A stretch of 64,000 bases of DNA from assembly GCF_000711225.1 (NCBI RefSeq), contig NZ_JOMG01000002.1, positions 2,740,501-2,804,500 on the forward strand, in the 5' to 3' direction. Numbering within the stretch: the stretch's first letter is position 1; each line of letters begins with the position of its first letter. The notes beneath the pieces are model-generated. The model did not search any database. It saw nothing but the letters and a program-made list of their open reading frames with translations, and was not told the origin of the DNA. The stretch is from Pelobacter seleniigenes DSM 18267. GTDB taxonomy: Bacteria; Desulfobacterota; Desulfuromonadia; Desulfuromonadales; Geopsychrobacteraceae. The translations under genes were made by a program, and so were the position numbers. Positions 1 to 64,000 of this stretch are shown in pieces.

Positions 1-1325
1 AGGTCATGGATACTGCCGGAAAAGGAAATCACCGTCGCTGCTTCGGCGATGAGTTCCGAAGCGCTCGGCCCGATAATATGCACGCCGAGGATCCGGCCAC
101 TGTCGGGAGTCGCCAGGACCTTGACAAAACCTTCGCTCATACCGGTGCACAGGGCACGGCCATTGGCGGCGAAGAAAAACTTGCCGGACCGGTAGTCGAC
201 TTTGTTCTCTTTGAGCTCCGTTTCACTGCTTCCCACGGTGGCCACCTCGGGCCAGGTATAGGTGACTGCCGGAACGGTGTTGTAGTGAACCGTCGATTTC
301 TGCCCGGCCAGACGCTCCGCAAAAACGACCCCTTCCTCACTGGCTTTGTGGGCCAGCATCGGGCCCGGAACCAGGTCGCCGATGGCGTAGATTCCTGCGA
401 CCTTGGTTTGAAAATCCGCGTCGACCTCGAGTTGGCCCTGCTTGTTCGGGACCAGGCCGACATTCTCCAGGCCGAGCCCTTCGGTTTGGGCGCGCCGCCC
501 GGTGGCAACCAGGATCTTGTCGCACTTGATCTGCTGTTCCCCTTTGGCGCCGGAGACCGTGGCGATCAGGCCGTCGGCGGTTTTTTCCATTTTTTCCAGC
601 TTGGTCTTCAGCAGGATCTCGATACCCTGTTTTTTCAGGCTGCGTTGCAGGGTCTGGGCGATTTGCGGATCGGTGGCGGGGAGGATCTGCGGCAGCATCT
701 CCACGACAGTGACTTTGGCACCCAGCCGGCTCCAGACCGAACCCATCTCCAGACCGATGACGCCGCCACCGACCACGAGCAGATGTTTGGGCACCTCGGT
801 CAGGCTCAGCGCATCGCGGGCGTTGATGACATCGGTTCCATCAAAAGGCAGGTGGGGCAGCTCGAATGCCGCACTGCCGGTCGCCAGCAGGATGGTTTTG
901 GCCGCTATTGTGTTGGTCCCTTCGGCGGAGATGATCTTGACTGTCTTGCTTGACTGGCTGGCCGGTTGCAGTTCCGCAGTTCCGGTGATCCGGTCAATTT
1001 TATGTTTCTTGAACAGCCCTTCAATGCCGCCGGTCAGCTTGTCGATGATCCCCTGTTTGCGGGCCATCAGCTGGGCCAGGTTCAGACTGACTTCGCCGAC
1101 TTCGATGCCGTGTTCGGCAAATTCATGTCTGGTGCGGGCAAAATGTTCGCTCGATTCGAGCAGCGCCTTGCTCGGGATACACCCTTCGTTGAGGCAAACT
1201 CCGCCTAAGGTCGCGCGTTTTTCGATCACCGCGACAGTAAACCCGAGCTGGGCGGCGCGGATCGCGGCGACATAGCCGCCGGGGCCTGCGCCGATAACGA
1301 TCAGATCATAAGTCTTGTCAGACAT
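1..1325 (-). CDS. lpdA: Dihydrolipoyl dehydrogenase (E3), 3' end outside the window
   Basis: FAD/NAD-dependent E3 subunit that reoxidises the dihydrolipoyl arm of 2-oxo-acid dehydrogenase complexes. About 441 codons are visible. The N-terminus has the FAD-binding motif GAGPGG (residues 12-17) and the redox disulfide motif CLNEGC (C44, C49); a second nucleotide-binding motif GGGVIG lies mid-protein. The reading frame is still open at base 1, inside the dimerisation domain, so the catalytic His-Glu end is not visible. The ATG at 1325 is preceded by AAGGAG. It is the third gene of the sucA-sucB-lpdA operon, 74 bp after sucB, so it most likely serves 2-oxoglutarate dehydrogenase, although E3 subunits can be shared with other complexes. 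Confidence 0.95.
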   Translation of the reverse strand, partial: MSDKTYDLIVIGAGPGGYVAAIRAAQLGFTVAVIEKRATLGGVCLNEGCIPSKALLESSEHFARTRHEFAEHGIEVGEVSLNLAQLMARKQGIIDKLTGGIEGLFKKHKIDRITGTAELQPASQSSKTVKIISAEGTNTIAAKTILLATGSAAFELPHLPFDGTDVINARDALSLTEVPKHLLVVGGGVIGLEMGSVWSRLGAKVTVVEMLPQILPATDPQIAQTLQRSLKKQGIEILLKTKLEKMEKTADGLIATVSGAKGEQQIKCDKILVATGRRAQTEGLGLENVGLVPNKQGQLEVDADFQTKVAGIYAIGDLVPGPMLAHKASEEGVVFAERLAGQKSTVHYNTVPAVTYTWPEVATVGSSETELKENKVDYRSGKFFFAANGRALCTGMSEGFVKVLATPDSGRILGVHIIGPSASELIAEAATVISFSGSIHD

Positions 1326-1399
1326 GGGAACTCCTTTTTAGCTGCGCTCCGGAAACGTTCATCCTCTTGACGGCTGGTTCCTCTTTCAGCGTGCGGAAC

Positions 1400-2656
1400 T
1401 CAGACTTTCAGCAACAGGGTTTCCGGGTTGTCAATGTAGGTTTTGACCTGTTTGAGAAAGGTGACCGCCTGTTGCCCGTCAATGATGCGGTGATCGTAGC
1501 TCAAGGCCAGATTCATGATCGGGCGGATGACAATCTCTCCATCACGGACCACGGGGCGATCCTGGATTCCGTGCATGCCGAGGATCGCGCTCTGTGGCGG
1601 ATTAAGCAGCGGTGTCGAGAGGACCGAGCCATACACGCCGCCATTGGTGATGGTAAAGGTGCCGCCCTGCAGCTCATCGAGGGTCAGCTTGCCGGAATTG
1701 GCCCGTTCGGCAAAGTCACGGATGATGGTTTCAATCTCGTGGAAGTCGAGGCTGTCGGTGTCGCGAACGACCGGAACCACCAGGCCGCGTTTACTGCCGA
1801 CGGCAATGCCGATATCGTAATAGTTGTGATAGACGATATCGTTGCCGTCGATGCTGGCATTGACTTCCGGATGCTCTTTCAGGGCCTCGGCACAGGCTTT
1901 GACGAAAAAGGACATGAAGCCGAGGGAACAGCCGTATTTTTTTTGGAATGCTTCTTTGTAGTCTTTGCGCAGCTGGATCACCCGACTCATGTCGGCCTCA
2001 TTGAAGGTGGTCAGCATGGCGGTTTCCTGCTTGGCCTTCATCAGGTGTTCCGCCACCTTTTTGCGCAGCTGGGACATGGGGACCCGTTTAATCCGGTCGG
2101 CGGCGGCTTTCGCCGGGGCAGGTGCGGGTTGCTGGGGGGCTTTTTCTTCTGCCGGTTTAGGGGCAACCTGTTCCGTTTTGGGGGACTGCTCCGGCAGGTC
2201 ATCGACCAGAATCCGGCCGTCGCGACCGCTCCCTTTCACCTGGGACAGATCGATGCCGCGCTCCGCGGCGATCTTTTTGACCGCCGGGTTCATCGGTGTG
2301 GCCTGGGCGGTTGTCGGTTCTGGTTTTCCCTCTTCTGCTGGCGCAGCTGGTGGTGGGGTTTTTTCCTGCTCGGCGGAGTTCGCTGGCGGTTCCGGCTGGG
2401 CCTCATCGCTGCTGTCCGGTTGGGCCGCTGACTCATCTATGCGACCGATGACCGCCCCGATTTCAACGGTCTCTCCGGCTTCGACCAGGATGGTCAGCTT
2501 GCCGGACACTTCGGCATTCAACTCGACGTTGACCTTCTCGGTCTCCAGTTCCATGAGCAAATCGTCTTTTTCAACGAACTCGCCGTTTTTCTTGAACCAT
2601 TCGCCAATTTCCGCTTCAACGATCGATTCGCCTACCTGGGGAACAATGATATCCAT
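1400..2656 (-). CDS. sucB: 2-oxoglutarate dehydrogenase E2, dihydrolipoyl succinyltransferase
   Basis: Transfers the succinyl group from the lipoyl arm to CoA in the TCA cycle. The protein has 418 residues. An N-terminal lipoyl domain carries the lipoylated lysine K41 in ETEKVNVEL. A Pro/Ala/Glu-rich linker follows, then a peripheral-subunit-binding domain around residues 115-150 (GSGRDGRILVDDL). The C-terminal catalytic domain ends with SYDHRIIDG (H389, D393). The chosen start, MDIIVPQVGES at 2656, is the normal E2 N-terminus and has a GGAGAGG ribosome site; the frame stays open another 41 codons upstream into sucA, but that extension is not E2-like. It lies 22 bp after sucA. Lipoylation requires LipA, encoded 3 kb upstream. 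Confidence 0.96.
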   Translation of the reverse strand: MDIIVPQVGESIVEAEIGEWFKKNGEFVEKDDLLMELETEKVNVELNAEVSGKLTILVEAGETVEIGAVIGRIDESAAQPDSSDEAQPEPPANSAEQEKTPPPAAPAEEGKPEPTTAQATPMNPAVKKIAAERGIDLSQVKGSGRDGRILVDDLPEQSPKTEQVAPKPAEEKAPQQPAPAPAKAAADRIKRVPMSQLRKKVAEHLMKAKQETAMLTTFNEADMSRVIQLRKDYKEAFQKKYGCSLGFMSFFVKACAEALKEHPEVNASIDGNDIVYHNYYDIGIAVGSKRGLVVPVVRDTDSLDFHEIETIIRDFAERANSGKLTLDELQGGTFTITNGGVYGSVLSTPLLNPPQSAILGMHGIQDRPVVRDGEIVIRPIMNLALSYDHRIIDGQQAVTFLKQVKTYIDNPETLLLKV

Positions 2657-2678
2657 AGAGAACCTCTCCACGATTGAA

Positions 2679-5354
2679 TTAAAGGGTTGCGAACGCTTTT
2701 TCCAGAATCTGCTGCTGCTCGATCTTGTGAATACGGTGCGAGCCGACTGCGGTACTGGCGGAGCGTTTGCGGCCGACATACACCGGTTCCTTGCCGATCA
2801 GTTCGCGCAGCAGGGGGCGTAAATGGTCCCAGCCGCCACCGTTGCCGGGTTCCTCCTGAACCCAGTAATATTCCACATCGTTCCGGTATGGTGCCAGGAT
2901 CTCCTGGAGCAGTTCCGTGTGCAGCGGATATAATTGTTCGATGCGGACAATGGCAACGTCGTTGTGGCCACCTTCGGAGCGCTGGTTGAGCAGTTCATAA
3001 TAGATTTTGCCGGAGCAGAGCAAAACCCTGCGGCAGTCGGTCGGCGCGAGATCGTCAGGGAGGATTTCGCGGAAATGGCCGCTGCTCAGCTCGGCGAGGC
3101 TGGAAACACAGGCCGGGTGGCGCAGCAGCGCCTTCGGAGTGGCCACAATCAGCGGCCGCCGGTAAGCGGTCCTGACCTGGCGGCGCAGCACGTGAAAAAA
3201 TTGGGCCGGGGTGCTGGGATTGACCACCTGCATGTTGTTGTCGGCGCAGAGTTGCAGGTAACGCTCAATGCGCGCGCTCGAATGTTCGGGGCCCTGGCCT
3301 TCGTAGCCATGGGGGAGGAACATAGCCAGACCGGTCGGACGATCCCACTTGGCCAGGCTGCTGGCAATGAATTGATCGATAATGACCTGGGCGCCGTTGG
3401 CAAAATCACCGAACTGGGCTTCCCAGATGGTCAGGTCGTCCGGGGTCTCAACGGAATACCCGTAATCAAAGCCGAGCACCGCTGCTTCCGAGAGCATGCT
3501 GTTGAAGGCATCAAAGCGGCAGCCTGCACTGCGGGCGATGTCGGCCAGGGCGGTGTACTCCCGGCCGGTTTTGATGTCATAAAGGGTCGCATGACGATGG
3601 TTGAAGGTGCCGCGCCGGGAGTCCTGGCCGGACAGGCGGATCGACGTCCCTTCATTGACCAGGCTGGCGAAGGCCAGGGCTTCGGCGGTGCCCCAGTCGA
3701 TGGCCTGTTCCTTTTCGGCCACAACGGTACGGCGTTTCTTCAGCAGCGTGGCGATTTTCCGGTGCGGGGTAAAATCGGCCGGGATGCTGGTGAGGGTTTC
3801 ACTGAGTCCTTGCAGGGTGGTTTCGGCGACCCCGGTTTCAACCCGCTTGAAGCTGAACTCGCGGTCAATGTGCGACCACTGTTTGAGGAAGATCTCGTGC
3901 AGGGGACAGATCTCGCGGTTCAGGGCTTCTTCCAGGGCCGCATCAATATCATCGGCAATTTTCTGCAGTTCCGCTTCCTGGAATCCTTCGAACAGCAGCT
4001 GGTTCTTGTAGATATCGGCAGTCAGCGGATGATTCTTGATCTTTTCGTACATCAGCGGCTGGGTGAAGAAGGGCTCGTCCCCTTCGTTATGACCGTAACG
4101 CCGATAGCAGATCACTTCAATGACCACATCTTTGCGAAATTTCTGGCGGAATTCGATGGCCATGGTGGCGGCCTGAATCAATGCTTCCGGATCATCGCCG
4201 TGGACATGGAAGATCGGCGACATGAGCATTTTGGCGATATCGGTCGGATAGCAGGTCGAGCGGGCGTCCACGGGCAGGGTGGTAAAGCCGATCTGGTTGT
4301 TGATGACGACATGCAGGGTGCCGCCGGTTTTATAGCCGGCCAGCTGCGACAGATTGAGGGTTTCCGCCACGATTCCCTGCCCGGCGAAGGCCGCATCTCC
4401 GTGAATCAGCAGCGGCATGGCGTTGTATTCACCGTTGTCCATGCGGTCCTGGCGGGCGCGGCATTTGCCTTCGACCACCGGATTGACCGCCTCCAGGTGG
4501 CTGGGATTAGACGCCAGCGAGACATGGATGCAGCCGGAGGTGAAGCAGCGGTCGGTGGAGTAGCCTTTATGGTACTTGACGTCCCCTTCGCCGACGATTT
4601 TATAGCGTTCGTTATCGGCAAATTCGGCAAACATGTTTTCGAGGGGTTTTTCGAAGATATTGGCCAGGACATTGAGCCGGCCACGGTGGGCCATGCCGAT
4701 GACGACATGTTTCATGTTCATGCTCGCCGCAGTTTCGATCAGGTGGTCGAGCAGGGGAATGACCGATTCCGCCCCTTCCAGCGAAAAGCGTTTCTGGCCG
4801 ACGAACTTCCGGTGGAGAAAGGATTCGAACTTGCTCGCCTTGAGCAGCATCTTCATGGTGGCGAGTTTTTTCTCCCTACTCAAGGCTGAACGGTTGCGAG
4901 CTTCTTCGGCTTTTTCCTGCAGCCATTTGCGCTCTTCCGGAATGGGAATGTGCATGAACTCCATCCCCAGGGAACTGCAGTAGGTCTGCTTGAGAATATC
5001 GACGATCTCTTTGAGGGTTGCCTGCGGCAGGATAAAGTTGTCGGTCGCAAAGGTGCGGTTGAGATCGCTCTCCTCAAGCCCGAATTCGGAGATCTGCAGC
5101 AGGGGGTGTTCCAGGGAACAGGGGGTCAGCGGATCGACACAGGCATAGATATGACCGATATCGCGATAGCGGCGGATCAGTGACTGGACCGCGGCCGGTT
5201 TGTGGTCCGGGGCGAGACTGTCGCGGTTTTCCATTCCCAGCTCAAAGCCTTGAAAGAATGATCGCCATTCTTCCGGAACCTGTTGCGGGTCGGTTTTATA
5301 CAGCTGATACTGGGATTCGATCCACTGTGGACTGGTACTGTCAATTACGCTCAT
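2679..5354 (-). CDS. sucA: 2-oxoglutarate dehydrogenase E1 component
   Basis: Thiamine-diphosphate enzyme that decarboxylates 2-oxoglutarate and succinylates the E2 lipoyl arm. The 891 residues are close to the usual 900-940. The E1 N-terminal segment (SPQWIESQY) is present. HRGRLN (223-228) and the ThDP/Mg motif GDAAFAGQG (from 319) with NNQIGF (352-357) are intact, and GHNEGDEP lies further on. It is the first gene of the sucA-sucB-lpdA operon. The 165 bp between it and the upstream thioesterase gene are AT-rich and probably hold the promoter. A complete OGDH complex implies a TCA cycle able to run oxidatively. Confidence 0.97.
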   Translation of the reverse strand: MSVIDSTSPQWIESQYQLYKTDPQQVPEEWRSFFQGFELGMENRDSLAPDHKPAAVQSLIRRYRDIGHIYACVDPLTPCSLEHPLLQISEFGLEESDLNRTFATDNFILPQATLKEIVDILKQTYCSSLGMEFMHIPIPEERKWLQEKAEEARNRSALSREKKLATMKMLLKASKFESFLHRKFVGQKRFSLEGAESVIPLLDHLIETAASMNMKHVVIGMAHRGRLNVLANIFEKPLENMFAEFADNERYKIVGEGDVKYHKGYSTDRCFTSGCIHVSLASNPSHLEAVNPVVEGKCRARQDRMDNGEYNAMPLLIHGDAAFAGQGIVAETLNLSQLAGYKTGGTLHVVINNQIGFTTLPVDARSTCYPTDIAKMLMSPIFHVHGDDPEALIQAATMAIEFRQKFRKDVVIEVICYRRYGHNEGDEPFFTQPLMYEKIKNHPLTADIYKNQLLFEGFQEAELQKIADDIDAALEEALNREICPLHEIFLKQWSHIDREFSFKRVETGVAETTLQGLSETLTSIPADFTPHRKIATLLKKRRTVVAEKEQAIDWGTAEALAFASLVNEGTSIRLSGQDSRRGTFNHRHATLYDIKTGREYTALADIARSAGCRFDAFNSMLSEAAVLGFDYGYSVETPDDLTIWEAQFGDFANGAQVIIDQFIASSLAKWDRPTGLAMFLPHGYEGQGPEHSSARIERYLQLCADNNMQVVNPSTPAQFFHVLRRQVRTAYRRPLIVATPKALLRHPACVSSLAELSSGHFREILPDDLAPTDCRRVLLCSGKIYYELLNQRSEGGHNDVAIVRIEQLYPLHTELLQEILAPYRNDVEYYWVQEEPGNGGGWDHLRPLLRELIGKEPVYVGRKRSASTAVGSHRIHKIEQQQILEKAFATL

Positions 5355-5519
5355 TCTCTAGCTCACCATCGTCATCGGAGGAAAATAAATTAAACTTTGC
5401 CAGTATAAAGCAGCTGCCAAATTGCCGCAATAAAAGCAGTGAAATAAATGACCCAGGCGCAGAATAAAACGACCGGAGCAGGAGGCTGCGGTTGATTGGC
5501 CGGGGGGAGGGCGCTACGC

Positions 5520-5882
5520 TCAGGGCTGGTCGGCCAGTGCCACCGGTTTGCCTTTGTCATCCAGGCCGACAAACGAGACCGTGACATTAAAGACTTCGTA
5601 TTCGCTGGCGGCACCGGGCGCATCGGCAAAGACATCGACATTATAGGTGACCGACGTCGTTCCCTGGCGGACTTTGCTCATATGAAAACGGAGGATGGAG
5701 CCGTTTTCGACGCGCTGGCGGAAGCGGCAGGCGTCCATACCGACGGTAACCATGTTGCGACCGGGAAAATCCCTTGAGGCGGCCATCCAGGCATTTTCAT
5801 CGACCCATTTGAGCATGACGCCTCCAAACAGGTAGCCGTGATGGTTGAGGTGCTCCGGGCGCACAATCGTAAAATTATCCAT
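5520..5882 (-). CDS. Acyl-CoA thioesterase, hotdog fold (YciA/BFIT type)
   Basis: Predicted to hydrolyse acyl-CoA to free acid and CoA in the cytoplasm. The 120-residue protein is one hotdog domain. The stretch NHHGYLFGGVMLKWVDENA (residues 13-31) matches the family signature, with the glycine-rich turn and the catalytic Asp/Glu region on the long helix. It starts 5 bp after the lipA stop codon, so the two are probably co-transcribed. The substrate chain length cannot be read from the sequence. Confidence 0.85.
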   Translation of the reverse strand: MDNFTIVRPEHLNHHGYLFGGVMLKWVDENAWMAASRDFPGRNMVTVGMDACRFRQRVENGSILRFHMSKVRQGTTSVTYNVDVFADAPGAASEYEVFNVTVSFVGLDDKGKPVALADQP

Positions 5883-5887
5883 GGCAG

Positions 5888-6757
5888 TTATTCCTGGCTG
5901 GCGGAAAATTGTTCTTCGGCATGATAGGACGATCTGACCAGCGGGCCAGCTTCGACATGCTCAAAGCCCAGCTCTCGCCCTTGCTGAGCGAGGGCGGCAA
6001 ACTCGTTCGGGGTGACGTAACGCTGGACCGGAAAGTGTTCCCTGGTCGGAGCCAGGTACTGCCCCAGGGTCAGCAGCTGGCAGCCGTACTGGCGCAGATC
6101 GGTCATGACCTGCAGCACTTCGTCGTGCTCTTCCCCCATGCCCAGCATCAGGCCCGATTTAGTGACGATAGTCGGGTCCTGGCGGTGGACCTCAGCCAGC
6201 AGCGCCAGGCTGCGCTGATATTCAGCCTCGGGACGGACCTGCGTGTAGAGCCGGGGGACGGTTTCAATGTTATGGCCGAGGATATCGGGATGGGCTGCGA
6301 CAATCTGCGCCAGCGCGGCCCAATCGCCCTGCAGGTCGGGAATCAGCAGCTCGATCTTGCATCCGGCCGCGGCCTGGCGGATTTCCCTGATCAAGGCGGC
6401 AAACTGAGCCGCTCCGCCATCGGCCAGATCATCCCGGGTGACCGAGGTGATGACGGCATGGCGCAGCCGCAGTTCGGCCACTGCCGCCGCAACTTTGGCC
6501 GGTTCCAACGGATCCGGGGCCGCCAATGGGCCGCTGCCGACGTTACAGAAACGGCAATGACGGCTACAGGTGCTGCCGAGAATCATGAAGGTGGCGGTGC
6601 CTTTGCTCCAGCACTCCCCCTGATTGGGGCAGGCGGCGCTGCGACAGACCGAGTTCAGGCCGTTCTGGCGGTGATAGCGGTCGATGCGGGCATAATTGGC
6701 TCCAGCCGGAAATTTCACCTTCAGCCAGTCCGGTTTTCTCAGGGGCTCTTCTTTCAT
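5888..6757 (-). CDS. lipA: Lipoyl synthase
   Basis: Radical-SAM enzyme that inserts two sulfurs into protein-bound octanoyl groups to make lipoate. It has two iron-sulfur sites: the auxiliary cluster motif C-x4-C-x5-C (C38, C43, C49) and the radical-SAM motif CSRHCRFC (C64, C68, C71). The conserved ending GPLVRSSYHA is present. The start at 6757 (MKEEPLRKP, 289 aa) is preferred because it has GGAG nine bases upstream and fits family length; the open frame extends to 6859 without similarity. No lipB octanoyltransferase or lplA ligase is seen nearby. Its closeness to sucB, whose E2 needs lipoate, makes functional sense. Confidence 0.96.
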   Translation of the reverse strand: MKEEPLRKPDWLKVKFPAGANYARIDRYHRQNGLNSVCRSAACPNQGECWSKGTATFMILGSTCSRHCRFCNVGSGPLAAPDPLEPAKVAAAVAELRLRHAVITSVTRDDLADGGAAQFAALIREIRQAAAGCKIELLIPDLQGDWAALAQIVAAHPDILGHNIETVPRLYTQVRPEAEYQRSLALLAEVHRQDPTIVTKSGLMLGMGEEHDEVLQVMTDLRQYGCQLLTLGQYLAPTREHFPVQRYVTPNEFAALAQQGRELGFEHVEAGPLVRSSYHAEEQFSASQE

Positions 6758-6819
6758 CGGGCGACTCCATTGCCGCTTGCGGCAGCTCGCCATGATAGGC
6801 CGGAGCTGCCGTGCAGACA

Positions 6820-6856
6820 AAAACAGAGGGCCTGATCGTCGTTCGCGACCAGGCCC
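6820..6856 (-). terminator. Rho-independent terminator of the rubredoxin gene
   Basis: An inverted repeat GGGCCTG/CAGGCCC (6828-6834 and 6850-6856) encloses GTCG-TTCG-CGAC, a stem capped by a UUCG-type tetraloop. Read on the minus strand it is followed by TCTGTTTTTG. It lies 29 bp after the rubredoxin stop codon and before lipA. Confidence 0.7.
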
Positions 6857-6884
6857 CATGTCCTAAATCAGGTTTAGCAAAAAA

Positions 6885-7043
6885 TCATGCGGGCTCGAAG
6901 TTGGACTTGTCGACACCGCACAACGGACAGACCCAGTCTTCCGGAATATCTTCGAAACTGGTGCCCGGTTCAATTCCGCCATCGGGATCGCCGACTTCGG
7001 GATCATAGATATAGTCACATACAACACAGCGATACTTTTGCAT
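6885..7043 (-). CDS. Rubredoxin
   Basis: Small electron carrier with one Fe(Cys)4 centre. The 52-residue product has both cysteine pairs, CVVC (C6, C9) and CPLC (C39, C42), the aromatic core (Y4, Y11, Y13, W37), and the hallmark segments [11 protein letters not shown] and [10 protein letters not shown]. The start at 7043 is preceded by a perfect AAGGAGG. It is a single-gene unit with its own terminator. In anaerobes rubredoxin commonly serves oxygen or superoxide detoxification, but no partner such as rubrerythrin or superoxide reductase is visible here. Confidence 0.97.
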
Positions 7044-7135
7044 TGGAGCCTCCTTGGGATCAGATTTGAAATGTTCTGCACATTAGCAGAATCGGTTAAA
7101 TATTACAATACTGGTAATATATAATTTTTGTCACA

Positions 7136-7795
7136 TCAGATCATTTCCAGCAGGGCGGCGACGGTTTTTTCAATTCCCGTGGCGGCTTCGCTGATCCGGC
7201 CGGCCAGCATGTAGGCCGGGCTGGAGATAATTTTGTTCTCTTTGTCGATGACCAGCTCTTCGACCGGACAGGCGACATGGGTGGCGCCCATGGCGGTCAA
7301 TGCTGCGGCCACATCCTTATCCGTACCGATGGTCAGCTGATGCGGCAGCTGTTCCTTGCCGAGCACCCGGGCAACCAGGGCTGGGGCAATACAGACCGCA
7401 GCAAGGGGTTTACGGGCCGCGACAATCTCTTTGACCAACCGCGCGACCTCCGGGTTGACCTCGCAATCGGGGCCGGTAAAGGCGAAGTCACAGAGGTTTT
7501 TAGCGGCCCCGAAGCCGCCCGGAATCATCAGGGCATCAAGGTCGGCGGCCTTGATTTTTTTGATGTCGGTAATATTGCCGCGGGCGATGCGGGCTGACTC
7601 TTCCAGCACGCTGCGGGTTGCTCCTTCGACCGGCTCACCGGTCAGGTGATTGACCACGGCAAGCTCCACGTCCGGGGCCATCATCACCACTTCAGCCCCG
7701 GCCCGGTCAAGGGCCAGCAAGGTGATCACCGCTTCATGAATTTCACTGCCGTCGTAGACACCGCAACCTGAAAGTATGACACCGACTTTTGCCAT
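7136..7795 (-). CDS. elbB: ElbB-type DJ-1/PfpI family protein (isoprenoid biosynthesis glyoxalase ElbB)
   Basis: The 219-residue protein belongs to the class I glutamine-amidotransferase-like/DJ-1 superfamily. It starts MAKVGVILSGCGVYDGSEIHE, typical of ElbB (SCRP-27A), and has the nucleophile elbow with cysteine in AAVCIAPALVA around residue 138. E. coli ElbB has weak glyoxalase activity and was linked to isoprenoid synthesis; the physiological role is unsettled. The start has a strong GCAGGAGG site. It is separated from rubredoxin and the XRE regulator by ordinary intergenic gaps, so it may be its own unit. Confidence 0.88.
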   Translation of the reverse strand: MAKVGVILSGCGVYDGSEIHEAVITLLALDRAGAEVVMMAPDVELAVVNHLTGEPVEGATRSVLEESARIARGNITDIKKIKAADLDALMIPGGFGAAKNLCDFAFTGPDCEVNPEVARLVKEIVAARKPLAAVCIAPALVARVLGKEQLPHQLTIGTDKDVAAALTAMGATHVACPVEELVIDKENKIISSPAYMLAGRISEAATGIEKTVAALLEMI

Positions 7796-7923
7796 GGGAA
7801 CCTCCTGCTTCGGGGGAAAGGCCTGTTTACTGCGTCCGTTTCATGCGTGTCCTGCAAACCTCTGCTGTAAATTAAAACATACCAGAAAGCAGCTGCTTTG
7901 CTTGCCCGACAGCCACACCTCGA

Positions 7924-8517
7924 TCAATTTCTGGTGTAGAGCACGGCAATCCCCCGGGCAATCTCATTGCCGAGGGCTTTAAGACTATGTGGTTCGTTGG
8001 AGTCCCAGTAAACCGAATCGCCGGCTTCCAGGATATAGGTTTCCGCACCGTGTTTGAGCTCAACTCGACCTTCGATGATATAGAAAAACTCCTCTCCGGT
8101 GTGGCGCACCGGTTGGGACTGTTCGGTCTGGGCAGGGTCGAATTCCACCAGGAACGGCTCCATATGCTTATGTTTTTTGCCATAGGCGAGGGAGTGGTAA
8201 AAATACGGCTGAGGGGCTCCGCCATGGCTGGGGCGACGGTTCATCCGGTTGGATTCTCCGGCCCGCACCACCAGACACTTCTGGGTGTTGTCTTCTTCCT
8301 CAAAAAAAGTTTGCAGCGGAACCTTGAGGGCTTTCGATATGCGCAACAGCGTGGCCAGGGGCGGAATAACCTGATCGTTTTCAATCTGGGAAAGCAACGG
8401 TTTGGAGAGCTCTGTCACCTGGGACAGATCCTGCAGTGTCATGCGCTGCTTCTGGCGTAATTCACGAATGGTCAGGCCGATCCGCAGTTCCTTGACTTCC
8501 GCTCTGTATTCATCCAT
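7924..8517 (-). CDS. XRE-family regulator with C-terminal cupin domain
   Basis: Cytoplasmic transcription regulator of 197 residues. An N-terminal helix-turn-helix (about residues 12-67, with LSKPLLSQIEND as the recognition region) is followed by a small-molecule-binding cupin (about 120-190, with HTGEEFFYIIEGRVEL and the second motif GDSVYWDSNEPH). This architecture matches PuuR/SutR-like regulators of amino-acid, polyamine or sulfur metabolism. The ligand is unknown. It is transcribed away from the HAD gene, with 342 bp of shared upstream DNA. Confidence 0.9.
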   Translation of the reverse strand: MDEYRAEVKELRIGLTIRELRQKQRMTLQDLSQVTELSKPLLSQIENDQVIPPLATLLRISKALKVPLQTFFEEEDNTQKCLVVRAGESNRMNRRPSHGGAPQPYFYHSLAYGKKHKHMEPFLVEFDPAQTEQSQPVRHTGEEFFYIIEGRVELKHGAETYILEAGDSVYWDSNEPHSLKALGNEIARGIAVLYTRN

Positions 8518-8859
8518 GGCATTTGTTCCTTGGTTAGGTCACTGTTGGATTTAATCTTTTAGCCTTCATTGCCAACTCAGTCAAGAGACTTTGCGGCCCG
8601 GGAGCCGCTTCTGGCAGGCTTCCGGGCCATGCTCGGGTCGTTTTGCCCGCGCTGAGGAGCGCCTTCTCTGCCCGCCTGGAAAACGATCGGAATGGCATTG
8701 ACCGTGGATCGGGAGGACGAAATGTCTGGCATTGGAAGGAACCTTGCCGCTATGCTAGTGTCCCCCATGGCCGATTATTCCCTGCAGTGTCGGCCCAGCA
8801 GTGCCCCAGAAGAGAGTTGGATAAGTCGACCTGACCAGCTATACTGAGCCGGAGTCCGC
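8518..8859. other. Intergenic region between divergent genes
   Basis: Holds the promoters of the XRE-cupin gene (left) and the HAD gene (right). A long imperfect inverted repeat, GGCCCGGGAGCC with GGCTTCCGGGCC, lies around 8597-8628. It has no adjacent T-run, so it is not an obvious terminator and may be an operator or an old repeat. Short open frames here have no ribosome site or recognisable composition. Confidence 0.4.
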
Positions 8860-9597
8860 ATGTTACCGCAATCGAAAAACAAATCGATTGAAGCTGTTCT
8901 GTTTGATCTTGACGGGACTCTGTTGCGTTCCCGCATGACAGAACTCATTCCCCGTTATGTCGAAGGACTGGCTGCGGATTGTGCCGATTTTGTGAAGCCA
9001 AAGCGTTTCATCAAAGCCAAGATCAGTGCAATTCGGGAACTGATTCAGACCGCGGGTGACGGCAGTTTGACCGTTGAAGAGCGTCTTTATGCGATCATGC
9101 AGCGTGAACTGGGCCTGCCGCCAGCTCGGCTGCAGCAGAGCCTGGCTCATTTTCAAAGCCATGAGCTGGTCAGTTTGCAGGACTTGGTGCGGCCTATTCC
9201 GCTGGCCAAGCAGATTCTGCTTGAATGCCGGGAGCGCGGAGTGCCGTTGGTTCTGGCCACCAACCCGGTTTTCCCGCGCTTCATGGTGCAGGCGCGGATG
9301 GACTGGGGAGAGATCGACGGCGGTTTTTTTCGCTCTATTACAACCTATGAAAACAGCCGGTTCTGTAAACCGCAAGCCGGATATTTTCTGGAGATCGCAG
9401 CATTCCTCGGAGTTCCTCCGGAGCATTGCCTGATGGTCGGCAATGACCTGAACCATGATCTTGCCGCTGTTGCCGTCGGAATGGAGACTTTCCTGGTTGA
9501 TACCTGGCTGGTGGAACGGGGAGAGCCCGCATGGCCCTGCGCCCAGCGGGGTGATCATCAGCAGCTGCAGGAATTTTTGCGGGAAAATTTGCGGTGA
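8860..9597 (+). CDS. HAD-superfamily hydrolase (phosphatase-like)
   Basis: The 245-residue protein has all four HAD motifs: I, DLDGT with nucleophile D16 and D18; II, LATNP; III, the lysine in FCKPQAG; IV, VGNDLNHD. It has a helical cap after motif I, as in phosphoglycolate-phosphatase-type enzymes. The start at 8860 has GGAG nine bases upstream. The substrate is unknown; its position before two NUDIX genes suggests nucleotide or phosphometabolite housekeeping, but a 102-bp gap leaves co-transcription open. Confidence 0.87.
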   Translation: MLPQSKNKSIEAVLFDLDGTLLRSRMTELIPRYVEGLAADCADFVKPKRFIKAKISAIRELIQTAGDGSLTVEERLYAIMQRELGLPPARLQQSLAHFQSHELVSLQDLVRPIPLAKQILLECRERGVPLVLATNPVFPRFMVQARMDWGEIDGGFFRSITTYENSRFCKPQAGYFLEIAAFLGVPPEHCLMVGNDLNHDLAAVAVGMETFLVDTWLVERGEPAWPCAQRGDHQQLQEFLRENLR

Positions 9598-9699
9598 GCT
9601 TTTTTTCACTGCCAGGCGGTTTGAAAACAGTCTGGCAGCGAGGCTGGGTGGGTATTTTTGGGCAACAAACTTAAAAAAAATATGGGAAGGGGACCATTT

Positions 9700-10233
9700 G
9701 TGAGCAAAGTGAGTGAAGAGATCATTTACCGTGGGCGGATTCTGGACTTGGCTCTGGAGAAACATCTGCTGCCGGATCGCAAAGAAAGGGCTTTTGAAGT
9801 TGTTCAGCATCCTGGCGGTGCCGCCGCCCTGCCGATTCTGGATGACGGCCGGGTCCTGCTGATTCGCCAGTTTCGTCCTGCGGCCGGAGACTATATTTAT
9901 GAAGTTCCTGCCGGACGGCTGGAAATTGGTGAAGATCCCGCTGGCTGTATCGAACGGGAACTGATCGAAGAGGTCGGTTATCGGCCGCACCAGCTGGAAC
10001 CCCTCGGCTATGTTTTCAGCTCGGTTGGCTTCTGCAACGAACGGATTCACCTGTTTATCGCCCGGGACCTGGAACTGGCCGAGCTGGCTCTGGAACCGGA
10101 TGAATTTATTGAACCCTTAAGTATTTCCCTGGATGAGGCTCTTGATATGGTTGCAACCGGCACCATTTGTGATGCCAAGACCCAGATTATCCTGATGCGT
10201 TACGCCTTGTGGCAAGAGAATGAAACAGCATGA
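9700..10233 (+). CDS. NUDIX hydrolase, ADP-ribose pyrophosphatase-like
   Basis: Predicted to cleave ADP-ribose or a related nucleoside diphosphate sugar. The perfect Nudix box G-x5-E-x7-RELIEEVG begins at GRLEIGE, in the context typical of ADPRase (EVPAGRLE upstream, VFSSVGFCNERI downstream). The likely start is the GTG at 9700 (VSKVSEEII, 177 aa), because GGAAGGGGA sits at ribosome-site distance; ATG codons at 9682 and 9658 are in frame but lack that spacing. Its stop overlaps the next gene's ATG by four bases, so the two NUDIX enzymes are translationally coupled. Confidence 0.9.
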   Translation: MSKVSEEIIYRGRILDLALEKHLLPDRKERAFEVVQHPGGAAALPILDDGRVLLIRQFRPAAGDYIYEVPAGRLEIGEDPAGCIERELIEEVGYRPHQLEPLGYVFSSVGFCNERIHLFIARDLELAELALEPDEFIEPLSISLDEALDMVATGTICDAKTQIILMRYALWQENETA

Positions 10234-11117
10234 AAATGAATATCCAAGACCAGGTTTTTTTGACCGCGACCGATCTCCCCTTTAACCGTAACCATCTGGA
10301 CGATGAATTCCAATTGCTGCGGCCCGACCGGGACCCGGGCGGAGAGGGCTACTGGTTGCTGCTGCAGGGCATGAATGTGCTGGTGATAGAGCAGGGCAGC
10401 GAGCTGATGATGCCATACGGGGATAACCCCATGGCTGCTGTTGCCGGTAGCCCGGGGCTGTATGTCGGGCAGTGGCGGGGCAAGCCTTGCCGGGTTGTCA
10501 GTGTGGCGCAGGCGGTTCCCCTTGCCACCGAACTGCGCGCTGCTCATCTGCGCGCTCCGGATCAGCCTTTGTCGTTGGCGTTGCTGTCCCTGGCCGGGAT
10601 GGGGCAGATGATTCTGCATTGGGATGCCGAAAGCCGTCATTGCGGGAATTGTGGCGGCGAGATGGTTTACCTGCCGGGAGAATGGGGTAAGGAATGTCGC
10701 AACTGCGCGGCCCGGCATTTTCCACGGATTCATCCCTGTGTGATCGGCCTGGTGGTCAAGGGGGATGAAATCCTTCTGGCCCGCAAAGGCGAATGGACCG
10801 ACGGCCGCTACGGACTGGTGGCCGGGTTTGTCGACTTCAGCGAATGTCTGGAAGAAGCCATGGCCCGTGAAGTCATGGAAGAGACCAACATCAAGATTAC
10901 CAACATCCGTTACATCGGCAGCCAGTCCTGGCCTTTTCCCAGCCAACTGATGTGTGGGTTTGTCGCCGATTATGCGGGCGGGGACATTCAGCTCAACGAC
11001 CATGAACTGGCCGCAGCCGGCTGGTTCAAACTCGACGATTTACCAACCATTCCGCCCAAGCGCAGCATTGCCCGCTATCTCATCGATTGCGCCGGCGATT
11101 ATATCGTTCGCGACTGA
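10230..11117 (+). CDS. nudC: NAD(+)/NADH pyrophosphatase NudC
   Basis: Hydrolyses NAD(H) to NMN(H) and AMP; E. coli NudC also removes NAD caps from RNA. The 295 residues include a zinc ribbon (CGNCGG and CRNCAA pairs), a Nudix box (GFVDFSECLEEAMAREVMEE) and the NudC signature SQSWPFPSQLM just after it. The start ATG overlaps the upstream NUDIX stop codon (ATGA). The two enzymes would together recycle NAD and ADP-ribose. Confidence 0.93.
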   Translation: MKMNIQDQVFLTATDLPFNRNHLDDEFQLLRPDRDPGGEGYWLLLQGMNVLVIEQGSELMMPYGDNPMAAVAGSPGLYVGQWRGKPCRVVSVAQAVPLATELRAAHLRAPDQPLSLALLSLAGMGQMILHWDAESRHCGNCGGEMVYLPGEWGKECRNCAARHFPRIHPCVIGLVVKGDEILLARKGEWTDGRYGLVAGFVDFSECLEEAMAREVMEETNIKITNIRYIGSQSWPFPSQLMCGFVADYAGGDIQLNDHELAAAGWFKLDDLPTIPPKRSIARYLIDCAGDYIVRD

Positions 11118-11138
11118 CCGGGTGGCCGGCGACCTGGG

Positions 11139-11480
11139 TCAGCTCAGGTCGCTGCCGGTGGTCGTGGTCACCAGCTTACCGTGAATCACCCTTTTGCTGC
11201 TGATTAATTCGGCTGCCAGTCGCCTGACCCGGGTGGTTGTCCCCTTGCTGACGATGTGACTTCCAGGCAATGCTCTCCGTCCAGATGGACATGGAGGGCG
11301 GGGCTCATTTCTTCGTGGTGGGAATGCTGGCGTGCGATCAACTGGTCCGGTGTGATGGTTGTCGACCAGGGTCATGGTGCCGAGGACAGGACGGTTTCCC
11401 GGACCAGGTGCCACACCTTGCCGATCCACAGCAAAGAGATTGCCGCGGCGAATCGATCGCTTAGGGAATCACCCTCTTGT
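11139..11480 (-). pseudogene. nikR: Decayed nickel-responsive regulator nikR
   Basis: Read on the minus strand, two frames together rebuild the NikR nickel-binding domain. One frame gives VLGTMTLVDNH. The next gives QHSHHEEMSPALHVHLDGEH then CLEV, with the His, His-x-His and Cys nickel ligands kept. The first frame then resumes with IVSKG and ends KRVIHGKLVTTTTG, as in intact NikR. Two compensating frameshifts therefore lie within about 100 bp. The N-terminal ribbon-helix-helix DNA-binding part is barely recognisable, so this is unlikely to be a working repressor. It is convergent with nudC. Confidence 0.75.
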
Positions 11481-11588
11481 GTTTTTCCTGGGAAGAGTAT
11501 AAATAGAACCTTTCCTTTTGGTAGAGCTCTCAACCGTGTCAGCCTCACCTGCAGTCTTTTGTTAATTTCTTCAATCTGGATTCAAATA

Positions 11589-12488
11589 ATGAAGCGTTGC
11601 TTTTCCCACTGGGCATTTTTTGCCCTGGCGTCGGCGTTCTGTTTTGCCGTTATGGCCGGCTGTGTCCGCCTCGCCTCGACCCTGTTGCCTCAGGCCGAGG
11701 TGGTGTTTTTTCGTAACTTTATCAGCCTGCTGCTGTTGTTGCCGCTGGCGTTTCAGCAAAAAGTGTCATTTAAAACCGCCCATGTCCGTCTGCACCTGCT
11801 ACGGACCGCAGCCGGACTGACGGCTATGTTCCTCTATTTCTATGCCATCTCCCATCTTCCATTGGCCGATGCCGTGCTACTCAATTATACATCACCGATC
11901 TTTGTCGCCCTGTTTGCCGGGTTATGGCTTAAAGAGACCCTGTCCTGGAGCCGGAAACTGGCGGTGATCATCGGTGTGGTCGGGGTGCTTTGCCTGTTTC
12001 ATCCTTCGGCCGCGATTGCGTCCCTGGCCGGGTTGTGCGGGTTGATCTCCGGGGTGCTGGGCGGGCTGGCCCTGACCACTGTTAAGCGTCTCTCCGATAC
12101 CGAGCCGGGGATTCGCATCGTGCTGCATTTTTCTTTCTGGAGCAGCTTGTTCTCGGCAGTGCCGCTGCTCTGGGACCATCAGGTCCCAACCCCGGCCGTG
12201 CTGCTGCTGTTGATCGGACTGGCCTCCATCGGGACGGTCGGTCAGCTTCTGCTGGCCCATGCCTACAAGCTGGCGCCGGCGTCCCAGGTTTCCCCCCTGG
12301 GCTTCAGCGGGCTGGTATTTGCCGGGCTGATCGGATTTGCCTTTTGGGGGGAAGTTCCGGACGCTTCGATGTTGATCGGGACCGCCTTTATTGTCTGTTC
12401 CGGAATTCTGGTGGTGCGGGAACGGGCCGAGCCGATGCCGACTCCACCGAGTGCTGCGCCGCATTTTCCAATCGGTAAAAACGACTGA
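11589..12488 (+). CDS. DMT-superfamily (EamA) transporter
   Basis: The 299-residue inner-membrane protein has ten predicted transmembrane segments arranged as two EamA repeats. The first repeat has the typical FFRNFISLLLLLPLA after helix 2 and YTSPIFVALFAGLWLKE near helix 4. Members export amino acids or other metabolites; the substrate here is unknown. The start at 11589 (MKRCFSHWAF) was chosen because it begins just before the first helix; the frame is open 333 bp further upstream through the nikR remnant. No strong ribosome site precedes it. Confidence 0.85.
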   Translation: MKRCFSHWAFFALASAFCFAVMAGCVRLASTLLPQAEVVFFRNFISLLLLLPLAFQQKVSFKTAHVRLHLLRTAAGLTAMFLYFYAISHLPLADAVLLNYTSPIFVALFAGLWLKETLSWSRKLAVIIGVVGVLCLFHPSAAIASLAGLCGLISGVLGGLALTTVKRLSDTEPGIRIVLHFSFWSSLFSAVPLLWDHQVPTPAVLLLLIGLASIGTVGQLLLAHAYKLAPASQVSPLGFSGLVFAGLIGFAFWGEVPDASMLIGTAFIVCSGILVVRERAEPMPTPPSAAPHFPIGKND

Positions 12489-12497
12489 ACTGAGAAC

Positions 12498-13982
12498 TCA
12501 GAAGGTGCCAAGCCCCAGACTTTCCTGCAAGCGGTACTGCAGGTACCTGAGTCGGGAGTCGTCGGCAAAGATTTCATAGGGCCCGGTATAGGGGTGCCCC
12601 TGATTATGCCAGATCCGCTGAAAATAGTCCGCGCCGGCAGCCAGTGGCGGGCTGGAGGATGGGCCGCTAACCACCAGGTCGGTCTCCAGGTTGTAATTGC
12701 CGATATTGCGGCGGGTCAGGTTGGCTGAGCCGAGAATCATGGTGCTCTGGCCGTTGCTTCGTTCAACCAGCAGCAGCTTGGTATGGAATTGTTCACCGTG
12801 GGTCCGGTACCAGCGAATCCTGAGCCGGCCTTGTGTTTTGCGGGTCAGCTCGGCAGCGACCGGGCGGTTGGGAACCCCGTTCTTTTCATAACCAAAGGCG
12901 TCTCGATTCGGATCAAAGACGATGTCGACCCTGGCTCCGCGCTGACTGGCTGCCAGCAGGGCCGCGACGATCTGCCGATCGGCCAGATAAAACATGGCCA
13001 TGTTGACCTGATCCCCGGCGCCCGCCTGGGCCAGGGCGGAGCGAAACGCTGCTTTGATCGCTGCTTCGGTGACCACCCGGACAGCCACCTCCTGCCCCGT
13101 TGCCAGAGATTGCTCTTGTGATAATGACGGCAACGGCTGAAGTTTTGCCCCGGACAGTTGCGCGACCGCCTGTTCCGAGCGGTACAGATCCTGGGCCAGT
13201 GCGGCGCTCTCCACCAACAGGGCAACATTGGAATGATTGCGGCTGCCGCCATGAGGGTTGGCCGAAGCAACCAGCGAGACCAGTTTGCCCTGGTGGTCAA
13301 GAACTGCAACCTTGCGGTGGTTGGCTTTGAAATTGGCCAATCTCAGCCAGCCGGCAGCACTGATTTTTTCTCCATCGACAGCGAAGGGGTGGGGCAGATA
13401 ATGGCCGGCATCGGGGATCCAGCGCAACAACAATCGCCACCAGACCGAGTAGAGGGGATTGCTGTCCCGTAACGGTTCCAGATTGGTGACGATGACATTG
13501 ATCCCGGCTGCGCGCAGCCGGTCAAGGATCTTGGCCGATGCGCTATGGTAGACACTGTTGATGGGGTCGGTCAGCAGATCTATGACCAGTTCGGGACGTG
13601 CGGCCTTGCGTGCGATCAGGTGTCGGGCAAGTTCTCCGGCCAGCGGTTCGGTGGTACCGGCATATTTCCCCTGCTGGTCGTTTAACAGAAAGTAATCGAG
13701 CAGGATGTAGGTATCAGCGCTGTCGATGAGTTCGAACAGGGTCGGAAAGATCCGTTGCCGTCGTACCGGGTTGCCCGCCTCATCCACGCTGGTCAGGTCA
13801 TAAATATACTGCACCTGTCCCGGGGGCAGCAGATGCTTTGGGCCCTCCAAGGTCAGCCCCTGCGGCAAAGGCTTCAGTGTATGCCAGCAGCCCAATGCCA
13901 ACAAGCAAATCCCGATAATAACCAGCACTAGCCACCCCGTTCTAAATTTTCCGGTAAGAAACCTTTTGTCTGTGTCGCCCAT
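12498..13982 (-). CDS. Phospholipase D-like protein with two HKD motifs, membrane-anchored
   Basis: The 494-residue protein has one N-terminal membrane segment (residues 17-35) and two PLD domains. The HKD-type motifs are NHRKVAVLD in the first half and FHTKLLLVE followed by GSANLTRRN in the second. The family includes cardiolipin synthases, phosphatidyltransferases and nucleases; the anchor points to a phospholipid function at the inner membrane. It ends 9 bp from the convergent DMT gene. A second PLD gene (clsB) lies at 51-52 kb. Confidence 0.85.
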   Translation of the reverse strand: MGDTDKRFLTGKFRTGWLVLVIIGICLLALGCWHTLKPLPQGLTLEGPKHLLPPGQVQYIYDLTSVDEAGNPVRRQRIFPTLFELIDSADTYILLDYFLLNDQQGKYAGTTEPLAGELARHLIARKAARPELVIDLLTDPINSVYHSASAKILDRLRAAGINVIVTNLEPLRDSNPLYSVWWRLLLRWIPDAGHYLPHPFAVDGEKISAAGWLRLANFKANHRKVAVLDHQGKLVSLVASANPHGGSRNHSNVALLVESAALAQDLYRSEQAVAQLSGAKLQPLPSLSQEQSLATGQEVAVRVVTEAAIKAAFRSALAQAGAGDQVNMAMFYLADRQIVAALLAASQRGARVDIVFDPNRDAFGYEKNGVPNRPVAAELTRKTQGRLRIRWYRTHGEQFHTKLLLVERSNGQSTMILGSANLTRRNIGNYNLETDLVVSGPSSSPPLAAGADYFQRIWHNQGHPYTGPYEIFADDSRLRYLQYRLQESLGLGTF

Positions 13983-14102
13983 CAGTCGTCAGGCCTCGTT
14001 GTGTTGCTAAGTGTGCTGATTGCTGAAGGTAGCAGGGGCGTGATTGGCAGCGCTGACTCGCGCATGGTTGGCCCCCTTCCCAGGTCCATCGGTTGAAACA
14101 AT

Positions 14103-14133
14103 AAGAGCGGTGATCATTGTCGATACCGCTCTT
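14103..14133 (-). terminator. Terminator-like hairpin downstream of the BI-1 gene
   Basis: Perfect 9-bp stem AAGAGCGGT/ACCGCTCTT with a 13-nt loop; moderately T-rich sequence follows in both directions, so it could act bidirectionally. It lies about 220 bp beyond the BI-1 stop codon, with repeat family A copy 1 between gene and hairpin, as if the repeat had entered between them. Confidence 0.5.
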
Positions 14134-14177
14134 GTTGTTATTGTTCTGCAGTTGTTGGATCTGACGACCCAGACTAG

Positions 14178-14352
14178 TTTCTGTCCGGAAACCGCTCTTT
14201 TCAGCAATCTCGGCGTCAATCTACGCATTTGATTGTGCGGCGTAAAACACTACGCCTCCGCACAAATGCTTGATTTCCTTGACCTTGCGAAAAATTTCTG
14301 GTTTCCAGATCAGAAACGATACAGTACCCCCCGGAGTTTCCGGATGATAACC
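14178..14352. repeat. MITE-like repeat family A, copy 1
   Basis: About 175 bp bounded by TCCGGAAAC on the left and GTTTCCGGA on the right. The interior shares blocks with the other copies: a TGTGCGGCGTA...TACGCCTCCGCACA hairpin, CTTGATTTCCTT, a variant of ACGAAAAATTGCTCGTTT, and GGAGTTTCCGGATG. No coding capacity is seen. It is inserted within four bases of the stop codon of the BI-1 gene. Confidence 0.7.
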
Positions 14353-14355
14353 GAA

Positions 14356-15057
14356 TTAGCGCCGGTTGCCCATGATGCGCAGCAGCATCAGGAACAGGTT
14401 GATGAAATCGAGGTAAAGTCTGAGCGCCCCCATCAACGCCGCCTTGCGCTGGTCCTGACCGTTGGCAAACCCGGCTCGGCCGATTTCTTTGATTTTCTGG
14501 GTATCGTAGGCGGTCAGACCGACGAAAATAAAGACGCCCAGGTAGCTGGTGATCCAGTAGATCATCGGGCTGTTGAGGAAAATATTGACCACCGACGCGA
14601 TCACCACGCCGATCAGCCCCATGAACAGGAAGCTGCCCATCCCGGTCAGATCGCGTTTGGTCGCATAGCCGTACATGCTCATGGCGGCAAAGGTTCCGGC
14701 CGTGACCAGAAACGCGCTGACGATGGAGCTGCGGGTGTAGATCAGGAAGATGGCCGCAAAGGTGATCCCGTTGAGAGCCGAGTAGCCGAGGAACATCAGG
14801 GTCGCGGTCGCAGCACTGATGCGATTGATGGCGGTCGACATGAACATCACCAGTCCCAGTTCACCGAAGATCAGGCCGTAAAAAACCATCCGGTTGCCGA
14901 AAATCAGCTGCTGGGCCGAAGCGCTGTTGAGCATGAAGAAGGCGGCCAGGGCGGTCACTCCCAATCCGGCGGTCATCCACAGGTAAACCTGCTGGAAGAA
15001 CGTATTTGAGACGCTGATCGGCCGGCTGTCTGTATAAAGTTCATTCGGGTTGTACAT
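14356..15057 (-). CDS. Bax inhibitor-1/YccA family membrane protein
   Basis: The 233-residue protein has seven predicted transmembrane helices. Family features include the loop after the sixth helix, GLTAYDTQKIKE, and the C-terminal DFINLFLMLLRI ending. E. coli relatives (YccA, YbhL) interact with FtsH or act as calcium-leak proteins; the role here is unknown. The start MYNPNELYT at 15057 has AAGGAG 11 bases upstream; the frame extends 13 codons further without a better signal. Confidence 0.9.
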   Translation of the reverse strand: MYNPNELYTDSRPISVSNTFFQQVYLWMTAGLGVTALAAFFMLNSASAQQLIFGNRMVFYGLIFGELGLVMFMSTAINRISAATATLMFLGYSALNGITFAAIFLIYTRSSIVSAFLVTAGTFAAMSMYGYATKRDLTGMGSFLFMGLIGVVIASVVNIFLNSPMIYWITSYLGVFIFVGLTAYDTQKIKEIGRAGFANGQDQRKAALMGALRLYLDFINLFLMLLRIMGNRR

Positions 15058-15183
15058 CGTCGTTTCAACTCCTTCAATCTTGGAATGGATAATCAAAATT
15101 TTAACAACTGCTATAAGTATAGACGATTGGTTTTGCAGCGGAAAGCAAAACCGCCCCGGTCATACGTAAAGTTTTGTAAATTT

Positions 15184-15555
15184 TCAGCCCTTCCAGGCCG
15201 CGATGGCCAGGCACAGCCAGCCGGCCAGAAAGGCCACTCCGCCTAGCGGTGTGATCATGCCCAGGGTGCGGATTCCGCTCAGGCTGAGAGCATACAGACT
15301 GCCGGAAAACAGCACTGTGCCAACGACAAACAGCCAGCCGCCGGCCGTAAGCAGTGCCCCCGGCCAACGGCCCAGCGCCCAGGCCGTGGCCAGCAGGGCC
15401 AGGGCATGATACATCTGGTAACGGGCGCCGACTTCAAAGACTGTCAGCAACTCCGGGGAAATTTTTTCCTTGAGAACGTGTGCGCCGAAGGCTCCGGCCG
15501 CGACCGAGATCCCAGCGGAAAGAGCGCCGATGGCGAAAAATAACCTGTCGATCAT
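15184..15555 (-). CDS. DUF423 family membrane protein (YgdD-like)
   Basis: The 123-residue, four-helix inner-membrane protein has the family motifs AAGAFGAHVLK near the N-terminus, a YQMYHALAL segment, and TPLGGVAFLAGW in the last helix pair. Function is unknown across the family. The start at 15555 is preceded by AAGGAA and begins right before the first helix; the frame runs 36 codons further upstream but that segment is not part of the family. Confidence 0.9.
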   Translation of the reverse strand: MIDRLFFAIGALSAGISVAAGAFGAHVLKEKISPELLTVFEVGARYQMYHALALLATAWALGRWPGALLTAGGWLFVVGTVLFSGSLYALSLSGIRTLGMITPLGGVAFLAGWLCLAIAAWKG

Positions 15556-15765
15556 GGGCTTTTCCTTGCTGAAGGTGATGGTGCCAGGGTTTCCCCGGTT
15601 CGGCACCACTGCGTCGAAAGAATCAATGTTACCACAAAGGTTGGTTTGTGCTTGGTTCTTCAAACTGCTCCCCGATTGGTCATGCTGACTGGTTTAAAAA
15701 AACTTGCGGCGGGGCCTCCTGGCTTTACGGCTTGCACCACTCAGTCCGGGCGATGCTATGCTGGT

Positions 15766-16773
15766 TTAAAAACGATTCAGCAACGGAATCAGCTGTAAAT
15801 AATCGCGGTCGCTGAGGGTGCTGTGCCAATGCCCGCTCAGCATCCCCCAAACGACGCCGCTGGCAAACACCGCCAGAACCAGCAGGGTAAAAGACCAGCC
15901 GGAAAGCTGCTTCCGGCTACCGCTGACGCCCATCCCGAGCACCTTCTCTTCGGGACAGGTATTGATGCAACTCAGGCAGGCGGTGCATTCCGGCGAGGTC
16001 ACCCGCTGGCTGCGTGACACCTGGAGAGAGGCCGGGCAGGCCCGGTCGCAGCGGCCACAGCTCGTGCATCCCGCCGGGTCCCGGGTGATGCGGCAGGGAC
16101 TTGGCCAGCTGAACAGCCCCAGCAACGCCCCATAAGGGCACAGGTAGCGGCACCAGAACTGACGGATAAAGAAGGACAGCACCACCAGCAGCAGAACCAC
16201 GATCAGGCTCAGCAGTGAGGGGGTGGTGAAAAAGTGCAACATCTTGACATCGCTGAGCGCCCAGTAGGGGGATGAAAGAAACCCCTTGAGGGCCGGAGCT
16301 GGCATGTCGAACAGAATCAGTTTGACAAAAAAGAACAACAGCAGATATTTGAGCCCGCGCAGGGCACTATCAACCCGGCGCCACAACCGGAAGCGTTTGC
16401 CGGAGAGCCGTTCCTGGCTGCGCCACAGCCATTCGGACAGGGTTCCGACCGGACAGATCCAGGAGCAGAAGGATTTACGGCTCAGCAGGGCCATGGCGAT
16501 AAAGGTCAGAAACAGGACCAGCGCAGCCGGGTGAACCGGGTCAAAGGTGCCGTTGAGCAACCAGCTCTTCAAGCTGACCAGGGCGCCGATGGGGAGAAAG
16601 GCCTCTACTCCCGGCGGCCGCTCCACCCGCGGCGTCTGGCCGTAGCTCATGTAGTGATTCACAAAACGGGAAAACTCAAAACCAAGATACAGGCACCAGC
16701 AAAGAAAGCCGCCCTGGATAAGATTGCGCCGCAGTACCAGGTTGTGGCGCAGCTGAAATAACAATCGGGTCAT
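15766..16773 (-). CDS. NapH/YccM-like 4Fe-4S membrane protein
   Basis: The 335-residue polytopic membrane protein has at least five membrane segments. Two membrane-proximal CxxxCP motifs (CSWICPVG and CRYLCPYG) and two ferredoxin-type clusters (CTSCGRCDRACP and CTACLSCINTCP) are seen. This is the layout of NapH/NosR/YccM/RdxA-type proteins that pass electrons across or along the membrane. No terminal reductase lies nearby, so its partner is unknown. It appears monocistronic. Confidence 0.88.
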   Translation of the reverse strand: MTRLLFQLRHNLVLRRNLIQGGFLCWCLYLGFEFSRFVNHYMSYGQTPRVERPPGVEAFLPIGALVSLKSWLLNGTFDPVHPAALVLFLTFIAMALLSRKSFCSWICPVGTLSEWLWRSQERLSGKRFRLWRRVDSALRGLKYLLLFFFVKLILFDMPAPALKGFLSSPYWALSDVKMLHFFTTPSLLSLIVVLLLVVLSFFIRQFWCRYLCPYGALLGLFSWPSPCRITRDPAGCTSCGRCDRACPASLQVSRSQRVTSPECTACLSCINTCPEEKVLGMGVSGSRKQLSGWSFTLLVLAVFASGVVWGMLSGHWHSTLSDRDYLQLIPLLNRF

Positions 16774-17010
16774 TGGTCTTCTGCCTCAAAAATGACGGGG
16801 TAAACAATCGCAGCCCCGGTCATACTGCATTTACGATTATTTTGGTAGGGGGATTTGCCCCTTTTTTGTTCTGAAAGGGAAGTTTTTTGCTCGGCATAGC
16901 CGAGAGTGGCTACGGCGGCGCCAACAGCAATGCTGTACTGACGGAAGATACTGAGCGAACCTGTTGGGGACTCTGGTCAGTTTTGCTGCTGGCGTGTTGT
17001 GCCGTTCTGT

Positions 17011-18528
17011 TCAGTCGTCATCGTCCGCCTGCGCGGTGAGCTCGGCAAGGCGCTGATTCATGCGGTTTTGGCGCAGCACCGAAGTCACCAGCGAGAGCAG
17101 GCCCAGGATCAGGAAGGTTGCGGTTATCGGGCGCGAGATGACCGCCATAATCGAACCGTCGTTGATGATCAGGGACCGTCTGAGGTTGGCTTCAGCCATG
17201 GGGCCGAGGATCAGGGCCAGGAGGATGGGAGAGACCGGGAACCGGTTCCGCTGCAGGACATAGCCGATAACCCCGAAGCAGAGCGCGACCCAGATATCGA
17301 ACAGGCTGTTGCGCATGGAGTAGGAGCCGACGATGGAGAGCAGGAAAATGATCGGCAGCAGCAGGCTCTTGCGAATGGAAATGATCTTGGCAAAAAAGCG
17401 CACCCCGAGCAGGCCGACAATAAACATGGCGATATTGGCCATGATCATGGCGGCAAAGACCGAGTAGACGACATCCATATGGTCGCGATAGAGCAGGGGG
17501 CCGGGGCGCAGCCCCTGGATGATGAACGCTCCCAGCAGCACGGCGGTGACCGCATCGCCTGGAATGCCCAGCGACAGCAAAGGGATCATGGCTCCGCCAG
17601 TGCAGGCATTGTTTGCCGATTCCGCAGCAGCCACCCCTTCAATCGCCCCTTTGCCGAATTTTTCCGGATTTTTGGAGCGACGTTTGGCCTCGCTGTAGCC
17701 GACAAACGCGGCAATGTCGCTGCCCGCTCCGGGGATTGAACCGATGAAGGTTCCCATCACACTCGACTTGAGAATGTCCTTCCAGGTGGCCTTGATGTCG
17801 GCCCAGGACGGTAGCAGACTGGTAATTCTGCTGACTACCTGCTTGCTGGTCGCCAGGGTTTCCACCCCTTTGAATACCTCGGAAAAGGCGAACAGCCCGA
17901 TCAGGGTCGGGATGAAGGCCGGCCCCTCCAACAGATCCATGGAACCGAAAGTAAAGCGAGGGAAGCCCGAGACCGGATCAAAGCCGATGGTGGAAATCAG
18001 CAGGCCGAAAAATCCGGCCATGATCCCTTTAATGATGGAACCGCCGGACACGGAAATGATAATGGACAGGCCGAAGATCGCCAGGGCAAAGTATTCGGCG
18101 GCGCTGAACTCAAGGGCAACCCTGGAAATCTGTGGTGACAGGAAGGTCATAATCAGGGCACCGGTCAGTCCGCCGATAAAAGAGGAAAAGACCGAGATGC
18201 TTAACGCCCGGCCGGCTTCGCCGCGTTTGGTCATGGGATAACCGTCCAGCAGGGTCGCCGCTGCCGCTGGAGTTCCCGGGGTTCGGATCAGGATCGCGGA
18301 GATGGAACCACCGTAAATTGCGCCGCTGAAGATCCCCAATAGCATTCCCATCGCTTCACCAATGGGCAGTCCAAAGGTGAAAGGGACAAGCAATGCGACT
18401 CCCATAGTGGCGGTCAACCCGGGCAATGACCCGATCATGATCCCACCCGTGGCACCGAGGAAGACCATCAACATTGGCTTTAATTGAAAAATGCTGAGAA
18501 AACCATTTAAAAAAAGATCAAAATCCAT
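17011..18528 (-). CDS. tctA: Tripartite tricarboxylate transporter, large membrane subunit
   Basis: The 505-residue permease has about 12 membrane segments. The TctA hallmarks are visible: GSLPGLTATMGVALLVP near the N-terminus, GGSISAILIRTPGTP and, mid-protein, GSIPGAGSDIAAFVGY. It imports carboxylates delivered by the TctC periplasmic binding protein, driven by an ion gradient. Its start overlaps tctB by 11 bp, so the subunits are translationally coupled. It ends the tctC-tctB-tctA operon. Confidence 0.95.
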   Translation of the reverse strand: MDFDLFLNGFLSIFQLKPMLMVFLGATGGIMIGSLPGLTATMGVALLVPFTFGLPIGEAMGMLLGIFSGAIYGGSISAILIRTPGTPAAAATLLDGYPMTKRGEAGRALSISVFSSFIGGLTGALIMTFLSPQISRVALEFSAAEYFALAIFGLSIIISVSGGSIIKGIMAGFFGLLISTIGFDPVSGFPRFTFGSMDLLEGPAFIPTLIGLFAFSEVFKGVETLATSKQVVSRITSLLPSWADIKATWKDILKSSVMGTFIGSIPGAGSDIAAFVGYSEAKRRSKNPEKFGKGAIEGVAAAESANNACTGGAMIPLLSLGIPGDAVTAVLLGAFIIQGLRPGPLLYRDHMDVVYSVFAAMIMANIAMFIVGLLGVRFFAKIISIRKSLLLPIIFLLSIVGSYSMRNSLFDIWVALCFGVIGYVLQRNRFPVSPILLALILGPMAEANLRRSLIINDGSIMAVISRPITATFLILGLLSLVTSVLRQNRMNQRLAELTAQADDDD

Positions 18529-18985
18529 ACAACGACCCCATTGGCAGGGTGATATTGAGGAGCAGGCTGAAGACCAGATACAGAACCCCAGTAACGGCGA
18601 CAGCTGTCACGATCATCTGCAGGTACTTCTTTTCTTGAAGTAGCAGCATCAGTAATAGCAGGTAAATAATAGAGATCGGTATGAACCCGAACGGTTCCAG
18701 CAGAAAGCAATAGGCGATTGTTGCAGCCAGTGCGATGCCAGCGCGTTGGATTCCAGGATCATGGATGCTGAAACGGGTGCCCTCTGGGGGAGTTTCTTGG
18801 GGATGACGATAGGCCCGAAAGATCAGGGCCAGACTACTCAGGCCTAGGCCGACAGCCAGAATTCTGGGAAAGAAGGCGGGGCCGACTTGAACCACCTGGT
18901 CTTCTGGAAACCCTCCCGTCACCACCCAGACATACCCGGTCAAGGCGAGTCCGATTAATCCGAATATTAAGTCAGCTCGTTTCAT
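18518..18985 (-). CDS. tctB: Tripartite tricarboxylate transporter, small membrane subunit
   Basis: The 155-residue membrane protein has four predicted helices, the typical size and layout of TctB. The start at 18985 (MKRADLIFG) begins just before the first helix; a TTG four codons upstream is also possible and neither has a strong ribosome site. It sits between tctC and tctA as in known operons and overlaps tctA. Confidence 0.88.
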   Translation of the reverse strand: MKRADLIFGLIGLALTGYVWVVTGGFPEDQVVQVGPAFFPRILAVGLGLSSLALIFRAYRHPQETPPEGTRFSIHDPGIQRAGIALAATIAYCFLLEPFGFIPISIIYLLLLMLLLQEKKYLQMIVTAVAVTGVLYLVFSLLLNITLPMGSLYGF

Positions 18986-19008
18986 TGTTATTCGCAACCT
19001 GGAAAGAA

Positions 19009-19032
19009 AGGGGCAGAGTGTGCTCTGCCCCT
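19009..19032 (-). terminator. Intercistronic hairpin between tctC and tctB
   Basis: Perfect 10-bp stem AGGGGCAGAG/CTCTGCCCCT with a 4-nt loop, followed on the minus strand by TTTCTTTCC. Placed between the binding-protein gene and the permease genes, it is probably a partial terminator or 3' stabiliser that keeps TctC more abundant than TctA/B, as often seen in binding-protein operons. Confidence 0.6.
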
Positions 19033-19048
19033 TGCGCGGTCTTCAGGG

Positions 19049-20011
19049 TTATTTGGCCAGGCCCAATTTTTTCATGGTGTTGGCAACATTGGTGGAGGCA
19101 ACTTCAAGATCTTTATCCCAGGCATCGGCGGGCAGGTAGGCCAGGCCCAGGCCCGAATCTTTGGCAAACTTCAGGAACGCTTCACTTTCCATTCCTTGCT
19201 TAAAGGCATCATGGAGAACTTTCTTAACCTCAGCTGGCGTTCCTTTGGGAACCGCGAGTCCACGCCAGGTTCCGAAACTGACGTCGTAACCGGCTTCTTT
19301 CATGGTTGGAACGTCGGGAAAATTCGGGAGCCTCGAATCACTCATCACGGCCAGCATTTTCAGGGAACCGGCTTCAACCTGTCCCTGAACTTCAGCCGGA
19401 CTGACGGAAACGGCCTGAATATGTTTGCCGACCAGTGCGGTTACCGCCGGTGCAGCACCGTCATGAGGGACAAAGGTCAGATCGATGCCGGCTTTTTCGG
19501 CAAAGATTCCACCGGCAATCTGCCATACCGAACCCGGTCCGGAATGGCCGACCTTGATTTCGCCCGGATGGGCTTTGGCATAGGCAACAAATTCAGCGAT
19601 GTTGTTGTAGGGAGCGTCCTTGGGGACGGTAATGGCGGCAGGGTCCATGTTGACCCGCATCAGCAGATCATAGTCTTTGTAGGTGAAGGGGACCAGGCCC
19701 TGCGGGGGCAAAGAAATGATTTCAAAAGTGACCATGGTCACGGTGTAGCCGTCGGGACGAGCATGAATCCCGGCGCCATGACCGATGGCACCGCCACCGC
19801 CGGTCTTGTTGACCACGGTAATGTTCTGGCCCAAAAAGGGTTCGGTCTGTTTGGCGAGCCCGCGCAGAATCGTATCGGTACCGCCTCCGGCCGACCAGGG
19901 GCAGATAACGGTTACGGTTTTGCTTGGGAAGGACGCGGCCAGGACCGGCCCGCCGATCAGCATGAGGATGAGCAGACTCAACAGCGCGGTGATCAGAAGA
20001 TTTCTTTTCAT
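19049..20011 (-). CDS. tctC: Tripartite tricarboxylate transporter, periplasmic binding protein
   Basis: The 320-residue product has a Sec signal peptide ending in PVLAA (about residue 26) and the TctC/Bug fold signatures: FPSKTVTVICPWSAGGGTD, then NKTGGGGAIG for carboxylate binding. It captures a di- or tricarboxylate in the periplasm; the ligand is unknown. The start at 20011 (MKRNLLI) has AAAGGAGC upstream and gives a normal signal peptide. It is the first gene of the tct operon. Confidence 0.94.
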   Translation of the reverse strand: MKRNLLITALLSLLILMLIGGPVLAASFPSKTVTVICPWSAGGGTDTILRGLAKQTEPFLGQNITVVNKTGGGGAIGHGAGIHARPDGYTVTMVTFEIISLPPQGLVPFTYKDYDLLMRVNMDPAAITVPKDAPYNNIAEFVAYAKAHPGEIKVGHSGPGSVWQIAGGIFAEKAGIDLTFVPHDGAAPAVTALVGKHIQAVSVSPAEVQGQVEAGSLKMLAVMSDSRLPNFPDVPTMKEAGYDVSFGTWRGLAVPKGTPAEVKKVLHDAFKQGMESEAFLKFAKDSGLGLAYLPADAWDKDLEVASTNVANTMKKLGLAK

Positions 20012-20286
20012 AACTGCTCCTTTGCACACAACAAAATGAAGTTATAAATGTGCGGGTTGGAAAAGCCTTCGAAAAGTAACGAAAAGCCCGCATAACCACC
20101 GAGGGGGAATGGTGGGGAAAATTGCCTGTTTCATAATCCGCAACAGTGTCTCATTTATACTAAAATTAGTAACAAAAGACAAGTTAAAGATGTCCTGTCC
20201 GGAAGATTAAACCGTCTGCGTGGGCAGGATGGGTGGCAAGAGAAATACCGCTGAGTGAAACGATGGGGGGATTTATGACGGATAAA

Positions 20287-20310
20287 CAGTCTGCTGCCGG
20301 CAGCAGACTG
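20287..20310 (-). terminator. Terminator after the trkA gene
   Basis: A perfect 24-bp palindrome with 12-bp arms (CAGTCTGCTGCC and its complement), flanked on the minus strand by TTTATC. It sits 33 bp after the trkA stop codon. The rest of the roughly 330-bp gap up to tctC holds AT-rich promoter-like DNA and no gene. Confidence 0.6.
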
Positions 20311-20342
20311 TTTAATGGGAGGCCCATGGCCGAACGCAGGAG

Positions 20343-20999
20343 CTATTTGCCGAAAGATTTGTCGATATCGTCCGGTTTGCCGATCAGGATCAGAATATCG
20401 CTGTTTTTGATCAGGTAATCGGGGGGTGGTGCCGGGATAAAGTGATCGCTCAAGACATCTTTGATGGCAATGACCGTGACCCGGTGCTTCTTCCGCAGGT
20501 CCAGTTGGCTGAGGGTTTTGCCGATGAAGTGCTTGGGCGGCTCCAGTTCCGAAAGGGAGTAGTCTTCGGCCAGGGGAATGAATTCCAGAATGTTCGGGCT
20601 GGTCAGGTTGTGGGCCAGGCGTTTTGCCATTTCTTTTTCCGGAAAAATCACGTCGGTGGCTCCGACCCGCTCCAGGATGCGGCCATGGTCTGCATTGAGG
20701 GCTTTGACCAGGATGCGTTTGACCTTGAGTTCTTTCAAGTAAAGGGTCACCAGGGTGGCCAGATGGGAGCGGTCTCCCATGGAGACGATCACCGCATCCA
20801 TTTCGGCCACGCCTTGACTGCTCAGAAAATCCTTGTTGGCGGCATCACTGAGGATCGCGTAGGAACAGATATCCTTGACCGCCTGGACTTTGTTTTTGTC
20901 CGCATCTATGGCAATCACTTCGTGACCGGCATCATGCAGGTTTCCGACAACATGAAAACCGAAATGGCCGAGGCCGATGACGCAAAATTTCTTTTTCAT
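20343..20999 (-). CDS. trkA: Potassium uptake regulatory subunit, TrkA/KtrA type
   Basis: The 218-residue cytoplasmic protein has a single RCK module: an N-terminal nucleotide-binding Rossmann domain (GLGHFG, residues 9-14; acidic strand end IDAD) and a C-terminal RCK_C domain from about residue 135. A one-RCK length is closer to KtrA than to the two-RCK E. coli TrkA. It gates the adjacent TrkH/KtrB channel in response to ATP/ADP or NAD(H). It has a GGAGAAG ribosome site and lies 105 bp after trkH. Confidence 0.93.
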   Translation of the reverse strand: MKKKFCVIGLGHFGFHVVGNLHDAGHEVIAIDADKNKVQAVKDICSYAILSDAANKDFLSSQGVAEMDAVIVSMGDRSHLATLVTLYLKELKVKRILVKALNADHGRILERVGATDVIFPEKEMAKRLAHNLTSPNILEFIPLAEDYSLSELEPPKHFIGKTLSQLDLRKKHRVTVIAIKDVLSDHFIPAPPPDYLIKNSDILILIGKPDDIDKSFGK

Positions 21000-21104
21000 A
21001 AAAACTTCTCCACTGGGGGCCTCTTTTTATTACGGTCGTTGCCGGCAACAATTGCACAACGGCAAGGCCGCGCAGGTGCTCTGCAGCCTGTTGGTCAGTG
21101 ACTG

Positions 21105-22487
21105 CTAGCCGATCATGATGTTCTCTTCCGCATAGCGGGCGCTGAAGTTACGGGTTTTTCCGGCAATGGCAAAGGCCATGGTCAGCAGCCCGACCCGGCC
21201 GGCAAACATCAGCAGAATGATAATGACCTTTCCGGCGTCGGATAGAGAGTTGGTCGCGCCAAGGGAGAGGCCGGTGGTGGTGAAGGCGGAAAAGGTTTCA
21301 AACAGATAGCTGAGAAACAGCCGTTTGTTCTCGTGGGCCGGGTCGGTTGTTTGCACGATGAGCAGGGCAAACAAAGCGACACCGATCAGGGTGATGGCCA
21401 ACAGGACCAAGGAGAACGCCTTGTTGATGGCATCATCCGGGATGGTGCGCCGGAACAGGCTGGTATGCGGTTGCCCCTTAAGCCGGCTGGAGAAAATTGC
21501 GTAGAATAAGGCCAGACTGGTGGTTTTGACGCCACCGCCGGCCGACCCGGGGGAGGCCCCGATAAACATCAGAAAGATGATCAGGAAAATGGTTGGGACT
21601 TCAAAACTGTTCAGATCGATGGTGTTGAATCCCGCGGTCCGCGCAGTGATCGCCTGGAACAGGGAGGTCCAGATTTTTTCCGCCACGGGCATGCCGGCCA
21701 GGGCCGCATTGTTTTCGATGATTCCGATGGCAAGGCTGCCACCGACGATCAGTGCCATGGTCGTGACCAGGACGATTTTGGTGTGCAGGGAGATGCGCAC
21801 GGTCCGTTGCGGACTGCTCATTTTGCTGTAGCCGGTCTGCAGCAGTTCCCGAATCACCAGAAAGCCGATACCGCCCAGCACAATCAGTATCAGCAAGGTG
21901 ATATTAACCAGCGGGTTGGCGCGATAGGAGATCAGGCTGTCCGGGAACAGGGAAAAGCCGGCGTTACAGAATGCGGAAACCGAATGAAAGGCGGCACTGT
22001 AGAGGCCCGGCCAGAAGCCGAGACGGGGGACAAAGGCCACGGCCAACAGCAGGGTGCCCAGGGCTTCGATGATCAGGGTCATCAGGAAAACGTCACGGAT
22101 CAGTTCCCGCCAGGAACTGATCGGGGTATGGAGCAGGGTTTCGTTGATGATCCAACGGCCGCGGATACTGACCCCGACCCGCAGATAAATGAACAGGTAG
22201 ACGGAAAAGGTCATGATCCCGAGCCCACCGATCTGGATCAGCGCCAGAACTACGGATTGACCGAAGCCGCTCAGGCGGGTGCCGATATCGATGACGCTGA
22301 GACCGGTGACGCATTGCGCCGAGGTGGCGGTGAACAACGCATCGACAAAGGAGAGCGGTTTGCCGCGAGCCGCCCAGGGGGTGGTCAGCAGCAAGGCCCC
22401 GAGCAGAATGGTCAGTGCATAATAAAACATCAAGGCCTGGGCAGGGGTGAACCGGTCCAGCAGGGCCTTTTCATTTTGGGTTTTCAT
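21105..22487 (-). CDS. trkH: Potassium uptake membrane subunit, TrkH/KtrB type
   Basis: The 460-residue channel-like protein is made of four membrane-pore-membrane repeats. The four filter loops are visible: TSAQCVTGLSV, SVSAFCNAGFS, ITARTAGFNT and SAFTTTGLSL, each with the selectivity glycine. It works with the RCK protein encoded downstream for potassium uptake and osmotic adaptation. The length fits KtrB. Confidence 0.94.
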   Translation of the reverse strand: MKTQNEKALLDRFTPAQALMFYYALTILLGALLLTTPWAARGKPLSFVDALFTATSAQCVTGLSVIDIGTRLSGFGQSVVLALIQIGGLGIMTFSVYLFIYLRVGVSIRGRWIINETLLHTPISSWRELIRDVFLMTLIIEALGTLLLAVAFVPRLGFWPGLYSAAFHSVSAFCNAGFSLFPDSLISYRANPLVNITLLILIVLGGIGFLVIRELLQTGYSKMSSPQRTVRISLHTKIVLVTTMALIVGGSLAIGIIENNAALAGMPVAEKIWTSLFQAITARTAGFNTIDLNSFEVPTIFLIIFLMFIGASPGSAGGGVKTTSLALFYAIFSSRLKGQPHTSLFRRTIPDDAINKAFSLVLLAITLIGVALFALLIVQTTDPAHENKRLFLSYLFETFSAFTTTGLSLGATNSLSDAGKVIIILLMFAGRVGLLTMAFAIAGKTRNFSARYAEENIMIG

Positions 22488-22652
22488 CGAGTATTTGTCC
22501 GGATCAGTCGCTGTAGCCTTTGATCAGTAGTGATAGCAGAGATCAGCCCCATAATCGACTGGGGATTGGGGCCGATGCGTAGTAACGGCTTGCCTGAAAA
22601 GCTTCAGGAATGCTGCTCTGATCAGGTATCCAAGCGCAAAACGAAGCGGATG

Positions 22653-23429
22653 TCAACCAAAGACCCCGTTGTGGGCGAGTTGGGCTTTACCGACCTGAAC
22701 GATGAGCGCCATGGCGAGCAGGAACAGAAGAATTTTTAACGCGTTTTTGTAGGCTGCCGGCTGAATCCTCCTTTTCAGGGCAAAGCTGGCGGCCAGGGTC
22801 AGGCCGACCACTGGCAGCATGGCCAGGGACAGGCCCAGCTGTGTGCTGGTATATGCCCCGGCCAGGCTGAACATCAGTAATTGGGCCATCTTGCCGAGCA
22901 GAAAGCAGGAATTTGCGGCCTGGATGGTCTCTGCCCTGGAGTGTTTGGCTTCAAGGGAATAAATGATCAGGACCGGCGCCATGACATTGGTCAGGCCGCC
23001 GACCAGGCCCGCAGCAAAACCGAACCCAATCTTGGCCGGTCCGGGATTGGCCGCAATCCAGGGAATGGTCAGATTCACCCGCCCTGCGGCCAGGTAGAGC
23101 AGGATGACCACCGCGAGCAGGATCTTGAATTTATCGGGCGAGGTGAAAATCAGAATCTGCGTGCCGCAGGCGCTGCCGAGCATGGCGAACACCGCCAGCA
23201 GGAGGTAACGCCGGCCGGCGGTGCCCAGATTGCCTTCACTGAGGATGCTCACCAGATTAATGATAAAAGAGGGGAGCAGGGTCAGGATGATAGCGGTTTG
23301 CAGGTCGGTGACAAGGGCCAGCAATGGTGTCGCCAGCATCGGAAAGCCGAAACCGATGCTGCCGTGAACGAAGGCGGCAAAGAGAAAAATTGCCGGAATG
23401 ATCAGCAGGTGCTGGTGAAGCAAATCCAT
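22653..23429 (-). CDS. TauE/SafE family sulfite/anion permease
   Basis: The 258-residue inner-membrane protein has about eight helices in two repeats. It has the typical first helix AAFVHGSIGFGFPMLATPLL and the mid-protein G-rich turn GFAAGLVGGLTNVMAP. Family members export sulfite, sulfoacetate or related organosulfur anions; the substrate is unknown. A second, only distantly similar TauE gene lies at 33.1-33.9 kb. Confidence 0.88.
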   Translation of the reverse strand: MDLLHQHLLIIPAIFLFAAFVHGSIGFGFPMLATPLLALVTDLQTAIILTLLPSFIINLVSILSEGNLGTAGRRYLLLAVFAMLGSACGTQILIFTSPDKFKILLAVVILLYLAAGRVNLTIPWIAANPGPAKIGFGFAAGLVGGLTNVMAPVLIIYSLEAKHSRAETIQAANSCFLLGKMAQLLMFSLAGAYTSTQLGLSLAMLPVVGLTLAASFALKRRIQPAAYKNALKILLFLLAMALIVQVGKAQLAHNGVFG

Positions 23430-23562
23430 GTTAAAGCCTTGACCGTGGTGGTTTCCGGACGTTGTCTGAGTCGCCGACCTGGTATTTTTGTTATTTGCCT
23501 CTCTGCTTCACCGGCGGTTTGCTCCTTGCCGGTGAAGGCCAATGATTTTCCGCCCGCGCTTG

Positions 23563-23868
23563 TTAGGCTGCAGCCAGAACCTTGATGGAAGACTGAACAA
23601 CCAGATCCTTGACCTGTTCCCGGTAAGCGAGCATATGGGGTGCGACCAGGTGAGCCTTGAGGTCGTCAAGGCTGGCCCATTTTTCCAGAATGGTGACGAT
23701 GGACGAATCCCGCTGCTGCGGAGGTAAGCCGCTATCGACATCAACCGTCGGAACATATTCCAGGCAACCATTTTCGGCCAGGACATTGGGAACATTCGCT
23801 TTGAAAATATCCAGAAAACGGTCTTTCTGGCCATCTTTGATCTGGATGGATGCAATAACATTGATCAT
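23563..23868 (-). CDS. Antibiotic biosynthesis monooxygenase-fold (YgiN-like) protein
   Basis: The 101-residue dimeric ferredoxin-like-fold protein has the family pattern of an N-terminal strand (INVIASIQIK), a conserved C-x-E-Y segment (NGCLEYVP) and the central EKWASLDDLKAHL. E. coli YgiN is a quinol monooxygenase; other members act on reactive quinones or haem. Its ATG overlaps the stop of the VanZ-like gene upstream, so the two are co-translated. A paralogue is at 40.2 kb. Confidence 0.85.
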   Translation of the reverse strand: MINVIASIQIKDGQKDRFLDIFKANVPNVLAENGCLEYVPTVDVDSGLPPQQRDSSIVTILEKWASLDDLKAHLVAPHMLAYREQVKDLVVQSSIKVLAAA

Positions 23869-24236
23869 GACGCAACTCCTTTGGTGTTTCTATTGAATAG
23901 CGCTGCCAGAAGCAGGGCGCAAAGAACTCCGGTGACATTGGCGGCCCAATCCCGCCAGTCGCAATAACGATGGACATAGGGTTGAATCAGCTCGATGATC
24001 CCGCTAAGCAGAATGAATAAAACACCGATCAGTTGCCAATATCTGGGTTTACGCAGCGCAACAGGAAACATCAGGGCCGTATAGGCGAGCAGATGATGAA
24101 CCTTGTCGCTGCCGGGGACTGGAGGGAGCTGATCCTGGGGCCAAAGAGACAACATGATGATGGTGGTCAGAAGGAACAGGGTCAAAATTTTCCACCTGCC
24201 TTTGATAAAAGTCAGTAATGTCATAGGGGGTTGCAT
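23865..24236 (-). CDS. VanZ-like membrane protein
   Basis: About 123 residues with four predicted helices. VanZ-family signatures are SDKVHHLLAYTALMF and ELIQPYVHRYCDWRDWAANVTG. VanZ itself confers low-level teicoplanin resistance; short chromosomal members have no known role. The start is uncertain: ATG at 24236 (MQPPMTLL) or 24224, neither with a clear ribosome site; the frame extends upstream to 24398 without family similarity. It overlaps the monooxygenase-fold gene by 4 bp. Confidence 0.8.
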   Translation of the reverse strand: MQPPMTLLTFIKGRWKILTLFLLTTIIMLSLWPQDQLPPVPGSDKVHHLLAYTALMFPVALRKPRYWQLIGVLFILLSGIIELIQPYVHRYCDWRDWAANVTGVLCALLLAALFNRNTKGVAS

Positions 24237-24440
24237 CCGTTGGTTATTGCCAGCGATCCTGAACAAAGCTCCACGACCGGCTGTTGGTTCATAACCGAAG
24301 CGGAGCAGGGTTGGCAGATTATACCTCTTTCCTGCTGCCGATGAAAACTCCAGGTGAATAATTTTGGATCGGCTGAAGAAGAGGTACCTTTCTCCCATTG
24401 TATTTGAAAATCATTCCCGGATGGACCTTTCATGAACCGG

Positions 24441-24713
24441 TTAGTCTTTTTTCTCGATCGTGAGTTTTCGATACTCGATCAGAGGTTTGAAATTAACGGT
24501 TTTTTCATCGATCTTGATGGCGTCGACGAGGGTGATCTCATCATTTGTAACCTTGAACAGCTGGATAATTTCAGTCCCTTCAATGGATTGGTTCGTTTTG
24601 ACAAAGGTCTGTGGGTCGAGGACGATGATTCTTTCCGGATCCGTTGGCGCGGCCCAGGCAACCGTGCTGGACATTGCGAAAATAAAGATGACCAAAAGTA
24701 AGCTGTTTTTCAT
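24441..24713 (-). CDS. Small secreted protein of unknown function
   Basis: The 90-residue product has a clear Sec signal peptide (KNSLLLVIFIFAMSS, cleavage near AWA-AP at residue 22). The mature part of about 68 residues is acidic and lysine-rich and contains no cysteine or recognisable motif. It ends in a charged tail (TIEKKD). It is probably periplasmic. Confidence 0.6.
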   Translation of the reverse strand: MKNSLLLVIFIFAMSSTVAWAAPTDPERIIVLDPQTFVKTNQSIEGTEIIQLFKVTNDEITLVDAIKIDEKTVNFKPLIEYRKLTIEKKD

Positions 24714-24823
24714 GTTTCGACCTTTCCGTTTTCTCGCCTTGTTATAAGCTGGAGAAAAGGCATTTTCCCCCAGCGTTTTTGAAACGTTGACAAGGTCTCG
24801 GCGCGGACTTTTCCGACCACGGG

Positions 24824-25321
24824 TTAGCCAAGAATCAGCGGATTAAGCTGCCAGACCGCATGATTCAGCACCGAGGCAAAGCTGACCCAGACCAGATACG
24901 GAAGCAGTAAGATCCCGGCCAGCGGGCTAATGCTCCAGAAACGAATGATGGTTGCCAGAATCAGAACCCAGAGCAGGGCAATGTCTGCCAGGGCCAAAGC
25001 GCCCAGCTTCCAGCCAAAAAACAGCCAGCTCCACAAGCCGTTGACGAAAAGCTGGGCAAGATAAAGGGACAGGGCGGTCCGAGCCGCAGCAAATCCGTTG
25101 ACCCGCCAGACCAGCCAGGCCGCGACAGCCATGAGCAGATAGAGAAAGGTCCAGACTGGGCCGAAGACTGCGGCCGGAGGCGCCCAGGCCGGTTTGAACA
25201 GATGGATGTAGACGACCTTGGCGTGGAGGGACGCCGCGGCGCCAACAATGGCGGCCAGAAAAGTGACAATGAACCAGCCAGCCAATCCTGCTATTTGACT
25301 GTGTCCGGTTTGGGATGGCAT
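24824..25321 (-). CDS. tspO: TspO/MBR family protein (tryptophan-rich sensory protein)
   Basis: The 165-residue, five-helix membrane protein has the TspO hallmark KPAWAPPAAVFGPVWTFLYL and conserved Trp/Asn in later helices (NGLWSWLFFG, LPYLVWVSFA). Bacterial TspO binds porphyrins and other tetrapyrroles and influences stress and pigment regulation. The start at 25321 (MPSQTGH) has GGAGG five bases upstream; a further-upstream start adds four residues. It has no visible functional partner next to it. Confidence 0.93.
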   Translation of the reverse strand: MPSQTGHSQIAGLAGWFIVTFLAAIVGAAASLHAKVVYIHLFKPAWAPPAAVFGPVWTFLYLLMAVAAWLVWRVNGFAAARTALSLYLAQLFVNGLWSWLFFGWKLGALALADIALLWVLILATIIRFWSISPLAGILLLPYLVWVSFASVLNHAVWQLNPLILG

Positions 25322-25449
25322 GAACTCCTCCACAGTCTGGGTGAAAAAATCCTTAAGACGTCATTATGCCTTGATTTGCCAGTGATTTTCCATCATCCGA
25401 GTGTTTTTTTTCGAAGAGCAGGCAAAAATCGGGAGATGCTGCTCCGCTG

Positions 25450-26256
25450 TTAACTGTTCCACTGAAAAGCGACGGCTCTTTTCCCCGCAATCCGGTCATC
25501 AAAGATTTTTTCGGCAGGACTGTTTGCTGCCGCCAGACAGACATGCAAGGGGAGCAGGTGCTCCTCCCGGGGGTGACAATAGCGTGCTGACGGTGCTTGC
25601 TGCCAATGGAGCAGCCGTTGTTCGCGCTCCCTTTGCGGAAGCGGGCCGGTGCAGGTTTCAATCAACCAATCCTGAAATGCGTCGTTGGCCGGGTCGGCAG
25701 TGTTGCCAACCTGCCGGAAAAAGGCGCTGAGGTTATGAAAAGAAAAGCCGGAGCCGATGACCAGGATATTCTCTTGCAGTAACTCCCGCAGGGCGTACCC
25801 CATGGCCAGGTGTTCGGCAGGATCTAAACTTTTGCGCAGGGAGAGTTGCAGTGCGGGAATCTCCGCAGCGGGGTACATCAGGAGCAGGGGAATATAAAGA
25901 CCGTGGTCGAAACCCCGCTCGCTATCGATCCGGCTCTGGATATTCTGCCGGGCGAACAGCTTGACGATTTTGTCCGCCAAGGGGGGATTTCCCGGCGCCG
26001 GATAGTCGATATGGTAGGTTTCTTCCGGGAATCCATAATAATCATAGAGCATTTTGGGGGTTGCTGAACCCAGCAGGGTTGGCAGCTGCTCTTCCCAGTG
26101 GGCGCTGATCACCAGAATCGCCTCCGGCCGGTTAAAATTATCCGGTAATTGTTTCATGAACTTAACCATGGCGTTATGACTGGCATCTCCCAGGATAGGG
26201 AGTGGGCCGCCGCCGTGGGAAAAATAAATGATACGGCCTCTGCCGGTGACAGTCAT
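25450..26256 (-). CDS. Class III extradiol dioxygenase, DODA/YgiD type
   Basis: The 268-residue non-haem enzyme resembles 4,5-DOPA dioxygenase. Candidate metal ligands are H14 in FSHGGGPL and H53 in ISAHWE, with catalytic-region H118 in GFDHGLYIPL. These are the conserved positions of the LigB-like DODA family. E. coli YgiD cleaves DOPA in vitro; the natural substrate is uncertain. An oxygen-dependent enzyme suggests the host meets oxygen at least sometimes. It is divergent from the riboswitch-MCP unit. Confidence 0.9.
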   Translation of the reverse strand: MTVTGRGRIIYFSHGGGPLPILGDASHNAMVKFMKQLPDNFNRPEAILVISAHWEEQLPTLLGSATPKMLYDYYGFPEETYHIDYPAPGNPPLADKIVKLFARQNIQSRIDSERGFDHGLYIPLLLMYPAAEIPALQLSLRKSLDPAEHLAMGYALRELLQENILVIGSGFSFHNLSAFFRQVGNTADPANDAFQDWLIETCTGPLPQREREQRLLHWQQAPSARYCHPREEHLLPLHVCLAAANSPAEKIFDDRIAGKRAVAFQWNS

Positions 26257-26506
26257 AGGGTTGTTTCCTTTCTGGCTGGTGTATCTCTGTCAGCAATTAA
26301 TGACCTGTTACACATTTGCTCTTTGTTCCTTTTTTTGATTAGCGCAATCTTAAAAGGTATATTTAAAAATACCACATAAAAAGCAGTCACAACAGGTTGT
26401 TATCTATTCTCTAGTAAGTTTTGAAATATTTTTGGGAGCGGATTCCGATTATTGTTTACAAGACTACCGATTTAGTAATATTTTTAACATCAATTAAATT
26501 CCGATA

Positions 26507-26574
26507 AGAGCAAAGCCGGAGCAATCCGGTGACGCAAAACTACGGGTCCCACGAGGATAGCCGGGTTGCCGAAG
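26507..26574 (+). ncRNA. GEMM-I cyclic dinucleotide riboswitch aptamer with A at the ligand-selectivity position
   Basis: The aptamer core is recognisable. GAGCAAAGCC is followed by a hairpin CCGGA-GCAA-TCCGG, a GNRA loop as in known GEMM P1b. GACGCAAAAC follows (the conserved ACGCAAA with the intercalating A47), then a second stem and GCCGGGTTGCCGAAG, which keeps C92. By the numbering of the Vibrio Vc2 aptamer, the base equivalent to G20 is A here (G-A-G-CAAA instead of G-G-G-CAAA). That change is characteristic of GEMM-Ib aptamers that prefer 3',3'-cGAMP, known from Geobacter. It lies 193 bp upstream of the MCP start codon, with a terminator between. Confidence 0.88.
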
Positions 26575-26591
26575 ATGAAACAAAGCCCCTG

Positions 26592-26625
26592 AAGCCTCTC
26601 TTCGCATCCGAAGAGAGGCTTTTTT
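26592..26625 (+). terminator. Riboswitch expression-platform terminator
   Basis: Perfect 13-bp stem AAGCCTCTCTTCG/CGAAGAGAGGCTT with a 4-nt loop, running into TTTTTTG. It begins 18 bases after the aptamer. The aptamer's 3' end (CGAAG) can pair with the terminator's CTTCG, giving a plausible anti-terminator switch. Ligand binding would then set read-through into the chemoreceptor gene. Confidence 0.88.
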
Positions 26626-26766
26626 GTTTTGAACGAAAACAATGGCAGCTGCTCGGTGCTTTTGCTGAAAAGGAATTCCCCGGTTCGGGATCACAGCGGG
26701 CTTTCCGGCGACGGAATAAAAACGGCGACTTTTGGTCATCCTCAATCTTCTACTAGGAGAGTTACC

Positions 26767-28806
26767 ATGTTTAAAAATCTGTCCCTGGCAAAAAAACTTT
26801 TTTTAAGCTTCGGTTTACTGTTGCTGTTGCTATCGGGGGTCGGTCTGATCGGTGTGCGCAGCATGTCCACATCAGCACAAGGGTTTGCCGAGTATCGGGA
26901 TCTGGCCCGGGAGAGCAATCTGGTCGGGAACATTCAGGCCAATATGCTGGAAGTTCAGCTGGCGACCAAAAATTTCTTGAAATCGAGAGATAAAAAGGAA
27001 CTGGAGGAGTTTCAATGGCATCTCCAGGCTTTCAGGGAACTGATTAGCAGAGCGGAGACTGAAGTTGAAGAAGCTGATCGGCAACAGACGATCAAAAGCA
27101 TTGCCGCGGACCTGATTGCCTACCAGGAAGCCTTCCAGAAAGTAGTTGAACGGATGGCCGAAATGGATGAGCAGGAAAAAGACACCCTCAATATTCTCGG
27201 CCCCCAAATGGAGAAGACCTTGACCGAACTGCTGCATCGTGCTGAGCAGGGCGGCGATATGGGAACCGCCTACGACACCGCACTCAGTTTGAGAAATGTC
27301 ATGCTGGCCCGGCTCTACGTCATGAAGTTTTTCGAACAAAATACCCAGGCCGCTGTCGATCGCGTCCAGCAGGAAAGGGCAACATTTCTGCAGTTGCTGG
27401 ACAGTCTGGCTGGGAATGTGAACGATGAGGCACAGCAGGGCCTGTTGGGCAGAATCAAGGCTGATCAGGATGCTTATTTCAGCTCTTTTGCCAAATACGT
27501 CACCGCCACGAACGAGCGTAATGTTCTGATCTCGGGAACTATTGACAAGATCGGACCCAAGGTTACCGACATGACGGAGCAGCTCAAAGCGGGGATTAAA
27601 AAACAGCAGGATACTCTTGGCCCAAAATTGCAGGCTGCCAATGAGAATGCTTCAAACTGGGTCAAAGCGCTGACCGGGAGTGCTTTGCTGTTCGGAATTT
27701 TAGTAGCCGGGCTGTTGACAAAAACCATTACCCGACCGATTGTCCGCGGCGTTGCTTTGGCTCGGGAAATCGCTTTGGGGGATTTTAGCCAGCGCCTGAA
27801 TATGGACCGGGCGGATGAGATCGGCCAACTCGGTGAGGCCTTGGACAATATGGCGGACAACCTGCTCAGAAATGCCGAAGCGGCGCAGCAGATCGCTGCG
27901 GGAAATTTGGATGTGGAGGTGCAGATTTCCTCTGAAAAAGACAATCTGGGGATGGCGCTGCATGAGATGGTGGACAATCTTAACGACCTGTTGGCCCAAG
28001 TCCAGACTGCCGGAGAGCAGATTGCGTCCGGCAGCGCGCAGGTGGCCGACAGTAGCCAGAACCTGTCTCAGGGAGCGACTGAACAGGCCAGCTCTTTGGA
28101 AGAGATCTCCAGCTCGGTACAGGAATTAAGTAACCAGACCGGCTTCAATGCGGAAAGCTCAACCCAGGCCAACCTGCTCTCCGCCCAGGCCAAAGAGTCA
28201 GCGTTAAGCGGGAATCAGCAGATGGAAGCGATGATTCTGGCCATGGCGGAGATCAATGCGTCGAGCCAGAACATCAATAAAATCATCAAGGTCATCGATG
28301 AAATCGCGTTCCAGACCAATCTGTTGGCCTTGAATGCTGCGGTGGAGGCCGCTCGCGCCGGTCAGCATGGCAAAGGTTTTGCGGTGGTAGCGGAAGAGGT
28401 GCGGAATCTTGCAGCGCGCAGCGCCAAGGCCGCCGGGGAGACCGCGGAAATGATTGAAGCTTCGGTGGCCAAAGCCGGTGACGGCGTAGCCATTGCCGAA
28501 AATACCGCGAAATCCCTCGAGGCGATCGTGACGGATATCACCAAGGTGAATGATCTGATCGGGGAAATATCCATTGCCACCAATGAACAAGCCCAAGGGG
28601 TCAGCCAGATCAACATCGGTCTCGGGCAGGTCGATCAGGTGACGCAGCAGAATACGGCCAGCGCCGAGCAGAGCGCCGCTGCCGCAGAAGAGCTGTCCAG
28701 CCAGGCTGAGCAGATGCGGCAATTGCTCATGCGTTTCAGATTGCGCGATCAGAACCGACTCAGCAACCATGGAACCGGCCGGAGCAAACAACTGCGGTTG
28801 ACCTGA
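26767..28806 (+). CDS. Methyl-accepting chemotaxis protein under riboswitch control
   Basis: The 679-residue transmembrane chemoreceptor has a first helix at about residues 10-30 and a long helical periplasmic sensor (about 32-335, four-helix-bundle type, no Cache or haem motif). The second helix ([15 protein letters not shown]) is followed by HAMP ([12 protein letters not shown] onward) and a cytoplasmic signalling domain. The kinase-contact hairpin [20 protein letters not shown] is intact. There is no C-terminal CheR-binding pentapeptide; the tail is basic. The start at 26767 has AGGAGA; the frame is open upstream into the leader. No che genes are near, so it must feed a pathway encoded elsewhere. 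Confidence 0.95.
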
Positions 28807-28864
28807 CCGTCAAGCGCTATCCGCCAGGTCGGTTGCCCCGTCCTTTGCCCGGCGATCGGTAAGA

Positions 28865-28905
28865 CATGCCTCACCAGGCCGGCCTTTTACAACCTGGTGG
28901 GGCAT
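28865..28905. terminator. Hairpin between convergent MCP and DsrE genes
   Basis: A 12-13 bp stem TGCCTCACCAGG/CCTGGTGGGGCA with one G-U pair and a 13-nt loop. No long T-run follows on either side, so it may be a weak bidirectional terminator. Confidence 0.45.
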
Positions 28906-28923
28906 CAATACAAATGGCTACCA

Positions 28924-29271
28924 CTAAAACGTGATAATTTCATAGCCACTTTTCAGGTATGCTGACATCGCCGGATGACCGGACATGGCACCCAGCAGCG
29001 GTAGGTTCCGTTCTTTTGCCGCCTCCAGGGTGCCCAGTTTTCCAGCACAGGCCCGACAGACACCGTCCACCAGCCCTGTGGCAAGGGTTTTCTGCCACAG
29101 GCCGTTCAACGGGTTGGCCGGCTTGTCCAGTTCCGGAAGCAGTTTGACCGCTGCGCCTTCAATGACGATCTTGACCTCCGCTCCCTGCTCTTTCAGATCC
29201 AAAGCATTTAACAGGACATGAATGAAACACATGGGGTCTCCATTGAAGACAAACAGGGCTGTCTTTTGCAT
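28924..29271 (-). CDS. DsrE-family protein
   Basis: The 115-residue cytoplasmic protein has the DsrE/TusD-like fold: an N-terminal strand FVFNGDPMCFIHVLLNA, the acidic strand VKIVIEG and a Cys pair in VCRACAGKLG. Related proteins relay sulfur as persulfides (TusBCD, DsrEFH); single-gene forms like this one have no defined partner. It has a strong AAAAGGAG site and no sulfur-metabolism operon around it. Confidence 0.8.
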   Translation of the reverse strand: MQKTALFVFNGDPMCFIHVLLNALDLKEQGAEVKIVIEGAAVKLLPELDKPANPLNGLWQKTLATGLVDGVCRACAGKLGTLEAAKERNLPLLGAMSGHPAMSAYLKSGYEIITF

Positions 29272-29396
29272 GCTGCTCTCCTTTTGCAGGAAAATATCCA
29301 GAATGGGTATGGTCTCATCATGCCGGTGCGTTTTTCTGTTCGCTAAAATAATCCCTTTGGCAATTTCGGTCAGGTTTCCTGCCGGAGACCCGACCT

Positions 29397-29978
29397 TTAG
29401 GTTTTGCGGGGATGGATATATTGCGTCAGCAGGAGCTTATCCCATAGCGGAGTTGTGACTCCGAAGTTGGTATCCGGATGGAAATGATGGATCAGATGAT
29501 GGGATGCCCAACGTTGGGCCAGACGATTGCGAAAATGGTGGTGATGAATGAGAAAGTGCCCCAGGCCATAGCAGACATAACCGCAATCGATGGCCGCGGC
29601 CAAGAGCAATGCGTAGTTCAGGGGCAGGAACAAAGAAAAAAGCCCGATCAATAGAGTCAGGAGCAGGGCTGGAAGAAAAAAAGGGACTCCGTCATAGCCC
29701 AAGGGGATCTCATGATGTAATTGGTGACTCTTGACGATGAACATGATTGAACCGTGAAACACCCGCCGATGAACAATATATTCCAGCAGGCTGAAAAAAA
29801 GCAGCCCGGCCAGAGTGGTGAGCAGGACAGCTGCCGGGGTTATGTTGCCAAGATGAAGCCCTTCATAAAAGAGGAAAATAGCCAAGGGAATGTCGATAAT
29901 AAACTCTCCCCAGTAATTAGCAGGAGTCCGCGATATTTTTTGAATGAAAGCCATCAGGGACGTAAAGATGCCGGTCAT
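29397..29978 (-). CDS. Fatty acid hydroxylase/sterol desaturase-family membrane protein
   Basis: The 193-residue integral membrane protein has the histidine clusters of this di-iron family: HRRVFH, HQLHH, HFLIHHHHF and HHLIHHFHPD. It most likely oxidises or desaturates a lipid, but single-gene bacterial members are largely uncharacterised. The start MTGIFTSL at 29978 has AAAGGAAC upstream. A broken paralogue at 43.4-43.8 kb has lost the segment between the last two histidine clusters. Confidence 0.82.
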   Translation of the reverse strand: MTGIFTSLMAFIQKISRTPANYWGEFIIDIPLAIFLFYEGLHLGNITPAAVLLTTLAGLLFFSLLEYIVHRRVFHGSIMFIVKSHQLHHEIPLGYDGVPFFLPALLLTLLIGLFSLFLPLNYALLLAAAIDCGYVCYGLGHFLIHHHHFRNRLAQRWASHHLIHHFHPDTNFGVTTPLWDKLLLTQYIHPRKT

Positions 29979-30305
29979 TTGTGGTTGTTCCTTTCCTGGT
30001 TCCCGCAATCAGTGACCATTATAGCACTATACCGCCGCAAGTGATGCCACGAGGCCAAAGGTCCGCCCCTCTTTCCCGTTTGTACACTGGTTATTTGCGC
30101 GTTTTTTTTGCGTCGGGAGATGAACCAATGAAGCTGTTGATTTGCAAACCGCATATTAAATGGTACCGTACAGAAAAATAAAAAGATCTTCGGCTCTTCC
30201 CGGCAAATTTAACCGCGGGGCCGGCCCCTCACGCAAAAGCGTATTATGACCGCATTTGCAAAGGAAATCCACCGCTCCTCTTAACCTCTTGCCCTGGTTT
30301 TGGTC
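29979..30305. other. Intergenic region between divergent genes
   Basis: This holds promoters for the hydroxylase-like gene and the AEC permease. Near 30127 a 17-codon frame (MKLLICKPH) has a passable GGAG site but no other support. No repeat or RNA element was recognised. Confidence 0.35.
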
Positions 30306-31217
30306 ATGTCGCCTGTTTTGGTGAAAATTGCTCCGGTCTTGCTGACGTTTGCCTTGGGTGTCCTGCTGCGCCGGTGCGGCATTTTTAACAAGGCAAATGC
30401 CGATCTGTTTCTCAAACTATTTTTTTATGTTGCTGCGCCGGCGCTGTTTCTACGGGCTATTCCCAAGCTTGAACTGTCAATCGAACTTATCGCGATTCCG
30501 CTCTCTGCCGCCGCCATCGATTTCGGTATTTACGGGCTGGCCTGGATGGTCAGCAGGCGATTGACCCTGGAACGACGAACTCTGGGGGCTTTCATGATCG
30601 GCGCGGTAATGATGAATACAGGCTTTTTGTATCCCTTTGCTTTGTCTGTTTACGGCCCCAAGGGGATGGCCATAGCGTCTCTGTTCGATTTCGGCCATGC
30701 GACAGTCGCTTTCTCCTTTATCTATATCAATGCCTGTAGATATGGCCGGGGAAACGGGCAAAGTGTCTTTTTTTTGTTGAAAAGGTTTATCTCTTCCCCA
30801 CCTTTGGTGGCCTTGGTTGGCGCTCTTATCCTCAACCTGGGCAAAGTACAGCTGCCGACAGTCGCCGGTGAATTTATCGCCATCCTCAGTGGTTTGGTCA
30901 CACCGTTGATGATGATTCCGCTGGGAATCTATTTTGACGCCCGGATTTGCCGTGTCGCTCCGTTGGCAATCGCCGTTGTCCTGAGGATGGTGGGTGGCCT
31001 GAGCGCCGGGCTGGTTTGTACATTGCTGTTTGACCTGCATGGGTTGCAACGGACCATGGTCCTGCTGCTTTCTTCGGCGCCCTCCGGGATCATGACCCTG
31101 ACTTTCTCCTCCATGGAGGGGCTGGATGGGGACATGGCGGCGAGTATCGTTTCCTATTCGACCATGATCGGCTTGTTTCTGATCCCCCTGCTGATCATCC
31201 TGTTGCCCACCGGCTGA
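30306..31217 (+). CDS. AEC-family permease
   Basis: The 303-residue inner-membrane transporter has ten predicted helices in two repeats, with the auxin-efflux-carrier-type pattern: FFYVAAPALFLRAIP in helix 2, GAVMMNTGFLYPFAL (the conserved Asn-containing turn) and a second half beginning after a charged linker. Bacterial AEC proteins move malate and other carboxylates. The start is taken at the ATG 30306; a TTG two codons earlier is possible. No clear ribosome site is seen. A decayed second AEC gene lies 0.9 kb downstream on the other strand. Confidence 0.86.
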   Translation: MSPVLVKIAPVLLTFALGVLLRRCGIFNKANADLFLKLFFYVAAPALFLRAIPKLELSIELIAIPLSAAAIDFGIYGLAWMVSRRLTLERRTLGAFMIGAVMMNTGFLYPFALSVYGPKGMAIASLFDFGHATVAFSFIYINACRYGRGNGQSVFFLLKRFISSPPLVALVGALILNLGKVQLPTVAGEFIAILSGLVTPLMMIPLGIYFDARICRVAPLAIAVVLRMVGGLSAGLVCTLLFDLHGLQRTMVLLLSSAPSGIMTLTFSSMEGLDGDMAASIVSYSTMIGLFLIPLLIILLPTG

Positions 31218-31264
31218 GCTTGTGAAGGGCTCCTGACAGGGTAAGAACATGCTGGTGTGTTGGT

Positions 31265-31753
31265 CTACTCGGCCCTGGCGTCGGGACCATGCTCGGACAG
31301 TTGAGCCCCAAACCAGCGATGCAGCGCAGTCAGCAGTTGTAAATCGGTTGTTTCAAAGGCGATCTCAGCGCCGCCGGGAATGTTGGCGTAGGAAACCTTG
31401 ACTTCTGCTGCGCCGGCTTGCAGCTCTTTGAGCCCGGGCATGTCGGCACCATGCAATTTGGCCGGGTCCGAATAATCGCCCTGCTGGAATTTTGCAGCTT
31501 CGTGACGAAGATGCTGTTGAATCAGGATAATCTGATCCGTGTCATCAGGGTTTCTGGCAATGACCTTTTGGACGCCGCCATATTCTGTCATGCGGAAGAT
31601 GTGCTCTGTTTTTGAGATATCGAAGGGCATGACACTGTGCGCCAGGTGATGTACATGTTCCTGTTTGCTGGTGGCAAAGCCCTGCCCAATGCCGATCCAC
31701 AGGGAAAATACCAGTCCACTCAAGAGAAAGAAATATCCTGTCTGCGTTTTCAT
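31265..31753 (-). CDS. Conserved secreted protein, often mislabelled aspartate carbamoyltransferase
   Basis: The 162-residue protein has a signal peptide (hydrophobic FLLSGLVFSLWIGIG, cleavage near residue 27). The mature part carries a conserved pattern: FDISKTEHIF, GGVQKVIARNPDD, QQHLRHEAAKFQQGD, HGADMPGL and a C-terminal LHRWFGAQLSEHG. The many conserved His, Asp and Glu residues suggest a metal site. Database entries with this pattern often carry the name aspartate carbamoyltransferase, but there is no ATCase domain. It is probably periplasmic; function unknown. Confidence 0.7.
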   Translation of the reverse strand: MKTQTGYFFLLSGLVFSLWIGIGQGFATSKQEHVHHLAHSVMPFDISKTEHIFRMTEYGGVQKVIARNPDDTDQIILIQQHLRHEAAKFQQGDYSDPAKLHGADMPGLKELQAGAAEVKVSYANIPGGAEIAFETTDLQLLTALHRWFGAQLSEHGPDARAE

Positions 31754-31859
31754 GGGTTCCCCTTTGTATGATGATGTCCGGTCTGAATCGGGAATAATGC
31801 ACTATTCAACTTATAGCGTAAAAGCAGGGATGGACAAGTCAGCGGGGTTCAAATGACGG

Positions 31860-32517
31860 CATGGATACACATCAGGATAAAGGTCAAGGCTTATGATCGA
31901 GCTGACGGTTGATATGACAATCCCGAATGGCGCTAGTTTAAGAGTCGCTGGCAGCAAAACCGGGACTGTCCCCGCACGGGGGCTGTCCCAGGTCTTTGCG
32001 GTGTTAACCGCTACAGTTCCATGGCTCACAAACTCTTGGGACAGCCCCCGATGACCCTGGGGACAGTCCCGAGTTTGCTACGAAAGTGCTTAAACTAGCG
32101 TCATTCATGACAATCCCCGTACTCACCACGGCAACACAAAGCGTATATATTTTGGGAAAAGATATCGGCGTTGATCCCGACCGGCATGCCGACAATCGTT
32201 GCATTGGAAGAGGCCATCCCGAACACACTCTGCTCGGCGACCGAGAAATCGAACAGAAAACAACTCAGGCGAATACTGAGGAGGTAGATGGTGAACACAT
32301 CCAGATCATAGGCGGATAAACAATTCCAGTTCATCTTGGCCGGAATTTTCATCTGTGCCATGTTGGCGAAGAGCAAGGCCGGAATCAGGAAGGAGAAGGT
32401 GATCTTTCCAATGGAATCACCGTCAGCCCGGGATGATAAACCATGCTTGACAGTGAAAAATCCTGATAACGGGATCAGCAGAAGCGGCAATGGTCAAGGC
32501 CATGGGGCGGCAATCAT
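31860..32517 (-). pseudogene. AEC-family permease pseudogene interrupted by repeat family B
   Basis: The N-terminal third of an AEC transporter is legible: MIAAPWP, an in-frame stop, then PLLLIPLSGFFTVKHGL, FSFLIPALLFANMAQ and the conserved NATIVGMPVGI. After KIYTLCVAVVSTGIV the reading is broken by a frameshift and by the 182-bp family B element. The sequence across the target duplication rejoins as GIVISTVSSIISLDLYP before decaying. Lesions are therefore an early nonsense codon, a frameshift, an element insertion and loss of the C-terminal half. Confidence 0.7.
31914..32117. mobile_element. MITE-like element family B, copy 1, with 11-bp target duplication
   Basis: The 182-bp element at 31925-32106 begins GAATGGCGCTAGTTTAAG and ends with its inverted complement (one mismatch, GAATGACGCTAGTTTAAG). 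It is flanked by exact direct repeats ATGACAATCCC (31914-31924 and 32107-32117). The interior has a GGGACTGTCCCCGC...GGGCTGTCCC block and no transposase frame. It sits in the AEC pseudogene. The copy at 57.3 kb shares nearly the whole interior. Confidence 0.85.
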
Positions 32518-32561
32518 TGTGCTCGCCCCGGCGGTCAATCCTCCGGCCCGGCCAGCGGCGC

Positions 32562-32813
32562 TCAGTCATCAGCGAAATCGTGATCCGTTTCAGGATAGCG
32601 CTTGCTGATTTTGGCTTTGGCTTCGTCGAAGATGTCCAGGACGGTATCGACAGCACTGCCATCATTGATCAGCTGTTTTTTTAACAGTTCGGGATGCGCT
32701 GCGGTGACGGCCCGCATGACATGTATGGCGAGCAGGTCTCTGGTTTTCACAGGCCCCTCCAGTTGGCTTGGGTGAGTAAAGCGTTTTTCGATAACGTCAG
32801 ATTGTAATGGCAT
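32562..32813 (-). CDS. Small hypothetical protein
   Basis: About 83 residues, soluble, charged and without cysteine or membrane segments (EAKAKISKRYPETDHDFADD at the C-terminus). The start at 32813 (MPLQSDVIEKR) is tentative; no strong ribosome site is seen. Not recognised. The 275 bp upstream, to the TauE gene, hold nothing identifiable. Confidence 0.4.
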   Translation of the reverse strand: MPLQSDVIEKRFTHPSQLEGPVKTRDLLAIHVMRAVTAAHPELLKKQLINDGSAVDTVLDIFDEAKAKISKRYPETDHDFADD

Positions 32814-33088
32814 CGTTAGCAAATTAAAGCGCTTTTAGCAATGGTAAAGCAGCGTGTCTGTTTTTTCTCCATGAACGAGTGGTGTTCAAAATTCTGTATC
32901 TTCCTGACGATTAATTTCCCGGGTTGGTCGGAACCCCGGCTTAACCTGTCCCTCTTCGTTGCGAATTCTGATCACCATCGATAAAGATCTATCCTCCTTT
33001 TACAGAATTCTTCTAGTTTCTTCATGTATTAACAATTCCGGCACGTCCAGGGACACATCATAAAGGTTATCTCTGTCAGCGGCACAGA

Positions 33089-33859
33089 TCAAAAACTGCC
33101 TAGATACAGATCGTAACCACATTTCAGCAGCAAAGCGATCAGAACAAAACGAAAGGCCGGCTTGACGACTCTGTCCGCATTGGTTAGGACCAAACCGCTA
33201 CCGAGCCAGTTGCCACAGATCGATCCCGCGACCGCGACCAAGGCAATGGGCCAGAAGATCCGGCCTTGAATCAAAAAGTAGAAGAATGCCGACAGGTTGG
33301 ATGCGTAGTTGACGATTCGGGCATTGGCGCTGGCCTCTCTGGCGGACATATGTAAAAAGGCCATAAAGGCGAGCAGGATAAAGGTCCCGGTGCCAGGGCC
33401 GAAAAGGCCGTCATAGCCTCCCAGCACCAACCCGATGAGTGTCACCCGAATAATCTGACTGGCTTGCGGCAAGGCGGGCTGTTCGCTGGCCAGACCACTT
33501 TGTCTGGCCTGGAGATAAAAGATTGTCGGGATGACAACCAGCAGAACCAGGAACATCAGGTTTTTCGACATGAAGATTGACAGTCTGGCGCCAATGGCTG
33601 AACCGATCAAGGCCGCAATAACGGCATAGATCATGGTCTTCCAAAAGATCGTTTTGCTCATGATATATCTGCCAACGGCAAAGGTGGTTCCGGTTGAGCT
33701 GACACATTTATTGGTGCCGAGGATGAATTCAACAGGAACCCCGACCGCCATGTAGGTCGGAATGGAAATCAGGCCGCCGCCGCCGGCAATGGAGTCAATG
33801 AAGCCGGAAAAACCAATCAGTAAAAAAACGACGGCATATTGCCAAAGCTCAAAATCCAT
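33089..33859 (-). CDS. TauE/SafE family permease
   Basis: The 256-residue membrane protein has eight predicted helices in two repeats. Helix 1 has the family signature GFIDSIAGGGGLISIPTYM and the second repeat has GGYDGLFGPGTGTFILLAF. It is closer to E. coli YfcA than to the TauE gene at 22.7 kb. Likely export of an organosulfur or small anion; substrate unknown. It has no close neighbours on its strand. Confidence 0.9.
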   Translation of the reverse strand: MDFELWQYAVVFLLIGFSGFIDSIAGGGGLISIPTYMAVGVPVEFILGTNKCVSSTGTTFAVGRYIMSKTIFWKTMIYAVIAALIGSAIGARLSIFMSKNLMFLVLLVVIPTIFYLQARQSGLASEQPALPQASQIIRVTLIGLVLGGYDGLFGPGTGTFILLAFMAFLHMSAREASANARIVNYASNLSAFFYFLIQGRIFWPIALVAVAGSICGNWLGSGLVLTNADRVVKPAFRFVLIALLLKCGYDLYLGSF

Positions 33860-33982
33860 AAAATAGATACTTTCAAGGTAAGAGGGCCCGGATTCACTTT
33901 GTCAGTGCAACTCAGCCTGGCGGGCATGAGTTAAGCTACTGTAGTCGTCGGCTTTTCTCACCGAGCAAAGTCAGAGAAGCAC

Positions 33983-34524
33983 GATGAGTCACTCCACGCA
34001 GCTTACCCGGGGAAAAAGATAGCAGATTTATGCTCTGAAAGCAGCAGGGCATAATCAGACTGAAATCGCCGAGATTATTGGCTGTCACAAGTGGACTGTT
34101 AGCTGGTTTTCATCCGGAAACGGCCCTTTTCCGCTGTGGCGGTGCCAATCTGCGGGTTTTCTTGTGCGTCGTAAAGTACTACGCCTCCGCGCAACTCCTT
34201 GATTTTCTTGCCACAACGAAAAATTGCTCGTTTCCAATCTGAAAACTTAGCCGTTGCCCTTCGGAGTTTCCGGATGGCAACTCGCTGAGAAATTGGGAGC
34301 GAGTTGAGCAGCTCTTACGTGAAGACTGGAGCCCCGAGCAAACAAGCAACTGGTTGCAGGGCGAAGAAGGAATTCACCTCAGTCATGAGTGAAGCGATCA
34401 ATACCTCCTTTGCGACAAACCAGACGGAGGAGCCGCCTATCGCCATCTTCGTTACCAGAAGCCGCGGAAAAAACGCCTGGGGAAAAGCGCTTTTCCCGCT
34501 CTTGCAAAAGCAATGAGTTCATGA
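33983..34524 (+). pseudogene. IS30-family transposase remnant, split by repeat family A
   Basis: The 5' part reads TQLTRGKR, an in-frame stop, then QIYALKAAGHNQTEIAEII and GCHKWTVSW, the N-terminal helix-turn-helix of IS30 transposases. It is then cut by family A copy 2. The 3' part resumes with WERVEQLLREDWSPEQTSNW and HLRYQKPRKKR, interrupted by another stop. The catalytic DDE half and the IS ends are absent. The remnant is non-functional, and the nesting gives relative timing: IS30 arrived before the family A insertion. Confidence 0.82.
34103..34283. repeat. MITE-like repeat family A, copy 2
   Basis: About 180 bp, from CTGGTTTTCATCCGGAAAC to GTTTCCGGATGGCAACT, with terminal inverted repeats sharing CATCCGGAAAC. 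The interior includes the palindromic segment around CGTAAAGTACTACGCC and ACGAAAAATTGCTCGTTT. It is non-coding. It is the best-preserved copy along with copy 3 and sits inside the IS30 remnant. Confidence 0.82.
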
Positions 34525-34532
34525 CCTGTTTT

Positions 34533-34600
34533 TTGTTTGTGAGCACCCATCCATAGGTTCAGCAGGCTGTTTTCCAGCAGCCTCCAAGTATAGACTTGAG
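34533..34600. repeat. Partial copy of palindromic repeat family C
   Basis: Contains CACCCATCCATAGG followed by the hairpin AGGCTG-TTTTC-CAGCAGCCT, similar to the last 45 bp of the copy at 42.0-42.2 kb. The remaining 130 bp before the transglutaminase gene hold no gene. Confidence 0.4.
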
Positions 34601-34731
34601 CAAGATAGGTATATACTTATAAATGTCGCTGTGCAATGGGCTAGTGTCTGTTTGGGAACGGTTCTTTTTACAACTTGCGGGATTTCCCTTTTTTGCCAAG
34701 GCGGCGCTGGGAACAGTGATGGAGATCAACA

Positions 34732-35541
34732 ATGCAAATCCGGGTGGGCTACGAACTGATTTATGACTGTCCTCATGCAACACCAATGATATTGAGTCTG
34801 AACATCCATTATTCACGCGCTTCGGATGTCGTTGTTCCCGACCACCTTATGACCAGTCCATCCGTTCCGGTTACGGCCTATCGTGATACGTTCGGCAACT
34901 GGTGCAGCAGGATCGTCGCACCCAAAGGGGAGGTCAAGCTGTTCACCGATGCGATCGTGAATGATAACGGGGAATGGGATGTCGCGGTGACCTCAGCTCT
35001 TCAGCATCCGGTGCAGGAGCTTCCGGAGGAGACCCTGGTGTTCCTTCTGGGCAGTCGCTATTGTGAAACAGATCTGTTGTCCGATGTGGCCTGGAGACTT
35101 TTCCAGCAGGCTCCGACTGGCTGGGGCCGTGTTCAGGCGATCTGCGATTTCGTTCATCAGCATATTCGCTTTGGCTATGAGCACGCCCGCGCCACGAAGA
35201 CGGCCTGGGAAGTCTTCAATCAGCGGACCGGCGTCTGCCGGGACTATACCCATCTTGCCATCGCCTTCTGTCGCTGCATGAATATCCCGGCACGCTACTG
35301 CACCGGCTACCTGAGTGACATCGGCATGCCACCGCCATACGGCATGATGGATTTCGCCGCTTGGTTCGAGGCTTACCTTGGCGGGCACTGGTATGTCTTT
35401 GATCCCCGAAATAATCAGCCCTGTATCGGCCGGGTGCTGATCGCCCGCGGGCGCGATGCGGCGGATGTCGCCATCAGCAATACCTTTGGGGCCAACACCC
35501 TGAAAAGTTTCAAGGTCTGGGCGGATGAGGTGAAAAATTGA
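34732..35541 (+). CDS. Transglutaminase-like protein without the canonical catalytic His
   Basis: The 269-residue protein has an N-terminal beta-rich region and a transglutaminase/cysteine-protease core from about residue 125. The nucleophile region TGVCRDYTHLAIAF (C169) and FDPRNN (D224) are present. The motif that normally reads DFHAW is DFAAW here (A209 at the His position). It may therefore be non-catalytic or use another base; DFSAW-type variants occur in the wider family. It has no signal peptide. The start has GGAG eight bases upstream. It is the first gene of the accessory island and stands alone. Confidence 0.85.
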   Translation: MQIRVGYELIYDCPHATPMILSLNIHYSRASDVVVPDHLMTSPSVPVTAYRDTFGNWCSRIVAPKGEVKLFTDAIVNDNGEWDVAVTSALQHPVQELPEETLVFLLGSRYCETDLLSDVAWRLFQQAPTGWGRVQAICDFVHQHIRFGYEHARATKTAWEVFNQRTGVCRDYTHLAIAFCRCMNIPARYCTGYLSDIGMPPPYGMMDFAAWFEAYLGGHWYVFDPRNNQPCIGRVLIARGRDAADVAISNTFGANTLKSFKVWADEVKN

Positions 35542-35727
35542 TGTGAAAGGACAGGGGGAGCGATTCTTTCCGGTTGGCATCCGGATAAGGGGATCTTCTC
35601 ATGACTTTGTTTCAATACTGCAGTCAGGCCGTGTCCGGCCGCTGTTTTCTGATGGACACGGCCTAAGTCAATGGTTGTTGCCTTCATCGCTACGCGTGAT
35701 CTTTTTAGCCTTACCCGGGGCCGAAAG

Positions 35728-37314
35728 CTACAGGGTTAGTTGCCCTTTGGGGGTAATTATTAAGTCTATACGGCGATTTTGAGCGCGTCCCTCGGTCGTT
35801 GCGTTGGGGGAAAGAGGTCGGCTTGAACCGTAACCGACTGCTGTCACTTTATCCTCGGTGGTTAAAGCGTTTGCCAGCAAGTATCCGCGAACCGCCTCAG
35901 CCCTCATCTGGGAGAGGTGATTGTTCAGTTCCAAGGTTCCAGTCGAGTCGGTATGCCCTTCGATTGTCACACTTGGGTCATCGAAGGTTCGAATCGCATG
36001 TTGGACCTTGCTCAGTAGAGCGTAATTTTCAGGCATGATGATCGATTGCCCAACCGGGAAACTCATCCCTCGAAGGCGAACCACCATTTGCTGTCCCTGT
36101 TTGTAACATTCAGCCTCTTCACTCGTAAAAAGCGCCTGAACCTGGTTGTACTGTTCGTTGAATTTCCGCTCACCGGCCAATTTATCTTCGATAGCCTGTT
36201 TCTCGGATTTCAGGCGTTCCTGCTCAGCCCGTTTTGCGATTTCAAGCCTCTCTTTTTGACCAACTTCTGTCGCCAATTTGGACTGGAGGTCAGAAATTTC
36301 TTCGCTGTGCTTCTGGCGGAGGGCCTGGAGTTCATTCTGCTGGGAAATCAGCAGCCCGTCAATTCTGGTTTGCTGGCCTTTGCTTTTTTCAGACAAAAAG
36401 TCCCGGTCGGCTTTCAGAGCGCCGGACGTTCCCATCATGTTGGAAATCTGGATCTTTGTGGATTGGTCACGCATGTCAGGTGCCCCGAGTTTTTCCGAGG
36501 TGTTTTCAATCACATCTTCTGTCCAAAGAGCAACCTCGATCGGCTGCATTTTGCGGAACGTCTCGCTTTGTCGCGTCAGTTGAAGGAGGCGGTTGGCCTG
36601 GAATAATGCGGCGGCAGCCTTCAGGTGCATCTCCTCCTTTGCATAAGGGTTTGCTGAAATATAGGTATCCACATCCTGAAGCTCTTTTTGGGTTTGAGCG
36701 AAGACCGTTGGTGCTAACTTTTTGGCTCCTTCTTTCTCAGCCTGAGTTAAAAGTTTTCGAACCTCCCCTAAGGTGGTTTCTTTGATGGCTTTGATCTCTA
36801 GAACCCGGAAGCTATTGACAACTTTCTGCTCGTTACGTTGTGCGTAATTCACGTTGTTGTTCTCGATTTCGCGGGTCAGATCAAGGAACTGTTCCTCCGC
36901 GTCTGTATAGCTCTGGGCAAATGTCGTGGCTCCGGCGACGCGAGCCAGGTCCCTTCCCTTGATGGCTTCGGGGATGACCGTACGGGAGATATTTGCCATC
37001 TCCAGGGCTTTGGTGATTTCGGCGTGGCCTTTGGAAACATTTGTGCCGATGGTTCCCATATCACCCTTTTCAGCGATAAGTCTCTTCGCTTCGGCCAAGG
37101 ATGATTCGGCCTTGTTAAACCAGGTTGGGGCCAGTACATTGACCTGCTGCTGCCGGGCGCTGGCAATGTCGATTTGGAGTTTGCCCACTTCTTCGGTAGG
37201 ATTGGCTGTTACGGGAATCGGAACAAGTTTTAAGGGGGGACCTGCGCAGGCAGTCATGAAAAACAGGCCTGAAAAAATGAGGGATTTGACGGAATTCAAC
37301 CAAATTTTGTGCAT
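35728..37314 (-). CDS. OmpA-family lipoprotein with long coiled coil
   Basis: The 528-residue product has a lipoprotein signal (SGLFFMTAC, Cys at about residue 23). Repeated DUF4398-like helical segments follow (about 45-330), then a charged coiled coil (about 330-400). The C-terminal OmpA peptidoglycan-binding domain (about 415-520) has TIEGHTDSTGT and RAQNRRIDLII. It should anchor in the outer membrane and bind the cell wall across the periplasm. The start has AAAGGAGTAGCAT. A 34-bp repeated motif lies about 480 bp upstream. Confidence 0.9.
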   Translation of the reverse strand: MHKIWLNSVKSLIFSGLFFMTACAGPPLKLVPIPVTANPTEEVGKLQIDIASARQQQVNVLAPTWFNKAESSLAEAKRLIAEKGDMGTIGTNVSKGHAEITKALEMANISRTVIPEAIKGRDLARVAGATTFAQSYTDAEEQFLDLTREIENNNVNYAQRNEQKVVNSFRVLEIKAIKETTLGEVRKLLTQAEKEGAKKLAPTVFAQTQKELQDVDTYISANPYAKEEMHLKAAAALFQANRLLQLTRQSETFRKMQPIEVALWTEDVIENTSEKLGAPDMRDQSTKIQISNMMGTSGALKADRDFLSEKSKGQQTRIDGLLISQQNELQALRQKHSEEISDLQSKLATEVGQKERLEIAKRAEQERLKSEKQAIEDKLAGERKFNEQYNQVQALFTSEEAECYKQGQQMVVRLRGMSFPVGQSIIMPENYALLSKVQHAIRTFDDPSVTIEGHTDSTGTLELNNHLSQMRAEAVRGYLLANALTTEDKVTAVGYGSSRPLSPNATTEGRAQNRRIDLIITPKGQLTL

Positions 37315-37383
37315 ATGCTACTCCTTTTTCTGTCAATAAAAATGTCGAAATTAAAGAACCTTCTTGAACCAGGATTGTTCCTT

Positions 37384-37521
37384 TCAGCGGTGCCTCATGC
37401 TGACATGAGGATGGGACCTGCAGATGATTTTCTGGCCAGTTTGAGTTCGTATCTGCAAGACCATCTGCAGCACGGCCAGCAACGGCCAAAGCCACAACAT
37501 TGTGTAAGTCGTCACTATCAT
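37384..37521 (-). CDS. Small membrane peptide, possible
   Basis: A 45-codon frame preceded by a strong AAAAGGAG at ideal spacing. The product begins MIVTTYTMLWLWPLLAVLQM, one hydrophobic segment, and ends in a basic tail (SHPHVSMRHR). Not recognised; evidence is the ribosome site and hydrophobicity only. It lies 70 bp upstream of the OmpA-type lipoprotein gene on the same strand. Confidence 0.4.
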   Translation of the reverse strand: MIVTTYTMLWLWPLLAVLQMVLQIRTQTGQKIICRSHPHVSMRHR

Positions 37522-37795
37522 AAACTCCTTTTCTTGCTTCGCTTTCCACTGCAGGTTTCCCTGAATCGCTTGTGGACGCTTGAGCATTTGCGGTTTGATT
37601 GAGCTGGACAGCGGAGGGGCTGCTCTGTATTCACGGATGAGAAAAAATTCTGGAATATCTGATTACGCTCAACCCTGTTATACCGCAACAAGCATGCCCA
37701 AATGGATCTGCGCAGAAGGGGGCGTACAACAGGTGGTATTTATTGGGTAATGGAAGAACGTTTGCAGAGGGGCTGGAAATAACTGTCAGAACCAG

Positions 37796-37829
37796 CCGTC
37801 ACATACAGCATAACCGCCGGATTTGATGG
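37796..37829. promoter_or_regulatory. 34-bp double-palindrome motif, copy 1 (diverged)
   Basis: CCGTCACATACAGCATAACC followed by GCCGGATTTGATGG. It matches the spacing and conserved positions of the four other copies (41.4, 43.3, 43.9 and 56.7 kb) but is the most diverged. It is upstream of the small peptide and OmpA-type genes. Confidence 0.4.
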
Positions 37830-38002
37830 GCGCACCAACCTTGGAGAGGTCACTGCAAGCCGGCCTTCCTAAGCGTTGGTAGCGATCACTTTCAATGCCT
37901 GTTCCTGGATGGCTCCTGGATGGCATTGGCAAAGGTTTGGGCAACCACCAGCCGGGTAGCGTAGCTATCGACCATGCTGATACCAGCGGATGAGTCGCTT
38001 GT

Positions 38003-38293
38003 TTAGCCGCTCTTTTTGATAGCGCCTCTCAAAAGTTTTTTGACCTCGTCCCAGATCTGTTCCGCTCCGTTTTTCATGTCTTCCCAGTCATCATCACTGG
38101 CCAGGGCGATTCCCTGCAGTTTTTCCGACGCCTGATCCCTCTTCAGCTGCAAGGCCGCGATGGTTGTGGAATGGGCAAATCGTTCCTCAGCCGTGGCGTT
38201 TTCGGCCTGGTCTTTGAGTTGTTCGATCTGCACGTCCCATTCGACTATTTGTGCCGAGAGCTTTTCGACGTACTTGGTTCGCGGACTCTTCAT
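38003..38293 (-). CDS. sll1863-type coiled-coil stress protein
   Basis: The 96-residue, highly charged helical protein begins MKSPRTKYVEKLSAQIVEWD and has heptad-like repeats through about residue 65, then an acidic patch (DDDWEDMKNGAEQIWDEVKK) typical of the sll1863 family. It is probably cytoplasmic; relatives are induced by osmotic or envelope stress. The start at 38293 has GGAG six bases upstream; a further ATG four codons earlier overlaps that site. It follows the radical-SAM gene by 16 bp and is likely co-transcribed. Confidence 0.65.
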   Translation of the reverse strand: MKSPRTKYVEKLSAQIVEWDVQIEQLKDQAENATAEERFAHSTTIAALQLKRDQASEKLQGIALASDDDWEDMKNGAEQIWDEVKKLLRGAIKKSG

Positions 38294-38309
38294 GGCAATC
38301 TCCATTCGC

Positions 38310-39839
38310 TTATTTCACCGTTTTCTCCCAGGCAACCTGGTCGTTGAACATGCCATTCACCATGATCTGTTCTGTCACCTTACGGAAGTGATAGCCGTAG
38401 ACCGCGTAGGTGATGGCCAGCGGGAAGAGGCGTGGTTTTTTGCAGAGCGACCAGCAAATGAGTTTCCAGTAATGCCGCCGTTCCTTGCCGAGCACACCCA
38501 TCAGCAGTATCGACTTGAAAAATGCCCCGATATACCCGGGCTGCAGACGATAGCGCCCCTGAGGACGGGGTTGGTACTCGCGAAAGAGATTGATGACCCG
38601 CTGATAATAGAGCTTGGGGGCGTAGATGGTGGTGAGGATGCGCTGATAGCCGGCGATGAGAACCTCCGGCCGCATGCGGGGGATGAAATTGAGATCAATG
38701 GCGGTGTTGTCACCGGACGAGGCCTTCAGCAGTCTTCCTTCGTGTTCCAGGCGCTGATAGAGTTTGGTCCCGCGCAGGGCGGAGAGCACCCCAACCATGG
38801 CGGTAACGATGCCGCTCTCCTGGATGAAACCGATCTGGCGTTCGAAGATTGTTGCCGGATCGCTGTCGAAACCGACGATAAAGCCGCCATGCACCTGCAG
38901 TCCGGTCTGCTGAATGCGCTTTACAGAAGCCAGCAGATCACGGTTCTTGTTCTGCACTTTGCCGCACTCGACGAGACCCCCCTCATGCGGCGTTTCAATG
39001 CCGATGAAGACCTCTTCGAACCCGGCCCGGACCATCAGTTCCAGCAGTTGGGGATCATCGGCGAGATCGATAGATGCCTCGGTATAAAAATAGAATGGAT
39101 AGTCGCGCTCTGCCATCCAGTCAATGATCAGGGGCAGAACTTCACGTTTCAAGCGAGCCTTGTCACCAATGAAGTTATCATCGACGAAAAAGACTGCCCC
39201 ATGCCAGCCGCGCACATAAAGACTCTCCAGTTCGGCGACCAGTTGGGCCGGACCTTTGCTGCGTGGCTTGCGACCGAACAGCGCGGTAATGTCGCAGAAT
39301 TCACAGTCGAAAGGGCAACCTCGGCCGTACTGGATATTCATAGCCGCGTAATCCTTCATCTTCACCAGATCCCAAAGCGGAACCGGGGTCTCTTGCAGTT
39401 GTGCCCAACCCTCGGCAGAATAGATCCGCCGGGGGACGGCACGGCCTAGATCCGCCAGGAACAAAGGCAGGGATATTTCAGCCTCTCCCAGCACCAGGTG
39501 GTCGACTGCGGGGAAATCCTCCGGACACGAGGTGAACAGCGGTCCTCCGGCGACGGTTTTCACTTCCAGCCTGCGGCATTGCTCGATCACGTCATGGGCC
39601 GACTGCCGCTGGATGCTCATTGCACTGATGAAGACATAATCGGCCCAACTTAGGTCTTCGGCGGTGAGAGAGGTCACGTTCATATCAATCAACCGCTTTT
39701 CCCAGGATTCGGGCAGCATTGCCGCTACGGTCAACAACCCCAGAGGCGGGAAACTCGCCTTGCGGTTGATGAATTTCATGGCGTAGCGAAAGCTCCAGAA
39801 GGTGGCGGGATAATGTGGATAGACCAGAAGTATTTTCAT
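38310..39839 (-). CDS. B12-binding radical-SAM protein, HpnP-like (DUF4070 type)
   Basis: The 509-residue protein has an N-terminal cobalamin-binding-like domain (about 1-150, YPHYPATFWSF near the start, VAGGPLFTS). The radical-SAM core carries CPFDCEFCD, then FFVDDNFIGDK and FIGIETP. The C-terminal DUF4070-type region completes the HpnP-like layout. HpnP methylates hopanoids at C-2; close relatives act on other lipids or are unassigned. No hopanoid genes are in the window, so the substrate is open. The start at 39839 (MKILLVYP) has GAGGA eight bases upstream. It sits among lipid and envelope genes. Confidence 0.82.
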   Translation of the reverse strand: MKILLVYPHYPATFWSFRYAMKFINRKASFPPLGLLTVAAMLPESWEKRLIDMNVTSLTAEDLSWADYVFISAMSIQRQSAHDVIEQCRRLEVKTVAGGPLFTSCPEDFPAVDHLVLGEAEISLPLFLADLGRAVPRRIYSAEGWAQLQETPVPLWDLVKMKDYAAMNIQYGRGCPFDCEFCDITALFGRKPRSKGPAQLVAELESLYVRGWHGAVFFVDDNFIGDKARLKREVLPLIIDWMAERDYPFYFYTEASIDLADDPQLLELMVRAGFEEVFIGIETPHEGGLVECGKVQNKNRDLLASVKRIQQTGLQVHGGFIVGFDSDPATIFERQIGFIQESGIVTAMVGVLSALRGTKLYQRLEHEGRLLKASSGDNTAIDLNFIPRMRPEVLIAGYQRILTTIYAPKLYYQRVINLFREYQPRPQGRYRLQPGYIGAFFKSILLMGVLGKERRHYWKLICWSLCKKPRLFPLAITYAVYGYHFRKVTEQIMVNGMFNDQVAWEKTVK

Positions 39840-39870
39840 TGGGACGTCCTCGTCAGGCCGAACACCGGCA

Positions 39871-40185
39871 TTATTTGACAACCAGGTCGTTTTTCACCGA
39901 GACAACCCCTTCAACGCTACGAGCGACTTCGCCGGCTTTTTTGACGCTCTGGGCTGAATCGACAAAACCGCTTAACTGGACTTCGCCTTTGAAAGATTCA
40001 ACATTGATCTGCATGCTTTTCAAGGTCGGTTCGTCAAAGATGGCGGCTTTTACTTTGGAAGTGATCACTGAGTTGTCGATATACTGGCCGGTACTTTCTC
40101 TTGTCCTAGTGGCTGAACATCCGCTGAGGGACGCGATCAGCAACAGACAGGCCAGGATTGTCATTATGCGATTCATCTTAAACAT
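39871..40185 (-). CDS. BON-domain lipoprotein
   Basis: The 104-residue protein has a lipoprotein signal ending LSGC (Cys about 23). One BON domain (about 35-102) follows, with VITSKVKAAIFDEPTL and GEVQLSGFVDSAQS. BON proteins such as OsmY and DolP bind phospholipid at the outer membrane and support envelope integrity. The start at 40185 has AGGAAA at good spacing. It lies 31 bp upstream of the radical-SAM gene, so an operon with it is likely. Confidence 0.88.
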   Translation of the reverse strand: MFKMNRIMTILACLLLIASLSGCSATRTRESTGQYIDNSVITSKVKAAIFDEPTLKSMQINVESFKGEVQLSGFVDSAQSVKKAGEVARSVEGVVSVKNDLVVK

Positions 40186-40227
40186 GGCGGTTTCCTTTCG
40201 ATGTGTGTGTTATTCTCCGATTCGGTT

Positions 40228-40566
40228 TTACAGTCCAGCCAATCCCCCTGTTTTAAACGCTGCCAACGTTTTCCCTTCCTCCATGGCAACAATGGTATTG
40301 AATTTGATTTCCGGCTCAATCAAGAGCAGTTTCATCGCCCCGAGCAGAACTTTGAAATGGGCGGATCTGAGATGAGTCGCCAGAGCTTCATTGGTTTTCC
40401 ACTCCTGCTCGAAGATAACAACATCTTCTGCCTCAACATCCAGGTAGCAATGGCAGCTTAAGCAGTCCTGCTCGTTGCGGATCGGTGCAAGCAGGTCACT
40501 GATGGCCTGTAAAACTTCATTGCGTTTATCTGCTGGCACCTTCATCCTGATGGTGACGTCGATCAT
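40228..40566 (-). CDS. Antibiotic biosynthesis monooxygenase-fold protein
   Basis: The 112-residue protein of the same fold as the one at 23.6 kb has a start strand IDVTIRMKVPADKRNEV, then QDCLSCHCYLD and EQEWKTNEALATHLRS. The Cys-rich QDCLSCHC differs from the earlier paralogue. Likely a quinone- or aldehyde-related oxidoreductase or sensor; role unknown. The ATG at 40566 has GGGGGA five bases upstream. It precedes the BON-radical-SAM genes by 42 bp. Confidence 0.78.
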   Translation of the reverse strand: MIDVTIRMKVPADKRNEVLQAISDLLAPIRNEQDCLSCHCYLDVEAEDVVIFEQEWKTNEALATHLRSAHFKVLLGAMKLLLIEPEIKFNTIVAMEEGKTLAAFKTGGLAGL

Positions 40567-40602
40567 CAGCATCCCCCTTGGACATTATGGGTCTTATAAC
40601 CT

Positions 40603-40794
40603 TCATCTCCCCAGATTGATGGCGGGAAGTTGGCCGAAAATGCCAAAAATGTTCAGCAGCCACAAAACCACGGCAATGACCACCACGGCATTTAAAATGG
40701 TCTTTATCGATCCCGCCATAGGAATGAAGCGGTTGACGAGCCAGAGCAGAAAACCGACGATGATCAGAACCAGGATAACTTGAATCAACGGCAT
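40603..40794 (-). CDS. Small two-helix membrane protein (Thivi_2564 type)
   Basis: The 63-residue protein has two hydrophobic helices separated by a short polar turn (NRFIPMAGSIKTILN), the pattern of the Thivi_2564-family membrane proteins. Function unknown. The ATG at 40794 lies 11 bases after GGAGG; an in-frame GTG at 40806 is an alternative. It is part of a run of tiny membrane-protein genes. Confidence 0.7.
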   Translation of the reverse strand: MPLIQVILVLIIVGFLLWLVNRFIPMAGSIKTILNAVVVIAVVLWLLNIFGIFGQLPAINLGR

Positions 40795-40842
40795 AAACGC
40801 ATGCACCTCCCATCTTCGATAGAACGCGATGGATGCTGTGAC

Positions 40843-40998
40843 CTAAATCCTGCCAAACAGCATCAGGATCAGGAAAATCAAGAGGATCACACCAAGTCCG
40901 CCACTTGGATAGAAACCCCATTGACGGCTGTGCGGCCAGGTCGGCAGTGCGCCCAACAGCAGCAAGAGGATGACGACGATCAGTATTGTTCCCAACAT
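40843..40998 (-). CDS. DUF3309 family small membrane protein
   Basis: The 51-residue protein has two hydrophobic helices joined by the family signature LPTWPHSRQWGFYPSGGLG. Function unknown; members occur in stress-related gene clusters. AAGGAGT lies upstream at good spacing. Repeat family A copy 3 begins only about 14 bp upstream of the start codon, so the native promoter has been displaced by the repeat. Confidence 0.85.
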   Translation of the reverse strand: MLGTILIVVILLLLLGALPTWPHSRQWGFYPSGGLGVILLIFLILMLFGRI

Positions 40999-41011
40999 GG
41001 CGGTACTCCTT

Positions 41012-41236
41012 AACTGGTTTTCATCCGGAAACGGCCCTTTTCCGCTGTGGCGGTGTCAATCCGCGGGTTTTCTTGTGTGGCGTAAAGTACTACGCCTTAA
41101 GCGCAACCCCTTGATTTCCTTGCCACAACGAAAAATTGCTCGTTTTCAATCTAAAAACTTAGCCGTTGCCCTTCGGAGTTTCCGGATGGCAACTAACTGG
41201 TTTTCATCCAGGAGGTTCCGGATGAAAACTCACTGA
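41012..41236. repeat. MITE-like repeat family A, copy 3, with a partial second end
   Basis: The core 41012-41194 is nearly identical to copy 2 (ends CATCCGGAAAC and GTTTCCGGATGGCAACT). Beyond it, AACTGGTTTTCATCC recurs, then GGTTCCGGATGAAAACT, giving an extra short inverted repeat, as if a deleted second copy adjoins the first. It abuts the DUF3309 ribosome site. Confidence 0.8.
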
Positions 41237-41370
41237 GTGTTCCTAACCTGGTTTATTCGCAATTCACGTGCCGTAAATGAACTGTTGGTACGAAAGATCT
41301 ATGTGGATGTTTTTTCATGGGAAAAGAAGAATGGGGAAGAATGAGATGTAGACAGATCCTTCATTTCCAA

Positions 41371-41404
41371 CTGTCATATTTGACATAACCGCTAAATATA
41401 ACGG
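41371..41404. promoter_or_regulatory. 34-bp double-palindrome motif, copy 2
   Basis: CTGTCATATTTGACATAACC followed by GCTAAATATAACGG. The first half is the palindrome TGTCA-tatt-TGACA; the second has CCGC...CGG symmetry. It lies upstream of the DUF3309 gene, about 370 bp from its start but only about 140 bp if repeat A copy 3 is removed. Confidence 0.6.
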
Positions 41405-41516
41405 TTCAGATCGTTGACCGATCCCTTGCACAGGGTCTTGCTGCTCATCTGTTCAAAAGACCCATGATTTTCCCATGCCAGACTATTCCACTGTGTGGTT
41501 GTGGACTAGCCGCAGA

Positions 41517-41663
41517 TCAAACCCGGCGGCCCTGGATGAAACCCAGCACCAGGACAATGATTGCAATGATCAGCAGTACGTGAATAAAACCTCCCAGTGT
41601 CGTACTACTTACCAGCCCCAATAACCATAGGGCCGTGAGAGCGACAGCAACTGTCCAAAGCAT
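41517..41663 (-). CDS. lmo0937-family small membrane protein
   Basis: The 48-residue, two-helix membrane protein begins MLWTVAVALTALWLLGLVSS and has the family turn TTLGGFIHVLLIIAIIVLVL before a basic end. Function unknown; common in stress-induced clusters. The start follows a GAGGAGAAACC site. A decayed copy with the same spacing and motifs lies at 56.34-56.48 kb. Confidence 0.85.
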   Translation of the reverse strand: MLWTVAVALTALWLLGLVSSTTLGGFIHVLLIIAIIVLVLGFIQGRRV

Positions 41664-41730
41664 ATAGGTTTCTCCTCTTTAGATGGGTTCAACTTCGATC
41701 AACTCGGGCGATTCCCGGCTGCTTTTTTTG

Positions 41731-41952
41731 TCAGGTCTTTTTAAGCCCCATGACCAGCAGGACAATCCCGCCGACCAGTGCAACTCCGCCAACCAGCGGG
41801 GTGAGGGGGAGCGTTCTGGTTTTCTCAGCGGTCATGTGCAATGGCCCCAGATCGACGACCTTCTCTCTGCTCGTGAAGCTGATTCCCTGGTAGGTAAAAG
41901 CCGCTATTGCGACAATGATCAGAATGATGCCGATTAACGTATAGGGTTTCAT
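41731..41952 (-). CDS. DUF3185 family membrane protein
   Basis: The 73-residue protein has two hydrophobic helices (LIGIILIIVAIAAFTY and LVGGVALVGGIVLLVMG) around a conserved polar loop with FTSREKVVDLGPL. This matches DUF3185. The start at 41952 (MKPYTLIG) has CAGGAG upstream; the frame extends 30 codons into repeat family C without similarity. Function unknown. Confidence 0.85.
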   Translation of the reverse strand: MKPYTLIGIILIIVAIAAFTYQGISFTSREKVVDLGPLHMTAEKTRTLPLTPLVGGVALVGGIVLLVMGLKKT

Positions 41953-42029
41953 TGTGTGACTCCTGAGCGCTGGCAGTTTGTTCATCGAAACCGCAGTCCA
42001 CCATTGGGCTGCCGCCTCTATCAGTTTTT

Positions 42030-42177
42030 TGAAAAAGTCCATCCCGGGACTTTTTCAAGCTTTGTGGAGAAAAATGCGATTTTCCCCACCTCATAAAATC
42101 AATGAGTTAGAAAATCGCCATTGATTTTGATCGCCCATCCATGGGCGCGGCAGACTGTTTTTCAACAGTCTTCTATA
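42030..42177. repeat. Palindromic intergenic repeat, family C
   Basis: This region has three nested inverted repeats: AAAAAGTCC/GGGACTTTTT at its left, GCGATTTTC/GAAAATCGC in the middle and AGACTGTT/AACAGTCT at its right. The right end resembles DNA at 34.5 kb. It is non-coding and strongly structured if transcribed. Confidence 0.6.
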
Positions 42178-42219
42178 GATCTCGCCCCCAGAATTAATTC
42201 AAATGAACTCATCTCTAAC

Positions 42220-42263
42220 GTCAGCGTGCTCACTACTATTGTCGTTGTCGTAAGCACGCTGAC
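42220..42263 (-). terminator. Hairpin after the three-BON gene
   Basis: Perfect 11-bp stem GTCAGCGTGCT/AGCACGCTGAC with a 22-nt loop, 22 bp beyond the stop codon. No uridine tract follows, so termination strength is uncertain. Confidence 0.45.
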
Positions 42264-42284
42264 TATGCAGATCAGGACGCGGGT

Positions 42285-43040
42285 TTACATGACAGTCATG
42301 TCATTCTGTACCGACTGGACGCCGCTAACATCACCGGCGAGCTTGGTCGCCAGGTTCTTTTCCGCAGTATTGCTGGCTTTGCCGGTAAGAACCACGACCC
42401 CGTCTGTGGTCGTGACCGCAGTCTTGAGAGCACTGGTCGAACGATGGCTGAGCAATGTTATCTTGACCAGAGCTGTGGTAGAGGCGTCGTCAAATTTGGC
42501 GCCGATCGGTTGTGACTCTTCTCCAGACATGGAGACTGTCATTTCATTGTTGACGTCCTTGACCCCGTCGATATCCTTGGCATATTCCGTAGTCAATTCC
42601 TTCTGTGCCTGGTTATCGGCAACCCCATTCAAGGTGACGATACCGTTCTTGACAGCGACTTCAGTCCCGACGCTCACGCTACGATGGTACAAGAGAGTGG
42701 TTTTTACTTTGGTCAATAGCCACGCATCAGACATTGCTTCGGGTTGTTCCCCTTTGACTTCAAGCTGGTTGTCGACACTCTTGACCTTGGGCAGGTTCGC
42801 CACGGTTTCCCCGGCCAATGTTTTGTGAGATTCCTGGGAGACGTTCCCCGTGAGGGTGACGACCCCGGCGTTGGACCGAACCTTGATATCATCGTCCTTG
42901 AGGTTGTTGGTAAACACATGGGATTCTTCGGCCGATGATTCGATTTTGCTGTCCATGTTTGCCGCCAGCACCGGACCACTGATTGTCAGCAGAACAAGCA
43001 CCGCCATAATTGGAAATAAGCTTAACCATTTTGATTGCAT
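42285..43040 (-). CDS. OsmY-like periplasmic protein with three BON domains
   Basis: The 251-residue protein has a signal peptide (ends PVLAA, about residue 27) and three consecutive BON domains (about 32-95, 102-172 and 182-250). Each carries a G-x-V-x-L-x-G strand: GVVTLTGNV, GIVTLNGVA, GVVVLTGKA. The linker is polar (MSGEESQPIG). OsmY-type proteins are osmotically induced and bind phospholipid interfaces. The start has AAAGGAAT. A 34-bp motif copy lies about 280 bp upstream. Confidence 0.9.
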   Translation of the reverse strand: MQSKWLSLFPIMAVLVLLTISGPVLAANMDSKIESSAEESHVFTNNLKDDDIKVRSNAGVVTLTGNVSQESHKTLAGETVANLPKVKSVDNQLEVKGEQPEAMSDAWLLTKVKTTLLYHRSVSVGTEVAVKNGIVTLNGVADNQAQKELTTEYAKDIDGVKDVNNEMTVSMSGEESQPIGAKFDDASTTALVKITLLSHRSTSALKTAVTTTDGVVVLTGKASNTAEKNLATKLAGDVSGVQSVQNDMTVM

Positions 43041-43315
43041 AACTTATTTATTCCTTTGTTTATTGATGGGTTTTTACTCGACTCGACTCCACAAGCACTT
43101 ATGCCTTGGAGCCCTGATTTATCTATTGATATACAATTTCGTACTGTTCTTTCTTGATGATGAAACTGTAAATGCCCTCGCAAGCTTGACTATAAAGCTA
43201 AAGCGCAAGGAGCGTGCCGAAGACGAATCTGCAAATCGACTTGTGTAAGGGGCTGGCAAGACAGGGGAAAACTAAAGATGCCCCGAGCAGATCAAGAAAA
43301 ACCCGTCAGTGATAA

Positions 43316-43349
43316 CCACCACATTTAACATTACCGTCAGATATGGCCG
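43316..43349. promoter_or_regulatory. 34-bp double-palindrome motif, copy 3
   Basis: On the minus strand it reads CGGCCATATCTGACGGTAAT then GTTAAATGTGGTGG. It lies upstream of the three-BON gene in a 360-bp region that holds no other feature. Confidence 0.55.
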
Positions 43350-43401
43350 CTCGGCTTGATCTCTGAATAATCCAAAACTAGGGGGGATGCACGAAGGACA
43401 T

Positions 43402-43801
43402 TTAAATTTTCTTTTTGAACTCAGGTTGCAGATAGCGCGTACTCAGCAAGATGTCCCACAGTGGTGTGGTCACACCGAAGTTGCAATCAGGGTGAAAGTG
43501 ATGGATGAGGACGTGGCTCAGCCCATATGTGACGGCCGAAGGCAATGGCACCGGTCAACAGAAACGCGTAGCCGACTGGTCGCACCAATATAAAGATTCC
43601 GAACAGCCCCAGCAGTATCAGAGCCGGCAGAAGGAAGGGTACGCTGTCGTAGCCGATTGGGTTCTCATGATGGGTATGGTGTCCGTCCACCATGATCCGA
43701 ATCGATCCGTGAACCATCCAGCGGTGAAAGAAATACTCAAAAAAGCTGAAAACAAACAGGCCCATCAGAAAGGTTAGTCATGCTGCGACCGGAGGGATGT
43801 C
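43402..43801 (-). pseudogene. Fatty acid hydroxylase/sterol desaturase-like pseudogene
   Basis: The minus strand encodes a homologue of the intact protein at 29.4-30.0 kb. DIPPVAA, an in-frame TGA, then LTFLMGLFVFSFFEYFFHR, HHTHHENPIGYDSVPFLLPA and a GAIAFG segment are legible. A frameshift leads into GLSHVLIHHFHPDCNFGVTT and PLWDILLSTRYL. Relative to the intact copy about 20 residues between two LIHH-type clusters are deleted, as expected from recombination between short repeats. Start, frame and active-site histidines are all damaged. Confidence 0.8.
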
Positions 43802-43856
43802 CGAATCTTGTCACCCCGCACGCTTCAACAGCGAGGCAGCTAAAATCTTTAAGCGC

Positions 43857-43890
43857 CCGCCATATTCAGCGGATATGTTAGATATGACGG
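43857..43890. promoter_or_regulatory. 34-bp double-palindrome motif, copy 4
   Basis: On the minus strand it reads CCGTCATATCTAACATATCC then GCTGAATATGGCGG. The second half, CCGC-tgaatatg-GCGG, is a clear palindrome. It lies between the hydroxylase pseudogene and the cfa gene, about 175 bp upstream of cfa, and could serve either. Confidence 0.6.
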
Positions 43891-44065
43891 TTATTCTCGC
43901 TCTATTAATTCTTTTTTCTTTTCAATTCCTTTGTGTAATCAGCTAGTTGTGAAAAGGACTGCGGATGAACGGCTCTGGCATGCAAGTTGCGAATTAACTT
44001 TGTTACAGATAAAGAATTATTGTGCTTAATGCGTGATTTTTTCTGATTTCCGAAAAGGATGATCG

Positions 44066-45238
44066 ATGGGACAGTTCGCTGAGACTTCATTGGTAAAACT
44101 TTTTGATCGGAACTTTCGACGCATCCAGAAGAGGGTGGCCGACAGGCTGGAACTGCCGATTGAGATCCAGTTATGGGGCGATCATGTCTATCGACTGGGC
44201 AAAGGTGACCCGGCGATCAAGATCATGGTTGAAGACCCGAAGGGGCTCGCTGCTCTGGTGAGATTGGACGAACTGAAGATTTGTGAAGCATACATGACCG
44301 GCAGTCTGGATGTTGCCGGCGACATGCTCGGGTTTGCCAGCTTACGTGGGCTTTTGAGCGACCATCATCCTCTGCACGCCCTGTGGCAGTGGCTGACCCC
44401 ATTGTTCGGTGGCCGAGTGCGGGCTGACCGAAAAGCAATAGCGGGTCATTATGACTTCAGCAACGAATTTTACCTCAAGTTCATGGACCCGACCCGCTGT
44501 TATTCACAAGCAATTTTTTCACATGACGAAGAAGCGTTAGAGACCGCCCAACGCCGTAAACTTGATTTTGCCCTCAATGCCTGTCGGCTGAAACCAGGGG
44601 ATCGCGTCCTCGATGTTGGTGGTGGTTGGGGCAGTTTTACCGAACATGCCGGCCGCCGGGGTGTTCAGGTGACCTCCCTGACCATTTCCCAACAATCCGA
44701 AATCTTTATAACTGACCTGATTGCACGCCGGGAGCTTCCCTGCCGGGTATTGAATCAGGACTTTTGGGAACACTCTCCAGCAGCCCCTTATGACGGCATT
44801 GTCATTCTCGGGGTGATGGAGCACCTGCCCGACTATGCGGCCGTGTTACGTCGTCTTCAAAAGTTCCTGAAACCCGGCGGCCGTGTCTACCTTGATGCCA
44901 GCGCCTTTCGCGAAAAGTATTCCAAGCCTTCCTTCGTGTCCCGCTACATCTTTCCGGGCGACCATGCCTATTTCTGCTTGCACGCTTTTCTGGCCGAAGT
45001 GGCGAAAAGCCCACTGGATGTCCTGGAGGTCTATAACGATCGGCATAACTATTACCTCACCTGCAAATCCTGGGCTGAAAACCTGGAAACCGCCCGTGAC
45101 GAAATTGTCAGGCGTTGGGGAGAGATGCTTTATCGGCGTTTTCGACTGTATCTCTGGGGGTCGGCCCAGGCCTTTCTCAGCGGCGGAATGGATGCTTACC
45201 GGGTCGTATTGGAGTTCCCTGAAAACAGCCATGCTTAA
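44066..45238 (+). CDS. cfa: Cyclopropane-fatty-acyl-phospholipid synthase
   Basis: The 390-residue SAM-dependent enzyme adds a methylene bridge to unsaturated acyl chains of membrane phospholipids. Signatures are HYDFSNEFYLKF, the SAM-binding loop VLDVGGGWGSF, LTISQQS and GVMEHLPDY. The N-terminal lipid-binding domain (about 1-120) is present. The start follows AAAGGATGATCG. Cyclopropanation is a classic stationary-phase and acid/osmotic response, in keeping with the neighbouring stress genes. Confidence 0.9.
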   Translation: MGQFAETSLVKLFDRNFRRIQKRVADRLELPIEIQLWGDHVYRLGKGDPAIKIMVEDPKGLAALVRLDELKICEAYMTGSLDVAGDMLGFASLRGLLSDHHPLHALWQWLTPLFGGRVRADRKAIAGHYDFSNEFYLKFMDPTRCYSQAIFSHDEEALETAQRRKLDFALNACRLKPGDRVLDVGGGWGSFTEHAGRRGVQVTSLTISQQSEIFITDLIARRELPCRVLNQDFWEHSPAAPYDGIVILGVMEHLPDYAAVLRRLQKFLKPGGRVYLDASAFREKYSKPSFVSRYIFPGDHAYFCLHAFLAEVAKSPLDVLEVYNDRHNYYLTCKSWAENLETARDEIVRRWGEMLYRRFRLYLWGSAQAFLSGGMDAYRVVLEFPENSHA

Positions 45239-45312
45239 GATCCATATCGGGACCTGGTTTCCCCGCAGGGGGGATGGGCTAAAAACACAATAACAAGCCT
45301 TGGGAGGAAAGG

Positions 45313-45702
45313 ATGACGTTGGAAAATCTCGAACTTTGGCAAGGGTCATGGACCATTAAAACTCAGCACTATCATGGAAAACTCATTATCAACGACGTTT
45401 TGAATGACGCAACAGAGGGGATTCTTGGTGGAACTCTGGTCCTTAAAAAAGGCGATCAGGATAAGCCATTCTATAATTTTCAGGTGACACTTGCGCTCGA
45501 TCGGGTTGACTCTGACAAAATTGTTTTTACCGGAAGAGATCAGCGTAACGAGGAGGAAAGAAGTTATTCCATTTTGGTATTGCTGGTTCGCTACACTCAA
45601 CCAAAAGGTACGGGGAATCGAGCGATTGGATATTTTCAGTTAGATGACAAACCAGACCAGGCAGAAGGGCATAAACAGCCGATTGAAGTCACGAAGGATT
45701 GA
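45313..45702 (+). CDS. Hypothetical protein
   Basis: The 129-residue soluble protein is predicted mostly beta (alternating patterns such as GKLIINDVLNDATEGILGGT). It has no cysteine and no signal peptide. Excellent ribosome site GGGAGGAAAGG. It follows cfa by 74 bp and precedes the GGDEF gene by under 50 bp, so it may belong to a cfa transcript. Not recognised. Confidence 0.6.
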   Translation: MTLENLELWQGSWTIKTQHYHGKLIINDVLNDATEGILGGTLVLKKGDQDKPFYNFQVTLALDRVDSDKIVFTGRDQRNEEERSYSILVLLVRYTQPKGTGNRAIGYFQLDDKPDQAEGHKQPIEVTKD

Positions 45703-45750
45703 ATTTTTTCTTCTTTGCCAACGAGTTTGAAAAAGGGCTTCGGGTTCGCC

Positions 45751-47193
45751 ATGAACGACAAGAAAAAAACGAAATCCCATTTAATTCGCGAAATGACCGA
45801 GTTGCGGCTTCGGGCTGAAGAGCGGACTCGTGCCAAAACAGCTGATTTAAAGCAATCCCGGGGCGCGGATGAAATGTGCAGACTCGTCCAGGAACTTGAG
45901 GTCCACCAGGTTGAACTGGAAATGCAGAATGAGGAATTGCGCGGAGTCCAGGAAGAACTTGAGCGAGCGATAGATACCTATACAGAACTCTATGATTTTG
46001 CGCCCATCGGTTATTTCACCCTGGATGACCAGGGACTGATCCGTGAGGTCAATCTGGCCGGAGCCCAACTGCTGGGTAAAGAACGGCCAAGAGTGGTGAA
46101 TAAACCATTGGCAGAATTTATTGCCGATGCAGCCGGAAAGGAGGCGTTTTCTCAACATCTTGAAAGCGTTTTGCAGATTGAGGATACACAGAAATGTGAT
46201 ATCAACCTCAAAGGTAAAAACGGTCGTCAGATTCATGGCCAATTCCAGAGTGTCAGGTTGTCCGCAAGGGATTGCGAAACCCCAAATGTACTGACCGCAA
46301 TCGTGGATAACACGACCGCCAAGCTCGCTGCAGAGCGTTTGAAAGAAGTGAGTTTCCAGCAGCAGGCGATCCTTAATAATATTCTCGATAGCGTGTGGTT
46401 GAAGGATCTGGAGGGCAGGTATGTCATCGTGAATAATTCTTTTTGCCAAGCTCTTGCCGTAAGCCCCGAGGAGCTGCTCGGGAAGACTGATTTTGATGTT
46501 TATCCGCATCGTCAGGCGGAAAGGAATCAAAAGGTCTTCCAGACCGTCCTGGCAACCGGCAGCGGCAGTTATTACGAAGAATCACGGGTTGATCCACAAG
46601 GACAAACCACATACTTGGAGAAGACTCAATCGCCCATCTTTAATGTCGCTGGCCTGGTTATTGGTGTCATCGGCGTTGACCACGATTTCACCAACCGCAA
46701 AAATATCGAAAATTCCCTCTTTCACCAAAGCACCCATGACAGTTTGACAGGTCTCTATAACCGGGCATTTTTCGACGGAGAAATTGAACGGCTGGCGCAG
46801 GGAAGAGTGTTTCCGATCAGTGTGGTGATGGCTGATATCAACGGTGTGAAGACGGTCAATGATTCTCTGGGCCACGCGGCAGGAGACAAACTCATCCAGT
46901 TAGTGGGGCAGATAATTCACAACGCTTTCCGGGCTGAAGACATCGTGGCACGAATCGGGGGGGATGAGTTTGCCATTCTTTTACCGGGCGCAGACAAAGA
47001 GATTGCGGAAGAAGTTGTTGGCAGGATTCTAACTTGCGATAAGGTCAAAAATGGCCAGGTTGGCATTGCCTTCGGCATTGCGACCGCCGAAAATGGAGCG
47101 CAGCTGATAGACGCTTTAAAGCTTGGAGATCAGCAGATGTACCGGATGAAATTGGAACAACGAGGATCGAAGCCAACCAGACCCCCTTCCTAG
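45751..47193 (+). CDS. PAS-PAS-GGDEF diguanylate cyclase
   Basis: About 480 residues: an N-terminal coiled coil (about 1-75), two PAS domains (about 80-200 and 210-325) and a C-terminal GGDEF domain (about 330-470). The active motif RIGGDEFAILLPG is intact, with the inhibitory-site motif RAED five residues upstream. The guanine-recognition segment reads VNDSLGHAAGD: the aspartate that is Ser in cGAMP-making Hypr cyclases is kept, so c-di-GMP is the expected product. No membrane segment is seen, so the signal is cytoplasmic. The start at 45751 (MNDKKKTKS) is tentative. Confidence 0.92.
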   Translation: MNDKKKTKSHLIREMTELRLRAEERTRAKTADLKQSRGADEMCRLVQELEVHQVELEMQNEELRGVQEELERAIDTYTELYDFAPIGYFTLDDQGLIREVNLAGAQLLGKERPRVVNKPLAEFIADAAGKEAFSQHLESVLQIEDTQKCDINLKGKNGRQIHGQFQSVRLSARDCETPNVLTAIVDNTTAKLAAERLKEVSFQQQAILNNILDSVWLKDLEGRYVIVNNSFCQALAVSPEELLGKTDFDVYPHRQAERNQKVFQTVLATGSGSYYEESRVDPQGQTTYLEKTQSPIFNVAGLVIGVIGVDHDFTNRKNIENSLFHQSTHDSLTGLYNRAFFDGEIERLAQGRVFPISVVMADINGVKTVNDSLGHAAGDKLIQLVGQIIHNAFRAEDIVARIGGDEFAILLPGADKEIAEEVVGRILTCDKVKNGQVGIAFGIATAENGAQLIDALKLGDQQMYRMKLEQRGSKPTRPPS

Positions 47194-47257
47194 GTCCAGT
47201 CAATCTTGAGAGCTGATAACGATGACTTGGAATCCCGGAGCCGCTTTGCTCCCGTAC

Positions 47258-47371
47258 CTACCGCCTCTTGATCGCGATATCGTCGATCCCGGTCTGGACC
47301 GTCCGCTTGGGCCGCGGAGCGGGAGTATTTTTTACTGGTTGCCTGAGAGCCTTCAGTGTAAGTTTAGCCAT
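47258..47371 (-). CDS. Small basic peptide, possible
   Basis: A 37-codon frame with GGAGG seven bases upstream of ATG. The product is basic and proline-containing (RQPVKNTPAPRPKRTVQTG) with no hydrophobic segment. Not recognised. The ribosome site is the only positive evidence; it is antisense to the flanking sensor genes. Confidence 0.35.
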   Translation of the reverse strand: MAKLTLKALRQPVKNTPAPRPKRTVQTGIDDIAIKRR

Positions 47372-47495
47372 CCAGCTACCTCCCAATACACTTGAAATCA
47401 CCATAACCCATGGATAACCAGATCATGGTTCATGTGCTTCCGAATGATTTGAGGTCACAATAAGCAAGCAATGCCAACTGACTAACCGGTTTAGC

Positions 47496-47630
47496 CAGTC
47501 TTCACCCGGAAACGGCTCCTTTTCGTTGTAGGCGCATCAATCTGCGGACTGACTTTTGCGGCGTAACGATGCACGCCTCCGCACAAGCTCTTGATTTTCT
47601 TACCACAACGAAAAACTGCTAAACACTTGG
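47496..47630. repeat. MITE-like repeat family A, copy 4 (degenerate)
   Basis: Left end AGTCTTCACCCGGAAACGG and interior blocks GCGGCGTAA, ACGCCTCCGCACAA, CTTGATTTTCTT and CCACAACGAAAAACTGCT are shared with the other copies. The right terminal repeat is missing. Confidence 0.65.
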
Positions 47631-47693
47631 CTAGTTGTACTGATTAAGCACTTTTTGAAGCGTTTAATAATTCAAACAATGAGGTTGAGTCCA

Positions 47694-50600
47694 ATGTGGG
47701 CGAGTGACGACCAAGAAATCCGGCACCTGTTTGATGAGTACCTCCAACTGTATGCCTCCCGAGACGATCGCCTGACTGATTATTTTAGTGAAGATTTTTC
47801 CGGTTTTACCGGGGGTGGCGATTTCCTCGTCAAAGACCGGGCGCAATGGGTTGCGATTACCCGCCAGGATTTTGCCCAGGTTAAGGAACCGCTCCGCATT
47901 GAGCTCAAAGATCTTTCAGTCCAGTGGCTGGCTGAGACGATTGCTGTCACGACCGGTTTTTTCAAGATTCATTTGCCGATTGAAGACCACATCCTGTCGC
48001 GAGAAACGGCTCGCCTTGTGTTGATATTTCGGAAGGAAGCGCGCGGCTGGAAAATTTCCCATAGTAGCATTTCCATCCCCTATCATCTGGTTCGTGAGGG
48101 AGAAGTCTATCCACTCCAAGGGTTGGTCGAGCGCAATAAAATTCTGGAAGAGCAGGTCACTGAGAGAACGATTCAACTTTCTGCGGCAAATCATGAACTT
48201 CTGCAGACAAATGAAAAACTGGAGAAGGAGATAACCAACCACAAGCGGGCTGCGGAAGCATTGCGAGCCAGCAAAGAGCAGTTGAGCGTTCTTGTCGATA
48301 CTTCGGGGGCAGGTATTATTCAGGTCTCCCCGCGAGAAATCATTGAATTCGGTAACAACCGGATAGCTGAAATGTTCGGGATGTCGGTTCTGGAATTTGT
48401 TGGTACTCCGTATCAAGATCATCTGCATGAATCTGAACAAATTATCGGTGATAACCGAATGCGCCAATTGATCGAGGGAAAGATTCCGTCTATATCGCTC
48501 GATCAGCATTATGTCCGGCAGGATGGTACCGATTTTTGGGGGCACCTGTCTTGCCGGAGACTGGAAAATTCAGATGGAAGCCTGCGCGTTCTTGCCGGAG
48601 TTATCACCGATATCACGGAACGCAAGCAGACTGAAGATGAATTGCGGAAGAGTGAAGAACGGATGCGGCTCTTCTTTGAACACCAGATTGTCGGTATGGC
48701 AATCATGTCGCCTGAACATGGCTGGCTTCAGGTGAACAATAAGTTGTGTCAGATGCTGGGGTATACCCGTGAAGAGTTAAAATCCAAATCCTGGGTAGAT
48801 ATTACGTATCCTGAAGATATCCCCCTGGCGACTGAAAAGTTCAATTCGCTTTTGTCCGGAGAAATAGACAACTACTCCATAGAAAAGCGAATCCTTCGTA
48901 AAGATGGTGAGATTGTCCACACCAACCTGTCCATTGGCTGTGTCCGCCACCCCGACGGCTCTGTCGATTATGTTCTCGGGCTTATTGAAGACGTTTCCGC
49001 TTATCAACTGTTAGGACTAAAACGTGAGGAAGATCAGCGGTTTTTGCAGACCATCCTGGATTCCATCTCCGACTTTATTTTCTATAAAGATCAAGATAGC
49101 GTTTTCCTTGGCTGTAACGAAGCTTATGCCTCCCGCTATATCGGAACCTCCAAAGATAAAATCATTGGCCACTCTGAAAAGGACTTTAATCCTCATTCAG
49201 AGGCGGTAGAGAAATTCATAGAATCCGATCGTCAGGTCATGGAGACCGGGCAGCCGTCAATTCTAAAACCCTGGATATCTTTGGCTGATGGGCGAAAAAC
49301 CTTGGTTGAGGTACTCAAAACGCCCTTTTATGATGCGAACAAGCAGGTGGCAGGAGTCATTGGCGTCGCTCGCGACATAACCAAGCACCATTTGGCTCTT
49401 GAGGCGATTATCCGGGAAAAGGAGACCGCACAGCGCTATCTTGATATCGCTGGAGTGATGTTTTGTGCTCTGAACAGAGCTGGAGAGATCATCCTGATCA
49501 ACAAAAAGGGTTCCGAAATTCTCGGTTATGGAGACAATGAACTGTTGGGCCAGAACTGGTTTGATGTATGTCTCCCCGCCTCAGCCCGCAAAAAGGCCGG
49601 AGAGGTTTTTGCTGCGCAACTCGCAGGAGAACATACTCTGGTCAAGCTCTATGAAAGTTCGATCATCAACCGAAAAGGGGAAGAACGGCTTATCGCGTTT
49701 CACCGCACATTCCTACACGATGAGGACGGCATCAGTGGCGTGTTGTTTTCCGGAGAAGACATAACCGAAAAACGGCTGATTCAGGACGAACTCCTGAAAA
49801 ATCAAAAGCTGGAATCCCTCGGCGTTCTCGCGGGCGGTATTGCGCACGATTTCAATAATATTCTCACTGCTATCATCGGCAACATTTCCTTGGCTCGCAG
49901 GTCCCTTGGAAATCCCGAAAAAACGGACCGACTCCTTGGAAATGCCGAGCAAGCATCTCTGCGGGCGACCTCGCTTGCAACCCAGTTGCTGACTTTTGCG
50001 ATGGGGGGAAAGCCGATTAAGCAACGGGTGTCCGTTGAACATATTCTAGAGGAAGCTCTGCTGTTGACCCTTCGCGGAACAAATATCAAAGGGATTCTTG
50101 ATATCCCCGAGGCCCTTCACGCAATAGAGGCGGATGAGGGGCAATTGAATCAGGTATTCAACAACCTTTTAATCAACGCCGTGCAGGCAATGCCTGCAGG
50201 AGGATCCTTGACCGTCAAGGCGGAGAATGTCTTTCTGGGCTCCCAAAACCAGATGTTACTGCCACGGGGAGAGTACGTTCTACTGTTATTTGCAGACCAG
50301 GGTTGCGGTATTCAGGAAAATGATCTGACCAAAATATTTGATCCCTATTTTACGACCAAGTCAGGTGGAAATGGTTTGGGGCTAGCATCAGCCAGCTCAA
50401 TAATAAGACGGCATGGTGGCCATATCAGTGCAACATCCACCATGGGGCAAGGAACGATCTTTCAGATCTATCTGCCGGCAACGGATGAAATTTATTCAAA
50501 AGACCAGGCTGAAACTGAGCCGCAGATGGCCGCCGCCAATTTCAGTGGTTCGATTCTCGTCATGGACGATGAGACAATGATTCTGGATATATTAACGGAT

Positions 50601-50960
50601 ATGTTGCGGCACCTGGGATTTCACGTGACAGCGTGTGAGAATGGTGCGCTGGCAGTCGCAAAATATAAAGCGGAAGTCACCTCTGGAAAACCCTTTTCGG
50701 CGGTTATTATGGACCTAACCATCCCAGGGGGAATGGGTGGAAAGGAGGCCGCGGAACAAATTCTCGCCTTCGACCCGAAAGCAAGGCTGATTGTGTCCAG
50801 TGGCTACTCGAACGATCTTATCATGTCCGACTATGGTTCCTATGGTTTTATCGGTGCGGTGACAAAACCCTACAACCTGGCTAAGTTAAGCCAGGTTCTG
50901 AGTTCAACTGGTGTCGGCAATAGAGATATTGGTCCAGAACAGAGCTCTTCTGAAGTGTAG
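47694..50960 (+). CDS. Hybrid histidine kinase with N-terminal NTF2/SnoaL-like domain and multiple PAS domains
   Basis: About 1088 residues. The first 140 fold-match an NTF2/SnoaL-like ligand pocket (EIRHLFDEYLQLYASRDDR onward; FFKIHLPIEDH). A coiled coil is followed by about four PAS domains, HisKA with [13 protein letters not shown] (phospho-His in AHDF), a HATPase (KIFDPYFTTKSGGNGLGLAS) and a C-terminal receiver with phospho-Asp in VIMDLTIPGG. It is entirely cytoplasmic. Such NTF2-fused kinases are unusual; the domain could sense a small hydrophobic ligand. The start at 47694 uses GAGG nine bases upstream. No separate response regulator or output gene is adjacent. Confidence 0.9.
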   Translation: MWASDDQEIRHLFDEYLQLYASRDDRLTDYFSEDFSGFTGGGDFLVKDRAQWVAITRQDFAQVKEPLRIELKDLSVQWLAETIAVTTGFFKIHLPIEDHILSRETARLVLIFRKEARGWKISHSSISIPYHLVREGEVYPLQGLVERNKILEEQVTERTIQLSAANHELLQTNEKLEKEITNHKRAAEALRASKEQLSVLVDTSGAGIIQVSPREIIEFGNNRIAEMFGMSVLEFVGTPYQDHLHESEQIIGDNRMRQLIEGKIPSISLDQHYVRQDGTDFWGHLSCRRLENSDGSLRVLAGVITDITERKQTEDELRKSEERMRLFFEHQIVGMAIMSPEHGWLQVNNKLCQMLGYTREELKSKSWVDITYPEDIPLATEKFNSLLSGEIDNYSIEKRILRKDGEIVHTNLSIGCVRHPDGSVDYVLGLIEDVSAYQLLGLKREEDQRFLQTILDSISDFIFYKDQDSVFLGCNEAYASRYIGTSKDKIIGHSEKDFNPHSEAVEKFIESDRQVMETGQPSILKPWISLADGRKTLVEVLKTPFYDANKQVAGVIGVARDITKHHLALEAIIREKETAQRYLDIAGVMFCALNRAGEIILINKKGSEILGYGDNELLGQNWFDVCLPASARKKAGEVFAAQLAGEHTLVKLYESSIINRKGEERLIAFHRTFLHDEDGISGVLFSGEDITEKRLIQDELLKNQKLESLGVLAGGIAHDFNNILTAIIGNISLARRSLGNPEKTDRLLGNAEQASLRATSLATQLLTFAMGGKPIKQRVSVEHILEEALLLTLRGTNIKGILDIPEALHAIEADEGQLNQVFNNLLINAVQAMPAGGSLTVKAENVFLGSQNQMLLPRGEYVLLLFADQGCGIQENDLTKIFDPYFTTKSGGNGLGLASASSIIRRHGGHISATSTMGQGTIFQIYLPATDEIYSKDQAETEPQMAAANFSGSILVMDDETMILDILTDMLRHLGFHVTACENGALAVAKYKAEVTSGKPFSAVIMDLTIPGGMGGKEAAEQILAFDPKARLIVSSGYSNDLIMSDYGSYGFIGAVTKPYNLAKLSQVLSSTGVGNRDIGPEQSSSEV

Positions 50961-51172
50961 TGGTTCCGAGTCGGGCTCCTGTCTCTCAGTACACCAACGC
51001 TGTTCAAGGTGGTCGTGCCCATTCACTTTGCCCTTGTTGCGGGGTTGTTGAACTCAGAGGTTCGTTGTTAAGCGCTTCGAAAAATTGTACACCTGTGCTA
51101 GCTCCGCTCCCCATTTGAGTGAAGCCGCCTGGATTTCAATTTTAACCAGATGTTTCAAGATCTTCGATCCGT

Positions 51173-52414
51173 TTACCATACCAGGCCTTCGTCTTTTTTC
51201 AGGCCGGATTTTTCACGGTTATAGCCGCAGATTCCTATCATCAGGCGCAGTAAGCCATAACTGAGCCAGGACGTGATTCGTAACCTGGCGGGCTGATGTT
51301 TCCATCCTTCCATAAAGATCCTTACTGCATCGCTTTCCATGGCCAACCTGAGACTCTGTGCCAAGGCCGCACCGAATTCTTGTCCTTCAACGACAACATT
51401 TGCTTCCCTTGCAAGCAACAAACTAAACGGGTCGATATTCGAGGACCCCACTGTTGCCCAGTGCCCGTCGATCACTGCCACCTTGGCATGCAGGAAGCTC
51501 TTGTGAAATTCATAAATTTCAATCCCCGCCGTGAGGAAATGGCCATAAAGTGCCTGTGTCGCATAGTGTTGGAGCCGATGATCATAACGACCCTGCAGCA
51601 ACAGAACGACTCTGACCCCGCGGCCAGCGGCTTTGATCAGTGCGTGCCGGAAATTGTGCCCCGGGAAAAAATAAGCATTGGCCAGAATGATTTCGGTTTT
51701 CGCCTGATTTATGGCGCGCAGGTAGGCCGCTTCAATGTCACGTCGATGGAGAAAATTATCCCGTACCAGAAAGGCCGCCCTCATTTTTCCCTGGGTAAAA
51801 GTTGTACCGGAACTTCTCCTGCCGCGGACCGTTCCTTTGCGAAATGAACTCCACGCCACCAACGACCAAAGGTGTTTAACAGAATGGCGGATCATCTTAA
51901 CCAATGGCCCTTTCACAGCCACCGCATAGTCGTATCGTGGCAGCAAGGCTCCCGTAGTTTCCCTGTCGTCGATAATATTGATTCCCCCGACAAAAGCAAT
52001 TTTTCGATCAACGACCGCGATCTTCCGGTGCATACGGCGCAGGCGTTTACGACGGAACGTCCATGGGGAAATGTCAGGCCGATAAATAAGGGTTTTCACT
52101 CCGTCCGAACGGAGCTGGTCGAGCAGCGGGGCGGATAACCCCTTGGAGCCATAGCCGTCGATCAGCAGATGAACCTTTACTCCACGCAGGGCCGCCTGGC
52201 TTAATGCCTGCGCAATTCGCCGGCCGGTGGTATCATTCGCATAGATATACGACTCAAGGTAAATATCATGTTTTGCTTTGCTGAACTCTGCTTCGATGGC
52301 GGAAAAGTAGGCATCTCCATCCTTTAATAGAGTGACTGTATTGCCTGAAGTAAAATTCGACAAGGTTTCCGGATAGAGACTTTGTCGCCGATCTCTGCGC
52401 TTTATTTTTCTCAT
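51173..52414 (-). CDS. clsB: Cardiolipin synthase B-type phospholipase D protein
   Basis: The 413-residue protein has two PLD domains: MHRKIAVVD with VGGINIID in the first and FLHAKVAVID with VGSSNIDPFS in the second. Length and lack of N-terminal helices fit ClsB, which condenses phosphatidylglycerol or uses phosphatidylethanolamine to make cardiolipin. Its ATG directly abuts the stop codon of the upstream kinase, so the two are translationally coupled. This suggests that lipid remodelling is tied to the sensor's expression. Confidence 0.9.
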   Translation of the reverse strand: MRKIKRRDRRQSLYPETLSNFTSGNTVTLLKDGDAYFSAIEAEFSKAKHDIYLESYIYANDTTGRRIAQALSQAALRGVKVHLLIDGYGSKGLSAPLLDQLRSDGVKTLIYRPDISPWTFRRKRLRRMHRKIAVVDRKIAFVGGINIIDDRETTGALLPRYDYAVAVKGPLVKMIRHSVKHLWSLVAWSSFRKGTVRGRRSSGTTFTQGKMRAAFLVRDNFLHRRDIEAAYLRAINQAKTEIILANAYFFPGHNFRHALIKAAGRGVRVVLLLQGRYDHRLQHYATQALYGHFLTAGIEIYEFHKSFLHAKVAVIDGHWATVGSSNIDPFSLLLAREANVVVEGQEFGAALAQSLRLAMESDAVRIFMEGWKHQPARLRITSWLSYGLLRLMIGICGYNREKSGLKKDEGLVW

Positions 52415-54307
52415 TCATTTGTCCAGGATCTCCCTCACCTTCAACAAAAGTTTTTGGGGCGGGTACGGTTTCTGGATGAAGTCAATGCCGTCCGCCTCCA
52501 ATTCTTTGCTGCCGATGATCTCCATGGTATAGCCGCTCGCAAAGAGTATTTTTATTTTGGGGCAAACCTTGCTGATAGCCTCACTGACCTCTTTTCCGCT
52601 TTTCTTCGGCATGATGACGTCGAGCAGAACGAGGCTGATCCGCTCCTGGTTCACCATGAATTGAGCTATTGCATCTTCGCCATCTTCCGCAGTGATAACT
52701 GTGTAACCGAAGGTCTCCAGCACGGCCCGTGATAAATCCCTCAGTGCGGTGTTGTCCTCGGCGATCAGGATCGTCTCATTCCCGCCAATGACCGCCACGG
52801 TTTCCTCCGTTTTTTTGGCCAAGACCGCTGCAACACATAGCGGAAGTAATATTTTAAAAATCGTGCCTTCGCCTAACTCACTATAGACCTTGATAAAGCC
52901 GTTATGCTGTTTGATTATCCCGTAGCAGATAGCGAGACCAAGCCCGGTTCCTTCTCCACTCTCTTTGGTGGTAAAAAAAGGCTCGAATATTTTCTGCTGC
53001 GTTTCCGCATCCATGCCCTGCCCGGTATCTGCAACCGTGATCAGGGCATACCTCCCCGGTTGGCCATAACCATTGGCGGCAACATAGTCTTCGTCTATTT
53101 CCTCAATCCCGGAGGTGATCAGCAGCTGCCCGCCTTCGAGCATGACGTCCCTGGCATTGGCAACAAGGTTGGTCAGCACCTGCTCGATTTGCCCGGTATC
53201 AGCCAGAACCATCAAAGGCTGTTCCGTAAGATCCAGATGAAAATTAATGCTCTCTCTGATAACCCGGGACAGCATTTTTTGCAGGTTCAGAATAAGGGTG
53301 TTGAGATTAACGGGCGTCATGTTAGCGGACTCTTTGCGACTGAAGAGCAGCAGCCTTTTAGTAAGATCGGCGGCCCGATTGGCAGCAGCAAGGACCTCGG
53401 ACATGTTTCCCCTTGCTGGACTGTCGGTCGGCAAGGTATTCAAGACCATGCTGCCATACCCCATGATGACACTGAGAATATTATTGAAATCATGGGCAAT
53501 CCCTCCAGTCAGCGTGCCGATGGCCTCCATCTTCTGGGTATGACGGACTTGGGCTTCCAGCTTTTTCCGTTCACTCACATCGCGAATATTGCATTGGGCC
53601 AACTGGGCCCGGTCGACCATATATATGTCCGTGCAGACCTCCTCCCCTGTCTTGGTTTTCAAAAGAACATTTTGGTAATTAAGGATGCCTTCCCGGGTTA
53701 AATCCTGCATTGTTGCAGAGAAATCACGTGTATCGATAGAGACACCGATGTCTTGGAGTTTTTTCCCAAGACACTCTGTTTCGGAATACCCTAACATTTT
53801 CTCAATGGCCGGATTTGCATGAGCGACCTGTCCTTCATTCTTTTCAAGCAGTACGATCCCGTCGTTAGCGGTCTCAAACAGTCTCCGGTAGCGAAGTTCG
53901 GACTCTTCTAACTGGTCTTCCAAATGGCTGCGCTCGGTGATGTCTTCAATCGCCAGCAGGATGATCCGCTTTTTGCCCATCATTTGTTCAACCTGCCGGG
54001 CATTCAACAGCATGGTTCGCTTACCGATGGTAGTGAAATCGTGCTCCACTTCATAACCGACAAAACTGGTTTTCTGAGGTAGAATATTTTCTAGCAGTTC
54101 CCGCAGGCTGGGGATATTCCACTGGTTATTTCCCAAATCATAGATCAGCTGTCCGACGGTCACCTCCGGCTTGACCTGAAATACGTTATAGAAGGAATGA
54201 CTCGCCAGGACGACTCTTAAATCTTGGTCCAAAACGATCAAGGGTTCACGCACGGTGTTGATGATGTTCTCGGCAAATTCCAGAGCTTGCCTCAGGTTTT
54301 TCCCCAT
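52415..54307 (-). CDS. Hybrid PAS histidine kinase with receiver domain
   Basis: About 630 residues. An N-terminal PAS domain ([19 protein letters not shown]) and a second PAS (about 140-255) are followed by HisKA with [12 protein letters not shown], a HATPase ([20 protein letters not shown]) and a receiver with phospho-Asp in [13 protein letters not shown]. No membrane helices are seen. The start at 54307 (MGKNLRQAL) has AAAGGGGG upstream; the frame extends 83 codons further through low-quality sequence. It abuts clsB downstream. Confidence 0.9.
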
Positions 54308-54419
54308 GCTTTTTACCCCCCTTTGATTGATGGTATCGAACACGTCATTATTCGATATCACGCTGCGACAAACCCTGACGTTCTTAAAAATGTTGTTGCA
54401 ACCACCACCTTGAAGTTGG

Positions 54420-54520
54420 CAACGTTGCCCTGTGGACAACCCGGTCGATGATCTCACCTTCGTGGCCCAGGGTGATCGTTGGCAGAAATCGCTAAGGGCA
54501 CCACGGGCAGGTTGCTTCAA
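54420..54520 (-). pseudogene. Possible IS21 istB remnant
   Basis: On the minus strand, in shifted frames, short stretches SNLP and EIIDRVVHRAT resemble the C-terminal region of IS21 helper ATPase IstB (SNLP...DRLVHHA). Only about 100 bp are legible. Low support. Confidence 0.22.
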
Positions 54521-54552
54521 GTTTTGCCCAGCAGTGGCGTTATCGACGACTG

Positions 54553-56127
54553 TCACCTTTGATTTCTCTGTTTCTCCTCCGGCCCTCTTGGTTTGTCCTG
54601 TTCCTCGTCCAGCTCTTTTTGATTTCGCTGTTCCTGCTCTGGTCGGGTCGGCGATTTCCCCAGGTAGCCAGCGCCTCCTTTTTTACCCGCCACCGGAGAA
54701 ATCTGAACCCTCACCCGGTCCAACGGACGTTGTCCGGATTCACGCGGTGTAACGGCCTTCGGCTGTTGCTGCCTGGGTGAAGGCGTTGGTCCCTGCCAGC
54801 CGCTGTCCCGTTTTTCGCCGTGTTCTATATGCCCTGCCGCCGGGATCGCCTGTTCTTGCGTTTTGCCCAAGACACCGCGCTCCCCCCTCTTCAACGGGCT
54901 GGTCTGCCGTGCAACTCCCTGTGCCTCCCAACGGCTGCGTTCGCGGCCAAACTTGCGGACCTCATCGGTGTGCTTCGGGAGTTGTTTTCGGGCTTCCGGT
55001 TTGCTCCGTTCGAACCTTAACGGCGTCGTCCTGCTGACGCTAACCCGTGTTATCGGCACCGCAATTTCGAAGGTCCTGCGCCTGGACTCCGCCATTTTGT
55101 TCGCGCGGCTCGCCAGCTCGCGATAGGTCCGTGGTGGCCGTAGTGATCTGTCGGCGCGGCGACGATCAAATTCCAGGCGGTTGTGTTGTTCCCACTGAGG
55201 CTCTCTCTGCTGATGGCGCCAGCGGGTATGCGTATATAGCGGGTCATACCAAGTGTGTTGCTGCTCGAACTCAAACCATGGAAAGATCCCGATACGGAGA
55301 TAGCTTCTATCGTAGTAATCACCGAAGTAGTAGTGATTGTACTGCGGTCGGGTGAACAGACTGGCCTCCAAGTTGTCGAAATCAAGGACGATCCTGAGTG
55401 CGAAAGTCAATCCCGGATGCTCGTAACTGTGGCGGGGAAAATAGATCGGAGCAAACAGGACTCCGCGGTGCTCAAGGGTGTAGTCCCAATGCCCCTTCGC
55501 CATGATATACCCGCGCGGCGTCCCGATGTAATGAGATGGCACCCAGACCCAATCCTCCTGAGCCGTAATCCAGTAACCAGACCTACGAATATATTGCCCG
55601 GAATTCCAGTACCAGCAGGGCGGCACCCACAGCAGATCTGGTGATGGCGCTGGACCCGGTGGTTCGACATCCATCAACACCGGTGGTGCCGGCAAATACG
55701 CGATGGCGCTATTGCCGACCGGTGCCCAGAATCCTGCCACCCATTGCCAGCCCCTTGCTGCCCGCGCCCAGTAACCGGGTACCCAGGACATATCCGGGGG
55801 CACGGCCCGCCAGCAACCACTCACCCAGATATAGTCATCCCGGTCCGAATCCCACGCCCAATACCCTGGCACCCAGACAAACTGTTCGCCGGCGGGGCGC
55901 TCCACCGGAGGAATCTCCTCAATGTCGGCTGGTGGTGCTATGGGGGCCGTAAAACCAGCTTGAATCTCAAGGTTGACCGGCTGAGCAAAAGACTCATTTA
56001 CCGGTCCCCGCAGCAGAACCTCCGGCTGCTCCTCTGCCGGTTGTGGCGGGGCTTGCCCGGCCGCGCTGCTAAACACGATTGTGATCGTCATCAGCGTAGC
56101 CATCATGATCCTCAATATAATCTTCAT
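54553..56127 (-). CDS. YXWGXW-repeat protein with disordered basic C-terminus
   Basis: The 524-residue protein has a signal peptide (ILRIMMATLMTITIVFSS). The region about 80-190 has repeated W-x-P-G-Y-W units (FVWVPGYWAW, MSWVPGYWAR, WQWVAGFWAP, DWVWVPSHYIG), the YXWGXW motif class. A Tyr/His/Arg-rich middle is followed by a long proline/glutamine/arginine-rich tail (about 330-524) with no predicted fold. It is probably periplasmic or surface-exposed. Function unknown; homologues occur in envelope-stress loci. The tail contains a segment, SPLKRGERGVLG, coded by a GC-rich repeat-like stretch. Confidence 0.82.
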   Translation of the reverse strand: MKIILRIMMATLMTITIVFSSAAGQAPPQPAEEQPEVLLRGPVNESFAQPVNLEIQAGFTAPIAPPADIEEIPPVERPAGEQFVWVPGYWAWDSDRDDYIWVSGCWRAVPPDMSWVPGYWARAARGWQWVAGFWAPVGNSAIAYLPAPPVLMDVEPPGPAPSPDLLWVPPCWYWNSGQYIRRSGYWITAQEDWVWVPSHYIGTPRGYIMAKGHWDYTLEHRGVLFAPIYFPRHSYEHPGLTFALRIVLDFDNLEASLFTRPQYNHYYFGDYYDRSYLRIGIFPWFEFEQQHTWYDPLYTHTRWRHQQREPQWEQHNRLEFDRRRADRSLRPPRTYRELASRANKMAESRRRTFEIAVPITRVSVSRTTPLRFERSKPEARKQLPKHTDEVRKFGRERSRWEAQGVARQTSPLKRGERGVLGKTQEQAIPAAGHIEHGEKRDSGWQGPTPSPRQQQPKAVTPRESGQRPLDRVRVQISPVAGKKGGAGYLGKSPTRPEQEQRNQKELDEEQDKPRGPEEKQRNQR

Positions 56128-56337
56128 CTCGTTCCTCGGCTGATTCTTTTATGCCTTGAACACGGCTGACGACAACTGCCCTGGTTCAACTCGTCCTTTT
56201 TGCTAACGCCAATTAACAGCCCCTTGGCCTCGCTCTGGATTTGTTCCGACTCGGAAACAGCTAGAAGAGCGGGCACAACGCCAAATCAAACCACCAGTTC
56301 AGCTGTTGCGGGGTAAATAGAGATTGGGGATGCTCGC

Positions 56338-56484
56338 TCAAGCCTTGTGCTGTTGGAAAATCCATAGGGCCAGAGCAACCAGGGCGATGATTGGTATAAC
56401 GTGAATGAACCCTGCCAACGAGGTGCTGTTCACAAGCCCCGCCAGTTAGAGCCGTTTGAGAACGACGACAATAGTCCATAATCT
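56338..56484 (-). pseudogene. Decayed lmo0937-family gene
   Basis: On the minus strand, LWTIVVVLKRL, an in-frame TAA, then LAGLVNSTSLAGFIHVIPII and ALVALALWIFQQ align with the intact protein at 41.5 kb. The expected start codon has become AGA, though a GGAGG site remains upstream. Two lesions therefore exist, start loss and a nonsense codon in helix 1. Confidence 0.75.
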
Positions 56485-56666
56485 TGTTGCCTCCATTAGG
56501 TGTGTTGCCACGGCTTATCCCGTTGCCTCCCGGAACCAGCCAGAACACTTATAAAAAGCAACAAGCGTGCCTAATATCCTCTGTGACGGTGGTGGCCGCA
56601 AGGGGCCGTTCAAGCACGTGAACGGACGGAAGAACCTCGGTACGCCGGTCAATCAGTCAGCCGTAG

Positions 56667-56700
56667 CCGTCATATCTGACGGTCCTGTTAAATAAGGTGG
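56667..56700. promoter_or_regulatory. 34-bp double-palindrome motif, copy 5
   Basis: CCGTCATATCTGACGGTCCT followed by GTTAAATAAGGTGG. The first half, CCGTCA-TATC-TGACGG, is a perfect palindrome. It lies about 180 bp upstream of the decayed lmo0937 copy. The surrounding 410 bp (56485-56899) hold no recognisable gene. Confidence 0.6.
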
Positions 56701-56899
56701 GATGTGGTGCGGATTTTTATTTTGCTGGTGGGTACCTTGGCTTTATACCAGGGCGGAGCAAATACCGGCAACAGGTCGAAAAACGACCATTGACCTTCTC
56801 TCCCAGACCGAGCCACAGCCAATGAGCGGAGGCTGCACGGCGCCCCACCTTTTAATGCGGCCAGTTGGTCCAGCCTGGTGACTCTGCCAGTACCAGCCT

Positions 56900-57304
56900 T
56901 TATTCGGCAAAAAACTGGCGGACCTTTGCCGCGATCTGGGGATTTGTCATCGTGTCGACGGTTTCAATACCGGTGATGTGGTCAGCGAGGTTATTTTCGT
57001 CAAGACGTTTCTTCAATTCCTCCTTGGCGACACCCGGCCCGAAGATAAGGATAGCCTCCGCATCACAGACCGCTACGATAACCTCATCATAATAACTATT
57101 AAGTTTCGCATTAAACGACCTCAATTGGCTCTCATCCGATGGGACATGTTGTGGATTGAAGTGACCCTGAAGGGGCCTGCTGCCGGTTCGGCGAAGCTGT
57201 TTTTCGATCTGCGACATAATCGTCCTGAATTCTTCACGAGAACCCGTGACCCGCACAATAATGGCCTGCCGATGATCAATCCATAATCCCGCTTTTATTT
57301 TCAT
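56900..57304 (-). CDS. Conserved eRF1/baeRF-like protein
   Basis: The 134-residue cytoplasmic protein begins MKIKAGLWIDHRQAIIVRV, the start typical of small bacterial eRF1/Pelota-like proteins (WIDHR). It ends with the associated pattern AILIFGPGVAKEELKKRL. Bacterial eRF1-like proteins may act in ribosome rescue or stress, but function is not settled. The start at 57304 has AAGGAGA; the upstream frame extends into repeat family B copy 2. Confidence 0.65.
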   Translation of the reverse strand: MKIKAGLWIDHRQAIIVRVTGSREEFRTIMSQIEKQLRRTGSRPLQGHFNPQHVPSDESQLRSFNAKLNSYYDEVIVAVCDAEAILIFGPGVAKEELKKRLDENNLADHITGIETVDTMTNPQIAAKVRQFFAE

Positions 57305-57321
57305 TGGTCTCTCCTTTTCCC

Positions 57322-57503
57322 TGTTGTGGCACGAATGGCGCTCGTTTAAGAGGAGATGGCAGCAAAACCGGGACTGTCCCCGCACGGGGGCTGTCCCAGG
57401 TCTTTGCGGTGCTAACCGCTACAGTTTCATGGCTCGCAAACTCTTGGGGCAGCCCCGAGTTTACTGCAAAGTTGCTTAAACTAGCGCGATTCTGTTGTGG
57501 CAC
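57322..57503. mobile_element. MITE-like element family B, copy 2, with 11-bp target duplication
   Basis: The 160-bp element (57333-57492) starts GAATGGCGCTCGTTTAAG and ends CTTAAACTAGCGCGATTC, inverted with few mismatches. It is flanked by exact TGTTGTGGCAC repeats (57322-57332 and 57493-57503). The interior is nearly identical to copy 1 (GGGACTGTCCCCGCACGGGG shared) but about 20 bp shorter. It lies intergenically between the eRF1-like gene and the glucan synthase. Confidence 0.87.
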
Positions 57504-57643
57504 TATTTTGCCAATATCTTTGCCAGCCCCAACAGGTTTAAATCCAGTTGCCTGGCGCTGGCTACGACCTCTGTCGGCGGCGGCGCTGCGATCTCTTCCC
57601 CAGATATGTTTGTCTCGGCCACCGCGCTTGTGCACTCCACCGC

Positions 57644-60600
57644 TCAACTTAACTCAACCTCGACGTTATGTTCCTGCCGATCATCCACAAGGGGAATCAG
57701 GCCTGCGTTGCCTGCATTGATCACGGCACCATCGAGCGTGACACGGATCTGCTGCTGCGACTCGCCACTGACCTGCTTGATAGTGATGTGGTAGAAAGTT
57801 TCCCGATAGCGGTAGTGGACTTTGTACGCCGCCCAATGGCCGGGAAGACAGGGCTCCAGGCGCAGATGGTCGACTTCCAGGTGCAGGCCCAGCAGCGTTT
57901 CCACGCTCAGGCGGTACATCCAGCCCGCTGCCCCGGTGTACCAGGTCCAACCGCCGCGGCCGGTATGAGGGGGGACCGCGTAAATATCCGCACACATGAC
58001 ATAGGGTTCGACCAGGTAGTTTTTCATTGTCGTCGGCTGACTGCCGTGATGGACGGGGTTGAGCATATCGTATAATTCCCAGGCGTGCTCCTTATCGCCC
58101 AGCATGGCAAACGCCATCGTGGCCCAGATTGCGGCATGGGTATACTGGCCGCCGTTTTCGCGCACACCGGGCAGGTAACCTTTGATATATCCGGGTTCAA
58201 GGCTGGATTGATCGAAGGGCGGAGCAAGCAATTGAATAAGTTGCGCATCACGGCGGACCAAGCGTTGGTTGACCGCCGCCATCGCCTGGCGGGCGCGCTG
58301 CGGATCGCCACCCTGCGAAATAATGGCCCAACTCTGGCTGATCGAGTCGATCTGGCAGTCCTCATTCGTGGCCGAACCCAGGGGCGTGCCGTCATCGAAA
58401 AAGGCGCGCCGATACCAACTGCCGTCCCAGGCCTGGTCTTCAATGTTGCTACGTAGCTGTTCTGCCTGTTCCGTACATACTGTGGCAAAGTCGATGTCGT
58501 CGCGGCCACGTGCCAGAGCCGCAAACAACTGCAGATTTTCATATAGGAACCACGCCAGCCAGACACTTTCACCCTTGCCACCATGACCGACCAGATTCAT
58601 GCCATCGTTCCAGTCGCCGCACCCCATCAGTGGCAAGTGATGTTCACCAAAGCGTAAACCGTGCTTGATGGCGCGAACGCAATGGTCATAGAGGCTTGCG
58701 ACTTCGGTGGTCCGCTGTGGTTTGTCGTAGTAGGCTTCTTCTTCCGGATTCAACTCGCGGCCTTCCAGAAAATGAACCGGTTCGTCGAGTATCCCGGTAT
58801 CGCCGGTCGTCGATACGTAACGGCAGGTGGCGTAGGCAAGCCACAGATAGTCGTCAGAAAAATGGGTACGCACGCCTTGTCCGTTAGGCGGATGCCACCA
58901 ATGTTGGACATCCCCTTGCTGAAACTGTCGCGAGGCACAGCGGAGCAATTGTTCGCGGGCCAGCCACGGGGCCGCATGAAGCAACGCCATGCTGTCCTGC
59001 AATTGATCGCGAAAACCATAGGCGCCGCCGGATTGATAATAGCCACTACGGCCCCACAACCGGCACGACAGGGTCTGGTAGAGCAGCCAGCCGTTGGTGA
59101 GCACGTCCAGGGCAGGATCAGGGGTTTCCACCTGCACTGCGCCCAGAGTTCGGTTCCAGTGCTCCCACACCCCTTCCAATGCCTGCCGGGCCCGAACCGG
59201 TCCGCAGAAGCGTTGGATCAACTGCTGTGCAGTGCTGGTGTCGTTTGCGGCACCGAAGACGAAGACGATTTCCCGCTCTTCTCCTTCCGCCAGGTCGATC
59301 CAGGCCTGGATGGCTGCACACGGATCAAGACCCGCGCCAGTCCGGTTTGACAACCGCTTGCGGCGCATCGCCGCCGGGTGAGCCAGCGACCCGTTGCGGC
59401 CGATAAACTCGGAACGATTTCCTGCGACCCGGCGGTCCACCTCGCTGACCTGTGCGAATACCACCCGATTAGCACATTCGTGGCCATAGGCATTGCGAGC
59501 GAACAGCGCGCCGCTGGGCGGGTCCACATCGGTCACGATGTGCATCAAATTTGTGTGTCGCCACTCACCAAGGACCAGTTCCCAGTACCCGGTCAGGGAC
59601 AAACGCCGTGGGTGGTGCGTTTGATTACGCAGCTTGACCACTGTGAACTTCACCGGCGCATCCATGGCAACATAACTGGTCATTTCCGAAAAGATGCCGG
59701 CCTGGAGATGCTCGAATACGCTGTAACCAAAGCCATGTCGACACACATATCCGGCCTGCCCGCGGGCGGGCAACGGCGTCGGCGACCAGAACTCGCCGGT
59801 CTCCTCGTCGCGAATGTAGAAGGCCTCGCCGCTGCTGTCGCTCAGTGGGTCATTATGCCAGGTGGTCAGGCGGAACTCGTGAGCATTGCCCACCCAGGTA
59901 TAGGCGCCGCCACTCTCACTGACGACGGTACCGATGTGGGGGCTGGCGATGACATTGGTCCACGGCGCCGGCGTGGTTTGTCCCGGTTCCAGGGTAATGA
60001 CATATTCGTGTCCGTCGGGGGTGAACCCTCCCAGACCGTTGCAGAAGATGCGCTCCCGCGCGGCCAAGGGGGAGTTTCGTTCACTTTTTGCTTGCTGCAC
60101 TGGTTCCAGATCATCCGCCTTGCGCTCGCCTGAGATGCGGCGTTTTCCCTGCTCGATCAAGGTCTCGGCAGTGTCGCTGTAAACGATGCGGGCGACAGTC
60201 TGGAGCAAAACCCGTTCATCTTCGGACAGTTCCTCGCCGCGCCGGACAAAGACTCCACCCGGCTTATCGATAATCTGGGCTTCGGGACCGGCATTGATCA
60301 GCCCGAGGATCTGGTCCTGCAATGTTGCCCGGTAGCCCGAGAAATCCTCATTGACGATCACCAGATCCGCAGCCAAACCCTTTATCCGCCAATAAGCATG
60401 GGCTTGCAGCACCTGTTTGACCAGGTTGAGCCGGTTCAGGTCGCCGATGCTCAGCAGAACGATCGGCAGGTCACCCGAGATGCCAAAGCGCCACAGCCCC
60501 GACTGGCGAAGCTGGTTGCGAGCGATGACACCAGGGGCAACGCGGCGTAAGGCATGGCTGTAGATGACCGAGGTGGCCAGGCGGCCATAGACCTGGGCGT

Positions 60601-63600
60601 CGGCCTCGGTGATGGCCAGGTGACGCAGTACTTCCTGACTTTGAAACCAGGCCATTTCAAAGGCCCGCTCGACGAAGTGGCGGTCGCAATATTCCTCAAG
60701 TAAAGCCAATGCGGCTTCGCGGGTATCTGCAATGCCAGAAATGATCTGCACCGTAGCCGATTGGTCGGGCGCCAAGGTCAGGGCGCAGCGAATGGCCACG
60801 ATCGGATCAAGGACCGGTCCGGCTGTCTTCGACAACGATCCATGGCCTTTTCCGCTGTCCATAGCCACGGGGTTGGCTGCCGTGCGACCCCGGCCGATAA
60901 ATTTGCTGCGATCTGTTTCATAAGACGGTTCGTCGCTGATGGTGCCCGGAGCAGCCAGCAGATGAAACATCCAGGGGGGCTGTTCCTCCGGAGTCCTTCG
61001 GCGTCTGGTGCTGAGGATCGCCTGCTGGGCGGGCAGGATCTCGGTCTGGACAAAGAGATTACTGAAGGCGCGGTGGGCCAAATCGGCATTAAGCGGCGCC
61101 AGGACCACCTCTGCGTAGCTCGTCACCTCGATATGCCGGGTGCGGGACGATTGATTAGTGAGGGTGACCCGCCGGATTTCGACATCGTCTTCGGGCGAAA
61201 CGCTGATCTCGGTGTGTGTTTCAACGGCCTGGTCGCGGCGTCGGTATTCCGCGCGCCCTTGGCCGAAGATCGCCTCAAAGTAATCCGCTTTGGACAATGT
61301 CGGTTGATAGGCGGTTGACCAGAAGTCTCCGCTGTCGAGGTCCCGCAGGTAAATGAAGGACCCCCAGCAGTCACAGGTGACGTCCTCGCGCCAACGAGTG
61401 ACGGCCAGATCGCGCCAGCGGCTGTAGCCGCCGCCGGAATTGGTCACCATGACGTGATAGCGGCCGTTGGATAAGAGATGGACTTCAGGGGTTTGCGTGT
61501 TCGGTTCGGTAAAGATGCGCATGCTCTCGCCAGGTTCTTCAACGACAGGACGCGCGGTGGCGCTGACTTCGGCGGCGTGTGGTTGCAATGTCGCGCCCTT
61601 TTTCGGCACCCGTTCCTGAAGCAACAGCTCGGTTGCCCGTAACATGGGGTCGGACATGAACCGGCGCTGCATCGGCCGATTAAGCAGGACATGCGCGAAA
61701 GCCAACAGGCTCATCCCTTGATGATGTGCCATGAAGCTTTGCACCGTGACCTGTTTCTTCCCTCGCGGCACCCGTGACGGGGTGTAATCGATCGCTTCAT
61801 AAAATCCATAATTACCGAGGAACCCACCGTTGGCCAGGGTCTGCAGGTTGCGGCAGGCTTCTTTCGGCTGGACGGTCAGGGCGAGTGCACTGGCGTAGGG
61901 GGCGATGACCAGATCATCGCCCAGCCCGCGTTTAAAGCCCAGGCCGGGAACGCCGAACGCCCGATACTGATAAACCTGGTTGATATCAGTTGCGTTATAG
62001 CAGGACTCGGATATCCCCCAGGGCACGGCGCGTTGCCGGCCGTATTCGATCTGGCGTGACACCACAGCCTTGCAGGTCTGCTCCAATAAGGTGTTGGCGT
62101 AACTCGGCATGAGCAGCTGTGGCATGAGATACTCGAACATCGAGCCGCTCCAGGAGAGTAGACTGATCGAACCGCCACGGCTGGTCAGCAGACGACCGAG
62201 GGAAAACCAGTGTTTCTGCGGAACCTGTCCTTGGGCGATCAGCAGGAAGCTCGCCAGGCGCGCTTCCGAGGCCAGCAGGTCGTAACAGGCCGGATCTCGG
62301 CGGCGTTCACCGACGTCGTAACCGATACACAGCAGACCTCGCGAACGATTGTAGAGAAACTCAAAATCCATCTCCGACAGTTCAGCGCAGCGAGCCATCA
62401 GCGCGGCGATGGTTTCAAGACGCTGTAAGGCTTCGGCCGAGCAGGAGGGCTTGCCGGTGACTTCCGCCAGTGTCAGGATTGTGCTGAACTGCTGAGGATC
62501 GGGGACCAAAATGCGAAGTTCCTCGTGCAGGGCGCTGGCTTGCCGGGCGAAGGCCTGTGCCCAGGCATACAGCTCGCCGTCGATATCGATATCCGCAGGC
62601 AACCAGGCTAGCAGTTCCCGGCCAAGGCCGGAAATCTCGGCAAGCAAACGATCGCTGGCCGGCAGGGTTTGGGGTGGTCCGTGCAAGGTTCGCGTGTGGA
62701 GAGTGGCCTGCAGCGCGTGGATCTTTTCCGCAAGGTCTGGGACCGGGGTCGCAGGCAGGTGTTCAGCAAGCACCCGCAGGGTATCCTGCAGGCCCTCAAA
62801 GGTGTTGCCGGACAGCACCGGCTGGTCCTTTAACTCGGCCAGCCCCGCCTGTAAGGTGAGCAAGCTGCCGAGCAGGTTGCCACTGTCCACGGAAGAAATA
62901 TATTTCGGGCGCAAAGGTTCAAGCGTACGCGTATCGTACCAATTGTAGAAATGGCCGTGGTAGCGTTCCAGCTTTGCCAAGGTCGTCAGGGTGTTTTCGG
63001 TCAGCCGCAGGCATTCTCCGACCCCAATGTAACCAAAATCACAGGCGGTCAGGGTAGCCAACAGCGCCATGCCGATGTTGGTGGGCGAGGTTCGTGAGGC
63101 GAGAGTGGCCGCTGGATATTCCTGGAAGTTATCGGGTGGCAGCCAGTTGTCCTTAAGGCCGACAAAATGGGCGAAGAAATGCCAGGTTCTGCGGGCCGCC
63201 GAGCGCAGGAACTCCCGCTGCAGAGCACTCAAGTCGGGCGCTGGATCGGCCAGTGGCAGGCTGATCCACCAGCCGACCAGCGGCGAAGCCAGCCAGAGGA
63301 GCAACAGAGGAGCCCATAAATACCATTCCTGTAAACGGACTTGCCACAGCACCCCGGCCAGAAGCAGGGCGAGGAGTGGCGCAAACCACATTTCACAGTA
63401 AAAATCGATCAGCGTCCGCCGTGAATTACGCCGGGTATAGGAGTGCAATTGCCAGAGGAGCAAGCCACGCCGGGTGAACAGCATGCGCACTCCGGAACGC
63501 AGGATAGCATCCAGGCAGATCATGGTGTCGTAGGGTAACCAGATCAAGGACAACAAGGCGAGCAGGATGGGGCGGCCGGCAGCTTTACAGGTCAAAACAA

Positions 63601-64000
63601 AATGCGCCAGGGTGTTGCGCTCGGCAGGCTTACGCAGCAACTCAATGAGGGTCCCGATCAAGGTAGGTAAAAAGACGATTGTCACCACCAGCAGAGTCCA
63701 GAATCCGGTTGGCCCCGGGGCCAATAACCAGCCTCCGGTCAGCAGCGCCAGCAACGCCGGCGAGACCAGACTGCGGCGCAGATTGTCGAAAAGTTTCCAT
63801 ACGGATAAAGCACTTAAAGGATTGGTTCGGTACTTGGTCTGCGATTTTCCTGGAGTCTCTATTTGGGGACAGACCGGGATACGTGGCAGCAACCAGCCGG
63901 CCAACTGCCAGTCACCGCGGATCCAGCGGTGGCGACGGCTGGCCTCGATGGCGTAATTTGAAGGCTGCTCTTCGATCAGGTCGACATCAGTGACCAGCGC
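57644..64000 (-). CDS. ndvB: Cyclic beta-1,2-glucan synthase (NdvB/ChvB type), 5' end outside the window
   Basis: This large membrane enzyme builds and cyclises periplasmic beta-1,2-glucan from UDP-glucose. About 2118 codons are visible; the frame is still open at base 64000, so the N-terminal glycosyltransferase part lies mostly outside. Visible parts, in order, are the end of the GT84 region (SRRHRWIRGDWQ), membrane helices, a glycoamylase-like domain (about 380-640 of the visible part), two carbohydrate-binding super-sandwich repeats and a GH94 phosphorylase domain (THFSDDYLWLAYATCRYV, GCGDWNDGMN) that sets chain length. Full-length relatives have 2800-2900 residues. Such glucans serve osmoadaptation and host interaction. 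No transporter (ndvA) is seen here. Confidence 0.95.
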   Translation of the reverse strand, partial: ALVTDVDLIEEQPSNYAIEASRRHRWIRGDWQLAGWLLPRIPVCPQIETPGKSQTKYRTNPLSALSVWKLFDNLRRSLVSPALLALLTGGWLLAPGPTGFWTLLVVTIVFLPTLIGTLIELLRKPAERNTLAHFVLTCKAAGRPILLALLSLIWLPYDTMICLDAILRSGVRMLFTRRGLLLWQLHSYTRRNSRRTLIDFYCEMWFAPLLALLLAGVLWQVRLQEWYLWAPLLLLWLASPLVGWWISLPLADPAPDLSALQREFLRSAARRTWHFFAHFVGLKDNWLPPDNFQEYPAATLASRTSPTNIGMALLATLTACDFGYIGVGECLRLTENTLTTLAKLERYHGHFYNWYDTRTLEPLRPKYISSVDSGNLLGSLLTLQAGLAELKDQPVLSGNTFEGLQDTLRVLAEHLPATPVPDLAEKIHALQATLHTRTLHGPPQTLPASDRLLAEISGLGRELLAWLPADIDIDGELYAWAQAFARQASALHEELRILVPDPQQFSTILTLAEVTGKPSCSAEALQRLETIAALMARCAELSEMDFEFLYNRSRGLLCIGYDVGERRRDPACYDLLASEARLASFLLIAQGQVPQKHWFSLGRLLTSRGGSISLLSWSGSMFEYLMPQLLMPSYANTLLEQTCKAVVSRQIEYGRQRAVPWGISESCYNATDINQVYQYRAFGVPGLGFKRGLGDDLVIAPYASALALTVQPKEACRNLQTLANGGFLGNYGFYEAIDYTPSRVPRGKKQVTVQSFMAHHQGMSLLAFAHVLLNRPMQRRFMSDPMLRATELLLQERVPKKGATLQPHAAEVSATARPVVEEPGESMRIFTEPNTQTPEVHLLSNGRYHVMVTNSGGGYSRWRDLAVTRWREDVTCDCWGSFIYLRDLDSGDFWSTAYQPTLSKADYFEAIFGQGRAEYRRRDQAVETHTEISVSPEDDVEIRRVTLTNQSSRTRHIEVTSYAEVVLAPLNADLAHRAFSNLFVQTEILPAQQAILSTRRRRTPEEQPPWMFHLLAAPGTISDEPSYETDRSKFIGRGRTAANPVAMDSGKGHGSLSKTAGPVLDPIVAIRCALTLAPDQSATVQIISGIADTREAALALLEEYCDRHFVERAFEMAWFQSQEVLRHLAITEADAQVYGRLATSVIYSHALRRVAPGVIARNQLRQSGLWRFGISGDLPIVLLSIGDLNRLNLVKQVLQAHAYWRIKGLAADLVIVNEDFSGYRATLQDQILGLINAGPEAQIIDKPGGVFVRRGEELSEDERVLLQTVARIVYSDTAETLIEQGKRRISGERKADDLEPVQQAKSERNSPLAARERIFCNGLGGFTPDGHEYVITLEPGQTTPAPWTNVIASPHIGTVVSESGGAYTWVGNAHEFRLTTWHNDPLSDSSGEAFYIRDEETGEFWSPTPLPARGQAGYVCRHGFGYSVFEHLQAGIFSEMTSYVAMDAPVKFTVVKLRNQTHHPRRLSLTGYWELVLGEWRHTNLMHIVTDVDPPSGALFARNAYGHECANRVVFAQVSEVDRRVAGNRSEFIGRNGSLAHPAAMRRKRLSNRTGAGLDPCAAIQAWIDLAEGEEREIVFVFGAANDTSTAQQLIQRFCGPVRARQALEGVWEHWNRTLGAVQVETPDPALDVLTNGWLLYQTLSCRLWGRSGYYQSGGAYGFRDQLQDSMALLHAAPWLAREQLLRCASRQFQQGDVQHWWHPPNGQGVRTHFSDDYLWLAYATCRYVSTTGDTGILDEPVHFLEGRELNPEEEAYYDKPQRTTEVASLYDHCVRAIKHGLRFGEHHLPLMGCGDWNDGMNLVGHGGKGESVWLAWFLYENLQLFAALARGRDDIDFATVCTEQAEQLRSNIEDQAWDGSWYRRAFFDDGTPLGSATNEDCQIDSISQSWAIISQGGDPQRARQAMAAVNQRLVRRDAQLIQLLAPPFDQSSLEPGYIKGYLPGVRENGGQYTHAAIWATMAFAMLGDKEHAWELYDMLNPVHHGSQPTTMKNYLVEPYVMCADIYAVPPHTGRGGWTWYTGAAGWMYRLSVETLLGLHLEVDHLRLEPCLPGHWAAYKVHYRYRETFYHITIKQVSGESQQQIRVTLDGAVINAGNAGLIPLVDDRQEHNVEVELS

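Follow-up and report, generated by a model that had tools for sequence, protein, structure and literature searches.

A gene for a methyl-accepting chemotaxis protein lies in the window (the whole stretch of 64,000 nucleotides that was analysed) behind a leader that contains a GEMM-I aptamer and an intrinsic terminator (Table 1). The aptamer, which an earlier note had proposed ahead of this gene with a start at 26507, begins 8 nt further upstream; it matches the Rfam family RF01051 (c-di-GMP-I) with 63.7 bits (E 4e-10, gathering score 35) and is the sole match over gathering score given by cmscan in the window, falling narrowly under the cut-off of RF03167 (c-di-GMP-I-GGC; 58.7 bits vs 59). Its bases are numbered here in what we take to be the Vc2 numbering. 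The reading of an A where Vc2 has G20 was upheld by the Rfam covariance alignment, in which a G might have been found instead: the consensus has G and the window aptamer has A. The base of P2 is formed by G21:C46 and C22:G45 in the alignment of the genome's aptamers. When the 11 ligand contacts listed for 4YAZ (PMC7288161) are transferred onto the window aptamer through that alignment, nine are the same base, the exceptions being U13 and C15, both replaced by G.

Table 1. Features of the leader and of the receptor gene, in positions of the window
Feature	Position	Strand	Basis or remarks
Weak sigma-70-like promoter match, candidate	26455..26484	+	TTTACA, 16 or 18 nt, AATATT or TATTTT
GEMM-I (c-di-GMP-I) aptamer	26499..26573	+	cmscan RF01051; alignment with the genome's 10 other aptamers
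Key aptamer bases, Vc2 numbering (presumed)	A20 = 26509, G21 = 26510, C46 = 26535, A47 = 26536, C92 = 26569	+	alignment
Tail of the aptamer (CGAAGA, the P1 3' strand), candidate antiterminator	26570..26575	+	predicted fold; complementarity to the terminator arm recurs in relatives
Intrinsic terminator, 14 pairs, then T-run	26591..26622	+	5' arm includes UCUUCG (26599-26604)
Methyl-accepting chemotaxis protein, 679 aa	26767..28806	+	TM, ~270-aa helical sensor, HAMP, MCPsignal

The three-helix fold is backed by compensatory changes among 81 matches (75 distinct) at the 72 A20/G21 site loci described below, a set that includes a few other GEMM-I types and was aligned by fitting to the model: 12 of 20 pairs changed on both sides, 96.9% of the cells were paired, and none of 500 shuffles showed compensatory change as high as that observed. 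Three sigma-70-like matches were found vs a shuffled mean of 1.0 (sd 1.1), which alone is not significant. The strong terminator lies 18 nt downstream of the aptamer, as had been noticed, and is complete without any aptamer sequence. The receptor follows it in the arrangement previously described, with a measured gap of 144 nt in place of 142, and its ATG stands behind an AGGAG ribosome-binding site.

The receptor carries MCPsignal (PF00015, 163.8 bits vs a cut-off of 34.6) and HAMP. Its sensor stays under the Pfam cut-offs of 4HB_MCP_1 (26.3 vs 27) and HBM (23.7 vs 29.8), two families that both match all 10 receptor homologues scanned with E 0.01 or better. No relative of the sensor domain was found in the PDB at E 0.01, and a search of genome contigs with the receptor found no relative; homologues of the sensor part occur in 18 other genomes among the 136 of the order, with 31-42% identity. 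Conservation of the aptamer together with this receptor was considered and rejected: upstream of 23 homologous receptors (1500 bases for 18 of them, 419-1145 for the other five) no A20 aptamer was found, and the single GEMM-I aptamer there has G20 and precedes a cheW-mcp pair (L067, 601-1620).

GEMM-I aptamers and candidate cGAMP synthases of the genome

The assembly (5.09 Mb, 6 contigs) holds 11 GEMM-I matches, ten over the cut-off and a weak one (L011, 32 bits). Once aligned, five of them have G20, the weak one included, and six have A20, the latter being of three kinds according to the base of P2. The window aptamer and L004 have G21:C46 with C22:G45; L006 has G21:C46 with U22:A45; L008, L009 and L010 have C21:G46 with U22:G45, in agreement with the crystallised 4YAZ. 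L010 is located ahead of an ORF with nine CxxCH motifs. The tandem 4YAZ-type aptamers L008 and L009 (G000:C2:717484-717700, minus strand) are upstream of an outer-membrane efflux/SPOR gene, and a small ORF with one CxxCH motif lies between them and that gene. L006 stands shortly before two ORFs (L052:1372-2526 and 2671-3855) with six CxxCH motifs each, OmcS-like by eye, and no separate strong terminator was found at its locus. It may be the counterpart of the omcST riboswitch of Geobacter, which is reported to respond to both cGAMP and c-di-GMP (PMC6456294).

The earlier note had proposed from A20 that the element may be of the GEMM-Ib type and sense cGAMP. The A20, the leader layout and the candidate synthases described below speak for that proposal, whereas two traits of the Geobacter type are missing: the window aptamer has G21:C46 in place of C21:G46, and its terminator, 18 nt downstream, is not the ON platform built from the aptamer 3' strand. 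To take C21:G46 as a requirement for the class is our own reading and not a published rule that we encountered. Lacking both traits, the window aptamer is not made a member of the Geobacter GEMM-Ib type by A20 alone.

The only GGDEF gene in the window has the motif GHAAGD, with the canonical Asp that had been ascribed to it, and a cGAMP synthase would accordingly have to be sought elsewhere, where candidates are indeed present. A genome survey gave 41 GGDEF matches, the motif region being read in 40 and a 27-position fragment under the cut-off being left out. Two of the proteins, L046 and L049, both encoded outside the window, bear Ser at the Hypr position. L046 is a REC-GGDEF protein (GHLAGS...GGDEF) whose gene adjoins an ORF that is hisS-like by eye; the PDB entry that it matches best is 6d9m, a GGDEF structure with GHLVGS (E 3.6e-45; next match 5.2e-37). 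We take 6d9m, a T4-lysozyme fusion, to be GacA of G. metallireducens. The fusion is described in PMC6456294. L049 is a HAMP-GGDDY protein (AGS...GGDDY) and resembles in make-up the second cGAMP synthase described for G. sulfurreducens, GSU1937, which has HAMP, Ser and GGDDF (PMC8835794), the likeness being one of description. The GacA-like L046 and L049 are thus candidate cGAMP synthases with predicted activity. A further GGDEF protein, L018 (G000:C2:1390603-1391073), has GHQVGN, that is, Asn where the canonical residue is Asp and the Hypr residue is Ser.

GacA-like matches occur in 116 of the 136 genomes of the order at E 1e-70, and Ser is present in all 35 GacA-like proteins read (30 of 30, including the window genome's own, and 5 of 5). 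With the gene near-universal, co-occurrence cannot identify the ligand, and its use as ligand evidence was dropped as uninformative: over the 136 genomes, in lists compiled by hand, A20 sites and GacA-like matches were associated with a Fisher p of 0.011, and the G20 control, among the matches listed, with p=0.0018. Restricting the test to the 97 genomes in which a scanned GEMM is among the matches listed gave p=0.27 for A20. Two genomes (G014 and G100) have A20 sites and no GacA match at E 1e-70. In one family (f7, G027-G040) none of the 14 genomes gives a GacA match at E 1e-70 or an A20 pattern site, and at least four have G20 sites; this joint absence is suggestive, the genomes being too few for significance.

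Expression platforms and the sign of regulation

The A20 pattern AGCAAA...GACGCAAARCYAC, run on the 136 genomes of the order, gave 72 sites in 48 genomes, and the reversed control pattern gave one. A search at class level, run on 200 genomes with a completeness of 90% or more, added 24 further rows, covered by 22 regions. From a Geobacter-like genome (G155) 13 regions were fetched, in which 18 of 19 GEMM-I matches were read and 15 of those 18 have C21:G46; a C21 aptamer was found in 56 named stretches titled Geobacter, Geomonas, Citrifermentans, Desulfuromonas, Desulfuromonadales, Deltaproteobacteria and similar. The aptamers were placed with a covariance model made from the genome's own aptamers, and terminators were then sought by script.

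All 18 A20/C21 aptamers examined (15 from G155, three from the window's own genome) contain the terminator's 5' arm, which makes the bound aptamer and the terminator mutually exclusive, an ON logic. On the other hand, the terminator is separate at 80 of the 96 distinct A20/G21 sites and overlaps the aptamer at seven, and for nine none was found. Of the 80 separate terminators, 27 carry UUCGG, the complement of the tail CCGAA, in the 5' arm or loop and two carry it in the loop or 3' arm; CCGAA itself never occurs in their 5' arm. This layout fits antitermination and an OFF logic. The G20 control, 52 aptamers among the matches listed, has the same platform type as the A20/G21 aptamers, with 41 separate terminators, two overlapping, nine cases with none, and UUCGG distributed 21 vs 0. 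The base of P2 and the type of platform appear to divide natural A20 switches into two groups that differ in their targets and are opposite in platform, which goes beyond the original observation. No description of the A20/G21 subgroup was met among the matches listed in the literature searched, the founding cGAMP riboswitch and GEMM discovery papers lying outside its scope.

At the window locus the aptamer tail is complementary to the 5' arm of the terminator. In the predicted fold of the transcript as far as 26605, where the 3' arm is still to be made, CGAAGA pairs with UCUUCG; after the 3' arm is transcribed the terminator prevails, and in the unconstrained full-length fold it is already formed. 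The candidate antiterminator has a 6-bp core vs the 14 pairs of the terminator, hence switching would have to be kinetic, and since tail and arm pair only until the 3' arm is made, the switch is best read as kinetic and OFF. The window terminator has UUCGC and not the full UUCGG. On one side tail and arm show weak covariation (106 pairs vs 102 shuffled, 19 of 2000 shuffles), on the other none (103 vs 108.6 shuffled), and at most transcript lengths tried the plain energy model fails to recover the aptamer's native fold; the OFF reading therefore relies on the placement statistics and on the precedent of Cd1, the c-di-GMP switch in which the ligand-held aptamer frees the terminator (PMC9262584).

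Taking the locus and its relatives together, we propose that the element is an A20 GEMM-I transcriptional OFF switch of the chemoreceptor, with 3',3'-cGAMP as the probable ligand and c-di-GMP as a possible cross-reacting one, and we give this reading a probability of about 0.5. In the model, when the ligand is absent the 3' strand of P1 would pair with the emerging UCUUCG and delay the terminator; when 3',3'-cGAMP, likely made by the GacA-type enzymes predicted in this genome, is bound, P1 would be kept in the aptamer, the terminator would form and the receptor would not be made, through which the switch would act on behaviour. The sign, on which the earlier note was silent and for which the platform points to OFF, would probably be opposite to that of the well-studied Geobacter cGAMP switches. 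A ligand that instead prevents termination, so that the receptor is made at high cGAMP as in Geobacter, would agree with the fall of the genes behind GEMM-Ib switches on deletion of gacA in G. sulfurreducens (PMC6456294) and with pilM, a cGAMP switch whose terminator needs an aptamer strand and which is ON (PMC9262584). That arrangement is hard to reconcile with a window terminator that starts beyond the aptamer and is complete without it, when the A20/C21 terminators use the aptamer 3' strand in all 18 cases examined, and we regard it as quite improbable. A preference for cGAMP, be the switch OFF or ON, seems from these comparisons a somewhat better than even proposition.

Target genes of A20 and G20 aptamers

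For each aptamer the longest ORF that begins no more than 650 nt away was used as the first gene, an assignment that may be wrong in individual cases. The 72 A20 sites of the order gave 68 proteins; four had no ORF of at least 60 aa in the stretch used, one of them (in G085) solely through duplicate removal, which kept the copy at a stretch end. The 68 A20/G21 proteins comprise, in Pfam domains with multiple counts allowed, Response_reg 15, GGDEF 13, EAL 11, HAMP 10, PilZ 5, HisKA 5 and MCPsignal 4, and no CxxCH motif or multihaem cytochrome was found among them; outside the order, two of 24 A20/G21 sites precede ORFs with six and eight CxxCH motifs (L311 and L317). For the G20 control 40 regions were picked by hand among the matches listed, one from each of 40 genomes and approximately the first there to leave space downstream; they held 45 aptamer groups and 44 proteins once two A20 aptamers and one unclear match in these regions had been left out. 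Among these 44 proteins surface Ig, cadherin and fibronectin domains lead, with Response_reg 3, HisKA 3, PilZ 2 and MCPsignal 1.

With the G20 aptamers again those among the matches listed, A20 and G20 are mixed in four of 20 target families with several members, vs a shuffled mean of 12.2, and none of 5000 shuffles was as low. The test was repeated with one site (L346) relabelled or dropped, an A20 aptamer being located there between a G20 aptamer and the gene; relabelling gave five mixed families of 20 and one shuffle in 5000 (same G20 matches). Few families mix the two bases, hence base 20 travels with the target, a contrast that may in part be shared descent. The site itself (L346:260-592, in G011), with G20 and A20 aptamers in tandem before one gene, is a possible two-input switch.

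GGDEF proteins follow A20 more often than G20 when counted per protein (13 of 68 vs 1 of 44, p=0.008) and not significantly when counted per protein cluster (4 of 41 vs 1 of 30, p=0.39), in both cases against G20 among the matches listed. One cluster of 10 A20 proteins, nine of them with a GGDEF motif, carries most of the excess, and it is not claimed to represent independent events. The canonical Asp is present in all 12 A20-controlled GGDEF domains with a readable motif, out of 13.

Chemoreceptors follow four of the 72 A20 sites: that of the window and three more, L173, L174 and L175, which belong to genomes of a different family and whose receptors have dCache sensors unlike that of the window. 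All three of these genomes have a GacA-like protein with Ser. G20 aptamers precede chemotaxis genes as well, namely the cheW-mcp pair mentioned above, an MCP gene (L378) and a CheW gene (L380). Hence the pairing of GEMM-I with chemotaxis is recurrent and not tied to A20. One genome (G109) has both an A20 aptamer before an MCP gene (L173) and the G20 aptamer before the CheW gene, an arrangement suggesting that chemosensory components of a single cell are under two cyclic-dinucleotide switches.

Ligand and comparison with known systems

The recurrence of chemotaxis genes behind G20 aptamers is also what an ordinary c-di-GMP riboswitch would lead one to expect, A20 being then a tolerated change: c-di-GMP control of motility genes would predict it, Rfam scores the element as c-di-GMP-I, and its OFF platform resembles that of Cd1 (PMC9262584). 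Against this, A20 is found again at 72 sites, spread over 48 of the 136 genomes of the order, and is kept with the target family, and G20A is the known GEMM-I change towards cGAMP, Vc2 with G20A as its sole change having been crystallised with cGAMP as 4YB1 (PMC6274999) and a cGAMP sensor built on a G20A GEMM-I having been tabulated (PMC11352751). We consider this explanation very unlikely.

An OFF switch for two ligands deserves more weight. An aptamer with A20 and a Vc2-like G21:C46 might sense cGAMP and c-di-GMP at physiological levels, so that the receptor would follow the summed pool. A protonated adenine allows cGAMP riboswitches to bind c-di-GMP, and point changes in the lower P2 shift selectivity (PMC9262584); omcST is reported to be sensitive to both ligands (PMC6456294), and L006, before its OmcS-like pair, likewise has A20 and G21:C46; a G. 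metallireducens strain in which cGAMP was lower and c-di-GMP high showed a rise of several genes for which activation by cGAMP is predicted, and the authors suggest that c-di-GMP binds too (PMC12285248). The single platform type of G20 and A20/G21 aptamers and the tandem of both before one gene in L346 are in line with it. The conservation of base 20 with the target family, on the other hand, suggests that the two bases cannot replace one another, and the measured omcST aptamer is likened here by description and not by sequence comparison. Such dual sensing is possible but rather unlikely in our estimate, and we retain the OFF switch with a preference for cGAMP.

We tentatively extend that reading to the A20/G21 RNAs as a whole, which might form a separate group of the Desulfuromonas-Geobacter lineage, cGAMP OFF switches of signal-transduction genes such as those for response regulators, GGDEF/EAL enzymes, PilZ proteins and chemoreceptors, in parallel to the A20/C21 ON switches of electron-transfer genes; we hold this somewhat less firmly than the proposal for the locus itself. 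If true, one messenger would raise respiration genes and lower genes for sensing and c-di-GMP turnover in the same cell, and cGAMP would act, with the opposite sign, on the sensing layer of metal-reducing bacteria besides their electron-transfer proteins. It would also warn against reading the workings of a GEMM-I switch from base 20 alone.

Among known systems, the Geobacter GEMM-Ib type represented by 4YAZ shares with the window aptamer the GEMM-I fold, A20, nine of 11 ligand contacts and a host with Hypr-type GGDEF genes. P2 of 4YAZ spans C15 to G40 (PMC6274999) and its ligand contacts include A14 and C15 (PMC7288161). The window aptamer differs from this type in having G21:C46 and C22:G45 where it has C21:G46 and U22:G45, in a separate terminator with a tail-complementary 5' arm where those of Geobacter are built from the aptamer, and in controlling a chemoreceptor where theirs control cytochromes or pili. 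In omcST a GEMM-Ib switch also answers c-di-GMP (PMC6456294), and the aptamer at the similar locus of this genome, L006, combines A20 with G21:C46. Compared by description, omcST differs from the window in its target, the OmcS/T cytochrome pair.

The engineered Vc2 G20A (4YB1) likewise combines A20 with G21:C46 in a pocket that is otherwise of the c-di-GMP type; the likeness is one of sequence, and the window aptamer is natural and has its own expression platform. The Cd1 aptamer of Clostridioides difficile, which has G20, belongs to another organism and operon and binds c-di-GMP. In its platform it is the closest parallel to the proposed OFF switch, since terminator and aptamer can coexist, the antiterminator uses an aptamer strand and the target, flagellar genes, is related to motility (PMC9262584).
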